From Thuidium tamariscinum (lineage: Eukaryota > Streptophyta > Bryopsida > Hypnales > Thuidiaceae), in contig OX344751.2 of assembly GCA_947034885.2 (NCBI GenBank), positions 7,316,001 to 7,380,000 on the forward strand: 64,000 bases of DNA. The letters are read 5' to 3'. The notes beneath the pieces were generated by a model, which did not search any database, was not told the origin of the DNA, and saw only the letters and a program-made list of their open reading frames with translations. Below, one piece after another: positions 1 through 64,000 of this stretch. The position numbers and the translations under genes are program-made. Position 1 is the first letter of the stretch, and every line of letters starts with the position of its first letter.

Positions 1-228
1 CTACCTTAGCCATTGGGGGGGGTTGGTTTAGTCCTATTTTTTACTCAAAAATACAAATTTGAAGCCACAAATTGGACAAGTTGGAGTTCTACTAACATTT
101 CAAGGGTTGACAATGAGTTTTTATGAAAATAGTAAAATGTCTATTGTCCACATGGGGTCAAAGGGACCTTCCTTTGCACAAATGCTACGAAGAGGGAAAA
201 ACATTTTTAGAAGAATTTTTGTTGCAAT

Positions 229-489
229 TGAGTTATTCATAAAGCACTTTAAACCAGGGTTTAAACCCATGAGTTTTGTGAAAAAGCTGGTTGAGTTAAA
301 AAAGTTGAAATAAAAGTGGATATGAAACTTATTTTTCCATCAAAATGGTGCCTAAAAAAGTTTGGTCCCCACTTTTGAAGTCATGTGACATAAATATCTT
401 GCAAAAAAGTTTGATGCTTCAACTATAGTTGCCTTCTCAACTTCAAAAAAAGTCATGCCCAAAGTAGGGGGGACTTTACAAATAACTCA
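229..489 (+). mobile_element. 261-bp MITE, copy 1
   Basis: The ends are inverted repeats: the right end reads TGAGTTATTTGTAAAGT in reverse complement and the left end starts TGAGTTATTCATAAAG. The 3-bp sequence AAT flanks both sides, consistent with a 3-bp target duplication. Copies of the same length class lie at 10747-11007 (same orientation) and 28486-28748 (inverted). It has no coding capacity of its own; a recurring short open frame inside it is only repeat sequence. The superfamily is not assigned. Confidence 0.85.
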
Positions 490-2929
490 AATGTGAGCAA
501 AATTTTGTTTAGAAAAATGGATTTCTTAAAAATAATTTTTTGATTTTTTTTTAATTATTAAAAATAAAAAGTTCTACAAACCCTTTTTCTGCTATTTTTT
601 GTTCCCTGTGGCATGTGAAGTACTTTGAAGTAGTCTATAGTCCTGTACAGTAGTGCATAGTACTACATTGATAATTCAAATGTGCAGGTGCCTAAAATTG
701 ATGGTTGAGATTTGCAGGCTCTCGTCAAATGCATTGTACTGTCAAGATCACGTAGTACTGCCAGTACTATGTCCAAAAACAACGTTTTTGAGCAAAAAAT
801 GTGAAGTGTTTCTTGCAATCACCCTTTTTTAAAATTATTTTTAAGATAGTTTGAAGACTTCTAGGAATCAATTAGAAAATACACTTAAAAAATTCACAAC
901 AAATTTATACTTTGTCCAAAAAGAATATAGTTTCAATTTCTTGGTTCAATTTCTTATACATGTAAATACATTTCTCTTTCTACAAACATTTCTAGAAAAT
1001 CCAACATTGATGTGAGGGCAAACTAATTATTTAACTTGTAATGGGTTGTTTCCCTTATAATTGTTAACTTCTTTAAAGGCATGAACCAAAACACAAAGTG
1101 GGCAAATAAGGTATGACTTTTAAGTAAGTTACAACAATTATCTTTAAAGCATTTGTGTTGGATATTTAAAGATACCAAAAAAAATTCTTGGACCAATTGT
1201 AATGATATTGTTGCTAGCCCTATACATATTGAGTGTACAATGTCACAAGTGTTGCATTAGTGTTGCATATTGTTTGGATCATAACAAAGTTGTTGTATAT
1301 AATTTTATGAAAGGCAGTACTATATGCTATTTTTTTTGGTCAATTTCCATCAATATGTATATTTTGCACTTTCATCTCAAATGTGAAAGACCATAATAAT
1401 TTTCATTTTCAACATAGTCTTTTGTATAGATGGAAGATTTAGTTGGTTGTTTTCATATGAATAATGTACTAAAATAACATAAATTAAACATGTATCGTAT
1501 ATATTAGTTACATCAACATCTCTTGTTAAAATTATAAAATTTCAAAGAAATAAAGCTTTGATAGGTGCTTAAAATAGAATATTTTAAAAGATTCTTTTTC
1601 CAATATAGTTTTTTAAAACAAATTTCCAAAAACTTTAGCATCTATTTTTAGAATTTTTTTTGGTCAATCTTCACCATGAACTGCAATAGTACATGCTTTA
1701 AAGTGAACACCTATTGCACCTCAAAATTATATGCCCAATTTTTACCATTTCAACACATTTTCGTAAAAAAGAACATAAGTTTTTTTTATCAATACAAATG
1801 CATGAAAAAATATTAGTATTTATGTCTTTCAATGTTTGAAATGTAAGACTACGAATATTAAAAAATATGAAGAAAATCTCAATTATTAATTTACAACTTA
1901 AGACAAAGCTTTGATAAGCACTTATTTCAAATTACCTAGTATAACACAATGTAAATGTGGTTTGAGGATTGCAATCTTTGCTTCCATTTTGTAGGATGGA
2001 CAAGACTATGCTATCCATGCCAACTTTGTGAAAAGGACAATTGTCATTACTATTTCTATGATGGTAATATCAAGTTTTAAGTGCACCTCAATAAGCTTGG
2101 TACAAGCACAACCACCTTCAAAGCTCCAACTTTTGACTTTGGTTCAAATAAGACTCAACTAAAAGTCAAAAGTTGTAAGGTACTTTATTTTGAGGTCTCC
2201 ATCTATTTTTTTCTGTAATTTCTTTCATCAAGTTCCTCACCGTTTCTATAATTTCTATAGCTTTTGATTTTCAAATTGGATTTGTATACTTAATCCAACA
2301 TGTAACTTTATTTATCTAAGTTGGTCATCAGATAATACAACCCAAGCTTTGAAAGAATAAATATACTATCAAAGAGCATTGGACAAATTGACCTCCTAAA
2401 TTATATACTATTTTTACATTGTTGGTGCAATGAAAAAGATAAAATGTACAAGTAGTGTACATTTGAGGAGGAGGACGCTTTTAGAGTCCAAGTGCTTTAC
2501 TAACCTCCTACCTTGGTTGCAAGTGAAAAGTTCTTTGATTCACCTACACATCCTACATAATTTCTTTTTTCATTTTTTCTAAAGCGAAAAATTAGAAATA
2601 TAAAATAGTTTAGTGGTGCTTCAAATTCCAACATTCATCTACACATTGGATAGGAAACTCCACATTTAAAGAAGTTTGTTCTAAAAGCAATTGTGTTCTA
2701 AATGTGACTTCTATTTATGAATGATTGACATGTTGTTTGAAATATGTACTACTATCAATGATGAGTTAAGTAAGCTGAAGTGGTCACTTTTAGAGCACAC
2801 TACCTTATGAACACATATTACATGTCTATAATTTTGTTTTCATCCACAATTTGGCAAATTCATCCAAGATTTTCTTAAATTCAAAATGTATGGCAAAAAA
2901 ATCACGGTTTGCTGCCATTTTAAGTGTTT
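490..2929. other. AT-rich intergenic DNA, no gene seen
   Basis: Only short open frames in AT-rich sequence, with no splice-supported coding potential. Positions about 2440-2516 and 2782-2811 resemble parts of the TA-flanked MITE family found intact at 17005-17302 (shared internal stretch and a CTACCTTA-type end), so a decayed copy probably lies here. Confidence 0.5.
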
Positions 2930-3647
2930 TTTTTCCCTCTCTTACTAGCATTTCGGCGCTATTTCGCCCCCACCCCAAAAGGCGGGGCCCGCCCTGGTCG
3001 GTGTCGTCCTCCGCTGGTGGTGGTGGTGCAGGTCCGGATGTAAGTTAAAGCTAATCTGGCCCTAAATTTCCACTGAGCACGGTACCGGCCACTTTGCTGG
3101 CTCCTGCCAAAACTGGGAGCTTGGCCCAAGACCATGACATGACTGCTGCTCCTGTATGATCCATGATGCGCGCCCCGAGAGCCCCCCGCCCCGCCCCCGG
3201 CGGGCGAGGTACCGGGCCTTGTCAGTCAGGGCATGGCGGAGGTGTACCCGGGAACTGTCTGGACAAGCTTTCCATTGTCATTGTCATCAGAAAGCTCCCT
3301 GGAAACCAACTCATCAGTCTTCCCTCTTCAGTGGAAAGACGGAAAGACGCACCCGAGTAAGTACCCGACCCGTCGCCCTTCGGCTCGGTCGTACAATGCA
3401 CTAGGCTTCGGTACCATAATAGGCAGCAGGAAAAATATCACCCTGACACATCGTTCAGTGCACTCAAGATGCGGTGCCTCACCATCTGTCGCACTCGCTC
3501 AAGTGATCCAAATGCGAGTGTTTTTTCTCTCGCATGTGGCTATTCTAACAAGAAAGGCACAATCATGAAGAGTGGGACACTTATTGTGAAAGAAATTGAC
3601 CAAAAAAAACTGACTGGAATTCAGATTTTGGATGAAGAAATAGAAGC
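2930..3647. other. GC-rich islet, no gene recognised
   Basis: Abruptly GC-rich sequence (clear from about 2950 to 3420) inside AT-rich surroundings. Several short frames are open here, as expected from composition, but none shows a recognisable domain. It abuts the TTAA element at 3648. It may be a captured fragment or part of a decayed element. Confidence 0.4.
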
Positions 3648-4382
3648 TTAACCCTGAAACGCCGGGCCTGTGACCACTGGTTTCAGGCTCCACTCCCTGT
3701 CACTCAGTTTGTTACCGTTTTGTAACCAGATGTGTATGGAAATTTTTATTTTTATTTTTCAGAGATGAAACTGCATGTCCTCTGTACTTCACAGAAATTT
3801 CAGATTTTTTTGAGGAAAATTGTATTTTCTGAATTTTTTTGAAGAGAAAATGAAGAAAAAATCATAGAAAATAGAAAAAATTCTCAAAAATTCTGAAAAT
3901 TTCACCATGTGTGAAAAATACAGTGGAAATCATCATGGTGTAAACTAATTTGCCGTGTACATCTATAATTAGAATGCAGTGGACATTAAAAATATAGACA
4001 AAGTTCAAACTACAATAAAATATTTAGTTTTACGAATTTTTCCAAAATTTCAATTGGAGAAGAAACTAGAGTACAGGACCTCCATTTCATTAGTTGGGCT
4101 CAAATTCAAAAAATGTTGTTTTCAAGGAGAAATTTCAGATTTACTCAATTTCTCAAAATACACTAAAATGACAAATTTTGCCATCCGTTTTTCTTAATTA
4201 ATTCACAACTACATGAAAAGAAATATCAATTACACTAAAAATTCGCTTGGACACTCTTTGTAACTCAACATGAAAGGTCATTGAAAAAAAAAATGGATGA
4301 AAAAACTACTGTTCAGGCTTCAGATGGCGTGGAGAAGTCATTCATAAGCCACAGAATGGCGCCGCCGGCGCTTAGGGGTTAA
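3648..4382 (+). mobile_element. TTAA-flanked (piggyBac-like) element, family A copy 1
   Basis: A 735-bp unit bounded by TTAA on both sides. The left end begins CCCTGAAACGCCGGGC and the right end is CCGGCGCTTAGGGG, giving an imperfect inverted repeat that starts CCC and ends GGG. Homologous copies of nearly identical length lie at 30453-31185 and 53411-54144. A TTAA target duplication with CCC termini is the hallmark of piggyBac-superfamily elements. No transposase frame is present, so the unit is non-autonomous. Family assignment is inference from the ends only. Confidence 0.8.
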
Positions 4383-5113
4383 GTTGCAACCCGGTTTGGA
4401 CCATTTGAGGATTTCAGCATAGCTCTTGGCCAAGCTTAGTGGGGGAAGGAAAATTCCAGGAAATAGATTTCAAATGGATTTGAAACTATTTAAAATGTTT
4501 GTTCATCCAAAAATGAAATTATTGTAAATTTGTTTGTTAAGATTTTGTAAAACCTATTCATGATATGTAGGTGTGTCTAATTTTGATCATAGGTCAATTA
4601 GGAAATCCAAAGGAAATCAATGGCTCATAATGCATCATAATGGACTAAATACTTCCACCTCCTATAGAGTTGGAAAGAGAACAACCTAGTCTCTAGAAAA
4701 GAGGAGGTGATCAGAAAGAGGTCAACCATCTTAAGTAGGACATTAAACTTAGCTCACAAAATGTGCCCAATAGTTTGAATGTATCCCAAAGAAAAGCTTT
4801 TTTTTTAAAAAGAATTCTACACATGATAAAATTTACAAATTTTAAATTCATATTGGCAATCACAGACTCCAAATTAGCTAGTATAGATATAGAATGTGTC
4901 TTGGATGCAACCCAAAATAGAGGGTCATTTTGTTTACTTTTATCCCCAAAATTTCTCATTTGGATCTACTTTGTAGATTGGATTTAGTATCCTCTAAGAA
5001 ATAATGGATTTCTTTTAACCTTTACAAGGGGCTCTAGGAATTGCATGTATGTAGCATCATTTTTGACTCCTAGAATATGAATTATATATCAAAAGATGTC
5101 AACACATATACAA
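4383..5113. other. AT-rich spacer, nothing recognised
   Basis: No gene, RNA or repeat boundary was recognised here. The open frames on both strands are short and overlap each other. Confidence 0.4.
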
Positions 5114-6069
5114 TTAACCCCTAAAGCCTTGAACTATGTTTTTTGGCAACGTAGCAATTTTGGGCAGCTCACCATGAATGGAGTTTTTACTTTCAATTCT
5201 TTAAAATTTTCACACAACATGTGCCTAGGGAGTAGCTTCAAGGCCCAACAATTTTTGTAACTTTTGACTACATGGTTAATAAGTTATGGCATGATATGTT
5301 GTTTTGTTTGAACTGCAAGCAACCTGGGCAGTAAAAAAAACTTTTTTTTAAATTACTTTTTTTTAAAATAAAAATTTGAAATAGGTTTATTAGATTTTTA
5401 TCTATGTGGAAAGCTTTGAATCATTCCATTATGATAAATGGGTCAAAAGTTATGAAAATTTTTAGTTTGGGGTAGCTTGCGGGTAGTTGTAGAATCTTTA
5501 TTCTACATAAAAGTTTGAAATTCTTCATTTAATTCAATTTTTAATATTTTTGAAGAAAAAACTAAAAAATTGGGTGAAGATTGTTTATTACAATACTAAC
5601 CATTGGGATTGACATTTTTCATTATTATAAATAAATTGTCCACAATTTAGTATTTTCAAGCATTTTCTACTTCTTTCTACTAACTATTTTTTTCCTATAA
5701 TTATGTTATACAATTCCAAATGATTTGAAATTTTTTGAGCATATATCCAACTTGAATTGTAAAATGAAATCAAAGAGTAACCATAATTTTGAGTATTTCT
5801 TCATACAAATATGACCTTGTGAAGTGCAGCTGCTCGGGTTTTTGCAGGGATAAAAAAATGATTTTGCTAGTTCAAATGTTAAAGTCTTGCAATCTACATC
5901 ATGAGAAATTTTGAAATTTTTTCCATATCTTTTCAAACCACCTAACTACAAGATCCTACAGTTAAATATGTGAAAAAATGTTTTTTTTCAAAAAAATTAC
6001 ACTTGTATTAGAAATTGCAATTTTGGAGTGATTTTGGTGGAAACATAGTCAAAAACCTTTAGGGGTTAA
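5114..6069 (+). mobile_element. TTAA-flanked (piggyBac-like) element, family B copy 1
   Basis: A 956-bp unit with TTAA at both borders, left end CCCCTAAAGCCTTG and right end CAAAAACCTTTAGGGG. An inverted copy of 952 bp is at 13919-14870, and a diverged relative at 35182-36089 shares internal stretches. No coding frame was seen. Its borders define it as non-autonomous. Confidence 0.8.
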
Positions 6070-6628
6070 ATTAAATTGATGATTGAATTATTATCATTTT
6101 TCATTGGATGTTATTTTAATACTTTAACCCCTAATGACCCAAATGAGCATTTTTTGGTTGTTGTCACTCTTTGTTGAATTGACCATTTTCATATTTAAAT
6201 TATTTGAAAAATAAAAATGATTTCAAAAAATAAATTGCAGTATAAATCCAATGGCAATAGTTTCATCAAATTTTGAATTGAACTCTACCTTGTGGAATTT
6301 TTTTAAGTTGAATGGTGCCTGTAGTGTAGTTCACAACTCTTTTTGGGGGGCTAGGTATGAGCACAAACTGAAAAATCAGCTAGCAAATGCAATTATTGCT
6401 TACCTCAAAAAGGTCAAATCCACCTCGAAAAGGGCAGATTCAAAGAGCTCAAGGAGGAGACAAGTATCCCATTCTTGTTTTTATTGCAAATACTATGTTA
6501 CTCTCATTTTAGGGACCACTATGCATTGTAAGCTCCACCATGACTTGACAAATGCTTGCAATGTTGTAAAATTTTAAATGAGCATTATCAGTTCTCTTAT
6601 CTTTCACTGAGTTCAAGAAATTCATCAC
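6070..6628. other. Spacer with a possible half TTAA element
   Basis: At 6124 the sequence TTAACCCCTAATGACCC looks like the left end of another TTAA-type element, but no matching right end was found before the next element starts at 6629. A short open frame at 6251-6577 has no recognised domain and is probably chance. Confidence 0.4.
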
Positions 6629-7605
6629 TTAACCCTAGACCGCCCAAGTGGACGAAATGTGTCCTCACACATACTGGCAATCAACTTTGAAGCACTATAA
6701 CGTTTGCATCCAATGTCTGAATTCAATAAAAATTGTTGGGAAAGTTGTGCATGCTAGTCTAGTTGTTATGGTAAAAATTTCAGATCAATCCAAGACGTAT
6801 TGAGTTTGTGAGAGTCATTCAAAGTTCACAGGTTCAATTTGGGTTCATCACACTCTACTGTAATGACAACTTTGAGGGCTTGTATCTTTTTCATAAAATG
6901 TTCGTTTTCAGTAAAATTTGTTGGGTTCTGTTCCCCTTAAGGTTTAGTTATTGTGGTAATATTTTCATGGCAATCCAAGTTGTTTTGAATGCTTGGGAGC
7001 AATTCAAAGTTTAAATGGATGACATTTTTGCAATTCAGTGAACTTTGGCGACTCATAACTTCTCCATACATGATTCTTTTTCAAACATTCTTGTTGGAGA
7101 AGTTGCACATACTTGTCTAGTTCTTGTGCTCAAATTTTCATGTCAATCAAAGAGGATTTGAGTGACTGAGAAGCATTTTAGTAGAAGGAGTTTCAGTCAT
7201 AGATGTGATTTTTTGCTACTTTTTTCACTGTTTTTAACATTTCAAATCCATTTTGCAGACACAGTGATTCATTTATGGGATGTTTTTTCTCACCAAATTT
7301 TTTATCTTTTAGTTTTGAATCACTTTGTAGCTTAAAGTTTTGTCATTTGAGTAGATTTAGAAATCAAATTTCACCTCCAAATGTGTTTTTAAGAAAATTT
7401 CAGCACCTTTTTTTAACACTAAAACATTATAATCTTTTAATCTATACGGTCAAACGACCCCAAATTTATTCGACACCATCTACAACATGCACACTACAAT
7501 ATTGTACGGTTAAGATCTTCATAACTTACTATAATTTTGATTCTTCTGACCTGCAAAGGCAAGTAGTTTTTAAGCCTGGTTGGACCTTGGGCGGTCTAGG
7601 GTTAA
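6629..7605 (+). mobile_element. TTAA-flanked (piggyBac-like) element, family C
   Basis: A 977-bp unit bounded by TTAA, with a perfect 16-bp terminal inverted repeat, CCCTAGACCGCCCAAG. This is the cleanest TIR of all the TTAA elements in the window. Open frames inside are short and show no transposase motif, so the element is non-autonomous. The TTAA target and CCC start match piggyBac-type elements; the family call is inference. Confidence 0.85.
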
Positions 7606-9625
7606 AAATATTCGCACTAAAATATGCTCATTCAAAGTGTGATGCCCTGTTTTTCCATTGATCCAAATAAAACTTCAAAATTAAATATCTCCTTGATTGT
7701 TTTGTCAAATAATCTGATTTTTTTAAGTGCTCACCGTCAATGTGAACTTCAAGATCCTATAGCTACATTCTATCCAATCTCAAGGAAAAAATGAGCAAAC
7801 AAATTGCTCAAGTTCTTGGCAATCTTGGCCCACTGTGAAAGTTCATCTCCGTTTGGTCATTAGGAGTTAGGTCTCTAGAACTATTAATTTGTTTTCTGGA
7901 GTGAGAAGAATAGAAATAACTCATAATTTGAAAAAAAAATTCAGCTTTATGAAATAAAGTTGTATATTTATACATAGGTATGTCTATCCATCTTTGTATA
8001 ATATATAAAAATACACAAAAAAAAATTCCAAAAGCATTGTACCTTCTGCATCTTCAACATCTTTTGGCAAATTTTTGGAGGGAAAGTGAACACAAAGATG
8101 GCACAATTGAATAGGTCCTTCCTTGAAAGAATGTCATTGTACGGAAATATGGTGTATTATATAGTGTATAGCAATGTTTTCTATACTTTCAAATGTAATG
8201 GTCAACAATGTATTTTTTCAAGTCTTTTTTCCCATCTTTTGTTGTAGATGTTGACTTCAATTATTCCTTTGTATGTGCTAATTAGTCATGAAAGAAACAT
8301 AACTATGTCAATTTTGAGTATACGATTTTATATATGCTTATGTTTAGTATTTCTTGTATTAAGCATGTATTTTTACCATTGAAGGTATAATTTTTAGTGT
8401 TGATTGCTTTGCATGAATCATGAAAGCAATGGTTTTGCATAATCCAAGGGTCCTTGAAGCAAACCTTTTATGAGGTATCTAGTATAGCAAGCATGTTTTG
8501 GCACAATTTTTTTACATCTATGCTCACATCTATGTCAACAACATTGTATGCATTGTCAAAAAATTCTAAATTCTTGCAATACAAACAGTAGATCACATTG
8601 TCTCACGCCTAGGTATAAAATTCTTTCTTTGAGGAAGCTTTCATTTGAATATGGAGTAGGTTGGTTCAAGAAAACAGAAATTGTAGGTCTTGAAGAGATC
8701 ATTTTGTTATTTTGAAAGCCTATATCTCTTCTTTCTAATGATTAAAATGTCTTCAAAGGTTTCTGGTTGCTAAACTAATTGGATATTTTCATGCTACAAG
8801 TATTCCTAGAAGTGCATTTATAAAAATGCACAAGGAGCACAAATTGCCCAATCTCAAGTTTAGATGTGCCTTCAAATTAGAAGTGGTTGTGATGCCATTG
8901 ATATTTTTAATTAAGGAAATATGATTAAGTCTAGACTTCAGTGATATCAAACAACATGCAACATACAAAAGTATCTTCAACATGAAGATTTTCTTTTCCT
9001 AGCTTCCCAAGCCCTATCTATTGAATGCAATTGACATTTGAAATTTTTTCTCTCTATTAATTTTTTATAGAAAGCATCAACTATTTAGAGTGTATATTTT
9101 AGAATAAGGTAGTTCTATCTCTTGAACATATATTGTAAAATTGACACCTTCTAAATCTTAATGTAGTATTGTCTATTTTGTACTATTTGTGTTGGGCAAA
9201 GTTAGAAATGCACTAATTTAGACATAAAACTCCAATAATAGGGTGTCCTCAATTCTTGAGGAATAAAATACAAGTAGAGACATATCCAATTTGAAGAAGG
9301 CTTGAGAAAAAATTTCCCAAATTTCAAAATTTTGCAAAACTATCAATTTGTGATTGAATTTTTGGAGTATCTATAGCTTGAAAACACCCAATTCTTGTGC
9401 AAATTTCTCAAATTGTCTAAATTAAATAAAAAATCTTTAGTATAAGTAATGTGAATATAGTTACCAAAAATTGTCTCCAATCCAATTGCAACCATCAAGG
9501 TTGACCCTAATTGAAAATTATAAACTTCAAGCAACAACACCATTCATTTAAGAGACATGACAAAAAGTTCGTTCATTATTCCACAATTTGAAAGGATGCT
9601 TTCACTGGGTCATCATTGAACAAGG
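7606..9625. other. AT-rich intergenic DNA, nothing recognised
   Basis: No gene, structured RNA or repeat border was recognised in this 2-kb stretch. Confidence 0.4.
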
Positions 9626-9870
9626 GTTGCTATTATGTGAGTTTAAAGGTGTAAGCCTATATGAGCTTAGAAGACTATACACTAATGATATAAGTGTCTA
9701 TACTATAGTAACCTTCTATGTTAATAGTATATATATGCTATAAGTACCTATATTATAGGTGTTTATGTTATAAACACCTTCAATGGTTACATGATACCTA
9801 CTTATATATATGCTCAAGGCTCACATGCTCACACTTTCATGCCCACATATTAGCACCGTTGATCATTGAA
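9626..9870 (+). repeat. Dispersed repeat G, copy 1
   Basis: About 245 bp closely matching 34554-34796 in the same orientation, from a shared GTTGCTATTATG start through a shared TATATTATAGGTGTTTATG core to a similar end. No inverted-repeat ends were seen and the class is unknown. It could be a fragment of an LTR or another transposon. Confidence 0.7.
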
Positions 9871-10245
9871 CCATGTAGGGAATTGAAAAAATACATTAGA
9901 ATCCAAGTGGATGACAATAGTCTTCCTTTAACTTCTAGGGCCAACAATGAAAAACTATATGATTTTCTTTAACTACCTATGACATGTTTATTTCTCTTAA
10001 ATAATGCATAGACAAAAATAGTTATTTGTGAAAACCTTGATTTGTTATTTTATTGCAAAAAAAAATTGTAAGGTTAATCATACTAAATATATGTAATTAC
10101 TAATGGAAAGACAATGGATCATCCATCCTTATTCAGAAAGATCACATTGTCATGTCAATGAACATCATATTACAACATACTAATTACAAATAATCCAGTC
10201 TAAAACTTTTGAATAAAACCTTTTAGAAGATGAAATCATTGTAAT
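9871..10245. other. AT-rich spacer, nothing recognised
   Basis: No feature was recognised between the repeat ending at 9870 and the fold-back element starting at 10246. Confidence 0.4.
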
Positions 10246-10453
10246 CACTAGAAGAAAAACGCAAAAATCCTTGTTTATTTCAACAAAAATCATCAACAAG
10301 ATTGTGTTGAGATTGCATTGCTAAAAACGCTGAAAAACACTAAAAACGCTTTTTTTGTGTTTTCTTGCGTTTTTTTTTGCGTTTTTAGCAACGCAGTCTC
10401 AACACAATCTTGCTGATGTTTTTTGTTGAAATAAACAGGGATTTCTTCTAGTG
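10246..10453. mobile_element. CACTA-type fold-back element, copy 1
   Basis: A 208-bp unit starting CACTAGAAGAAA and ending with the imperfect reverse complement TTTCTTCTAGTG, flanked on both sides by AAT (3-bp target duplication). Nearly the whole element is one long inverted repeat with arms of roughly 80-90 bp around a short loop. Plant CACTA (En/Spm) elements start CACTACAAGAAA and make 3-bp duplications, so this is probably a CACTA-derived fold-back MITE. Related units are at 18631-18859 and, partial, at 62607. Confidence 0.85.
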
Positions 10454-10746
10454 AATATAGTAAGAGTTGAAATACAAATGACAAAAATACAAGACATTTA
10501 TAATTGAGGTCAACCATGTGCATTGATTCACTTATTTGATAATACTTTAATATTTATAAATATATTTTTCAAGCAAAAATGTCTATAGGCTTTTTTATCT
10601 ATTTATAGATATTCATTAATTGTATTCATCCTAATTAAAACATGAAAGAAATAATATGATTAAAGCCTTTTCTAAAATCCAAGGTTGAAATTTGAGACAT
10701 TTACTACAATCAATTTGTAAAGAATTTGAAATATATATCATACAAT

Positions 10747-11007
10747 TGAGTTATTTATAAAGTACTCTAAACTGGGGTTTAAACCCATGAGTTTTGTGAA
10801 AAAGCCAATTGAGTTAAAAAAAGTCGAAATAAAAGTGGGTATGAAACTTATTTTTCCATCAAAATGGTGCCTAAAAAAATTTGGTCCCCACTTTTGAAGT
10901 CGTGTGATATAAGTATCTTGCAAAAAAGTTTGATGCTTCAACTATAGTTGCCTTCTCAACTTCAAAAAAAGTCATGCCCAAAGTGGGGGGACTTTACAAA
11001 TAACTCA
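10747..11007 (+). mobile_element. 261-bp MITE, copy 2
   Basis: Same length and orientation as 229-489, highly similar throughout, with ends TGAGTTATTTATAAAGT and (inverted) TGAGTTATTTGTAAAGT. The flanking trinucleotides are AAT on the left and ATT on the right, so the target duplication is imperfect here. Confidence 0.85.
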
Positions 11008-12369
11008 ATTAATAGTAGACAAAATAAGCCAATTCTACATTTACTAACCATGTTATTTTTTTAATTCTTTGTTATTTTTACTTTTATGTTTTTAAGATAG
11101 AGATGTTGATAATTAAAGTCTTCTACCTATTTATCCCTACAAGACCAAAGTAACATTTTTTTTAAACATAGCTTTTTTAGACATTTTCTTATTAATTTAA
11201 TTTATCATATTTTAGATAGTTTCATACAACATGAAATCAATGAATAACTTTTAGAAGTAATGGTGTTCAAAATTTTTCATTAGAGGACATTAAGTTATTG
11301 CATGATAAAATATTTTCTTTCAAAATATGAGCATTCTAGACAATAGATATTTTTTTCATTATAAAATTTTGTACTCAAAGATTTTTACTATCTATAGAAA
11401 GATTTAATCATTATATTTGGGATAACACTTACTAAAAGTTTTAATTCATAGACATTAATAGAATTTCTTATGATAATAAGAAATAAAGCATGAAATTTAA
11501 TGAGAGTTTGTTTGATTTGAATTTCTAGATTTGTCATTTGGTTTGTCCAATCTTTCCTTGATCTATTGTATGTCATACAATGCCTAGTTTGGGATGCTTG
11601 AAAGTCTAAATGTGAAAACCTATACAATGTAATCCATGATGTACACTAAGGTTGAAAAAATATTCATCTTTTCATTCTTCCACCACATCATTTCCACTCT
11701 CTCTATATAGGACAAGATATCTAATTGTCCTAGCCTTTATTCAATGTCCTACTTTCTCCAAAGTATAGAACAAAATCCTTATTCTAGCTTTTAAATAGCA
11801 TCCTAATCTCCTAGAAACTTGTAGCCATCGTCCTTAATACTAAATAGAAGGCACTTATTTTTTGCCTTTAATCAAGCAAGTGAAAGAAGAAGGTTGTAAT
11901 TGCACAAAAAACATGTCTTTTCCTAAGTTAATTGTTTTGCAACTATCATTAAAAAGTATGAAACAAATGGGGGCTATAGAGCCTTTGCTACACTCTAGAT
12001 GGGTACAAGAGACTTAAAATTGATAAAGAGAACTTTACCGAAACAAATAATGAGCTACCTTGAAGGTAATTACAAATGAAGCCCAATGAAAATGCATCCC
12101 AATACTATGAGTATGGCACTTATAACTTTTAAGATTTAGAAACAAATTGTACACACAAAACCTTTTCTAATTTAGAAACATTGTAAAACACATCCTACTT
12201 TTGCAAATGGGCAATGAAATTGGGTTGTAGAAAAATGGTAGGATTTCATTTGAATAGACGAGTCTACATTCAAGATTGGCAAAAATACAAACTAGATGAA
12301 TGTTTGGAGATTTACTAGCAAGGTGTATTACAAAAATTGCCCTACAATAACTTCAAAAGTAGAACATCA
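11008..12369. other. AT-rich intergenic DNA, nothing firm
   Basis: No intact gene is seen. The last few hundred bases may be the decayed 5' part of the Tc1/mariner relic that becomes recognisable at about 12370, but I could not read a continuous frame. Confidence 0.4.
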
Positions 12370-12753
12370 TTAGTGATGATATGGGATGCATTTCGTGATG
12401 CATTTAAGTCATAGTTGGGTATAATTTCATTTTGACATTTTGACAATTCGGCAACTTGTTTTGATTTTCTTGGTTTTCTCTTATTTTTCCTATATTTGTG
12501 ATGTCTTCTTGATGGAAGATAGAACTCTAATTCATAGTAGTAAAATCTTGAAGAAAACATGTGGAGACCATCACTTGGAAAAGCTTAAGTAGTCACCACA
12601 ATCTTTGGATTTGAATCCCATAGAGAATCTTTGGTACACATTGAAGATTGCCATTCAAAAGCATACTATGATACCACTTAAGGTTGAACAAATCAAAAAA
12701 GCTTTGGAAAAAGTATGGAAGGAGATTCACTTTGTACTAAGTTTGCATCCTTG
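12370..12753 (+). pseudogene. Tc1/mariner transposase relic (DD34E)
   Basis: Decayed catalytic part of a Tc1/mariner DDE transposase, which cuts and pastes elements at TA dinucleotides. An early fragment at about 12373-12415 reads VMIWDAF, in another frame. From 12512 one frame gives MEDRTLIHSSK, then after a TAG stop at 12590-12592 the signature SPQSLDLNPIENLW. The second catalytic Asp is at 12518-12520 and the Glu of PIEN at 12623-12625, with exactly 34 residues between them: the DD34E spacing of Tc1-like enzymes. The TAG stands where family members have Trp. The frame ends at TGA 12751-12753. The N-terminal DNA-binding region was not recognised. At least one frameshift and one stop make it non-functional. 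Confidence 0.85.
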
Positions 12754-13300
12754 ATCAAAAGTATATTAGAACAAATGACAAAAGTGATCAAAGCAAAGGG
12801 AAGTTCAACAAGATGATGAAATCTACTTTAAAAAACAATCACACAACATTTTTATTTGAAACTCCATAGAAATACAATTTTATACATACGTTGTAATACA
12901 TCCCATTTTTCTATCCATAGTAGTAGATTGTAGGTTGGTGTAATATTTAAAATGATCATTTGGATCACTTGCAAAAGTGGGAATTGATAAGGACCACACT
13001 TTTTTGATCCTATTGTACACTTAATGCACTTGCAAGGAAACATAACTACATACATTCAAATACAAAGAGTAGGTGGGATGTTTTATTTTTCTTTCCATTT
13101 AGAGAAGGAGAGATGTTGAAGTGAAGTGTTGGCCCACTGTCTCCCTCTTAACGGAGATACTTAATCTTAGTGTCTCTCAAAATTATCCTAAGACATGAAG
13201 TGAAACTTTAGATGAACAAACTCTTAATTTACACCAACCTTATAATAAGTTAAAACTTTCATATAAATGTAGGCCCACCTTGACAAAGAAGCTAGTATGA
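12754..13300. other. Spacer, nothing recognised
   Basis: Immediately 3' of the transposase relic. No clear inverted-repeat end belonging to that element was found. Confidence 0.35.
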
Positions 13301-13918
13301 ACGTGGTGAAATGGCGGTCCATTGGGGAGAAACTAAACTAATGTAGGACTCGGATGCGACAATCAAACAACACCAATATCTACCGTACTTAGAGGTAAGT
13401 TTAAGTACTTGTTAAATTTCACAATTTGACCAATCAGCAGGCTTCATGGGGCACCTTCCATACCTAGGTTTGTCGGGGGTGATGTAGGTTAATTTTGTTC
13501 CCACTCAGAGCCTTCCCTGGGCCCTTGGCTGCAGGAATTGGGCCGCCTTCCTTTGGGACCCATGGGGGCGAGATTCCAACACTGTTCCCAAAGTACTCAT
13601 TGGAAAAGTGAATTTGATGGCCCATGTAACTTTTAAATGGCAGCGGCATATGCATCAATGTCCCCGGCTCCCCGCCGGCCCCTGGTTAATATATGTTTGT
13701 GGATATTCTGTTAGGGGCCGGCAAAAACCATGCATTTTGATATTGTGTGACATCACATACTTTGAAAAAGAGAAATATATGCATTGGAAGTCAAAGTACT
13801 GTAGAAGATCTTCCCTTTCCACCCTCAATATCGAGGATGAAAAGTTTCATTTCTGTCCTGGAAGGAAAGATTCTTTGTCATTCAGCGGATGCTAAACGTT
13901 AGCGGCGTCGTCCAAGGG
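13301..13918. other. GC-rich islet ending in CAAGGG at a TTAA
   Basis: GC-rich sequence in AT-rich surroundings (densest at about 13500-13720). Its right border, CAAGGG followed by TTAA at 13919, looks like the right end of a TTAA-type element that shares its TTAA with the next element. I found no convincing left partner. A frame at 13608-13895 has no recognised domain. Confidence 0.35.
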
Positions 13919-14870
13919 TTAACCCCTAAACCCCTAACAGCATTTTCACCAAAAAAATGCTCCAAAATTGTCATTTCTAATACAAGAGCAATTCTTTTTT
14001 AAAAACACATTTTTGACTCATGTAACCATAGGATCTTGTAGTAAGGTGGTTTGTAAACATGTGGAAAAAATTTCAGAAATTTCCACCATGTAGATTGCAA
14101 GATATAAGCATTTGAATTGACAAAAACTGTTTTTTTATCCCTGCGAAAATCCGGGCAGCTGCACTTCACAAGGTCACATTTGTGTGAAAAAAAATTCAAA
14201 ATGGTGGTTACTCTTTGAATTCATACTTCAATGCAAGTTGGCTACATTCTCAAAAAATTTCAAACCATTTGGAATTGTACAACATATAGGAAAAAATAAG
14301 TAAGTAGAAAGAAGTAAAAAATGAGCCAAAATACTAAATTGTGAACATTTTATTCATGGAATTGAAAATTTTCAATCCCAATGGTTAAAATGTTGAAATA
14401 AACAATCTACACCTTTTGTTTTTATTTTTTCCAAAAATATGAAAAATTGAATTAAATGAAGAATTTCAAACTTTTTTTGTACTGTGGAGATTCTGTAACT
14501 GGCCGCATACTACCCCAAACTTAAAATCTTCATAACTTTTGACTCATTGATCGGAATGGATTGATTCAAAGCTTCACATGTCTGTATAAACCTAAAGAAC
14601 CAATTTGAAATTTCACTTTTCAAAAAAAAGTTTTTTTGAAAAAGTTTTTTCAGCTGCCCGGGATGCCCGCCGAGCAAACAAAGTGACATATCATGCCATA
14701 ACTTTTTATTCACAAAGTCAAAAGTTATGAAAATTGTTGGGCCTTAAAGCTACTCCTTGGACACACATTGTATCAAAATTTCAAAGAAAAAAAATAAAAA
14801 CTCCATCCATATTGAGCTGCCCAAAAAATCTATAATCCCAAAAAACGTTGTTTTGGGGTTTAGGGGTTAA
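13919..14870 (-). mobile_element. TTAA-flanked (piggyBac-like) element, family B copy 2
   Basis: A 952-bp inverted copy of the element at 5114-6069, bounded by TTAA, with ends CCCCTAAACCCC and GGGGTTTAGGGG. Internal sequence matches copy 1 in reverse complement over most of its length, including the stretch with a short GCAGCTGCACTTCACAAG-like core. It has no coding capacity. Confidence 0.8.
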
Positions 14871-14911
14871 CTTACCATAGATCATCAGATTTGCAGAATT
14901 TGGGACCCCAA

Positions 14912-15328
14912 TATGGTGGAAGCATCCATAACTGATAAAATAAGCACATTTGGATAAGATCCAGGGTAGGGCAAGGCAAAACAAATATTTTGAGTGATGC
15001 ATTGACAAAAATAATGGGGATTGCAAAAAAATTGGTAATTTTATCTCTTGAATTGAAATTACTATGAATTTTGGAAGGCAGAAATTGAGCTTGACCTATA
15101 ACCAACATCTAGAATCATCCATTTCAATCAATCAAGAATACTTTCCCATTAATTACTTCCTACATTTATACTCACTTATGTGTCATTAACTTATTGGTCC
15201 AAACCTTAAAAAAGTACAAATACACACTTTCCAAAGAGAAAACAAAAATCCATTCCAATCTTCTTTGGAATACGGTACCCTATTTGTTGTTAATGGAGGG
15301 GGTGTCAACAATACATACCTCGAACATA
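14912..15328 (-). mobile_element. TATGGTAG-type MITE, reverse copy
   Basis: Starts TATGGTGGAAGCATCC and is similar in reverse complement to 36750-37166, whose ends are TATGGTAGAGGCACC and GGGTACTTCTACCATA. The distal end is more diverged. A central stretch with the words GGAGGGGGTGTCAACAA is shared. Probably a TA-flanked MITE related to 52075-52860. Confidence 0.65.
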
Positions 15329-15703
15329 ATCCAAATCAGAGATGACAACATATTAGTTTGAAGAGGTCAAGGATTATACATAGATTCATGTCCCCTCTTG
15401 TTTAAGAGTTGTCACCCTCAGTTTTGGGTTAAAGACCGGGCACTCATATCCCATGGGCAAAGGAGAAAAAACTAAATTAATTCTAAAAGGATGCCTTGGA
15501 TACTAAGTATTTGACAGATGACCAAGAATTTTTCTATGTAGGTTTGAAGTATAAGATATTCATCACTGGATTTTTATTTGAAAACGGGAGGTGACACATG
15601 CTAGTTAGACCTCCAATGAATGTTCTTGGCATGTTTTTTAAGCAAATGATTTACACAATACCCGAATCATGGTTGATTCCATGGGGACCAACCCATTTTC
15701 TAA

Positions 15704-16075
15704 GGTTAATTTTGAAAGTATGAGACTTTGGTGATAAGCACTTGACCACAAATGATCAGATTCCTTGATGAATAGGTACATTCTTCATTTCTTTAGTAAT
15801 TTCATAAAGTCATTCACATATGGCACTTTTTTTCTGCTCAAGTGTTTCACAATACACAGGCTTTGAGTTCCAAACCAATTGATCCTACGTCAAAATTTTG
15901 AACAGAGCAGAGAAAACTAAAGTAACTTTGGAAAGTACAAGACTTTGGTGATAAGCACTCCACTGAAAACTATTAGATTCTTTGATGAATAGGTGCATTC
16001 TTCATATCTGCATGTATGTATTTCATATAGGACACTTTTTGTCCTCTGGAGCGTTTCACAGTAACTACGCTTCCA
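15704..16075. repeat. Direct tandem duplication, period about 217 bp
   Basis: The stretch GACTTTGGTGATAAGCACT begins at about 15724 and again at 15941, and the following about 130 bp (TTGATGAATAGG...CATTCTTCAT...) is repeated with moderate divergence. No coding capacity is seen. Confidence 0.7.
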
Positions 16076-16429
16076 ACTGGACAAAGAAAATTTAAGGTCG
16101 ACACAGATGAACTTGAACTTTGACTCGGGGTGAGTAACAATTCCATGGGAGCCACGTCGCAGATTAGAGCAGGGAAACCAAGAATCAAACTAAGGGGCTT
16201 GGGGCCATGGGCCATCCTTGGTTCAATCCGAACAAAATCAACAAATGGGAACAACTGAACATTGAGAGCCAGCCACCCATGAAACCCACTCCCAAGTTTA
16301 TTGTACGATACCCCCGGCCTGCCCCGGGCCGCCCCGCCCACCTACCGTGTGCCCCTCAACAGCCTCTCCATCTTATGTGCGGAATCTCATCTTCTTCTAG
16401 TAAATGTGAGTCTCAAACTCTCAATACAA
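16076..16429. other. GC-rich islet, no gene recognised
   Basis: GC-rich around 16300-16360, with overlapping open frames on both strands that look compositional. No domain was recognised. Confidence 0.35.
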
Positions 16430-16670
16430 GGTGGGCCCACCACCACCACTTTTTGGTATTGGACCCAAGTTAGCAATGTTAGTTTGATCAGTTTTTCATT
16501 GATTTTTTTGTTGGACAAACAAAAGGATGTTCAAATGCACCAAAGAACATGGCATTTGAATATTGTATGCAAAAGTTAGGATGGATCAAAGTTTGTTTAG
16601 GTAGAGGGTCTGAAGTATATTGTTCTTTCATATTGATTTGGAGATGTATTCAAAGTGATGATGGCAATTA
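16430..16670 (+). repeat. Fragment of the AGGTGGGT MITE family
   Basis: Begins AAGGTGGGCCCACC and then matches the internal part of the element at 53097-53372 (CACTTTTTGGTA..., ...AATGCACCAAA..., ...TATGCAAAAGTTA). No right inverted-repeat end was found, so it is truncated or decayed. Confidence 0.6.
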
Positions 16671-17004
16671 CGGATTTTGGAGATATACTCAAAGTGATGA
16701 TGGCAATTTTGGGATCAATGGCAGTGTTTTTTTTATTGCTGCTAAAAATCAACAAACTTCATCCATTGTCCATGTGCTTCAATTTTACTATAGGAATTTA
16801 AGGAGTAGAAGTTTTATTTTCTTTGCCTAATTTCGTTATCCACTAATTGTATTTAGCCATCTAGCCTCATGCTAGAAGATAACATTGCCACTAAATTTGA
16901 TAAGCACAAGTTTATAATTGCCTATACTACTCTCATTATAGCCATACATTCCAAACAAAGTGGCTAGATCTCACTCATTAGATTACATTTTTAGTTCTTG
17001 CTAG

Positions 17005-17302
17005 TAAGGTAGGGGGCTGTAATTGTGACCCTGCTTCTAAAAGTGATCTGGTAGATTTTGCCTCTAACATGTACTACAAGTGTACATTTCAAGAGGGGGG
17101 CGCTTTTAGAAACCACTATGTTTTCAACTTCAAAAATTCATAACTAATTCCATGAAGGTCCAAAAAATATGAAATGACTTGGGTTAGATGCCAATTCCAT
17201 TTTTCTTACCACGAAAATTTCCTAAAAATTGTTTTAAGGAGTTTAGCTTCCCCCAAATGCAAATCATCTGGTAAAAGGTCGCTTTTATAGCCCCCTACCT
17301 TA
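17005..17302 (+). mobile_element. 298-bp TA-flanked MITE, copy 1
   Basis: Flanked by TA, with terminal inverted repeats AGGTAGGGGGCTGTAA and (inverted) AGGTAGGGGGCTATAA. A second copy with the same span of 298 bp is at 29666-29963, and a diverged third at about 39650-39958. TA target duplication suggests mobilisation by a Tc1/mariner-type transposase, of which a relic exists at 12370-12753. Confidence 0.85.
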
Positions 17303-17398
17303 TACATCATCTACAAACATGAATATGTTGCCACTTTTGTTTTGTCATCAAAATCTATGTATAGCCAAAATTCACTAATGTTCATCTATTCAACAAAA

Positions 17399-17480
17399 TT
17401 ATTTTTCCCTACAATGAATAGGGAAAAATAATGTAGACTATTTTTCTATTCATTGTATAGGGAAAAATAATGTAGACTAA
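17399..17480. repeat. 39-bp tandem duplication upstream of the LINE
   Basis: TAGGGAAAAATAATGTAGAC occurs twice, 39 bp apart, just before the LINE sequence starts. It may be pre-existing flank or an integration scar. Confidence 0.7.
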
Positions 17481-17668
17481 AATGTAATCCCACTCATGCC
17501 CGGGAGCCTACTGCTACCGGGAGGGATTCTACATTATACTTCAAACAAATCGCAATCCATATCAAACCCATTGCAATACATAGAAACTTCCCTTGTAATA
17601 CATACACTTTACAACATACTTGTTCAAACATAGACCAAACTCTTAAAACTCCAATCTTTCTCCAAAAT

Positions 17669-19724
17669 ATGGATCTTCTCTACTCTAAAAAGTTTCAAAA
17701 TAGTATATCTTTTCTAAAACAAAAGCGCATACATACATGCCTTAACATTTCTCAAATCATACTAGTTTTGAACATTTGGCCTAAAAATCAAATTCAATTT
17801 TACGCAGGTACAATGTCAGACCCTCTACAAAGCAACAAAGTTCGGAGACATATGGCTTACTCAAACGAAATTGAGATGGAAGATGCATCTGGTTCACAAA
17901 AGCGCACTACACCAGAAGCTGAGGAATCTACACAAAAGAAATCGAAAGGCACCGTCACAACTATGGCCCTCCCCAGTGCACCAGTATTGTATGAATTCTG
18001 GTATGGGTTTCCTACTATGGAAACCCTTGCCTACGAGGCCAGCATGCCGCCGTTCATCAACAAAGCATCAGCAGCAGAACTCATTTCCCAGGGATACAAT
18101 CCACAAGAAGCAGACGACCTCACAAAAGCTCGTATGTCATTTCCGCGCGTGCAACAAAAGCTGTGGCCTACATCAAGACCTGACAATATTGTAGGCCAAC
18201 ACTTCAACCTGACTCAAATTCCCTTTGATGTTGAGGTAAACATGCACACCCAACTCGCTCTCGATTACCACATTCTCTTACATTTCGAAAAACCTTTGTC
18301 TCCATTGATCCAAAAACAAGCCATGGTAAAGATCTTGGGCCGTTTTCAAGAGATGAACATACAGTTAGGTGATAGCATTGCTGACCCCATAGCAATCTTA
18401 TGTCATGGAGCCAAAAACTCCAAAGTCTGGTCAGGCATGGCTAGAATTCACCTTCAAAACCCAGAAATTGATGGTAAAGCTCTACTCCGTGGAACTAGAG
18501 TATTTGCCATTCCTCTAGATGATGACATACTCACAGTAGCCAAAGTCGCCAAATCATTAGATCCTATTACCTCTAACACCCTACTCTCTATCAAGATCAA
18601 TAGTGAGACCATTCGGAACATGGAACCCCACACTAGAAGAAAACCATGTTGAAATCCCTGAAATCACGTCATGTAGTTTGTGTTGGATTCTTGTTTCAAA
18701 ACGCAGTCAAAATGCAGTGAAAACACAAAAAAACGCAGAAAAAGCATTTTTCTGCATTTTTTTGTGTTTTGACTGCATTTTGACTGCGTTTTGAAACAAG
18801 AATCCAACACAAACTACATAACGTGATTTCAGGGATTTCAACATGGTTTTCTTCTAGTGCCACCACCTCTTCAAACAGACACTCAAAGAGAGTTTCCATA
18901 GGAGCTTTGAATTTGAACTAACACAGGTTCAAAAACCTACCGCTGAACCTTATGGCTGGTTGACAACAACATCACCGGAGCAACTGGCAAAAATCAAGCA
19001 ACAACAAATTGCAGTATTGGGAGAACTTCTACAACCAGTCAACCGAGACTTGAACCAACTGACTCGTGAGGAGGTGAACAAAAGAAACTGCCTAGTACTC
19101 ATTGTCAAAGGCATCAACCTCACCAAATCCATTGCTGAAGTAACCTAGGGATTTCACAATCACTTTGGAGTCAAAAATGTCAAATCCATCTTCTTCCCAC
19201 GGTATAAAGGCGATGCTCATAGCGGTGTGGCCAACATCGAATGTCTCAACGCCGCAATCTACAAGCAACATGTGAAGAAATCAACACGCCTTCAGCACAA
19301 ATGGGTGGAATTTCAGCCCCATCCCAACTCTCTGGATGGCACTGCCAAACCCAATGATGAAACCCTTCAAAAATGGGGTTTTTTGGACATCAACACTGCT
19401 CTAGCTGGTACAGTTGAAGCAATGCTGAACACATCATCATCCTCTGCTCCAAAACAATCACTACAGCGAGAAGAACTCTCAGCGTTGATAGGAGAGGCAG
19501 TTTCCAAAGAGAATTTGAAGTTGCGGATGGAATTTAAATCCGATATGAGTCAAATGAAAGAAGAACTGACAACGGAGGCACAAAGTTATGCAGACAAGGT
19601 AGATCAGGAGCTCAGAGGTAATCTGACAAACCTAGAATCCCTCTTAGCTCAGAGCATGCAAATGATTAAAGGTTTGACTCGCCCTACCATTAAAGCCCCT
19701 GAACCCTCCTCACCGCCAAACTAG
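17669..19724 (+). pseudogene. LINE ORF1 protein (RRM-like, coiled coil), interrupted
   Basis: ORF1 of the LINE, expected to be the RNA-binding chaperone of the ribonucleoprotein. The first ATG is at 17669; a second in-frame ATG at 17813 (MSDPLQSNK) is an equally good start. The frame runs to 18630, is broken by the fold-back at 18631-18859, and resumes in the correct frame if the insert and one CCA copy are removed. One TAG at 19146-19148 breaks it again before the natural TAG at 19722-19724. The region 19085-19285 looks RRM-like: LVLIVKGI would be RNP2 and HSGVANIECL RNP1. A charged, probably coiled-coil segment follows (about 19470-19665). Base composition is balanced, unlike the G-poor ORF2. 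The RRM call is by eye and moderate. Confidence 0.75.
18631..18859. mobile_element. CACTA-type fold-back element inserted in LINE ORF1
   Basis: A 229-bp unit with ends CACTAGAAGAAAACC and GGTTTTCTTCTAGTG, flanked on both sides by CCA (18628-18630 and 18860-18862), a 3-bp target duplication. The two arms, roughly 110 bp each, are almost perfectly complementary with only a few mismatches, leaving a very short loop. It is therefore a potential long hairpin transcript. It must be younger than the LINE copy it disrupts. CACTA ancestry is inferred from end sequence and duplication length. Confidence 0.9.
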
Positions 19725-19861
19725 TTCAGTTTTACAACGCCATCACCCAAAAACAGAGTGCCATAGTCATATACCTTAGTATTACATCATCCATTATTTG
19801 CATTACACTATTGTACACTGCCACTTTGTGGCAATATTATATATATACTTTGCTTCTCTTC

Positions 19862-22800
19862 ATGCTCTCAAATTTTTCCCATTTTTTTGTTGACATTCGA
19901 TCTCTTACACAACAATTAATTACTGATAAATCATACCTATATACACATAAACACATTGTATTTGTTAGCAACCATATTCAAATATTTAGTAAAATCTGCC
20001 AACATATTCAAGAAAAATGGAAAACTAAATTTCTTACCTCAAAACACCAAAAATTTCCTTTGTACATTACAATTCTTTTATGTGGCGATATAGAAACCAA
20101 CCCGGGACCCATGCCCGATATATTTACTAACCACCCACTTCCACATAAAAATAGATATAAAATGTACTTTATAACATGCACAATAAAACTACAACCCGAA
20201 TACCAACATTTAGCAAAACAATTTTCACCTTTAATTAACATCACACACCCACACCACAATGACACTGCCATAAATTACCCTTACATATCACAATACATTC
20301 ATCAAAACCAACATCATCCACCACCAAGACTTTTATTTGCACTTATTACCACAATTAGCCCACAATTAGGGACATGTAACCACCTATTAAGACAAATACC
20401 AATCCCAGACTGGACCACACTATTACTAGAAAAAATGGCCCTCTTACAAAACCCACCAGAAAGGCATATCTCAACACCACACCCATACATTCAATTTAAA
20501 AATCTACACCAAGACATCATTGAACCTTCTAATTCCATTCACAAAGAATTATATACTTTTATTAAACAAACACCTACACCACCAACCTTACAACTTATGC
20601 TTAACAAATTTCCATATTTACCTGAGAAACTACCTCTAGAAGCATTAAAATGCAAAGACACCTTAATAGAATACTCCCACCCTACACCTCTATCCAAATT
20701 ACCAAACACAGACACTACAAACACACAAACTACTAACTCCAATACATACATGACCACATGGAACGCCGCATCGATAAACACAGCCCTACCTAGCCTCCAA
20801 CAACTAACATCACACACACCAACTACCCATGCAATAATAACAATACAAGAAACCAAAATAACTGCAACAAAATCCACAAAATATATCGAAAACTTATTTC
20901 CACAATATAAATTAATATTCAATAATACGCATGCATTAACTAGATGTATACAACAAAGACGACCTTATACACCAGGACGTGGTGGACTCCTTACATTAAT
21001 AAATAAAAAATATGCATACCCAGGAAACATTACCAAAATTCCGACCCCAACTGAATTCTCACCCTATTTACAAATTATAAAAATCAACAATCACCCCTTA
21101 CAACCATGGCTACTACTCCACATGCACATGCCATCACACACTGATGATTTACAACTGATACCCAAAATTCAACAATGTATAAGGCAACAAATTTCCCTAC
21201 ATTCACAACACACTTATATTCTATGTGGAGACTTCAACAGAGACATTGCCCTCATTGGTAGACAAAATGAATTTAACATAACCTTGCCACAAACAGAAGA
21301 CATAGAATGGCGTAGATTTACAGACAGCCAACAACTCACATATATACATACTAACAGCCCTTTCTCTAGACAAGGTGGTCACAACTATACACAAACTAGT
21401 CTAATAGATGGTTACTATATAAATACATCTAATTCGGCTTTATACACAGCAACCACAAATCATAACCACAACCTCAATTCAGACCATTCACTAGTAACAT
21501 TAAATATACCACCAAATACATTACTAGCAAGCCCTACAACACCAATAATAAATAAGCTACCACGTATATTAAACCCTATTCCCCAAGAAAATATAGAAAG
21601 ATTTAAAACAAATTTTTTTGAAGAACACGCAATTCAAATAGCTGAACTAACCACTATTCTTATAAATGAAAATATAACAAACCACCAATGGCATGAAACA
21701 TGTAATACCTTAGACCACCTCATACACAGTATATCCAATAAAATACTTGAAAACTGCAATGCACCACCATTACTCCACCTAACAAATCGTACAACTCAAC
21801 AAGGTGGTTTTTTACCAAAAAAAATACAAAAAAAATGGAAAGCTCACCTCTCTACTTACCACCTTATTAGGAAGGCAATTTACATATCCAAACACACAAC
21901 AAATTGGACAAACCATCCAATAATAGAAGAAATACGTAACCACAACAATGCCCACATTCCACCACCTGAATCAAATGGAATAAACCAACAAGAATGGATT
22001 AACACCATAGCAAACCTAGCCAAAACTGCAAACATACAAGCTCGTAAAATAACTACACAATATACGCAAAAATGCATCAAAAAGGCAATCTCAAAATATA
22101 GACAGCTATATGAAAAAAGCCCCAAAAAAATAAATAAATAAATATTCAAAAACCAAAATACCCCCTCACTAGATTGCATTTTGGATAGACAAAACAACTT
22201 ATTAACCAACCCGGTAGACATTGCCAATGAAATACACACCCAACAATCAATTAATAATAGCCCTACAGTTCCAACATGCTATTATCTACCAGAACATCCA
22301 CCACATTGTACATACGTAGTGAGACAATATCCATGGCATGACCTAGATGGTTTTGTCATAGACAAACGTGGAACCCCGGATACCCCCTTATACACTTACT
22401 TCACCAAAGAAACATATGACATATGTTTAAAACACTTATCCAATAACAAAAACCCTGGCCCAGACTTAATTCCAAACATAATCCTTAAAAATATGCCTCA
22501 ATGTTTGCAAAACCTCCTTTTTCTATTCTTCAAACACTGTTACAAACACAAACAAATCCCATCATCTTGGAAAACTAGTCTGACTATACTACTTTATAAA
22601 AAAGGAGATTCTTCTCAACTATCAAATTATAGACCAATTGCACTTGCAAACACCATCTACAAATTTTTCACTAGTACTCTCACTTTAACACTCTCAAACT
22701 ATGGCGAAAAATACCAAATACTTCATGATAGCCAAGAAGGATTTAGACCAGAACGTAGCACGTCACGACAATTACAACTTCTTATAGCAGCTCTAGAAGA

Positions 22801-25800
22801 TGCACGCTTCACTAATCAAGACATCTACATATTATATATAGACTTCAAAAACACCTTTGGTTCCATAGACCACGCAAGGCTCTTGGCTATAATGGTAGAC
22901 CTTGGATACCCAAAAGACGCAATAGCATTAATAGGAAATATTTACTCAAACTCCACTACAATTTTTACAGGAGACCACTTTGGTAAAACTAAACCAATAC
23001 AAATACAAAGAGGAACCATCCAAGGTGACACACTCAGTCCATATCTCTTCCTCATTTTTCTAGAACCGCTACTCAGATGGCTCCAAAAAGGTAATAATGG
23101 CTACAACTTTGGTACATCCCAAATAACTATAAGTTCCTCAGCATATGCAGACGACTTAGCAGCTACATCAAATAATCCCCAATCACTCCAATCTCAACTA
23201 AACAAACTAGATAAATACTGTGAATGGGCAGGAATGGATCTAGGAGTACCAAAATGTGCAATCACTGGATGCCCAAATAAATCAAAAACAAAACCGGACA
23301 TCTTTAAAACCCAAATACTAGCCATGAACATTAACTACAGAAACCAACAAATACCAGTCTTACACCAACACGAACCCTACCCATATTTAGGAATACAACT
23401 AGTGCCTTCTCTAAAATGGAAACTACAAACTCACATCACCACTAAAAAGGTAATAGATCAATGTGCACAACTCACTAAGTGCCCAGCTACAATAAATCAA
23501 AAAATCAATATGGTTGACACTGTAATTAGAGCAGGCATAGCCTACAGCTTTTATGCAGTGCCATATTCTCTACCAACAATTAAAAAACTTGATAAAAAGA
23601 TCATTGGAATTCAGAAAACTATATGTGGATTACCAAAATGCACTGCCAACGTAATAGCACAACTTCCACATTAATTTTTTGGACTTGAAGCCTTCTCTCT
23701 TAAAAATGCATACTTACGTTGCATTAGCGAACAACTTAGAAATGCTCTAAATGATTCAGGAAGGTTGGGAATAATATATAGAGGACTCACCCACCATATC
23801 TTGGCCAAGTATGGAGGGGCAGAAAACATTCCAAGAATCAAACAACAAGACTGTGTCAGATCACCTACAACAAGGACCCTCTTTTTGCTAAAGCATGAAG
23901 CAAACATCCACCTCATGAGTGTCATAGAAAACTTTCAACTACATCCAACTGAGCTTGAAAAAGAATGGATGTCACAAACCACTCTTACTCTACCACATAT
24001 AAATCCCAAACTTTCTTTTAAAATGCTACATAAACTTCTTCTACATAACATACATAAAATTAAACACATTACACTACCAAATGGTACAAATTTAATGTCA
24101 CCCGAAGACTTCAAAATATACTACAAAACTCCAACCAAAGTTGAAAAAGCTGCTTTAAATATAGCAGAACAAATTTTCTGTTATCCACATTATACACCTG
24201 AATGTTCACAACCTTGCCCAAGACACCCACTACCAAGAACTCTAAAAGCACAATACATTTCAGATAACCAAAATTTAAACCCCAGGACTCCATATAACCC
24301 CCCACATCCACCACTAGTACAAATACCACAACAACAAAATCCACCTCTACATATTCAAAACAATCCACTTACCTTCCCCATAAACAGTATAATAGGTCAC
24401 CAAATCAAAGAAATCAAAGACAAATACAAAATTCCTAAAAAAGTTAATATATACCTTTGCCAATGGACACTTGAAGAGGACACCACTTATAATAAATGGC
24501 TACCACAAATAAATCTTTTCCCGCTTAACCAACCAACGGTAATTGCACACAACATCAATCTACTAACACAATACTATACAAAACAACAACACAAATACTA
24601 CAAAAACCTCATCATGATCAACTTTAACCATGAACAATCTAGAGATAATAGATTTATCCCACCCCCAACAATAATTCCACTTATGCAAATCTCAACTAAT
24701 GAATGCAATCCAGAAAAAGACATAATAACAAACACACCTACCATAATAACACAAAATGAACTAACACATATATACCTTGACACCGGTAACTACCTCATAA
24801 CTATCCCAACCACTAGATTAAAATGGCTATGGAAACAATACCAAGATGCTATTCATAATACACATGGCTTGATACCACCTGCACAATCATTTGAAACCGA
24901 GATCACGTGGCTATATCAACGTTACAAATATAAGAAATCTAATAAAAATACGCTAAGAACATCGCAACACTCCCTTCCAAAAAATATCTTAGACTCCTTA
25001 ACAAAAACATTTGACATTTCTCATTCATATTTCTCATCACCAATCACCTGCTCCACATTAATCACACAATTTTACTCTTTCTTTGAAAGAGATAAAGTAT
25101 TTGGATCACTTGGCAAAGCATTTCAATACAAATGGAAAGGCAGAGGTTTTGCACATCCCCAAAATGAAGAAACAGCCCAACAAGCACTACATTGGGCAAG
25201 ACTAGCAGCCAAACATGATCTAAACACCATAACTATATTAGTCATACCGGATATAAATTGGTATCATAACTTCTCTCCATATATTGGACCATTTGAAGAT
25301 ACACACGTCATCGCACATTTTGCGGCAGACACTATTACATACGAAAACCCAACAATTCCAATTGAACTAAACAAACAAAAACACACTGAACCCCTTGCAA
25401 TACATATTCTATGCATACATCACCTAAACCACAATATTGGCCCATCCAACCAACTAGACTCCCTCACGAAGGTCCTCCAAGATATGCAAATACCACAATA
25501 TCACATACAAATTGTTGCACCAACACCTAGTAATGTAATAGTGAAAAAGAATTCAAATTGGAAAAAACTCACTTACAAAATCAATTGTAACTCAATAAAT
25601 TTTTATATGCCCCCGTTACCAACGTATACATCTATCCCTCAATTAAAATTTCCACCGCAATATAGCTACTACACAGATGGTTCATTTATACCACCGCAGC
25701 AATACGCAAATGGACATTGGATACGCGAAAAAGCAGGATACGGCATATACAACCCTCTCAAAGAAGAAATTCGAATTTCTAAACGGCTACCTGGTTTACA

Positions 25801-27121
25801 AACCATTTTTAGAGCTGAGTTCATGGCCATACACAAAACTTTACGCATAGTTACTACCCAATACCCACATGAACCTACCTACATATTCACGGACTGCCTC
25901 AATTGCCTATATGTCATTAATACACAACTAAAACACCCCACCTCACATCGAAACCATGCAGACAAAACTATATTAGAATCTATAGTAGATATGCTCCAAA
26001 GCCGTACACAACCTACAATAATTTCCAAAATTAAAGGACACTCTAATATTGTAGGCAATGAACAAGCAGACAAACTTGCAAAAAATGGCACAACTAAAGA
26101 ATATAAATTTGCCTCAAAAAACTATGAATTTGCACATACTACTCCATTCTATTTCCAAAAAGATGAATGGCCAGGTCAAGCCCATCGTCCTGACAAAGGT
26201 CCGGTAAGATGTTTAGGAACATACATCATCAAACATGATCATGATAATAATCTTGAAGTGATGGCACAACGATTCCCTAACATTAGTAAATGGACCCTTA
26301 ACCCCGATATACATAAAGACCTCTCTAATGAATTTTGGTCAAACCCCGAAATAACCGATGCACAAAAAACAAGCCTACTAAAATTTCGCACTGGCCAATA
26401 CATGGGAAATGCTAGAAAACAATTATTTTTTGGAATTGAGAGATTTCCATCCATCACATGCTCCATTTGTAACTCTCACGACGTAGACACATGGCTCCAC
26501 GTACTCTTAAAATGCAAACAACATCATATTCATGCCCTTCGGGTCAAAAGACATAACAAAGCAGTATGGGAACTGAGAAAACTAATTCTATCTACTAAAA
26601 ATAGTAGATATTATACTCTCATGAATGCAGGAACATTCAATAACAATCCACAAGAAAATACAGTCCCCCCATGGTTATTACCTTGCTCTTGTCAAAGTCA
26701 AAGATGTCATTGTAACGCTAGATTTAAACCAGATATTCTTTGGATAAAAGGACTCTCCTACCAAAGTAACCCACCAAATATCCCAGATAATAATCTCACA
26801 ATACAATTCATTGAATTTACATATACTAATGATAGATTTGCGCAAACAACCATAGATAATAGAATTCAAAAATACCAACCACTAATAAATAGTATCTCGG
26901 CCCAAGGATGGAAAATAGATCCACTTATTGTCATTACAGCAGGAGCTCGAGGAACAACACACACTCCTTCAATGAAAATCCTTGAAACCAAACTCAAATT
27001 AACAGAAACTGCTCTAACACATACTTTCAAAGCAATCAATACCATAGCTATACAATACGCTGGATCAATTATTTTACATAAAAGAAGAATTGAAAACAAC
27101 CAACTACTTCCAATAGAATAA
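19862..27121 (+). pseudogene. LINE ORF2 polyprotein: 2A-APE-RT-RNH-CCHC-RLE
   Basis: One frame of about 2,420 codons broken only by TAA at 22139-22141 and 23672-23674; the first ATG is 19862. Domains in residues from that ATG: leader 1-82; 2A motif DIETNPGP 76-83; region of unknown role to about 295; AP-type endonuclease about 298-550 (Asn301, Glu330, GDFN with Asp457 and Asn459, SDH with His542); reverse transcriptase about 850-1140 with YIDFKNTFG, GTIQGDTLSP and YADD at 1095-1098; a methyltransferase-like segment about 1717-1870; RNase H with Asp1939, Glu1986, Asp2011 and Asp2070; finger C-X2-C-X9-H-X4-C at 2200-2218; and a restriction-like endonuclease with RHN, KPD (Asp2291), Glu2318 and KYQPL. 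The coding strand is strikingly poor in G. The stops lie between domains. No frameshift was seen. Confidence 0.9.
20087..20110 (+). other. 2A-type ribosome-skipping motif (DIETNPGP)
   Basis: In the ORF2 frame, 20081-20110 reads CGDIETNPGP, a full match to the consensus D-(V/I)-E-x-N-P-G-P, preceded by the hydrophobic stretch PLYITILL. In known 2A peptides the Gly-Pro bond is not formed and translation resumes at Pro, releasing the upstream peptide. Here that would be a leader of about 82 residues if ATG 19862 is used. An ATG follows the motif directly at 20111. Such motifs are known at the N-terminus of several trypanosome and animal LINE ORFs. Confidence 0.9.
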
Positions 27122-27420
27122 GAAACCCAACAATGAACAATACATTGTATGCTCATCTAATGCTAATAAATAAATACCCAAATTAAAATAAAATCAATCC
27201 AATTAAATCTAACTAAATCTAACACAATAAAATTTAAACTTTGGATACTTTAAACTAGTTACTTGTTACTTTAGTGTCTATTTCCGAAAGGAAAGAGTGG
27301 TCTTGCATCAATAGCCCTTGATCCTGTGGACATTGGCTCATTGTCATGATGAACAGACACTTTATTCACGCCGGACTGCTTCTTACAAGTAGGCCGGAGT
27401 TTATATATATATATACACTT
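27122..27420 (+). other. LINE 3' UTR and dinucleotide tail
   Basis: Non-coding sequence after the ORF2 stop. It changes from A-rich to a more balanced segment (about 27280-27395) with repeated GCCGGA-type words that could form a stem, and ends in a run of TA repeats at about 27400-27416. A short microsatellite tail suggests 3'-end recognition by structure rather than poly(A), but this is inference. Confidence 0.6.
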
Positions 27421-28485
27421 CATCAAAAGTTCATTAAAAATTATTGCTAGTACTTAGAAAAAGCTAAATCACTAAAAAAAATTCACTAGTCAACGACACA
27501 TTTTTGGGTGGCCACTTTATATTTCTACATTTTTTTATAGAATCATTTCAACATGCAATAGTCATATTATCCTCTCTATAAGGTAAAACAAATTTTCTTT
27601 TCAATCATGAAGTTTCTAGAAGATTAATCTCTTTAAGAATTAGTGTAGCCCACAATAATTGTGTGCAAAAGTGTATCAATCCCCCAAATCTCAAGAATTC
27701 TCCAATGCAACTCAATTGTGGGATTGGGTTTGAACACCCAACTGTACCCAAAGTGTGTCCTTGATGCAACCACAAGTAAGTTACCCATAGCTTAGCGAAG
27801 CATCAAGGGCCTTTAGTAAGTGCACAAAATCACTAAATTTTCTTAAGAATGAATTATCATGCTAATATTGGAAAAAAAAATGTGGCATTACTACAACTTT
27901 TATTTGTGTTCAAGTTATATTGGTATTCTTTCTACATTGAATCTTGTACATTAGGGGAGATTTGAGGCCTTTGGGAGCCCATTTCAGGTGTGTTCATGAA
28001 ACTGTTCCTAAAACTGCTAGCTAATGTTAAGCCAACAATTACCAAGCAATCATAGAAATAAATTACTTTTTATAAAGTTTGGTTTTGAAATGCAGAAGAT
28101 TTTTTTAATTAATTAATTAATGACGTGACACTTTCTCGACCATGTCAGCTCATTACATTTTTACGTTTCCGTAGCAGAAATTGCGTTCCTATAGTTTGGG
28201 AACTCGCAATCTTCCAGAGGCCACAAATCTCTTCTAATGTTTGAAAGTCTATAACTTGAATCTTGAAATTTTTATTAGAAACTAAATTAGGGCATATTTA
28301 CTTGAAAAAACTTTGTGGATTGAAGCCCAAATAAATGAAGTGATTGGATTGGAAGATAGCTTTGGTACCAACCAAAAAGTTTGAATCAAAACACTTCATT
28401 TCTTGGAGCTCCAACTCAAAAAAATTTGGTGTAAATACAAGCCCTAAGTGTAAGAACCCATTATAAATAAGTTTCTTAATTTACT
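27421..28485. other. Spacer with one copy of a dispersed repeat
   Basis: No gene was seen. About 27955-28215 is similar in reverse complement to about 48945-49235 (shared GAACACACCTGAAA-type word and TGGTCGAGAAAGTGTCACGTC-like region, diverged). The remainder is unremarkable AT-rich DNA. Confidence 0.45.
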
Positions 28486-28748
28486 TGAGTTATTTGTAAA
28501 GTCCCCTCCACTTTGGGCATGACTTTTTTTGAAGTTGAGAAGGTAACTATAGTTGAAGTATCAAACTTCTTTGCAAGATACTTATGTCACACGACTTCAA
28601 AAGTGGGGACCAAACTTTTTTAGGCAACCATTTCGATGGAAAAATAAGTTTCAAACCCACTTTTATTTCGACTTTTTTTAACTCAACCAGCTTTTTCACA
28701 AAACTCATGGGTTTAAACCCAGGTTTAAGGTACTTTACGAAGAACTCA
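28486..28748 (-). mobile_element. 261-bp MITE family, copy 3 (inverted)
   Basis: 263 bp, reverse complement of 229-489 and 10747-11007, with start TGAGTTATTTGTAAAGT. ACT flanks both sides (28483-28485 and 28749-28751), supporting a 3-bp target duplication for this family. Confidence 0.85.
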
Positions 28749-29665
28749 ACTATCCACTCAAAAAACAAAACACATAGGTTCATTTACATAAATTCTTTTA
28801 GGAAAAAAATGGAGTTGCATCTCTTTCTCTCTTCATGAAAGCCTCAATGTGAACTTTTGATGGCAACAAGAAACATGTCAAGAACCCCCAAATGAGTGAA
28901 GTGGACCCTATCCCCAAATGAATTTCCAAGTGCAGATTTGATACTTGATGTCACAGATGGTGGACATCATTTTGGCAGAATGGATGAATACAGGTACGCA
29001 CCTTTGCCCAGACAGGACCATCAGCTGGATCTGAGAGTCACATGCATTCTGAATTTTACTGATCCACAAAGATTACTAATAGACTGGGTCACTAAATAGT
29101 ATGATCATAGCAGGGTTTGTTTGTTTCTTAAAAATTGGGACAAATGGTTATGTGACCTTCCTTTCAAGAAAGTTTTAAGTTGTCTTGTTCCTTAATTTGG
29201 GGGCTTCATTTGAAGGAGGCCAACTTTGAGTATACAATTTTGCATATGTAATTTTTGTATGCAATTTTGTGTATATGTTGGTTTTGCATAACTGCACATG
29301 AAATGAGGTTTTGGAAGCATTTTGGCAAGTATATAGAAGGCTGTGATAACAGTCTTGCATTTTTTAACACATTTATCCTCATTTTTTTCTATAGGTTTGA
29401 AACTACCCATTTTTTAAAAAGGAAATTGGGCATTTAATTGCCTAAAAAAAATCGTGGATCATAGAATGATTTCTGCAACTGCAAGTATTAATCGCACCTC
29501 TGAATAGCAGGGCTCTATGTAAGGTAAGTGTAAGGGTAGACTAAGCCCCCTGTTTTGCCTGTGGCATGGCTTCACGGAAAATAGGGTAAGTTTAGCAGTC
29601 TCTTGCAACTGCTTAATATTCTTAAGAAGCCACACGCAGCTCGCAATGGCTTACCTACCATGAAC
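28749..29665. other. Spacer, nothing recognised
   Basis: Short overlapping frames only. A frame at 28896-29099 has no recognised domain and I do not call it a gene. Confidence 0.4.
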
Positions 29666-29963
29666 TAAGGTAGGGGGCTGTAATTGCAACCCTGTCTCTA
29701 AACGCGATCTGGTAGATTTTGCCTCTAACATGTACTAGAAGTGTACATTTCAGGAGGGGGTCGCTTTTAGAAACAATCGTGTTTTCAACTTCAAAAATTC
29801 ATAACTAATTCCATGAAGGTCCAAAAAATATGAAACGCATTGGGTTAGATGCCAATTCCATTTTTCTTACCACGAAAAATTACTAAAAATTGTTTTAAGA
29901 ATTTTAGCTTCTCCCAAATGCAAATCAGTTGTTAAAGGGTCGCTTTTACAGCCCCCTATCTTA
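29666..29963 (+). mobile_element. 298-bp TA-flanked MITE, copy 2
   Basis: Flanked by TA, with TIRs AGGTAGGGGGCTGTAA and (inverted) AGATAGGGGGCTGTAA. Closely similar to 17005-17302 over its full length, with the same span. Confidence 0.85.
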
Positions 29964-30452
29964 TTGAGAAAGAAATTGCCACACAAGAATGGAAGCGTAG
30001 AAAAAAGGTAAACTATTCCATCACAAACCTAATGGAAGAAGCTCATTGTGTATTGAAATATATTAGGGGTGTACATTCAAGTTCTAAAATGTAATGTTCA
30101 TTAAGATATTTACACCTAAAATCAACCGATTAAGCAATTATGTATGGTTTTCATTATTATATTGAATATTTTTTTATAAGGTCTTGTTGGTAGTCAAAAG
30201 GGGATTTTAGTAAAACTTAGAATATGATTTTTGGACATAGTGTGAATAAACTATGAATATTCAAAGTGTTCAAAATGAGTATTTCTTAAATTGCTCTTGC
30301 ACTCTCATGAACAGTGAGAGTACATTTTAGACAAGAATTTATAGGGATCGATTTTAGATATGGGGTCAAAATTAGGTGTAGTTACCTTTCTACTATAATT
30401 TAGCCTACAATGGGCTTATTCCCATTTGGTTAGCAATTAGGGGTAGTTTACC
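29964..30452. other. AT-rich spacer, nothing recognised
   Basis: No gene or repeat boundary was recognised. Confidence 0.4.
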
Positions 30453-31185
30453 TTAACCCTTAAAGGATGGACCTATAACCATTGATTTTAAGCTTCAATA
30501 CCATCACTCAATTTGTTGCCATTTTTGAATTACATATGTATGAAAGAATTTATTTTTATTTTTAGAAATAAAACTACATGTGTTTTTTAATTCACGAAAT
30601 TTTTAGATTTTTGGAACAAAAATTGATTTTAATGATAATTTTTGAAGAAAAAGCGAAAAAAATCATATCAAATGGAAAATTATTCCTAAAAATATAAAAA
30701 TTACAACACGGGTGTAAATTGTAGGGACAAAACATCATGGTTTGAAGTCAAATCCCATGTTATTCTATAATTAGAGTATAGAAGATATCAAAAATATATC
30801 AAAAGTTCAAATTGCAATAAAATATTCAATATTACAAAATTTTCTAATTGGAACTGAAACTAGAATAGATGACCTCCATTTTTTTAATTGGGCTCAAATT
30901 CAAAAAATATCATTTTTGTGAAGAAAAATCAGATTTAGAGCAAGGAGTCACACCTTCCCAAAATAAATTGAAAATAGTATATGTTCGGATTTGTTTTTTT
31001 AATAATTTCTTATTCACGTGAAAACAAACACTCACAAGACTAAATAGTAAATTAGTTATTCTTCATAATCTTTTGTGAAAGGTCAAGGAAAAAAAACTGA
31101 TGAAAACTTGCTTTCACTGTCCCTCCACTCTGTTGCAAAGTCATCCAAATACCGTGAAATGGTGTCACCGGCATTACTAGGTTAA
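30453..31185 (+). mobile_element. TTAA-flanked (piggyBac-like) element, family A copy 3
   Basis: 733 bp, bounded by TTAA, with left end CCCTTAAAGGATGGACC and a degraded right end CCGGCATTACTAGG. Colinear with 3648-4382 and 53411-54144 but clearly the most diverged copy of family A, so probably the oldest. Confidence 0.75.
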
Positions 31186-33252
31186 TATATTGTGTACTTA
31201 GAAGTGTACATTATTGATACAAAATGGGGATACAAAATTATAATTTCCATAATTAGTATCAATGTTAGATTTAAATATAGGCACCTAAAATAACGAGAAT
31301 TTTGATTTGGGGCAACAATTTCCAAACCTATTAATTTTGAATTATTTAAATTCTAAAGTCACAAAATCCCCTTAGAGAATGTTTGGTATGTCAAGTATGC
31401 TTGTATGACCTCAAGTTTTGACATGATTTTGTGAAACATTTCTTGAAGAAGCAAAAGCAATGCTAATCTAAGTCTCCAAATCAATTCAATGAGCAACAAA
31501 AAACTCACTAACATTTGAAATAAAAAATAAAAAGTAAAAAATTGTTTTTTTTATTCAATTTCATTTTGTTTATATAGAGATTTTTTTGATTCATTTCATT
31601 TGGGTTACTTAGTGATGTGAAGCTATAGAACTTTTGTCTTCTTTGGTAGGTAGTCATTGCATCTTCTTGAAAAAATAATGTACTTAAGTATTAGATTCAT
31701 TTTTTTAATCAACTTTCACAATCTAACCTCCACTACAAAAAGTTTGGTATAATTGTTAGGACAATCTCACTCTAAAAATAGTGTATTTTGATTCCATTCA
31801 AAGCAATTCATAATTAAGTTTTCCTTTCTTTATTATTTTACTTGACAAATTTTTAAAACAAAATCAAGTTATTTTTCAAATGTTTTCTCTACGTCCTCAA
31901 CTCTAATCATCAATATAAAAAATATATAAATCAAAATTTGTAGTGCAAAAAATTTCAATTAAAGAGATTCAAAGTCTTATATTATAGTGATGCAAGATGT
32001 AAATTAAAGACCAAATTTTTATAACTTAAAATGGAAATATTTTACAATATTTGTAGTCAATGCTTTTGAAATTTTTTCTTGAGATTTTTATACATTAGCC
32101 ACTAGGGAAGGCAACCCATTCCTAATCACCCTCCCATTTTGGAAGGGTGGTATAGTCTAATTGCGACTAGTTCTTACTCATATTAATTAGGAATGGTACT
32201 TATATTTGGTAACATGGCATATCGCAATAAAGCACTTTTGATTGGTGCATCAATTTTTCTATCATAGTTAAGAAGCACTCTTGGTTTTACAACTTGTCCT
32301 TGGTTGGAAATAGGATGATCTATATCACTAGTATGGGATGAACAAAATCTTCACCTAAAAAATTCATGATAATTTTGTTTTGGGAAATAAAATTATGAAA
32401 AAACAAGAAATCCTTCTCAAATGTATTTCAAGATATAGGAAAATTTGTCTTCTCACCATGTCCATACTCCAAGTACACTCAATTGCTTATTTGATCGGAA
32501 ATGGTTTGCCTCCCTTAAGTGTTCACTCCATATATGCAAGAAATCTTGGGCATGTTCCTACAAATTCATTTCTAGTCGGATGTTTTTGAAATTTGGACAT
32601 ATAGTAATATGGTAAAATGTTCCTCCTCCATGAATTTTTTTTTCTATTTGGTTGCCTGGATCAAAAGTTATGTAGCCCTAAATTTTTTAAGGCAGCTCTA
32701 GCAATTCTAGGTAGCTTTTGCAAAACTCCTTTACTAATGAAATTTGGCAAATAAATAACTTACATGATATAAGATGCAAATGTACCCCAAAATAACCATG
32801 TATAGTATGAAAATCTCACTCTAGGGATAGTTAAAGGTTGCTAACCCTATTAGGCAAGTCCAAAAAAAACATTTTCTTCTAATTTCAAATGTAATAATCC
32901 ATCAATTCGTGTACTCAAAGTTTGTGAAAAAATTTCCACACATTTCCACATTAATTTAGAAGAATAAAATTCTATTTTTTTTTTTTTTTTCTAACTACTC
33001 TAAAAAATGGCAATTTTTCACAATTTTTGTCCAAAATGTGCCTTTGCCATGTAGAGGTTTAGTCTAGAGCAAGATCTAACAGTATCCTCTTGTTTAATAT
33101 TATTAAAAAATGAATTAAACTTTTTTACTCTTTGTTATAGAAATGACAATTATGGATGTTTTCATATGAAAAAAGGCTTTCAAACTTTAAGGGTTAAATT
33201 TTGTTTTGTTCCAATTTTTTGAATATTATTGTGATAAATCACCATTTTTTCA
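31186..33252. other. AT-rich intergenic DNA, nothing recognised
   Basis: No gene was seen in about 2 kb. There is a poly(T) run near 32972-32990. A frame at 32380-32589 has no recognised domain. Confidence 0.4.
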
Positions 33253-34095
33253 TTAACCTCTAAAAGCCCAAGGGGTTAGGACAAAACATAAATGTGTTAT
33301 AAAATATAAGCGTTACAACTTTTTTGAAGTTAGTATCAAAGAAGATAATGTAAAGCACAAAAAATACAAAGTATCCATATAGTCAAAGTAAAAAAAAAAT
33401 TAGATTATTTTTAAATGAATTTTGAAGATATAACTTCAAAAATTCACCAAAAATACAATTTCTGTTTTTAGGATTTGAAATTTTTTTTGATTGGTCAAAA
33501 TTGTGTTTTTTATTGATTTATAAAAAAGTGCAAAATACTCAACCTCTAAAAGCCAAGGGATTAAGACAAAATACAAATGTATTATAAAATATAAGCTTTA
33601 TAACTTTTTTGAAGTTAGCATAAAAGAAGATAATGTAAAGCATAAAAAATAGAAAGTATCCATATGATCAAAATTTAAAAAATATTTATAGATTCTCTTC
33701 AAATGAATTTTGAAGATATAACTTCAAAAATTCACCAAAAATACAATTTCTATTTTTAGGATTTGAAATTTTTATTGATAGGTCAAAATTGAGGTTTTTA
33801 TTGATTTGTTAAAAAATAAAAAATATTTATTAATGAGAGCATCAATACTTCCCTCAAATAGAAAAATTTTCAACACTAAGCAATTTTAGACACTTTGTGC
33901 TATTTCTCTTTATTTTTGCTATAACTTTTGTTTGACCATATAGATCTTAGTTTTGAATGCAAATATTGAAACACAATCCAATATTTTGAAATTTTGATAA
34001 AAAGAAAATTCGAAAAAAGTTTTTGTTTTGCCCGAAAATGCTGCCCGAAGTTGGGCAGCGACCATAAAATGGTCACTTGAGCACTTAGGGGTTAA
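33253..34095 (+). mobile_element. TTAA-flanked element with internal 286-bp duplication
   Basis: 843 bp, bounded by TTAA, with left end CCTCTAAAAGCCC and right end CACTTAGGGG. Inside, a unit of about 286 bp is tandemly duplicated: the word CCTCTAAAAGCC starts at 33257 and again at 33543, and the sequence after each is highly similar to about 33830. The first unit includes the left terminus, so the duplication copied a terminus-like sequence internally. No coding frame was seen. Confidence 0.7.
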
Positions 34096-34420
34096 CTAAA
34101 GTAGAACCACCTATTCTCAACCAAAGACCTATACCCAACTTGTAGGATGCCTCTATTTCCAACCAAGGCTAGAAGAGGTTTCTAATCAAAGCTTGGAATG
34201 TACTTTTTCTTCATTTTCAAGGTTGGGACTAGTGAGGTCATGACACATGTCCCAAAGTGTCATAAAGTGTATTGGGAGTACCAATCAAGAAAATAGTCTC
34301 TTGAATGATCGGAATTCAAAGAATCTAGACATTGGCTATAGATTCAAAGTACTTTTTGGCTTTCAAAAATCATAGAAATTTCAGTTTTGGGAATAAGATT
34401 ATGAAAAATTTGCAATCTTT
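34096..34420 (+). repeat. Partial copy of the AGGTARAACCACC element
   Basis: Starts AAGTAGAACCACC and matches the left part of 52075-52860 (ACCAAGGCTAGAA..., ...TTGGGACTA..., ...TGTCCCAAAGT). It directly abuts the TTAA element ending at 34095. No right end was identified. Confidence 0.6.
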
Positions 34421-34553
34421 ATATTTCCTATCTTGCTACATGGAAAAAAGAGTCTAGACAAGTCTAGACATTTGTATAGCCTCATACTTGTCATGATGTG
34501 TTACAAAATTGTTTAAGTGATTGGGTCTGGATGTTTTTAAGTTAGTCAAGAGT

Positions 34554-34796
34554 GTTGCTATTATGTTAATTTAGAAGTGTGAGCCCACAAGCCTAGAAGA
34601 CTATACACCTATGATATAAGTGTCCATAATATAATAATCTTCTTTGATAATAATACATATGTGCTATAAATACCTATATTATAGGTGTTTATGTTATAAG
34701 CACCTTCAATGGATGCATGATATCTATGTATGTATATGTTCAAGGCTCACATGCTCACACTTTTATACTCACATACAAGTACCATTGACTACTCAA
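34554..34796 (+). repeat. Dispersed repeat G, copy 2
   Basis: Matches 9626-9870 in the same orientation over about 243 bp, with scattered substitutions and small gaps. Class unknown. Confidence 0.7.
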
Positions 34797-35181
34797 TGCC
34801 AATATGAACTACAACTATTTTTTCATTTTCATATTATATTACTTGGATACTCTAAATGAAGGTCAAATTTGGCAGAAATTAACTAATTTATGAAAAAAAA
34901 TGTGACATGTGTTAGCTTATGAGTGGTCTAAAGTGATGTGGTAGTTTCTTTGAAAATCTTACAATTGCCTCTATGTTATTGTAAGGCATGATTGTCTCGA
35001 TACCTAAAAAGTTTAAGTATTTTTAGACGATTAAAAAGAACAATGGGTATAAAATAAATTGTCCTAGGGTGTTTACAAAATCCCAAGTGAGTCACTTAAT
35101 GTGTTTAGAAACCTTGTGCAACCTAATCTAAATAGTAATTAATTTTTTTCACATAAAACTTATAATAAACTTACAAATGAA
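34797..35181. other. AT-rich spacer, nothing recognised
   Basis: No feature was recognised here. Confidence 0.4.
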
Positions 35182-36089
35182 TTAATCCCTGAAAGCCCAT
35201 TGTACCTTCGGGGGACAATTTGGAGTTTGGGCAGGTTCTGTAGACCTCAATTTTTAATGAATCTTCTTGAAACTTTCTCATAAGATAGGAAAATTGATTA
35301 GCTTTGCGGGAATATAATTTTTATTTCAACTGGTGCCTGGGACCACAAAAAGCACGGATTTTAACTCGGCAGGCAGAAAAATAAATCCACAAAATCTTGA
35401 AATTAAAATTTTAAATTTTCTAATCTTATAGATTATATTTTTTTTCTATGTGTGAAGCTTTGATTCATTCTATTTGGATTAGTTATGTGAAAGTTACGAA
35501 CAATCTTGTTTTTGGGTAGTTTTTGAAAAAATAACTTATAGGATTCATTTCTGAATGCAATTTTCACATTTTTTCAAAAAAAATTGCTTGACAAGGTTAA
35601 ATTTTCTTGCTAAAACAATCTTACCATTGGAATTATTGTATTTCAATTCCATCTTAGAGCTATTAACAATTTAATTTTTCTTTCAATCTTGGACCTACCT
35701 CTATTTAATAAATTTTTAAGGAATGAAAATCAAGCATTTTTTTTTGAAATTTTTTTCCTAGACTTTCAACTCAGTTATTAAACACAAAAAAATTTAAATT
35801 CAAAGTCCATAATTTAAAAAAATTCAACAAACGGCAATCAAAGTCATTTGAAATTGCAGGACAATGTTTGAGAAAACTATGTTTTCCAACTTTGAATGCT
35901 CATATCTCTCAATCTATATGGTCAAACTTCATGACATTTTTGCCACATGATTTTTGACAAACAAAGTAGAAGATACTATGTTTAGATTCTATAAAAACAC
36001 TTTTTTTTGTTCTTTTGGATGAATGCAGCAAAAATGACAGTTTTGAATGTTTTTTAATAGAAAAATGGCCTTGGGCCTTTAGGGGTTAA
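35182..36089 (+). mobile_element. TTAA-flanked element, diverged family B relative
   Basis: 908 bp, bounded by TTAA, with left end TCCCTGAAAGCCCATTG and right end GGGCCTTTAGGGG. Internal words shared with 5114-6069 (TATGTG...AAGCTTTGA.TCATTC, ...ACCATTGG.ATT) show it is a diverged family B copy. No coding frame was seen. Confidence 0.7.
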
Positions 36090-36357
36090 GGAACATTGAA
36101 AGTGACAAACCCACTAGAAGTAATGTAGGTAGCGTACAAATTTGGTAGCATAGTTATGCTAGTTGTGGATTTGATGAAATACACGGGCAATGTATCAAAC
36201 TCCATCAATCCATTGATTCAATTTGTGGTATGCATTGTATTTATTAACATGTTAATCTCAATTTTATGGAGCTCAGTGCTTTGCATTCTATACTTTCTTA
36301 TTTATGGACCTAATTGCACCCTTTTGTTCTTTTGGTCTTCAATTTGTATTTGTTTAG

Positions 36358-36591
36358 CATAACATTCAGTAGCAAGAAGAGACTGTGCCTTTTCCAAGCA
36401 GGCAGAGTCATCCACGAATTCCAAGTTGAAACTCTGACACTTTGCTTCTTTGCCTTGCTACTGAATAAAAGTTATTGATTTGGTGTGGAATATTCCACAC
36501 TATTTCATCCTTTTGGATGGAATGATGTGGGATATTCCGCACGATTCCGTCCTTGGGAAGGCAGTCTTGCAGAGTGCTACTGAATGTTATG
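36358..36591. mobile_element. 234-bp MITE with CATAACATTCAGTAGCA ends
   Basis: The left end CATAACATTCAGTAGCA is matched by the right end TGCTACTGAATGTTATG, a perfect 17-bp inverted repeat. Beyond it the match becomes imperfect (GAGACTGTGCC against GGCAGTCT). An 18-bp perfect palindrome, GTGTGGAATATTCCACAC, lies at 36484-36501, with a second near-palindrome at about 36528-36542. No clear target duplication. Single copy in the window. Confidence 0.75.
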
Positions 36592-36749
36592 AGGTATCTG
36601 GTCCATACAATTGAAATTGAATTTTAGTTCAGAGTTGAATTTGGGGACAAAAATCTTATTGAAATGTTTTTTTAATTCATTTGTTTGAAAAGACAAGTAG
36701 AATTCATATGAAATCCAAGTTCTTTTATATCTTTTGAACTTCATGGAGT

Positions 36750-37166
36750 TATGGTAGAGGCACCTATTGTTGACACCCCCTCCATTAACAATAAATAGGG
36801 TATCTTATTCCAAAGAAGATTGGAATGGATTTCTGTTTTCTCCTTGGAATGTGTGTCTTTGTACTTTTCTAAGGTTTGGATCAATAAGTTAATGACACAT
36901 AAGTGAGCTTAAATGTAGGAAGTAATTAGTAGAAAAGTATTCTTGAATGATTGAAATCGGATGACTCTAAATGTTGGTTATAGGTCAAGACCAACTTTTG
37001 CCTTCCAAAATTCATAGTAATTTCAATTCAAGGGATAAAATTACCAAATTTTTTGCAATCCCCATTATTTTTGTCAATGCATCTTTAAAAATATTTGCTT
37101 TGCCTTGCACTACCTTGGATTATATCCAAATGTGATTATTTTATTAGTTATGGGTACTTCTACCAT
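36750..37166 (+). mobile_element. TATGGTAG-type MITE, forward copy
   Basis: 417 bp with ends TATGGTAGAGGCACC and GGGTACTTCTACCATA (inverted repeat with a few mismatches). Similar in reverse complement to 14912-15328. TA flanks are consistent with a Tc1/mariner-type target. Confidence 0.7.
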
Positions 37167-37174
37167 AGTTATAA

Positions 37175-37510
37175 ATTCTTTAAGTTGAAATGGAATTATT
37201 TAGTATTTGTATGTTTTGGTTATGCTCCCCATTTTTTCTTTTGAACACTTCTTATGCACTTGTATGAATTTTTGAAGTCAAAATGGACTCTTGGTCATGC
37301 TCTCCAATTTTGGTGGTGTTATGTACTTGTATAATTTGGGTATGCTCCCCATTCTTTTTTTTTATACACTTCTTATGCACTTGTATGAATTGTTGAAGTT
37401 GAAATGGAGTTCTAGTTATGATCTTCATTTATTTTCTTTTACACACTTGTTATATGCTTGTATGTTTTTGTCATACTCCCCATTTTTTTCCTTTTACACA
37501 CCACTATAGT
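37175..37510. repeat. Degenerate minisatellite
   Basis: Several diverged direct repeats sharing TATGCTCCCCATTTTTT and CACTTCTTATGCACTTGTATG, with a period of roughly 80-110 bp. A weak open frame at 37291-37509 is a by-product of the repeat. Confidence 0.7.
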
Positions 37511-37974
37511 GAACTTTGATCACATGCCCTTTGAATCTACATGAAAAGAGATTAAATTTCACTTGTGTGTTCTTTACACTTTCTTTCCTTGTACATTAGC
37601 TTTCACCTTCCTTTTTCATTACATTTATTGCCTTATAAAGAATATAAACAAGAAAAAAATGATATAAATAATACAAATAATAATAGGGTCAAATTATAAG
37701 ACAATTTTTCAAATTCTATAAATATAGGGACCCTTTTATTTTGGCCTAGGTAAATAGCCCCCTTAAAAATTACACTATCACTACACGTAGGGTTGAAAAT
37801 ATACATATTATGACCTACATGAGTACAAAGTACATTCAAAGATGATGGTGCAGCATGGGCAACTACAAGGGCCTATACAAATATTAAGTAAGTAAAATTC
37901 ATGATGCACTTATTTATTTGTCTTCAAACATCTTTGATCGAGACTCTTCAATTTCAAGACAACTTCACTATATA
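37511..37974. other. AT-rich spacer, nothing recognised
   Basis: No feature was recognised. Confidence 0.4.
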
Positions 37975-38245
37975 GTGGTTATACCCAAAAGCGCACATGA
38001 CCTTAAAGCGCCATCTACAATCTTTGTGCATTTCCAAAATTAGTTTTGTACGTAGACTATGGATGGCGCTTTGAGAAACAAACTTTGACCTTTAATAACT
38101 TACATATTGTATCTAAATGATGTACTCTTTGGTGCATTGGAATGTGCTTTTATTTGCCAACTAGTCTATATGAAAATTTGAATAGCTTTATAATAGTAAC
38201 TAGGCACAATACTAATTTTTGGCACTTTAGGATGCACCCACTTTA
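37975..38245 (-). mobile_element. AGGTGGGT-type MITE, reverse diverged copy
   Basis: Resembles 53097-53372 in reverse complement (AATGATG..., TTTGGTGCATTGGAATGTGCTTTT, TTTTTGGCACTTT), ending GATGCACCCACTTTA. It also holds a short inverted repeat, AAAGCGCCATC / GATGGCGCTTT, at about 38005 and 38069. The left end is poorly preserved. Confidence 0.6.
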
Positions 38246-39649
38246 AATGTTAAAATTTGTGTTTGCGAATTATTTCATATTCATTGGAATTTTTTTCTTT
38301 GGATAATTTTTATACATTGATTAAGGTTTTTAAGGGTACCTATACTTATTAGCTAACATTTTGCACAATATAAATATCTACCTTTATTATACATCAATAA
38401 TTATTGAAATAAACAAGGGTTGTACATCATGTTTCAATCATCTACAATTTTTGAAAATAAGTCCGTTTAATTTTTTGGTCCCCTTAAAACCCCTATTCAA
38501 TGTAGATAATTTTGGTTCACTTTGATCATAATGAACTTGAAATCGCAATGAATATAGGGCACAATAAACCAACTATTGTATCCAAGTGCATAAAAGAACA
38601 AGCAATTTTGAGATATTAAAAAAACCTTTGACAAATAAAGAGAATTACTCTTTGATTATATTCTTATAAATGATTTTTTTTCTTAACAACTGGGCAAGGC
38701 CCAATTGCATTACAAAAATCTTATAAATACTTTAGATTCTCAAAAAATTGCGCATTCATTTCGTCTAATGTAAAAGTACCTCCAGAATTCATGAAAAGAG
38801 GAATCTTTAGATACAAGATTTCCATACATTTAATGATAGGGACATAAACAAATACAACAAAATTAACTTTAAAATTTTTTAAAAATTAATTAATTAATAT
38901 ATAATTATAGTTTATTTTGATTATTTCTTGAATGAAAAACGTTTTCTTAAAAATGAAATTTGATGAAAATGAAATGATTTAGGTGAGAATAATTTTTGAA
39001 TTTTTGAAATTAGATTGAATGTGAAAAAGATTTATTATCAAATTTTGTATAGAAATTGGTCAAATAATATTAAAGTTGTAAATTTCACTGTAATGGTGCT
39101 GCTAGCAAGGTCAAATCTAATTTTTCTATTAATTGGAAAGGAATCATTATAGGATGCTTTATCAAAGTCCCATTTTTGGTTAAAAATGGGACTTAGTAAA
39201 AATCCCATTTTTGGCTAAAAGCATAAAATGAGGGTAAATACTACATAGCAAAGAGAGATTGTACATGCTCACACTTTTATGATTTAAGCAATTGATAAAT
39301 CATCCTATTTGTACCACTATGTATCAATTGCATACATTTCAACTTTCATTGTATTCTTTTGATTCATTGTCATCACAAAAATCATACAAGTAGTCACATG
39401 GCATAAATAGTAAGGTGTGGAAGTTGAAGAGCCTAAAAAGTATCATGGGAGGCCAAGAATTTATTCTATCTCCTTAGTCTATCTATACCCTTGTGATACA
39501 AAGATATACTTGTGCTTCTATTGTATAGGGCAATCACCAAACTAGAAGGAATTCTAAGAAAAAACATGACAAGAAGGGCAAGCCTCATTAAGAATGCATG
39601 TTTTTTTTGTTAAAATTTGGGACAACAAGGTGATTGCCCCACGTAATCA
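38246..39649. other. AT-rich intergenic DNA, nothing recognised
   Basis: No gene or repeat boundary was recognised. Confidence 0.4.
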
Positions 39650-39958
39650 CCTAAAGGAGGAGGCTCAGACTCCAACAAGGCATTTTGAATCGAACATGAT
39701 CAAAGGTACATTTTACTTTCTTCAACGTACCAAAATGTAAAAACTGTGCACATTCTAGGAAGTCGTTGCTTTTAGAGCCCTATGGGATTTCAACTTCAAA
39801 ATTTCATAACTAATTCTACAAAGCTCCAAAAAATATGAAACAACTTGGGTTAGATGTCATTTCCTCTTGTCTTTCAAAGAAAAATATTTCAAGATGTTTT
39901 CCCTCTCCAAAATTTAGTTTCAGCTTTTAGATGATTGCTTTATAGACCTTCTACCTTA
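39650..39958 (+). repeat. Diverged copy 3 of the 298-bp MITE
   Basis: The right part clearly matches 17005-17302 (TTTCAACTTCAAAATTTCATAAC..., CAACTTGGGTTAGATG..., ending CTTCTACCTTA). The left terminus is decayed, so the start is approximate. Confidence 0.6.
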
Positions 39959-40484
39959 CTCAATGAAGTTATGGATGAAATATGTAGTTGATGAATGAAA
40001 AACCTCTAATCACCAATTGTACAGATTCCATGCATTAAAGACGAGATTCAGGGAAATACTAATCTGCCCTTTTGAATTTGGGGTTTATGACTCAGTATAA
40101 CCTTCTATCACTCTATCACAATAATAATGAAACCCTATTTTCCTAGTTTAAGATTTATCATTCAATTATAGCTGGTCAGTCTTAGTAAGCCTAATCTCAA
40201 CTTAACTTTATCTTTTTCTTTTTCATAAACACATGGACAAATTCCATTGAAAGAGAAAGAAGTACACACTATACAAAAACCAGTCCTTTTTTTTACTTTT
40301 TGAGAAAGTGGTGAAGCATTGTATTTCTACATTCATCCATCTTTTGGACTTAAAAACATTTTTCCATCATATTCATACATTTTTCATCCAAATTTGGCAA
40401 CTTCATCCATATTTAAAAGAAAACTAAAGAATTTCTGACGAAAAAAGATTACTTTTATCAGGCAAAAAAAAGACATTTGTTTTG

Positions 40485-43140
40485 AAATGATGCAATCTGG
40501 CCCCATGGTGCGGGAAGAAAAGGGCTGTCAGAAACAGAGGAACAGTGAGGTCCTCTGCAAAAAGTTTTTAATGTTGCTGCAAAACAAGTTGAGAAGCCAA
40601 GTGAACCAGATTTCATGTTCAAGGGATGGAGCCATTGATGATGCCTTGCTAATCAACCCTGTTTTATGCAAAATTTGGTACTACAAAGTCATCTTCCTCT
40701 TGAGCAAAGTTGTGCTCATGTTACTCTATGTCCTAAAGTGCAGTGGAAGCCAAGGTAAGTGAGCTGATTACAGGCCAAATGGGAGCAAGATCATTGTGGG
40801 CAAACTTAAGCTTATGTAAGACGTGTACATTCAACATATTACATTCAAGTGTGTTCTTGAAATGTACCCTTATCTCAACCCTAGAAAGGTGTAAAAGCCC
40901 TTTGTGGTTGTATGGTATATTATGAATTTGGTGGTTTGATTAGAAAAAACATTGATTGATCAAATATTTTTCAGTACAAAGTAAATCAATGATCATGATA
41001 GAATGTAAATAAAAATGCATCACAATTCATACATTAAACAATAGTTGAAGAATTATAAGACTAAATGTGGTGCTCACACATTGGTGTCTAGTACCAAGGT
41101 TTAATAGTCTAGGACTAACTTTCTACTAGTAAAACTCTCCTATTTTCAATGTATGAATGTGAAACAAGCACAAATATAAATATGAATTTTGTAGACATAT
41201 AGTAAATTATTCTATATTGTTTTGTTAACCTTGCTTTCTAATTTTAGTATATGATTCATGGTTACTTGGAAAAATTTTCACAAGTATTTTTCTACTAAAT
41301 AATTAATCCATTCAAGTAAATCAACATATGAATACAAATTACTCAATGGAGTATTTGAACACATGAGCAACTATGTGCTCAATTCACTACCCACTTCTAC
41401 AATTAATGGCCACTAAGTGCCAATTCTCCCTAGTGTATTATTATTCATTTGCTTTTGTTGCAAGTGTTTTGTAACATTGTGCTAAAGTTGAGGTTGAGGT
41501 CCAAATTTCAAAAAACAAATCTAATATTTAAAAGAAGATAAGTATTGAAGTAGCTACTACTATATGAAAATTGAGACAATATGAATTATGTAGGATAGTA
41601 ATTGTTGGAAGTTGAAGAGCTCTTGAATGCTAATTGTCATAGTACATTTTACATGCAAGCTTGATATGAAAAACCATATGGGATTGTAGTTACTAGAAAG
41701 ATGGGTTAAAACCCTTTTTAAATTCTTCATTGTCACATTCAAAAAAAGAATAGCAAAGTTATCCTTTGATTCATAGGATTTCAAATAAGCCACAAGTGAT
41801 GACTATAAGAAATTTTTCGATATTTGTAGATTCAACAAAGACATTTACATGTTTAACAATTTGAGATTAACCCTTGCTACTTCACTAAAAACACCTCCAA
41901 TTTAAAATAATTAAAAAGATTTCTCTATTTGAAATGAAAAAGCCAGAGGTGAGTTCACACATTCCCTAGTGTTTGGTGAGGGACAGTGGATGTGACGTTA
42001 AGGAAGGTGATATTAAAGAGGTGTGGGTGTATACCTACCCACACCCTTCAATTGGAAATCATTCAACTCAGTTACTTACTGGGGTAGTACAACTGCAAAA
42101 TGTACGAGAACAATTGACAGTGGTAACTTGCTATAAAACTACCAGTGTTGAATTTTTTTACAAATTCTTTTACAAATTTTGAATAAAAGACTTGGTATTT
42201 ATTCCATCAAAGCCGTTACAGCACAAAATTTGAGTGACTTCTTTTCCATCAGCTACTGGACAGACAGATGAAAAAACATTACAATCCACTTCAATCAATG
42301 TGCAAATGCAAGAAAATGAGTGCCAGGACACCCCAGTCAGTTATGAGATACCTGTGTGGAGCATTTACTCTGTATGAAATTCTCTCAAAAAATAAGGTGT
42401 TTTGAAAAGCCCATTTTCAAGGACTGTAACCAATTTGACAAGTAATCGACACTGAATAACTTAGGGGTGTTAAAAGGGCTAAATAATCAACATTCCGCAC
42501 TATATAAATGTCTATCTTTGATGTACATCAATATTTATTAGAGTGTCCAGTGGTTATACATCATGTTTCAAACATCTATAGATTTTCATGATAAGTCCAA
42601 TTAATTTTTTGATCCCCTTAAAATCCCTACACAGTGAAGGCATACCCATTCCTTTTCTTGAAATGTAACAGTGTAGATTGAATAGACAAATCACAATTTC
42701 AGTTTGGAAGCAAACAAAGGAAGTAATCTGTTAAGCTTAATGCAGAGTAAGCCTCCAATCAGCAAAATGAAAACCAGTCAGACCACCACCTCAGATTCAA
42801 CAAAAATTCTTGCTGCTGATACACTTGAATGCCTTCAGTCATTGATGATGTGATGCCAATGTTAGCCACGCTTCTGGAGATACTTGAGGGAAGGTTCTGT
42901 TTCCATATCATTGACAATAAATTAGAATTGACATCTCATTTGATTATATCATGTATCACATCAAGTAATCTATTTGAAGTAGCCTGGTATGAGTGGTTTG
43001 TCCAGCAAAACATAATTTCATGTAAAACAACATCCCAAACAGAAAAGGATATAAGCTTAGGAACTGTTCATGTTTTCTTTCATATCCACTCATGGTTCTA
43101 TCTTTTTTTTTTTATCATGTCCTTCAAGTCACTGCTCTTT
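40485..43140 (+). other. Protein-like fragments, gene not resolved
   Basis: Repeat density drops here. Several short plus-strand stretches read like exon pieces: about 40573-40640 (VAAKQVEKPSEPDFMFKGW), about 42252-42374 (TPVSYEIPVWSIYSV near its end) and about 42767-42850 (KILAADTLECLQSLMM). They are in different frames and I could not join them with consistent splice phases. They may belong to a degenerate gene, a captured exon set or a transposase relic. No function is proposed. Confidence 0.25.
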
Positions 43141-43194
43141 ATTCTGCTGACAATAAACAGACTAACAATCAATATACTCAAATAACAGAATAGC

Positions 43195-45170
43195 CTACTG
43201 TGGAGGTGGAAAGTGCCGTACCACCAAGTGCAGATACTTAGCATCAGCTTCTTGGAAGAACTAATGATATTCATTTGGAAAATGATCCAGTCAGGCAGTG
43301 GTTTTATTTTTTATATTATATTATATTATATTATATTATTTTATTTTGAAACACATGGATGGCAGTAGTTTTAACTTACCTGTAGCAATTTCTGAAAAGA
43401 GTTGGACTGGCCATGATGGAGCTCCAAATGGTTCCTGAAGGTGAACCTGCATGTTCACCATCTTGCTCACATTGGTAGCATACCTCTGGAGAGATTTCTT
43501 TCATTCAAAGTTCCGCCCTGAAACATTCAAACATGAAGAGCACATGAGACAAGAAATGGCAAATTCATGAAGGATTACAGCTTAGCTTCACTTGTTCTAG
43601 CTTAAAATCTCAATTTCAAACAAGTGACATGTGCCAAAGAAACAACTAAAGGATAACTAAGAAATTGAAAGCAGAGAAGAATTCAATATATGTTGATTGT
43701 AGTAGTAAATCAATATGTAGGATCCTATAGAACACAGGCTTACATGATTTGTAATGAAGAACTTTCACAAAATTAGCATCCATCAACATGTTCAAAAGTA
43801 AATGGCCTGTTTTGTGAAGGTAGTGCATGTCTGATGAGTCAAGGCTGATATAAGTTATATCAAGTGTGGTTGGACTGACTACAAATTCTTGGCAGCAGCA
43901 GACCAGTTTAAGAAAAATTCAACCTGCATTTCACCCACTCCATCCAAATTGAGTGATTTGAAAAGGTCTTCAAAAAAATGGAAGGCATTATTCCATTCTC
44001 TTCTCAAACTACTTGTGTTGGTTACTAGTTCTTGTGTATTTCAGAAGTGCCAATAGCATTATCATATGCAAATTCTTTTAACTTAATTCTTCATTGTGAA
44101 TGTCAAGTTCAAGACCACAATCTTGTTAAGAATGCTTGTGGCATTTGTACTAGGTCCCTGTAAGGCAAAGACAAAATGAGAATCAGTTCTTATCAATTAT
44201 TATCTAATCAACAAAGCAACCTCTCAAAGTTTGGTGAGCAAGAGTAAGCATAACTATAAAGTATGAAGATAATTTTGGCATACAGACTTTGAATCCTAAT
44301 CCAAACCTGAAATCCGTGACAAATGGGATGTTGCAAGACCTGTATGAGCTTGCTCTTGAAGGTTTCAAAAATGAACTTCGATTTAAAGCAATCCACAACA
44401 ATTACCCATTTAATCCACATTTTTTCCTTTACACCATGCTCTCAGCCAACAAAGAGTTGATGCTCATTTCTGTACACCTTCACGATTAGGATGATTTTAG
44501 CAAAGCCTAACATAAGCTGTTTATAGAACTTACTTCTAGTAGCTTCAGACATCCCAGTCTATCGTAAGCAAACTCAGAAATCAATGCCAATTCCAGCTGT
44601 CGAACTCACATGCAATGCACAAATTAATTCAAAGCATGGACTCGAAATCTCAATTGTACCAATAAGTTGAAAACTAAACAGATGAAGCCAATTTTAAACC
44701 TTGCTAATAGAACCAAGATAATTAAGAAATGCAAGTGTTGATCTAACAGTTTCAAAAAGAGCAATATGGTCACACAAGCAGTGCACTTCCTAGAGCTGTG
44801 CAAACGCTAACTCGTCATCTGCCCCCCAACCCCACCGCAAACGTCCAAATCACAGAAATCAGTGTTATGCACTAGGTGCTAAATCGAAGAGGATTGCACT
44901 CTGTCTAGTATGCAAATGGGCTGTGCTAAAAACTTCTGTAAGGGAATGCCGTTCAGACACGAAGTGCACGAGGTAGGCATACTTCAACAAAATAGAAGCG
45001 AAAAGATCATTTCGCTGGTGAGGGGAATCACTCGAGAAATGAATAATTGGTTGCCTAGAGCGTGAGAAGCAACTGTCATCGAACTAAAATTTGAACATGA
45101 AAACAGGCATGTCATTCTGAAAGACCACTGCATAAACTTTGAACTAGATTACCATCAGCTGAAGCTTTGA
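43195..45170 (-). pseudogene. Intron-bearing decayed gene, unrecognised protein
   Basis: Minus-strand exons with GT-AG borders and matching phases: 44818-44700, 44596-44534, 44157-43744, 43517-43380 and 43250-43195, the last ending in TAG at 43197-43195 (C-terminus HFPPPQ). Examples of the protein: HIALFETVRSTLAFLNYL, ISEFAYDRLGCLKLLE, REWNNAFHFFEDLFKSLN, YISLDSSDMHYLHKTGHL, LQEPFGAPSWPVQLFSEIAT. Introns are 102-376 nt. Lesions: TAG at 44792-44790, TGA at 43503-43501, and apparent frameshifts near 44100, 44020 and 43888. Weaker upstream exon candidates lie at about 44940-44868 and 45225-45160. Because introns remain, it is not a processed copy. It appears mostly helical; I do not recognise the family. 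Confidence 0.65.
43311..43340. repeat. (TTATA)n microsatellite
   Basis: About six TTATA units, lying in the last intron of the minus-strand pseudogene. Confidence 0.85.
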
Positions 45171-45779
45171 CTACATGAACAGATGACACATTGGAGGGCA
45201 ATCTGTTACCAAAGCTGCAGACGAGAGCAATTGATAAGTCGTGAAAAAAAGCTCATCTTGAAGCATGTGTGCTACAGTCCCAAGAATTTGATTGACTTTT
45301 CCAGTAATTACAAATATTGAGAGCATTGAGCTATGTCTATACATAATGAATAAATGAATAAAGTTGAATTTTCCTCACTGAAAATTGGCATGGCGATTCC
45401 AAACTGAGATGAAAGGCTGTTTTTATTGAAGCCCATGACATGTTTTCTGCCTGCCACCTATTTTGAATAGCCAATAATCTGCAATCCTGAATCACATATA
45501 TGTAATTTGAGAAATCAGGAGGCTCGATTGTTTCGTTATGATCATACAGAGAGACGAATCCAATTATCCCAATCAACGACAGACTCCGGAAATGAGACTT
45601 TACGACCATACCGACTGGAACAGAGGAGTAAAGAGATTTGGATACTTCGAAAACGAAAACGGAACGTAACCAATGAAAACCTCGCGCAAAAAAATGATGA
45701 AACGCAGGATTGAATAGTGAATTATGCACAATGAACAACATCGACTATAATGATGTAGATTATCAGACGCCTCCATACT

Positions 45780-46990
45780 GATTTAAAATCATTTCATAAG
45801 CGGAGAATTGTCTATAGCCTTTCCATTCAATATTCCACTATTCAATGTAACTTCCGTTCGGTCACAAGTTCCAGTAAAGAAATCCACATTGGCAAAACTA
45901 ACTGAAGCTTGTAAGCTAATTCCTCATTCACGATCGGAATTTGCAAAATTCCGTATCCTCGTTCCTCTGTTGCAACATAATACAATTATCTTTTAAACAT
46001 CATCCTCACTGCCAAAACCTGCGCTAGGAAATTTTAACATTCAGTCACTTAGTGACCACAAGGACTACACATTGTTCCGAAGCAATCAAGCAATCAAATA
46101 ACGAGTCCCGAAGCAATCAAGAAATTGAATAACAATATCCATCTGCCGATCTCCAAACGATTCATGTTCGCGAACTGACAAATTCCTCCCCGATCACAAG
46201 TTTACAAGACGAATACCTACTCGTAGCCATTAACTTCCTATCCTGATTTCTCCATTCCTGCATAATAAACATATACTCTCTAAACTTCGTCCTTCAGGCT
46301 AAATCCAGCACAAAGCAACATATCTAACATTTCTAACAATCAGCTAATCAATTGATCCTCCCATTGCAATCTTGAAATGGAAAAACACTGTCAATTGTAG
46401 ATTTCTAGTACGGTACACGTTCACAGACAAGCCTTCTCGCCTGGGTGCGATTCGGGCACTCCAGGGCCAAAACTAACAAGTTCCTCGAAGCAAAAGACCT
46501 AGACCTAGACAATACATAGTCAAAAATTCTAGTTCTGATCTAATCCACATTTGCAGTACAAAGTGCAAATGCCGCCAACCACGCAAACATGTTCCTCGTT
46601 CATTTCGCGAAGCTCAATGTCTTGACTGAACTTCTGCTGCTGCATGATACAAATATGTCACCTAAACTCCCTCTCCAATGCCAAACGCTGCACAATAAAT
46701 TTCTAATTTACAGGCAGGCAGCAATCGCAAGGATTGAAAATCCATTCTTTAAGAAAGGATCAAGCAAGAAAATGGAATAACTCCGCCGATCTCCACTACG
46801 GAACAAGTTCACGAGCGAGCTTTCTCAAATTACTAGAATTCGAACGTCTTTTTCCCTTTACAATGTTCCAAGAAGAACACCTATACATCAAAAATTGACT
46901 GCGCATACACGAAATTCAAGCATACCTCGATACGAGGAATTTCAAGTTCAGAAACTAGAATTCAAATTACTGGCACTTCTTTCCGATGTG
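45780..46990. repeat. Degenerate tandem array, units about 290-380 bp
   Basis: At least three diverged direct repeats. Anchor words are CTGTTGCAACATAATACAAT (45968), TTCCTGCATAATAAACATAT (46254) and CTGCTGCATGATACAAATAT (46638), each followed by a similar CTAAAC..CC......GCCAAA.C..GC block and preceded by TTC(A)CGA-type words (46166, 46427, 46808). Composition is more balanced than the surroundings. It could be the upstream or 5' region of the minus-strand pseudogene. Confidence 0.5.
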
Positions 46991-48944
46991 GAATGGAGTT
47001 TGAAATGCTGCTGGTGAGCTGCGTGCCTTCCGTCGGAGCTCCACAGCTAATATTTTCCGCAGAATTCAATCACAGACAACAGCCAGCAGCAAGATAATAT
47101 GCTAGTTCCAGAGACCTTCATGCGTTCGATCAAACCCTAAGTTAATTGGCAGAGCTAATTAAACAAATTAGATTTGCACTTCACTGGGACCTGTTCGCAT
47201 TCCTCTTCCATTTTGATTTTGGCCTGAAATGTTAGATCTTCGAACATTGAAACCTGGAATTCATTCTGGGCACGCCTACTTTCAACACTTTGAATGATTT
47301 ATAGTTTATTCTTATATGTTGTCCAAAAAAAGCATATAATGAAAAACTCAAATTGTTTTTTTATTCTTAATAAGATTCAACAAAAATTTAAACAATCTAA
47401 TGCTCAAGTGCTTATTCAAACAACACACAAGGTGTAGATACCTTATTGTAGTTAACTTTGTCATTAGTATGGCATAAGTTGGGTTTTGTTTTTTGTTTTT
47501 TTGTTTTTTTTAACACATGAACCAATTCCATTGAAAGATAGAACAAGTACAGAGAATCAAAGGCGAACCTTGGCAAGCATATGTATGGGATAAGTTTTAT
47601 GAAGTCTTAACAACGAATCGATGATCATTTTATGATAATGCAAGGGAAAGATTTCATTCAGAGTATAAGTGAACTTTGAGCTTTACTTGCAACAATTTTC
47701 AAAACTTGAATCATCTAAAACTTTGCACAATCATTTTGTGTTTACCTAAATATCATTTGCAAAATACAAAATGTCATATTAAATTAGGTCCTTTCACACT
47801 TAGTACAAATCAAAATGACATTTATAATTATAGAACCTTTTAATGTATAAATGCATAATAGAAGTTGGCTTGTTAAAATTGCTTACAATAGAGCCTTGAC
47901 TTCATATTATAGATTCCTTATTATTACAATGGAAGATGAATTAGGGATGCCCCAATAACAAACTCTAAAGCTCTAAAAATAGTAAAACAACAAAAGAAGT
48001 AAAAAAAAACTTTAGAATGAAATAGGTGTCAATCTAGAATCTTTTGAAAACAACTAAGAAATAGTTAATTAGAGTTTAGAATCATATAGGGAAAGTTTAG
48101 AGGAATTGAGAACTAGTTTATTCTTAGAAAACCAAGTTAAACTTCGTAAAATAATGAGGGATGAAGATTAGAATGGAAGTTGGATGAAAGTATGAAGTTT
48201 CCATCTATTTTAGGTCAAACTTGGAACTAAGAAAGTAGATTTCATCCCAAGTTAATAGCCAAAAAATTTGAAGTTAAATTGAAATTCAAAGTCTATAGAA
48301 AATTGTGGATGAAGTATACACTATCCTACTAAAGACCAAACTTCATCTAGCCATTATTGCTTTTAGAAAACTTGGATTTGGATAGATTTTACCATTTTAG
48401 AAATGACTAACTCTAATCTATAGCTTATAATAGATAAATCTTGACTATAAAATTTTCACCTCTACATTTAGTCCTAGCTTAATTCATTTAGTTTGGTCCT
48501 ATTTGCTTTATTTTGAAGTTAGTAGTTGTTTTCTTCTACAATTTATACAAATTAGGTGTATAGAAAGATCTATTGCTTGAAAGTCACAATGCGTTAAACT
48601 TAAACAAGTACTTAGGATATTTCACACATTTAATACAAGAACTTAGTTGTACTTGGTTTAATATTAAAGGTAGATATGAAAACATTCTCAAATACAAGGG
48701 TCTATAAATCAAATTAATATAGTTAAATTTATTATTGCAAAAACTTATAATTATCAATTTAATATTGTGTTTTTTTCATTCTAAATTTAAATAAAAATTG
48801 AAATGTTCATAATTTGTACATTTTAATTGTTTCTATAAGCTTGATTTGTATATTACTATTGATTCCGGTAATTATTTTTAAAATTATCTTTAAATAATTT
48901 TGACCACTTCATAAGAAGATTTTTAGCTAGTTTACAAGACTACG
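46991..48944. other. AT-rich intergenic DNA, nothing firm
   Basis: Starts with moderately GC-rich sequence (about 46980-47260) that could be the promoter side of the minus-strand pseudogene, then turns AT-rich with a TTTTG-rich run at about 47485-47511. No gene was seen. Confidence 0.4.
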
Positions 48945-49235
48945 AGTTCCCAGATGTTGGGAACGCATTGGGAACGCTGGGAATGCAGTATTGATGTGGT
49001 CGAGCGATTGCCATGTTAGAAAATACTATTTATTTATATTAATTATTTAATATTTTGAAATTTTAAAAAAATCTTTCTTTTCTAAACATTCTGAAAGTTT
49101 TTGAAAAAAATAAATTTTAATTTTTTTTTTCAAAATTCAAAAATTCAAACCAACAAAGGGCTGGTCTGCAGCAGTGGGAACAATTTCTGGGAACACCCCT
49201 GAAACAGTCTTCTTGGGGGCCAGAAATCCTCTTAT
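48945..49235 (+). repeat. Dispersed repeat, partner of about 27955-28215
   Basis: Shares words such as TGGTCGAG near the start and GAACACCCCTGAAA with GGGGGCC near the end with the reverse complement of about 27955-28215. It also repeats GGGAACGC(A/T) near its left end. Borders are approximate. Confidence 0.5.
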
Positions 49236-52074
49236 GATAACTCCTAGTTATGATCGTGGGGTTTAAAAAAAGATTGCAAAGTTGGTCATTTTTCTTTAGT
49301 TACTAATAAATTTTTATTGTTTGATATAATCATGTATTCCATTTTTCCCACTGAAAACCTCCTAACAAAAAATAATGTGCATACCGAATTTTTTTTAAAA
49401 AAGAAAGCAAAGTCTCCATTAATTGATCCTAATTGTTGATTGTTAATCAAGCAATGTGGATGTTTTGAAATTAATTGAATGAAAATTGATTTGAATTCCA
49501 CATTGCTTGTTCAAAGATCAAAATTAAGAAGTAGAATAGTTTAGTAGCACACCTACTATGTCCAATTCGGAGTTTTTTAAGAAGGAGGGAGTGCAAAAGA
49601 AATAATAGATCATTAATGTAAACAATTGAAAGTGTTACATCAACTAGTCAATCCATCAATTCCTCAATTTTTAGTCTACAATATTTTTTGTTTGTTAGGC
49701 AAGAAGATAAATCAAGATTATTATGTATGTAGTTATAAGTTAGGAAAAGCACATCCAATACATGAAATTGATATGCAATTGAAATGATGATTTATTTAAC
49801 CAATTAATTGCATTACTCAAAGTACATTAAGATACTTATATGCATAATTCTAGGTAAGACAAACTACAAGCAATACTTGAAATTCACATGCAATCCAAAT
49901 GATGATTTTCACAACTAGAGAATTGCAAAATACTTTAATTTGAAGCTTAAACAATTGAACTTCATTGAGATTATTTGTAACAATAATTATTAGCCCTTGC
50001 AATTGAGGTGTCTTTACAAAACAATGTGGTTTAGATATGTATAGCTATTTAAATTTGAATTGTTCAAGCATTCTTCCATTTTGTATAAATTTTATTATCT
50101 CGAGATTATTAGCTCTTAACAATTTCATTAACAATAGTTTAAATAATCACACACAAATCTTTTATATAAATATGTGTTTGAAATATAATTGTAGATTATG
50201 AAGTTTGGGTGAAATTATAAACTTTTGAAGTTTTTATATTGAATAATATAATTCTATGACAAATTACTTAGTCAAATTTCATAATTTACAAAGGTAATAA
50301 GATGCATATAATTTTCATATCATAAGAGTTCCAAATTCATGATAGAAACAAAAACATAAATTGAAACTACATTGTTGATTTTGAACTTGTTCAAATTTTT
50401 GTTTGAATGATAGTAAATCATAAAATGAATTTTGAACTTTTATACAAAATTAATTAGTCAATAAACTTTAGCTAATAAACTAATTTTTGATGGTAAGTTA
50501 GTTTCTTTCTATAGAAACTAGGTTCATAATACTTTGATGGAAATTCAAAAGGTATACAAGAGCTATTAGACCTTACACTAATATTGACTATAAAGATGTA
50601 TGCTATTTGAGGAATAAACCTAAGAATTAATTTAGGATATATCTATAGATATTTAAAAAAAATTAAAATTAAAAAAAATTGGTCTATAACCAAATTGTAC
50701 AATTTATATTAAACATACGCTAAAATCTCCTTTCAATATGGTTGAATAAATAAGTTTATCTAATTCCATAAATTATTCTAGTTTTCTTTTTTTACATATG
50801 ATAAACATTCATAATCTCCTATGATGTGCAAAACAAATTAAATGTTGTAAAATAATTTTTTTGCAATAGTTGCTACTAATTGGAATCACTATCCTAAAAT
50901 CATAACCAAGGATTGATCATTGATTGAATAGATTATATATAACCACCACCTACACACCAATTCAAATGACATTCATTTACCAATAAAAATTTTCAACTTT
51001 TCATATTTACGGGATGCAACTACCTTCATTATTGATTTACAACTCTCTCATATTTGCTATCATGAAAATATTAAAAAATCAAACAATTTAATAGTTCCTA
51101 ATAGGAAATTCACTCAATGCTAAAAAGTGATGATTTTGGATATCTCTATTGTTGAAGAAGCAAAACCATGACCACAAAAATTGAATAAAATTTTAAAGCC
51201 TTTGTAATTTTTTCAAGGTGTATTCTAATACTGCATTCATTTTTGTTATTGTTGGAATATTTTTTATTTGCTAACAAAAATATTTAAAATTAAACCAATC
51301 TAATAATTGGCTTAAATCATAGCTAAAATAATTTAGGTGCATTTGTGGGACAAATTTTATATTGTACTTAGGGTTTTAAAAGCAAATACAAGAAAATTCA
51401 TACATTATGCTTTTTCCATTCAAACTTTTTTGACCATTTAAGTTGTTATTCGTTTGACTTATTCGCCAAGTACAAAAAGCCCAATTTCAAAAAACTTCCC
51501 CCCTATAAAATGCCTTCTAAAGGTAGAACATATCCATTCCCACCCTTGCACCTAATTTTGTCTTTATGCACCAATTAACCTTTTAAGGATGGGTTGGTCT
51601 TTGTGGAAATCGTTCTTTCTCAAATAGTCCAAATCATCTATTTAAAAAAATCCAAAAGTATTCATTGGAGACCAAACTACTATTCATAATCTTCCATTTT
51701 TGCACAAAATTTCAAAGATGAACAATTGCACTTTTGTCTTATAGGAGAGGGCTCAAAAATAGTTCGAGCACTAAAAATCATCCCTAGGGAGGCATTTAAA
51801 ATCATGCACATTGTTCATAATATAGATTAATTTGTAAATGGTGGTAAATGAGGCTTATATATGTATGATTCAAGAATACTGAAGAAGTGAAATATGAGAT
51901 TGTAATATTTTATCTTATGTCTTAAGTATTTTTTGAGTTATTATAAGACAAAATGAATGCACCTAAAACAATGCATGAAAGTTTATTAGCAATAGCCAAG
52001 GAAAGTGGCACTCTGTCTTGGCCATGTGCATGGGTCAATTTTTATTCACACACATGTTCATTCACCATGACTTC
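49236..52074. other. AT-rich intergenic DNA, nothing recognised
   Basis: Nearly 3 kb of low-complexity AT-rich sequence with no convincing open frame, RNA or repeat boundary. Confidence 0.45.
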
Positions 52075-52860
52075 TAAGGTAAAACCACCTATAACCAATT
52101 GGTAACCCATAGCCAACTTGTTGATCAATGAACATATTTCCAACCAAGGCTAGAATGTGTTTTTTCTCGTTTTAAAGTTGGGACTAAAAATTCATGATTT
52201 ATGTCCCAAAGTAGTGTGCACAAAAGTAGGAAGGAGTGAATAAAAAAGTAGTTTATTGTGTGATTGAAATTAGAAGATTTTAGAGATTGGCATTGGGTCT
52301 AGCACACTTTCTACCAGTGTTCACAAAACTGGCTAAATTTCGCTCCATTGCTACTAAAAATTTTCACTAGCTAAATTCCTATAGGAAAAAATCCTTGAAA
52401 AAATTAAATTATAGCTAAGATTTCAACAACCAATAGAATTCGATAGCCAATTTGTTACTTACTCTACATTAGAATTAGCATCTTTGTAATTAGTTATGGG
52501 TATTAGTACCCCCCATTATCCTTCACAACTTGCAAAATCCTTTCTTTTCTAATTTTTTTAATGCCACTTTCTCTCAAGATAGCCAAAGTTGATGCTTATT
52601 TATCTTGAAGGTAGCAAATTACACTAAGTCCCCTAAACTAGGTAGCATATTACACTAAATTCTATAAACTAGTTCTGAGATCACTGCTTTCTACCTTCCA
52701 AAATTCATAGTAATTTCAATTCATGTGATAAAAGTACCAAAGTTTTTGCAATCTACATCATCTTTATCTTTGCACCTTTGAAAATATTTGTTTTGCCTTG
52801 CAATACACCAAATCATGTTTAGAATACCTTAAATGATCAATTATGGGTGGTTCTACCTTA
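52075..52860 (+). mobile_element. 786-bp TA-flanked element
   Basis: Flanked by TA, with ends AGGTAAAACCACC and (inverted) AGGTAGAACCACC, 12 of 13 matching. The left part matches a fragment at 34096-34420, and the right part (TTCATAGTAATTTCAATTCA... TTTGCCTTGCA) matches 36980-37115. No transposase frame was seen, so it is non-autonomous. Confidence 0.8.
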
Positions 52861-53096
52861 CCATTTCCAGCATGTCTGTTAAACAAGTCTTGGATTGACT
52901 TGGTTACTTAAAAAAATCATAAGTAATTGAAACTAGGGTACAAAATTTTGGAAAAACAAGGCCTCTTATAATTTATAATTTGCCTTCCTTCGAAAATTAT
53001 TCCCATATTTTTTCACTGCTTACATTTCTGTACATACCTTCATTTTTTGTTAAATGCTCCATTTCTGAGCCTCTAACTTCACATGCAAGAATTCTC

Positions 53097-53372
53097 TAAG
53101 GTGGGTACACCTAAAAAAGCCACTTTTTGGTACTGTGCCTAGTAACTGGTACTGGTCTGATCAAATTTTCATGGAGTCTTCTTGGCAAGTGAAAGCATGT
53201 TCCAATGCACCAAAAAATGCAGCATTTGGATACAATATGCAAAAGTTATTAAGGTTCAAAGTCTGTTTCTAAAAGCGCTCCAGCCAAATAGGTACATAAT
53301 GGAATTCAGAAATGTACAACAAGTATAGATGGCACTTTTAGGTGAGGTGCAATTTTGGGTGTACCCACCTTA
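53097..53372 (+). mobile_element. 276-bp TA-flanked MITE (AGGTGGGTACACC)
   Basis: Flanked by TA, with a perfect 13-bp inverted repeat AGGTGGGTACACC at both ends. Related sequence occurs at 16430-16670 and, inverted, at 37975-38245. It is the best-preserved copy of this family here. Confidence 0.85.
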
Positions 53373-53410
53373 TCATCCATTGGACCATTTTAGTCCATAG
53401 CCTTACGGGG

Positions 53411-54144
53411 TTAACCCTTAAACGCCGGGCCTATAGCCATTGGTTTCTAGATTCACTGTCCGTCACCCAATTTGTTGCCATTTTCTAACCAGATTTGTAT
53501 GAAATTTTTTATTTTATTTTTCAGAGATGAAAATACATGTCCTCTATAATTCACAAAAATTTCAGATTTTTTTGAAGAAAATTGTATTTTCTGGAATTTT
53601 TTGAAGAAAAAATGAAGGAAAAATCATAGAAAATAGAAAATAATCTCAAAAAATATGAAAATTTCACCATGTGTGAAAAATACAGTGGAAATCATCATGG
53701 TGTAAACTAATTTGCCGTGTACATCTATAATTAGAATGCAATGGACATTAAAAATACTGCCGAAGTTCAAACTGCAATAAAATATTCAATTTTACGAATT
53801 TCTTCAAAATTTCAATTGGAAAAGAAACTAGAGTAGAGGACCTCCATTTCATTAGTTGGGCTCAAATTCAAAAAATGTCATTTTCAAGGAGAAATTTCAG
53901 ATTTACTCAATTTCTCAAAATACACTAAAATGACAAATTTTGCCATCCGTTTTCCTTCATTATTTCTCAATTACATGAAGAAAAACATCAATTACACTAA
54001 GAATTCACTTGGTCACTCTTCGTAACTCAACATCAAAGGTCATTGGAAAAAAAATGGATGAAAAAAGTACTGTTCAGCCCTTCTAGTGGCTTGGAGAAGT
54101 CATTCGTAAGCCACAGAATGGCGCTGCCGGCGCTTAGGGGTTAA
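53411..54144 (+). mobile_element. TTAA-flanked (piggyBac-like) element, family A copy 2
   Basis: 734 bp, bounded by TTAA, with left end CCCTTAAACGCCGGGCC and right end GCCGGCGCTTAGGGG. Very similar to 3648-4382 throughout, so both are relatively recent insertions. No coding frame was seen. Confidence 0.85.
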
Positions 54145-55275
54145 ATATGTTCAAGAAAAAAATGTGCACCACCGATAACTTACATGAGGGAGAAATTTCT
54201 GAAAAGCAGGACAATAGGTACTGTACGTCTAACCTTGTGTCATGCATTTCCTCACACAAAACACGCTTGATCAGGATCACCACCAAAAAAACTGAAAGTG
54301 GCCATTCATTTTGGATGCCCTTCCCTTGCTCCGTTAACTTAGAGCCAAACTTCAAAAATCTGCACCCACCAGTCTCCCCCACGCGGCCCCCTCCAATTTC
54401 AAAATTCAAAACTTAAAACCTCAAAAACATCCATTCGAAAAGCGCGCCACTCATCCGTCAGTAGTGACGTCTCACTGGCGGGATCACTGACTGACCCACC
54501 CACTGGAATGGCGACACCTGGACCACCCTGACGGCGTTTGAGTGGGTGTCCGAACAAACGAAAGGGAAGCGGAACTTTTAATTCTAAAGCTTAGCCATAG
54601 CCAAGTAGCCAACCCCCTCTCCAAGGCCACCCCTTCACGCCGGCGAGTCGTCGTCGTCGTCCGTCGTCCCAAATTCAAAATCCAGCGTGGAGAATTCGTC
54701 ATCAGTTCCGCGTTCTAAATTTATGTCAAATCCGACGGACTTCTCCCTCCTGACCCGACGGAGAGGCCGCCAGTGTGTTTTCACATCGCTTCAACTTAGT
54801 CCTCCCTTTTGCAACCATTTCTTCCATCCACACTTTTACATGGCTGCTTCGTGGCCGGACTTCTCGGGAGCTGTTTACGCAACTGTCAAGTTAGTGGAAG
54901 AGCCACGCAAGGGATAGGAAGACACCCATCGTGTTTGGTGGTTATGGTGGGATGATTGCAATTGCAGGAAGCGAGAGCTGCTATAGTGGTTTAGGAAGAG
55001 TCGGGGGAGGTTTTGAGTGTTGCAAGGGTTTGCTGTGCGGCGCTGGGGTGAGTGGGGTTGAGTGGGGTTGAGTAGGGTTTAGGGTGCACGAGGTGTTGGC
55101 GGAGACGGAGTTGTGTGGACTGCACGGTCTTGCGGAGAATTGTTTTGAGGGTTTTGGGTTTCGATGGGTCAGATGGTGTAATTTGGCGGAGGAGGGGGTC
55201 GGTTCTGTGTGTGTGGAGGGAGTCCGAGTGCTTTGAGTTGCTTCACGGAAGGGGTTAATTTGCCAGACATTCAAG
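54145..55275 (+). promoter_or_regulatory. Upstream region and 5' UTR of the HVA22-i-like gene
   Basis: GC content rises sharply from about 54380 and the sequence becomes non-repetitive, including a short run of CGT repeats at about 54646-54667 and G-rich GAGTGGGGTT repeats at 55050-55075. This is the expected promoter and 5' leader of the gene starting at 55276. I could not place the transcription start or a TATA box. Short ATG-started frames here have no recognised domain. Confidence 0.5.
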
Positions 55276-58200
55276 ATGATGGGGTCTTTCATTACGAGGG
55301 GCGTTATGTAAGTTTTCTTGCTCTTCTTTTTCTTTGTGAACTTCTAGGTTTGCGTCTGCATGAACATTTGTTTGAGGTAGAGGATGTTGTTTGCGTCGTC
55401 TTAACAGACGCAGGAGCTTGGGTTTGGATGAGATCGGTATGGAGATCTGTGGATAGATCATTTTTGGCACAAGAGCCAACGTCTATTGAGATTAATTTCT
55501 TTAAATCAACATGCATGAATATCTTATGGAATCATATTAAGTGGCTTGTTGTAATAAGTGATAATAGATAACCCTATTTCTGTTCAAAGATGAGTGGCTG
55601 TAGACAAGTTTTGCTAATTGAAGGTCAACCAAGTGTGTTGGAAGAGATGAATTGCTGGCAGGGGGTAGTATAGGTTTCGGGATCAGGCCCCTAGTGGTTC
55701 CAGCATCCTCTTTCTTAGGTTTAAGTTGGAGGTGTATTATGAATTATGTATCCAGGTGTTCAGAAAAATGGACAGTGAGGGATACTTCTCAGTTTCGTGT
55801 TTTTCATTTTCATGCCTGATCAGCAACACTCTGTTTTTTCTGGTAGGTTTTTAAGGAAAGAGAATGAGAGTCTGCCCATTGGCCTTTAGAGTGTATGTTT
55901 TTCGTTTTATATGGTCTTCTAACCTGATTGATTTGGTTGCCAACGTATTTTCGTGGTGCAGAATGTTGCTGGGATATGTGTATCCGGCGTATGAGTGCTT
56001 CAAGATAGTGGAGAGGAACAGGCCCGAAATTGAGAGCTTGCGGTTCTGGTGCCAGTACTGGTGTGTTTTCTCTCTGATTACGTGAATACTTATACGACAG
56101 GGTTCTTTTGTTTCCGCCAACTGATTTTAGAATCTGACAAACTTGGTTAGCTTGAATAGCTTTGGATCGCAGTCATGTGCGAATGATCTGGTGAATCTGA
56201 ACAATGCGTGAGGAAACTATCGCAATTAGGATGTATTCTTCTGATGGTGTCAATTTCGAGACATTATTTAAACCCTAATTTACCTCGTATTTTGCAGGAT
56301 CATAATTGCAGTTCTTACAGTGTTTGAAAGGGTGGGAGATGTCTTCGTCTCTTGGTACGAGTGTTTTCTCTTACACTTGCCGTTTGATGGTTGTATGCGT
56401 ATGTATTTGTGCGAAGAATTTACAGAAAGTGTCATTTTTGAACCTGACCTACCACAGAATAGTGCATTAATGCTATTCTGCGCTTGAACTTCCTAGTGAA
56501 GGAAAAATTCCAATCCAACAAGCAAGAGGTCAATTCCACCTAAGAAATTTTCAAGACCATTATCCTGAATTCCTACATAGAGAGGAATTTGAAGCGGGTA
56601 ATTTGAAATCGCTGTGATATTTTCTATGTGCACAAGAAAAAAAATTATCATTTGTTTTAACTTTATTTGATGGTGTTTTGACTTCTCAGGGTGCCAATGT
56701 ATAGCGAGGCAAAGCTGGCCTTCATTATTTATCTTTGGTACCCGAAGACACTGGTACTGTTTAGCATCTTCTCTCTCTTTTTCCCCCTCTTCTTTGAGCC
56801 TGGTGGGGTAGTTTTGTGCCATCAAAAGTTAGTGTCACTGAATCTCTATTAATTTTGTAACCATCACATGTTGTTATGTATCGAGCTTGGAAACCCGCGA
56901 GATCACTCTTCACTAAGATTCTTCCTGGCGACTTCTGGTCCGAGTTGTTAGTTGTTATAATGGTTTCTCACTGAGTATTTGTTGACCTGGTATATTTGGA
57001 ATAGCATGCGGTCTAGTGTCCTTTATTCAGTTTTGGTTTGTTATTTGTCAGGGAACGAATTATGTGTACGCAACGTTTTTAAGACCCTTTGTGGTGAGGC
57101 ATGAAGCTGAGATTGACCGTCAGCTAAATGAATTGACGACCAGAGCTGGAGACTTGGCCTTTTTTTGGTGGCAACGGGGTTCAGTTTACATTCAAGCGCG
57201 GTTCTATGAACTTTTAGCTTATGTTGCCTCCCAGTCAAACAGGACCCAGCAGGGTTCCGTTCCCCGTCAAGCTCCTCCGACTGCTCGTCAAGCCCCTTCT
57301 CGCCCTAATGCGCAAGTTCCTCCACGCGGACCTTCACGTGATCCTCAACAGGTACTTTCTGGTTCCGTTTTGCAAGTTGACATAGGGTGTCTCGGATCAT
57401 TTTACACGAATTTTATTAAATGTCCAGAACACTGTATTTTGTAGCTTTACATGGCGACATGAATACATGTTCCTTTTTTTTTTAATCTTTCTGCTTATTC
57501 AGCTCAATGCAGTAGTGTGTTGGTTCTCAAACAAGTGTGAACAATTCTACCGATAGTGGCGTTTCAGTAGGCATGTCTGTTAAGTTACGAAGCCCATTGT
57601 GAACCCTTTGGTCACTGCGCATAGTTCCACTTATTGGGTTCACAGTTCTTTTTTTCAAAAGCACGGCTAATTAGGGAGTGTTTCACAAGCATTTTGTTGA
57701 ACTCATTTTTGAAAAAAGAAAGACACATTATAGGTGGTCCAAGGCAAAATCACATAGTTTTACATTGTTAACTCTAGGGTGGGTATTTAGATGCTAATGT
57801 GGCCCTCCTAATTCCCTACACAGTTCAATTGGCAATCCAGAAGTGTCCCCTTGAGATTGTTGAATAATGAATGAGCCCTTTGCCATGTGTAGAAGCTTTA
57901 TGGTGTTGCTCATTGAAATCATAACTGGTGACTTTCCAACCCTATTCAACCCTTTCAGCCCCATTTCCAACCCTTTGAACCCCCATGTGCAATTTATACT
58001 ACACTAGGATGCAAGATAGCAAAATTGGGTCCATAATGGGTTAGCCTACCTTGCATCTTTTTTTACATGTGGTGTTGCTACCTACATCATTTTACTTTAG
58101 GTTATAGCTTCTCATTGGAAGCTTCTGTTTTACTTAGTATTTCAGCAATACGTTTTGTTCAGTACTAGGCATGTTGAAGGGGCTTTAACAGCTTGTCTCC

Positions 58201-58772
58201 ATTGAAATTCTATAACCTACAGATAATAATCTATATTCTAAAGTACTTTTGGGTAACGACACTGATTAGAATACAATTTCAGAGCTGAATTTTTTTAATT
58301 AGAAATTCCCTCACTCAAGTCGGGCAAATACTGATGGATTTCCGTCACGGTCCCCTGTGATGTTCAAATCTCATGATATATCTTGCTCATGCAGGGAGTC
58401 CCCCAAGTTTATCCACCACCTCCAACAGGAGGATTTCCTGGGTCTGCCCCAGGGGGTGCAGGTTATCCACCAGTGAACGTGGATGGCGTTTACCCTCCAG
58501 CTGCAGCTCCGCAGCCCGGCCCTGCTCTATATCCTCCTCCTCCAGGTCCGCATTCCACGGGCTCAGTTCACCGGCGTCGCGAGTCTGGGACTGGAGGAGG
58601 CTCAGGAAGTCTTTCAGAGAATTCGGACTCAGATTATGATGTCATTGACCGCCAGGAAGGTCGTCCAGAAAGCAATAGGTCTCAGCAACCAAATCCATCG
58701 ATTGGAGATCAAGACGTCCCCCTTCGAGTTTACAACACAAGGAATCGGCGACGACCTTCTGGTTCCCGGTGA
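55276..58772 (+). CDS. HVA22-i-like protein (TB2/DP1/REEP family)
   Basis: Six coding exons, all GT-AG with consistent phases: 55276-55307, 55962-56060, 56298-56354, 56690-56753, 57052-57351 and 58395-58772 (TGA), giving 309 residues. The start is ATGATGGGG (MMGSFITRG), as in HVA22-i proteins. Residues 1-115 are the TB2/DP1/HVA22 domain: GYVYPAYECFK, FWCQYW, FERVGDVF, YSEAKLAFIIYLWYP and GTNYVY are visible. Its hydrophobic hairpins shape tubular ER membrane and act in ER/vesicle traffic. Then come an amphipathic segment (EIDRQLNELTTRAGDLAFFWW) and a long Pro/Gly/Tyr-rich tail ending in basic NTRNRRRPSGSR. Plant members are often stress- or ABA-linked; nothing here tests that. No defect was seen. 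Confidence 0.93.
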
Positions 58773-59800
58773 GAAGTTGGTGATATCACCGAACAGGATT
58801 AAAATTCTAGTGACGAACTAGTGATGAAATGCCAGTCCTGGGTGTCTGTCCAGTTGAATCACCTTAATTTTTGGAATATGAAGGTGACAGGCTTAGTTTT
58901 CTTCGTTAAGAAACATGACAAAGAACGTGTGGATGGTGACAGAATTATTGGTTTTCATATTTAGTACTGGAAATGATCTCTATCAATTCGACCATGCTAG
59001 ACTTAAGATAGAAAGTCATGGAAAGTAGATCATTGGAAGTGCTAGGTCCCAAGCCTGTCAGAGAAGCAGCCAAATCACTGAGACGAGCTCACAATTTTGT
59101 ATCCACCGTTTATATAACTTTCTGCCCTGCTTTTCTATGAATCTTTTAATTTGAATGGTCTCTGTGTATGTTGATAGGAATTGGTCCGAATGGTTGTATT
59201 CTTGGGTTGATGCTACATCTTCGGGGAAGGATGATTGAGTTTCACCTGGTTACGTCTGTGGAGCCGTTTCTTTTCTTAAGAATCGTAACCCTTCCTATCG
59301 TTTCAACAACCCCGAATTCTCTCTTCTTCCACGTCCCTTCTCCACAACTGTCTTATCAACATATTCCACTTTCCCATTATCCATGTGGTCAGCCCTCTTG
59401 CCACTTGCAGGTGAGTGGATTCCCTTGCTATTAATTGCTACGTTAATGTAGAATGTCATTGAAGGTATTGTGGTTTAAATTTGTGAATGTGTTGCATTCA
59501 ACACTTTACCTGTAAGCAGTCTCCAATTGTTTGTACCAAGCAGGGCTATGATAGGTCTGAGTATTTGGTTTTCAACAGGTTACAATGCTCATATGTGGCA
59601 TGTCTCTGGTTGCATATAGGACCCATTCAAACTACCACAATTGACGTCTTTGGGTTGGATGGGCCTTCGAGTCGGGTGGGCGTTCTCTAAAATAACTTCC
59701 TTCAGACTTCCTCAAACCAATGGTCATCAGCCTCTCTACCATATTTGAATTGTGAATTGTGTAGCTCACTGGGTTAGTTTTTCAATAAATTATGAATGTG
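58773..59800 (+). other. 3' UTR and downstream flank of the HVA22-i-like gene
   Basis: Non-repetitive sequence after the TGA. AATAAA occurs at 59784-59789 and would be a distant polyadenylation signal. An open stretch at 59168-59411 ending at a CAG/GTGAGT donor-like site could be an alternative or spliced 3' UTR exon, but no domain is seen. Confidence 0.4.
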
Positions 59801-62606
59801 TTTCACGATGTAACCATAATCTATTGTTTTCAGTTTGTAATCAATAGCCAAAAAACCCTCCGATGTCTGCATCTTCAGTCATAATTAGTGACTGAAGTAC
59901 TTTGAGTATTGTATTGCTGTTGTCGATAAAATTTCTTGGCTACCAAGAAATGAGTTCTGGAAATCAATAAAGTGCAGGGTGTGTAATGCATCCCTTTTAA
60001 GTGTTCCTATTTTATCAATGACTATCAACAGGTCACTCATTCCTGAATGTGATGCATTTACAATATGGGTAATTAAGTATCTATCAAGCAAATAGGATTT
60101 GTGTGAGATGTGTAGATTTGCTCGTTTGCTTGAAGTGTGACGAATGTCAAATAGGCATGTGATGCACTTGACATGTGTTTACAGAAGAGGAATGTGTATC
60201 GCAGGACTTGAGGAGGATTCCATTGTATTCAATGTCAAGAGAGTTGCTCCAAAACTAAGAAAGGGAATGTGCATACAAAAAGAGAGCTTCACCAAAATAT
60301 TTATTTGCTGTTGCAGTCTCACAGTTTTTTACCCACGAAAAAAATAAATTCCAACGATACCAGATAAGCAAGGCCATCATTGTGTCCAAAGTGGACTAAT
60401 CTACCATAAATTAGTTTGATAATAGCTCCTTGTAAGGTAAAATATATAGTTATATAGTTGTATAGTTATATAGTTATATAGTTACCCAATATTTCCTAAA
60501 ATGGTTGTAGTATCTTCTAACACAAGCATGATACAAAGAAATAATGAAACTTAGAGTAATAAGTTAACACCAAAAAGGTGGAAGTTCCTAAAGTAGTCAC
60601 ATGTAAACTTGTTGGTGAATCCTTAAAATCTTGTATGGCATCTACTTTACTTTCTAGCTCTATTACACTTTGAAGGCAAGTCTTTCAATTAATCTTGTAA
60701 TTTTAATGTAGGTCTCATCTCGTTTTGACTAGATTTGAGTAGGCATTTGGAGACTTTGTTTTGTCGAGTTTAAATTGCTTATGACCCACACATGCAATGT
60801 TCAAGTTACAAAATTCTGAAGGCACAAACTTGCATCTCGTCAGTGTGATCACAATTATTTGATTAGTCAAATCCATCATTTACAAATCCTCATCCCTTAA
60901 GGGGTTTAAGGTTCCTTCTTTGCTTATTGCCCCAATCTTGTGATTTAACCTTGAATTTGTATTCCAAATTCCATTGACTCCTGCAAAGGTTTGTCGAGTG
61001 GTGAAGAAGATCTCCAAGCTCGTTGTAGTGCAATTTTTTTTAAAATGGACCACCATACAGTCCATCCACCAGCACAACATCTAGAGACACACAGTTGTTT
61101 TGGATCACTATGGTGAAAGTAAGAACCTCTTGGCCATGGATAAAATTGTGTTCAAAATGAAGGGAGAGGGAATCTCTCTAAACTTATCACGTTCACGTCA
61201 CTCATGTCTTGGCATTTGTAGACAACAAAACTGGGAAGGGTTTGCCATGTGTGGGCAATGGTCCTTATAGGGTACAAGAAAGGACAGTCTTTGGCCTAAA
61301 TGAGCTATCCTACTATTCTTCAACTAATTCCTTGTATACCTTTGGAAGTGAATTTCTCTTTGCCGTTTGAAAAATGTGAGAGATTTTATCATCTATTGTT
61401 TGTAAAACATATCTCCAATGACATTGAATCACATTAAAGTGTCCACTCAAATCCTTTTACTTCAAAACCAGGCCATGTTTTCATTGACCAGGTTCTGTAA
61501 AAAAAAACAAAAAAACTTAATATAAGTACTTGTTTGTCTTGAAAGTTGAATGTGGAGTTGTATTATAGGCTTCAAAAGTTGTTTATTCAAGTGATCAAGA
61601 AAGATTATGAAATTGTACACCTGTATAGTGGGTAAAATTTGCCTTTTTTGTGATTTAAAAAAAAGTTCTTGCAAACATGAAGCATCAAAACATATTCAGA
61701 TTTTTGAAGTCAACAAATACAAGGATGAGGACATGCATGTGTTTGTAGGTTCAAAAATTGAAATTTGTATGTATTTTTGTGCTTGGTGTTGTTGTGTGAG
61801 AGAAGGTCTACTGGTCTAGCAAGGAACAACATGAAATGGACAACGGTTTTACTTGTGGAGAATGATTGACGATGAAGAAGAATAGACACATATCATAAGG
61901 CAAGATTGGTGTGTCAAAGATCACATATGCAACTTTGCTTCCTCATGAAGATGTCACTTGGCAAGAATATTTGACATGGGTTTGAGTTCTAGTTCAACAT
62001 TTTGCACTCAAACAAATGGCTTGGCGTTAAATTGAGCTTGGACTACAAAGCCTCATCTTTTTTAGTACTAGCAACAATAACTTAAGTGGAATAAACACTC
62101 AATCATTAGATACCCTTCATTAATATAGATGGTTCATACACCTAAAATTGACAAGGATTTTAATGTGTGGAGATTTTCCCACTCTTGCATATCACCATCC
62201 GATAGGAGTTAGTTGCACAATACTAGCCATTGAAACTGATGCTAATTTAGAAAAGGCATCCTTTAATTGGAATGAGGGTAGTTTGACATGTGTTTACTCT
62301 TACATGCTTGAGTCTTTTTTTAGCTTTTTGAAATTTATTCTCAATTGAACAAAAAATTAATGCTTTGATAACTTTTATCAAATTTTTAGAATTGTAATTG
62401 AACAAATTTACACTAGATATTTCAATGATGATTTCAAAAAATAAATCACAATAATACTTATCACTTATGAATTGATAGATTAAAATGTTTGATTATAAGG
62501 ATGTTAGAATTGTGAAAGTATTTTGAGGTCTTTCAATCTTCTTTTTACATGTCAAATCTAAGGAAATGCTCACAAAAAATATGAGGCTAAAAGATATACA
62601 TAACCC
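59801..62606. other. Intergenic DNA, no gene recognised
   Basis: No supported gene. A TATAGT-type microsatellite lies at about 60441-60484. Around 61890-62010 a broken frame includes PHEDVTWQEY, faintly like the end of a Ty3/gypsy integrase, but it is too weak to call. Confidence 0.4.
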
Positions 62607-62760
62607 CACTAGAAGAAAAACCTGTTTCAATAAACGCAGTTTCAACGCAAAAAACACGTCTCTGTAAATGATTTTCTTGAACAGAAAACATCAGCTGGGA
62701 TTTGTTGAGTTCCGCGTTCCGGACATGACTTTGTTGTACGCTTCCGCTTGTTGAGTAAGC
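62607..62760 (+). mobile_element. CACTA-type fold-back family, partial copy
   Basis: Begins CACTAGAAGAAAAACC and continues with AACGCAGTTTCAACGC words like those inside 10246-10453 and 18631-18859. No matching TTCTTCTAGTG end was found downstream, so the element is truncated or its far end is decayed. The end coordinate is arbitrary. Confidence 0.55.
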
Positions 62761-64000
62761 TGTTAGGATCCCTTTTCATTGCGTTCTCACTAACAACTTG
62801 CGTTCGGCAAGTAATTATCCACGTGTAATTTTTATTCTCTGAAATTTCCATGTGGCTTATGACGTGGCTTTCATGGCAGGATATTTTGAGGTTTTTACTT
62901 GTGAGACAAGTGCCTCAACTTCATCCGAACACGTGTAGTCTCATGTATGCTGCATTAATTTCTAAAGACCCCATGTCCGCGAGTATAGTGGCACGTTATG
63001 GACTTGTTTTACAGCGTTGGTAACGTAATTTCAGTGTTTTGTGGAACACAGAGTCATTTTCAATAATGAGAATTCAAACATGTATGCTTTTTGTTAATGC
63101 AAGTACCAACTTTTTTCATGCTCTGGACAACATCGTTGTCAGATATTGCGTTCAATGTAACATGAATGTCTGGCAACAGTTAATAGTCTTCAATACTGCA
63201 TGTTTGAAGAAACATTATTTCCATCATCTTCTTCAATGATACATATATTCCACTACCTCTCTCCTTCAAATACAACTCCATTTTCAAAATGCAGTGACTC
63301 ATGCATCTCCAATGACCTGTTCCTACAGTCCTACACATCTCTACAAAGAAAACCTGCAATTCTGATTACTTCACACCCATTTCTATTCAAGCATTGGCAC
63401 ACATCGTCTTAGAACTATTATACCCCATGCTTTATTTCTTACTAAAAAAAAATTTACACAGGTGACCATATTCCACTGATTTCAGTACATGTATAGTTCT
63501 GCGGCTTCCTCCTCTGTCCCTTTGGAAACTGACTTCACTTAGTGTCAACAAGCACCTAATGCACAATACATTCAAACTACATAATTGAGTAGCTTCTACT
63601 GTAAATACCTTGCTCCGATTTCAAAAGATTACCGTCGAGCATGAAGTTATTGTGACGGAAATTTGAGACGCTCCATGATGCACATATTGATGATCCATTT
63701 CGCTATGGCAGGGTTTCCAACACTTCCCAGCATTCAACGACTGTCATGAGCATAGAAGATTCCGTTGCTCCCAAAAAAACCCGTGGTACCTTGCAATTTC
63801 TTCAGCCGCTTCCATAGAATGCAATGACGGATGTTCAATACAAACATGTGGTCTTCTTACACTGAACTCATGTATACATCATACAACCTTCTGCCCTACA
63901 GAAAGATAACGTCCACTGTTAACATTCACCATGAAGCGTTAGGGTACTCCAGAAATTAACAAATCAGCATCCCATTACTACATTTTTGGGTTTAAGGTCA
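62761..64000. other. Intergenic DNA to window end, no gene recognised
   Basis: Moderate GC sequence with short overlapping frames on both strands. There is a CACGTG G-box-like word near 62820. The window end may cut a gene that starts beyond it, but I see no domain or splice-supported exon. Confidence 0.35.

Follow-up and report, generated by a model that had tools for sequence, protein, structure and literature searches.

Organization of the element

The window, a 64,000-nucleotide stretch of Thuidium tamariscinum DNA, contains a copy of what is very probably a non-LTR retrotransposon of the Dualen/RandI type in a moss host, mutated and apparently shortened at its 5' side (Table 1). Its ORF2 frame carries, in this order, a 2A-like motif, an APE-type endonuclease, a reverse transcriptase (RT), a PCIF1-like domain, an RNase H and a CCHC knuckle with a restriction-like endonuclease (RLE). 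An earlier note on this DNA had placed APE, RT and RNase H in the frame, and Pfam recovered all three at those places, the APE with PF14529 (5.9e-5) and PF03372 (7.3e-5); the note had overlooked the PCIF1-like domain and the 2A-like motif. It had also described one unbroken polyprotein, which has to be revised, because two TAA stops (residues 760 and 1271 of the translation) interrupt the frame and the window copy is therefore not one open frame. With these stops, with changes at conserved positions of the two nucleases and with its 5' leader cut short, this copy is not active.

The contig that bears the window (C3) starts with CCCTAAA telomere repeats. Contig C19 (115 kb) bears plastid frames resembling rps12, rps7 and ndhB, of which rps12 and ndhB were named by eye. 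Over 92% of the query, its rps7 is 99% identical to that of Thuidium and Calohypnum; among the 120 rows listed, other mosses have lower identity and Marchantia has 88%. The host is therefore a moss, most likely one of the Hypnales. Contamination is unlikely, because the C-terminal ORF of the element has matches on all of contigs C1 to C11.

Table 1. Features of the element in the window, with positions counted from the first letter of the window
Feature	Position	Strand	Remarks
ORF1 region	17669..19724	+	open pieces of 327 and 165 aa; interrupted by a palindromic insert
ORF2 frame	19862..27121	+	2419 codons up to the final stop, including two in-frame TAA
2A-like ribosome-skipping motif	20084..20110	+	GDIETNPGP
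APE-type endonuclease domain	20756..21496	+	PF03372, PF14529 (weak); conserved columns in 39 aligned proteins
Reverse transcriptase domain	22601..23398	+	PF00078 7.6e-29
PCIF1-like methyltransferase fold	24731..25480	+	place of catalytic NPPF reads AHPQ at 25151-25162
RNase H domain	25661..26089	+	PF00075 1.1e-13
CCHC knuckle and RLE, R2 type	26360..27118	+	
3'-terminal hairpin	27369..27400	+	outer stem in 28/29 minimum-energy folds
3' end of element, simple-repeat tail (TA)n	27401..27416	+	ends of 28 other copies fall within 27410-27420

A Pfam search with the 327-aa first piece of ORF1 gave no match at E up to 1. ORF1 is interrupted by a near-perfect palindrome of 229 bases (18631-18859), whose two 113-base arms are 97% complementary and lie 3 bases apart; it is probably a MITE-like insertion.

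Domain order and 2A-like motif in the family

A family set of 135 proteins, consisting of the window frame and 134 matches, was gathered by similarity to the moss element and is therefore not a random sample (120 of 166 matches were listed). All 135 fit one domain order. With models built in this analysis, which matched none of 135 shuffled proteins at 1e-3, 29 proteins contain all five parts (APE, RT, PCIF1-like, RNase H and RLE), 54 are without a match to the APE model alone, and the other 52 have shorter parts of the same order. Named relatives among the matches listed come from Haematococcus lacustris, Pleodorina starrii and Parachlorella kessleri. The Haematococcus protein P0073 has Josephin (4.3e-11), APE, RT and RNase H domains by Pfam, and PCIF1-like and RLE domains by our models. 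In P0126 our model matched an RNase H, although Pfam gave none at E up to 0.01. The Pleodorina protein has APE and RT only.

Some relatives (P0016-P0135), among the matches listed, also have N-terminal extras in precomputed Pfam annotation, namely Josephin, OTU, a Ulp1-type peptidase or a PHD finger. The Josephin match in P0126 (1e-4) and the OTU matches in P0016 and P0019 lie under the cut-off. These extras suggest exchange of a deubiquitinase-like or chromatin-reading part.

The pattern D[VI]ExNPGP was found in 25 of the 135 family proteins, always ahead of RT, and in none of the 135 shuffled proteins; a good number of the 25 come from Haematococcus and are closely related to one another. 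Since only 23 of the 78 proteins with more than 800 residues ahead of RT carry it, the motif is frequent and not universal. It corresponds to the D(V/I)ExNPGP given for 2A sequences, and LINEs that carry a 2A, among them L1Tc of Trypanosoma cruzi, have it in frame with element proteins (PMC4981915), as does the moss element. Known 2A-bearing LINEs are described as APE-type, according to the title of a paper cited in PMC4981915. The moss element has an RLE in addition to its APE.

Two endonucleases in one frame

Both APE matches in the window copy score below the Pfam curated cut-off. An APE match was obtained for 45 family proteins, and the 39 of them that passed stricter limits were aligned. 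The residues taken to be catalytic are those of the AP-endonuclease family. The Asp and Asn of GDxN are present in all 39 proteins and the catalytic-type Glu in 38 (with one gap). The Tyr is also found in 38, the sole exception being the window copy; another moss copy retains it. At least 14 of the 39 rows are gapped in the SRID and SDH columns, which are hence less informative.

At the C-terminus, the CCHC knuckle (26459-26515), RHN (26549-26557), KPD (26726-26734) and Glu (26813-26815) of the earlier note can all be read from the frame. The fold of this region matches the RLE of R2, which is the closest among solved structures. In an alignment of 32 rows (the window copy and 31 relatives), the first C, the D, the H and the last C of the knuckle, the R and H of RHN, the D of PD and the Glu are identical throughout; the second C of the knuckle and the P of PD occur in 31 rows and the N of RHN in 25. 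This agreement exceeds chance, as the shuffled-protein control and the fold match to R2 show. The Lys of KYQPL, also put forward earlier, is not the family residue: the conserved Lys sits three residues earlier, is found in 28/32 rows and in 15/16 moss copies, and is altered in the window copy. The R2 group (Bombyx, Taeniopygia and Platysternon) has a CCHC and RLE module of the same fold; an APE, an RNase H or a PCIF1-like domain is not known from R2.

Genomic copies, selection and element ends

The host genome contains at least 42 match rows for the C-terminal ORF (at 41 separate places, as two rows adjoin), at least 48 for the APE part and at least 39 for the N-terminal part, all of them lower bounds in which some rows are pieces of one copy. 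An APE row lies on the same strand within 6 kb upstream of 35 of the 42 C-terminal rows, and of 23 of the 29 rows that reach into the RLE.

The dN/dS ratio over the C-terminal ORF was 0.155 (mean dN over mean dS; 16 sequences and 120 pairs, which share history and are not independent). The set comprised the window and those 15 of 29 other copies that had unchanged length, with length-changed copies, the APE and the RT core left out. By part, the ratio was 0.092 for the RLE, 0.131 for RNase H, 0.179 for the RT end with the linker and 0.192 for the PCIF1-like domain. Purifying selection has thus acted on all the tested C-terminal parts. The low ratios are inherited from source copies, and enzymatic action of each domain does not follow from them. 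Because the moss family has many copies and, among the C-terminal parts tested, the RLE is under the strongest constraint, we argue that the RLE is in use and is not a leftover.

The 3' hairpin, which precedes the tail, was folded for the window and for 28 other copies extending to the 3' end. The tails of the copies are short repeats of the (TA)n, (CTAT)n or (TATTA)n-like kind and not poly(A). Likewise, 8 of 8 RandI families of green algae end in repeats other than (A)n, including (ATT)n and (CTATTT)n, and flowering-plant L1 has (A)n in 224 of 233 families (a table in PMC3747384). No target-site duplication was recognised for the element.

At the other end, homology of the window to other copies begins at 17471-17483. 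Three other copies match one another farther upstream, which suggests that the 5' leader of the window copy has been truncated or altered. The 5' region of the element appears as if it evolves fast. The leaders of five copies (L046, L047, L049, L050 and L051) are 87-90% identical to one another for about 430 bases before the homology start of the window, and two of them match more weakly (73-81%) farther upstream. In the window itself, two tandem 39-base units, 87% alike, lie directly before the homology start (17400-17477).

The PCIF1-like domain

Pfam identified PCIF1_WW (1.2e-13) between RT and RNase H of the moss frame, and the predicted fold was aligned to residues 417-668 of the human PCIF1 chain, which form the methyltransferase core. 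The moss domain shares this core and the FGS segment with the cap-specific m6Am methyltransferase PCIF1/CAPAM. It differs in that the catalytic NPPF is missing, the remainder of PCIF1 did not align, and the domain sits inside a retrotransposon polyprotein. A PCIF1-like domain without the catalytic motif is present in most family members of sufficient length. In Haematococcus the assignment rests on the model built in this analysis, as Pfam did not find PCIF1 in two scanned proteins and did not give it for the Haematococcus rows among the matches listed.

The domain might still methylate adenine despite its changed motif, acting as an enzyme on the RNA or cDNA of the element itself. The retained fold and the dN/dS of this part would agree with such an activity, as would the N-P that some relatives keep at the site (for example ANP-EY; one reads NPPP). 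However, NPP[FYW] occurs in none of 105 aligned family proteins; WNVA stands at this place in 38 and WNIA in one, and the moss copies read AHPQ (15/16) or VHPQ (1/16). Disruption of NPPF lowered the activity of PCIF1 (PMC6318281), and an altered NPPF could account for the missing mark in Drosophila, whereas in honey bees, which are also without the mark, the motif has only an F to Y change that is not thought to explain the loss (PMC9479742). We therefore regard an active enzyme as unlikely. The domain is most likely a non-catalytic module that may bind RNA or its cap, judging from the modelled fold.

Reverse transcriptase phylogeny and competing origins

In a tree of 74 RT rows, of which 71 belong to the family (the window and 70 others, picked by length and number), the family stands apart from R2 and L1 with support of 100/99. 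In a second tree of 26 rows, to which Pleodorina was added, the window groups with Pleodorina and Haematococcus rows (98/99). Both trees were calculated without Repbase Dualen sequences, and L1 forms a very long branch in the second. The position of the window within the family is an open fork, and its letter composition was flagged as unlike that of the other rows. AU tests on the 26-row tree, with one L1 and two R2 outgroups only, rejected joining the window with L1 (p 0.005) and with R2 (p 0.0013). The RT thus groups neither with L1 nor with R2.

An R2-group element that gained its APE independently in plants, and is not a Dualen element, would explain why R2 is the nearest solved structure to the RLE and why vertebrate R2 chains are the best PDB matches to the moss RT (1.8e-30). 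We consider this origin quite improbable, because the AU test separates the RT from R2 and because a single common origin more simply accounts for relatives with the same order of APE, RT, PCIF1-like, RNase H and RLE parts. Chance resemblance to an RLE in the C-terminal zinc-knuckle tail of an ordinary plant L1 is hardly credible in view of the RLE fold, even though human L1 (4.2e-20) exceeds Bombyx R2 (1.1e-16) as a PDB match to the RT and a land-plant review, in the part consulted, names L1 and RTE, often with RNase H, as the sole plant LINE superfamilies (PMC9033089).

Relation to Dualen/RandI elements

The Dualen/RandI assignment is supported by four traits of the moss element, namely an APE N-terminal to RT, an R2-type RLE C-terminal to it in the same frame, an RNase H, and a short repeat at the 3' end. 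With the elements of Chlamydomonas and other green algae it shares APE, RLE, RT and RNase H as well as a repeat tail other than poly(A), and its RT falls among rows to which Haematococcus and Pleodorina proteins belong. It differs in its moss host and may differ in the cysteine protease domain, which Pfam did not detect in the pieces of the moss frame at E up to 1; the N-terminal region of this frame still has unassigned stretches. The Dualen description published by Kojima and Fujiwara in 2005 reportedly includes such a domain.

Dualen is the group with both nucleases (PMC3636483; PMC4640811), and this coding of both endonuclease types has been used as an argument that APE replaced RLE in LINE evolution (PMC4640811). 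It has been reported from Chlamydomonas relatives (PMC8226300), is present as a repeat label in cryptophytes (PMC12747079), and is listed for green algae only in the consulted part of PMC4438587. The combination of APE and RLE in one frame is a rare design, on record mainly from green algae. The portions of the Dualen descriptions covered by our literature search mention neither a PCIF1-like domain nor a 2A motif, and no paper joining PCIF1 with Dualen was recognised in this search, which did not extend to key papers. The moss element with its PCIF1-like and 2A parts is very probably a variant of the known Dualen/RandI type.

Proposed mechanism

By analogy with R2 and L1, from which we infer the enzymatic steps, the moss element would move by target-primed reverse transcription. 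The 2A motif may release a leader of about 80 N-terminal residues from the enzyme polyprotein. The RT would recognise the element RNA via the 3' hairpin and slip along the short terminal repeat. Binding and cutting of the target DNA would fall to the CCHC/RLE module, as in R2; the APE may add another nick, and RNase H would remove the RNA. The PCIF1-like domain could, for example, hold the RNA of the element at its capped 5' end, as its fold might allow.

Tentatively, and with some doubt, the whole Dualen clade could descend from an ancestor that captured a PCIF1-type cap methyltransferase before the split of green algae and land plants, later losing the chemistry and keeping the domain as a reader of its own capped 5' RNA end. 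If so, such a LINE, equipped with a 2A switch and two nucleases, would integrate in a manner tied to the recognition of an intact 5' end, and full-length copies could be favoured as a result. For a LINE, a PCIF1-like domain that has lost the catalytic motif is an unusual part, and it raises the question of whether some LINEs recognise their own RNA cap. In the moss family, the way in which two nucleases share a single integration event can be tested in a land plant.

Matches to PCIF1-like folds also occur among the predicted proteins of several giant viruses, Tetraselmis virus 1 being one of them, and such viruses are a possible transfer route.
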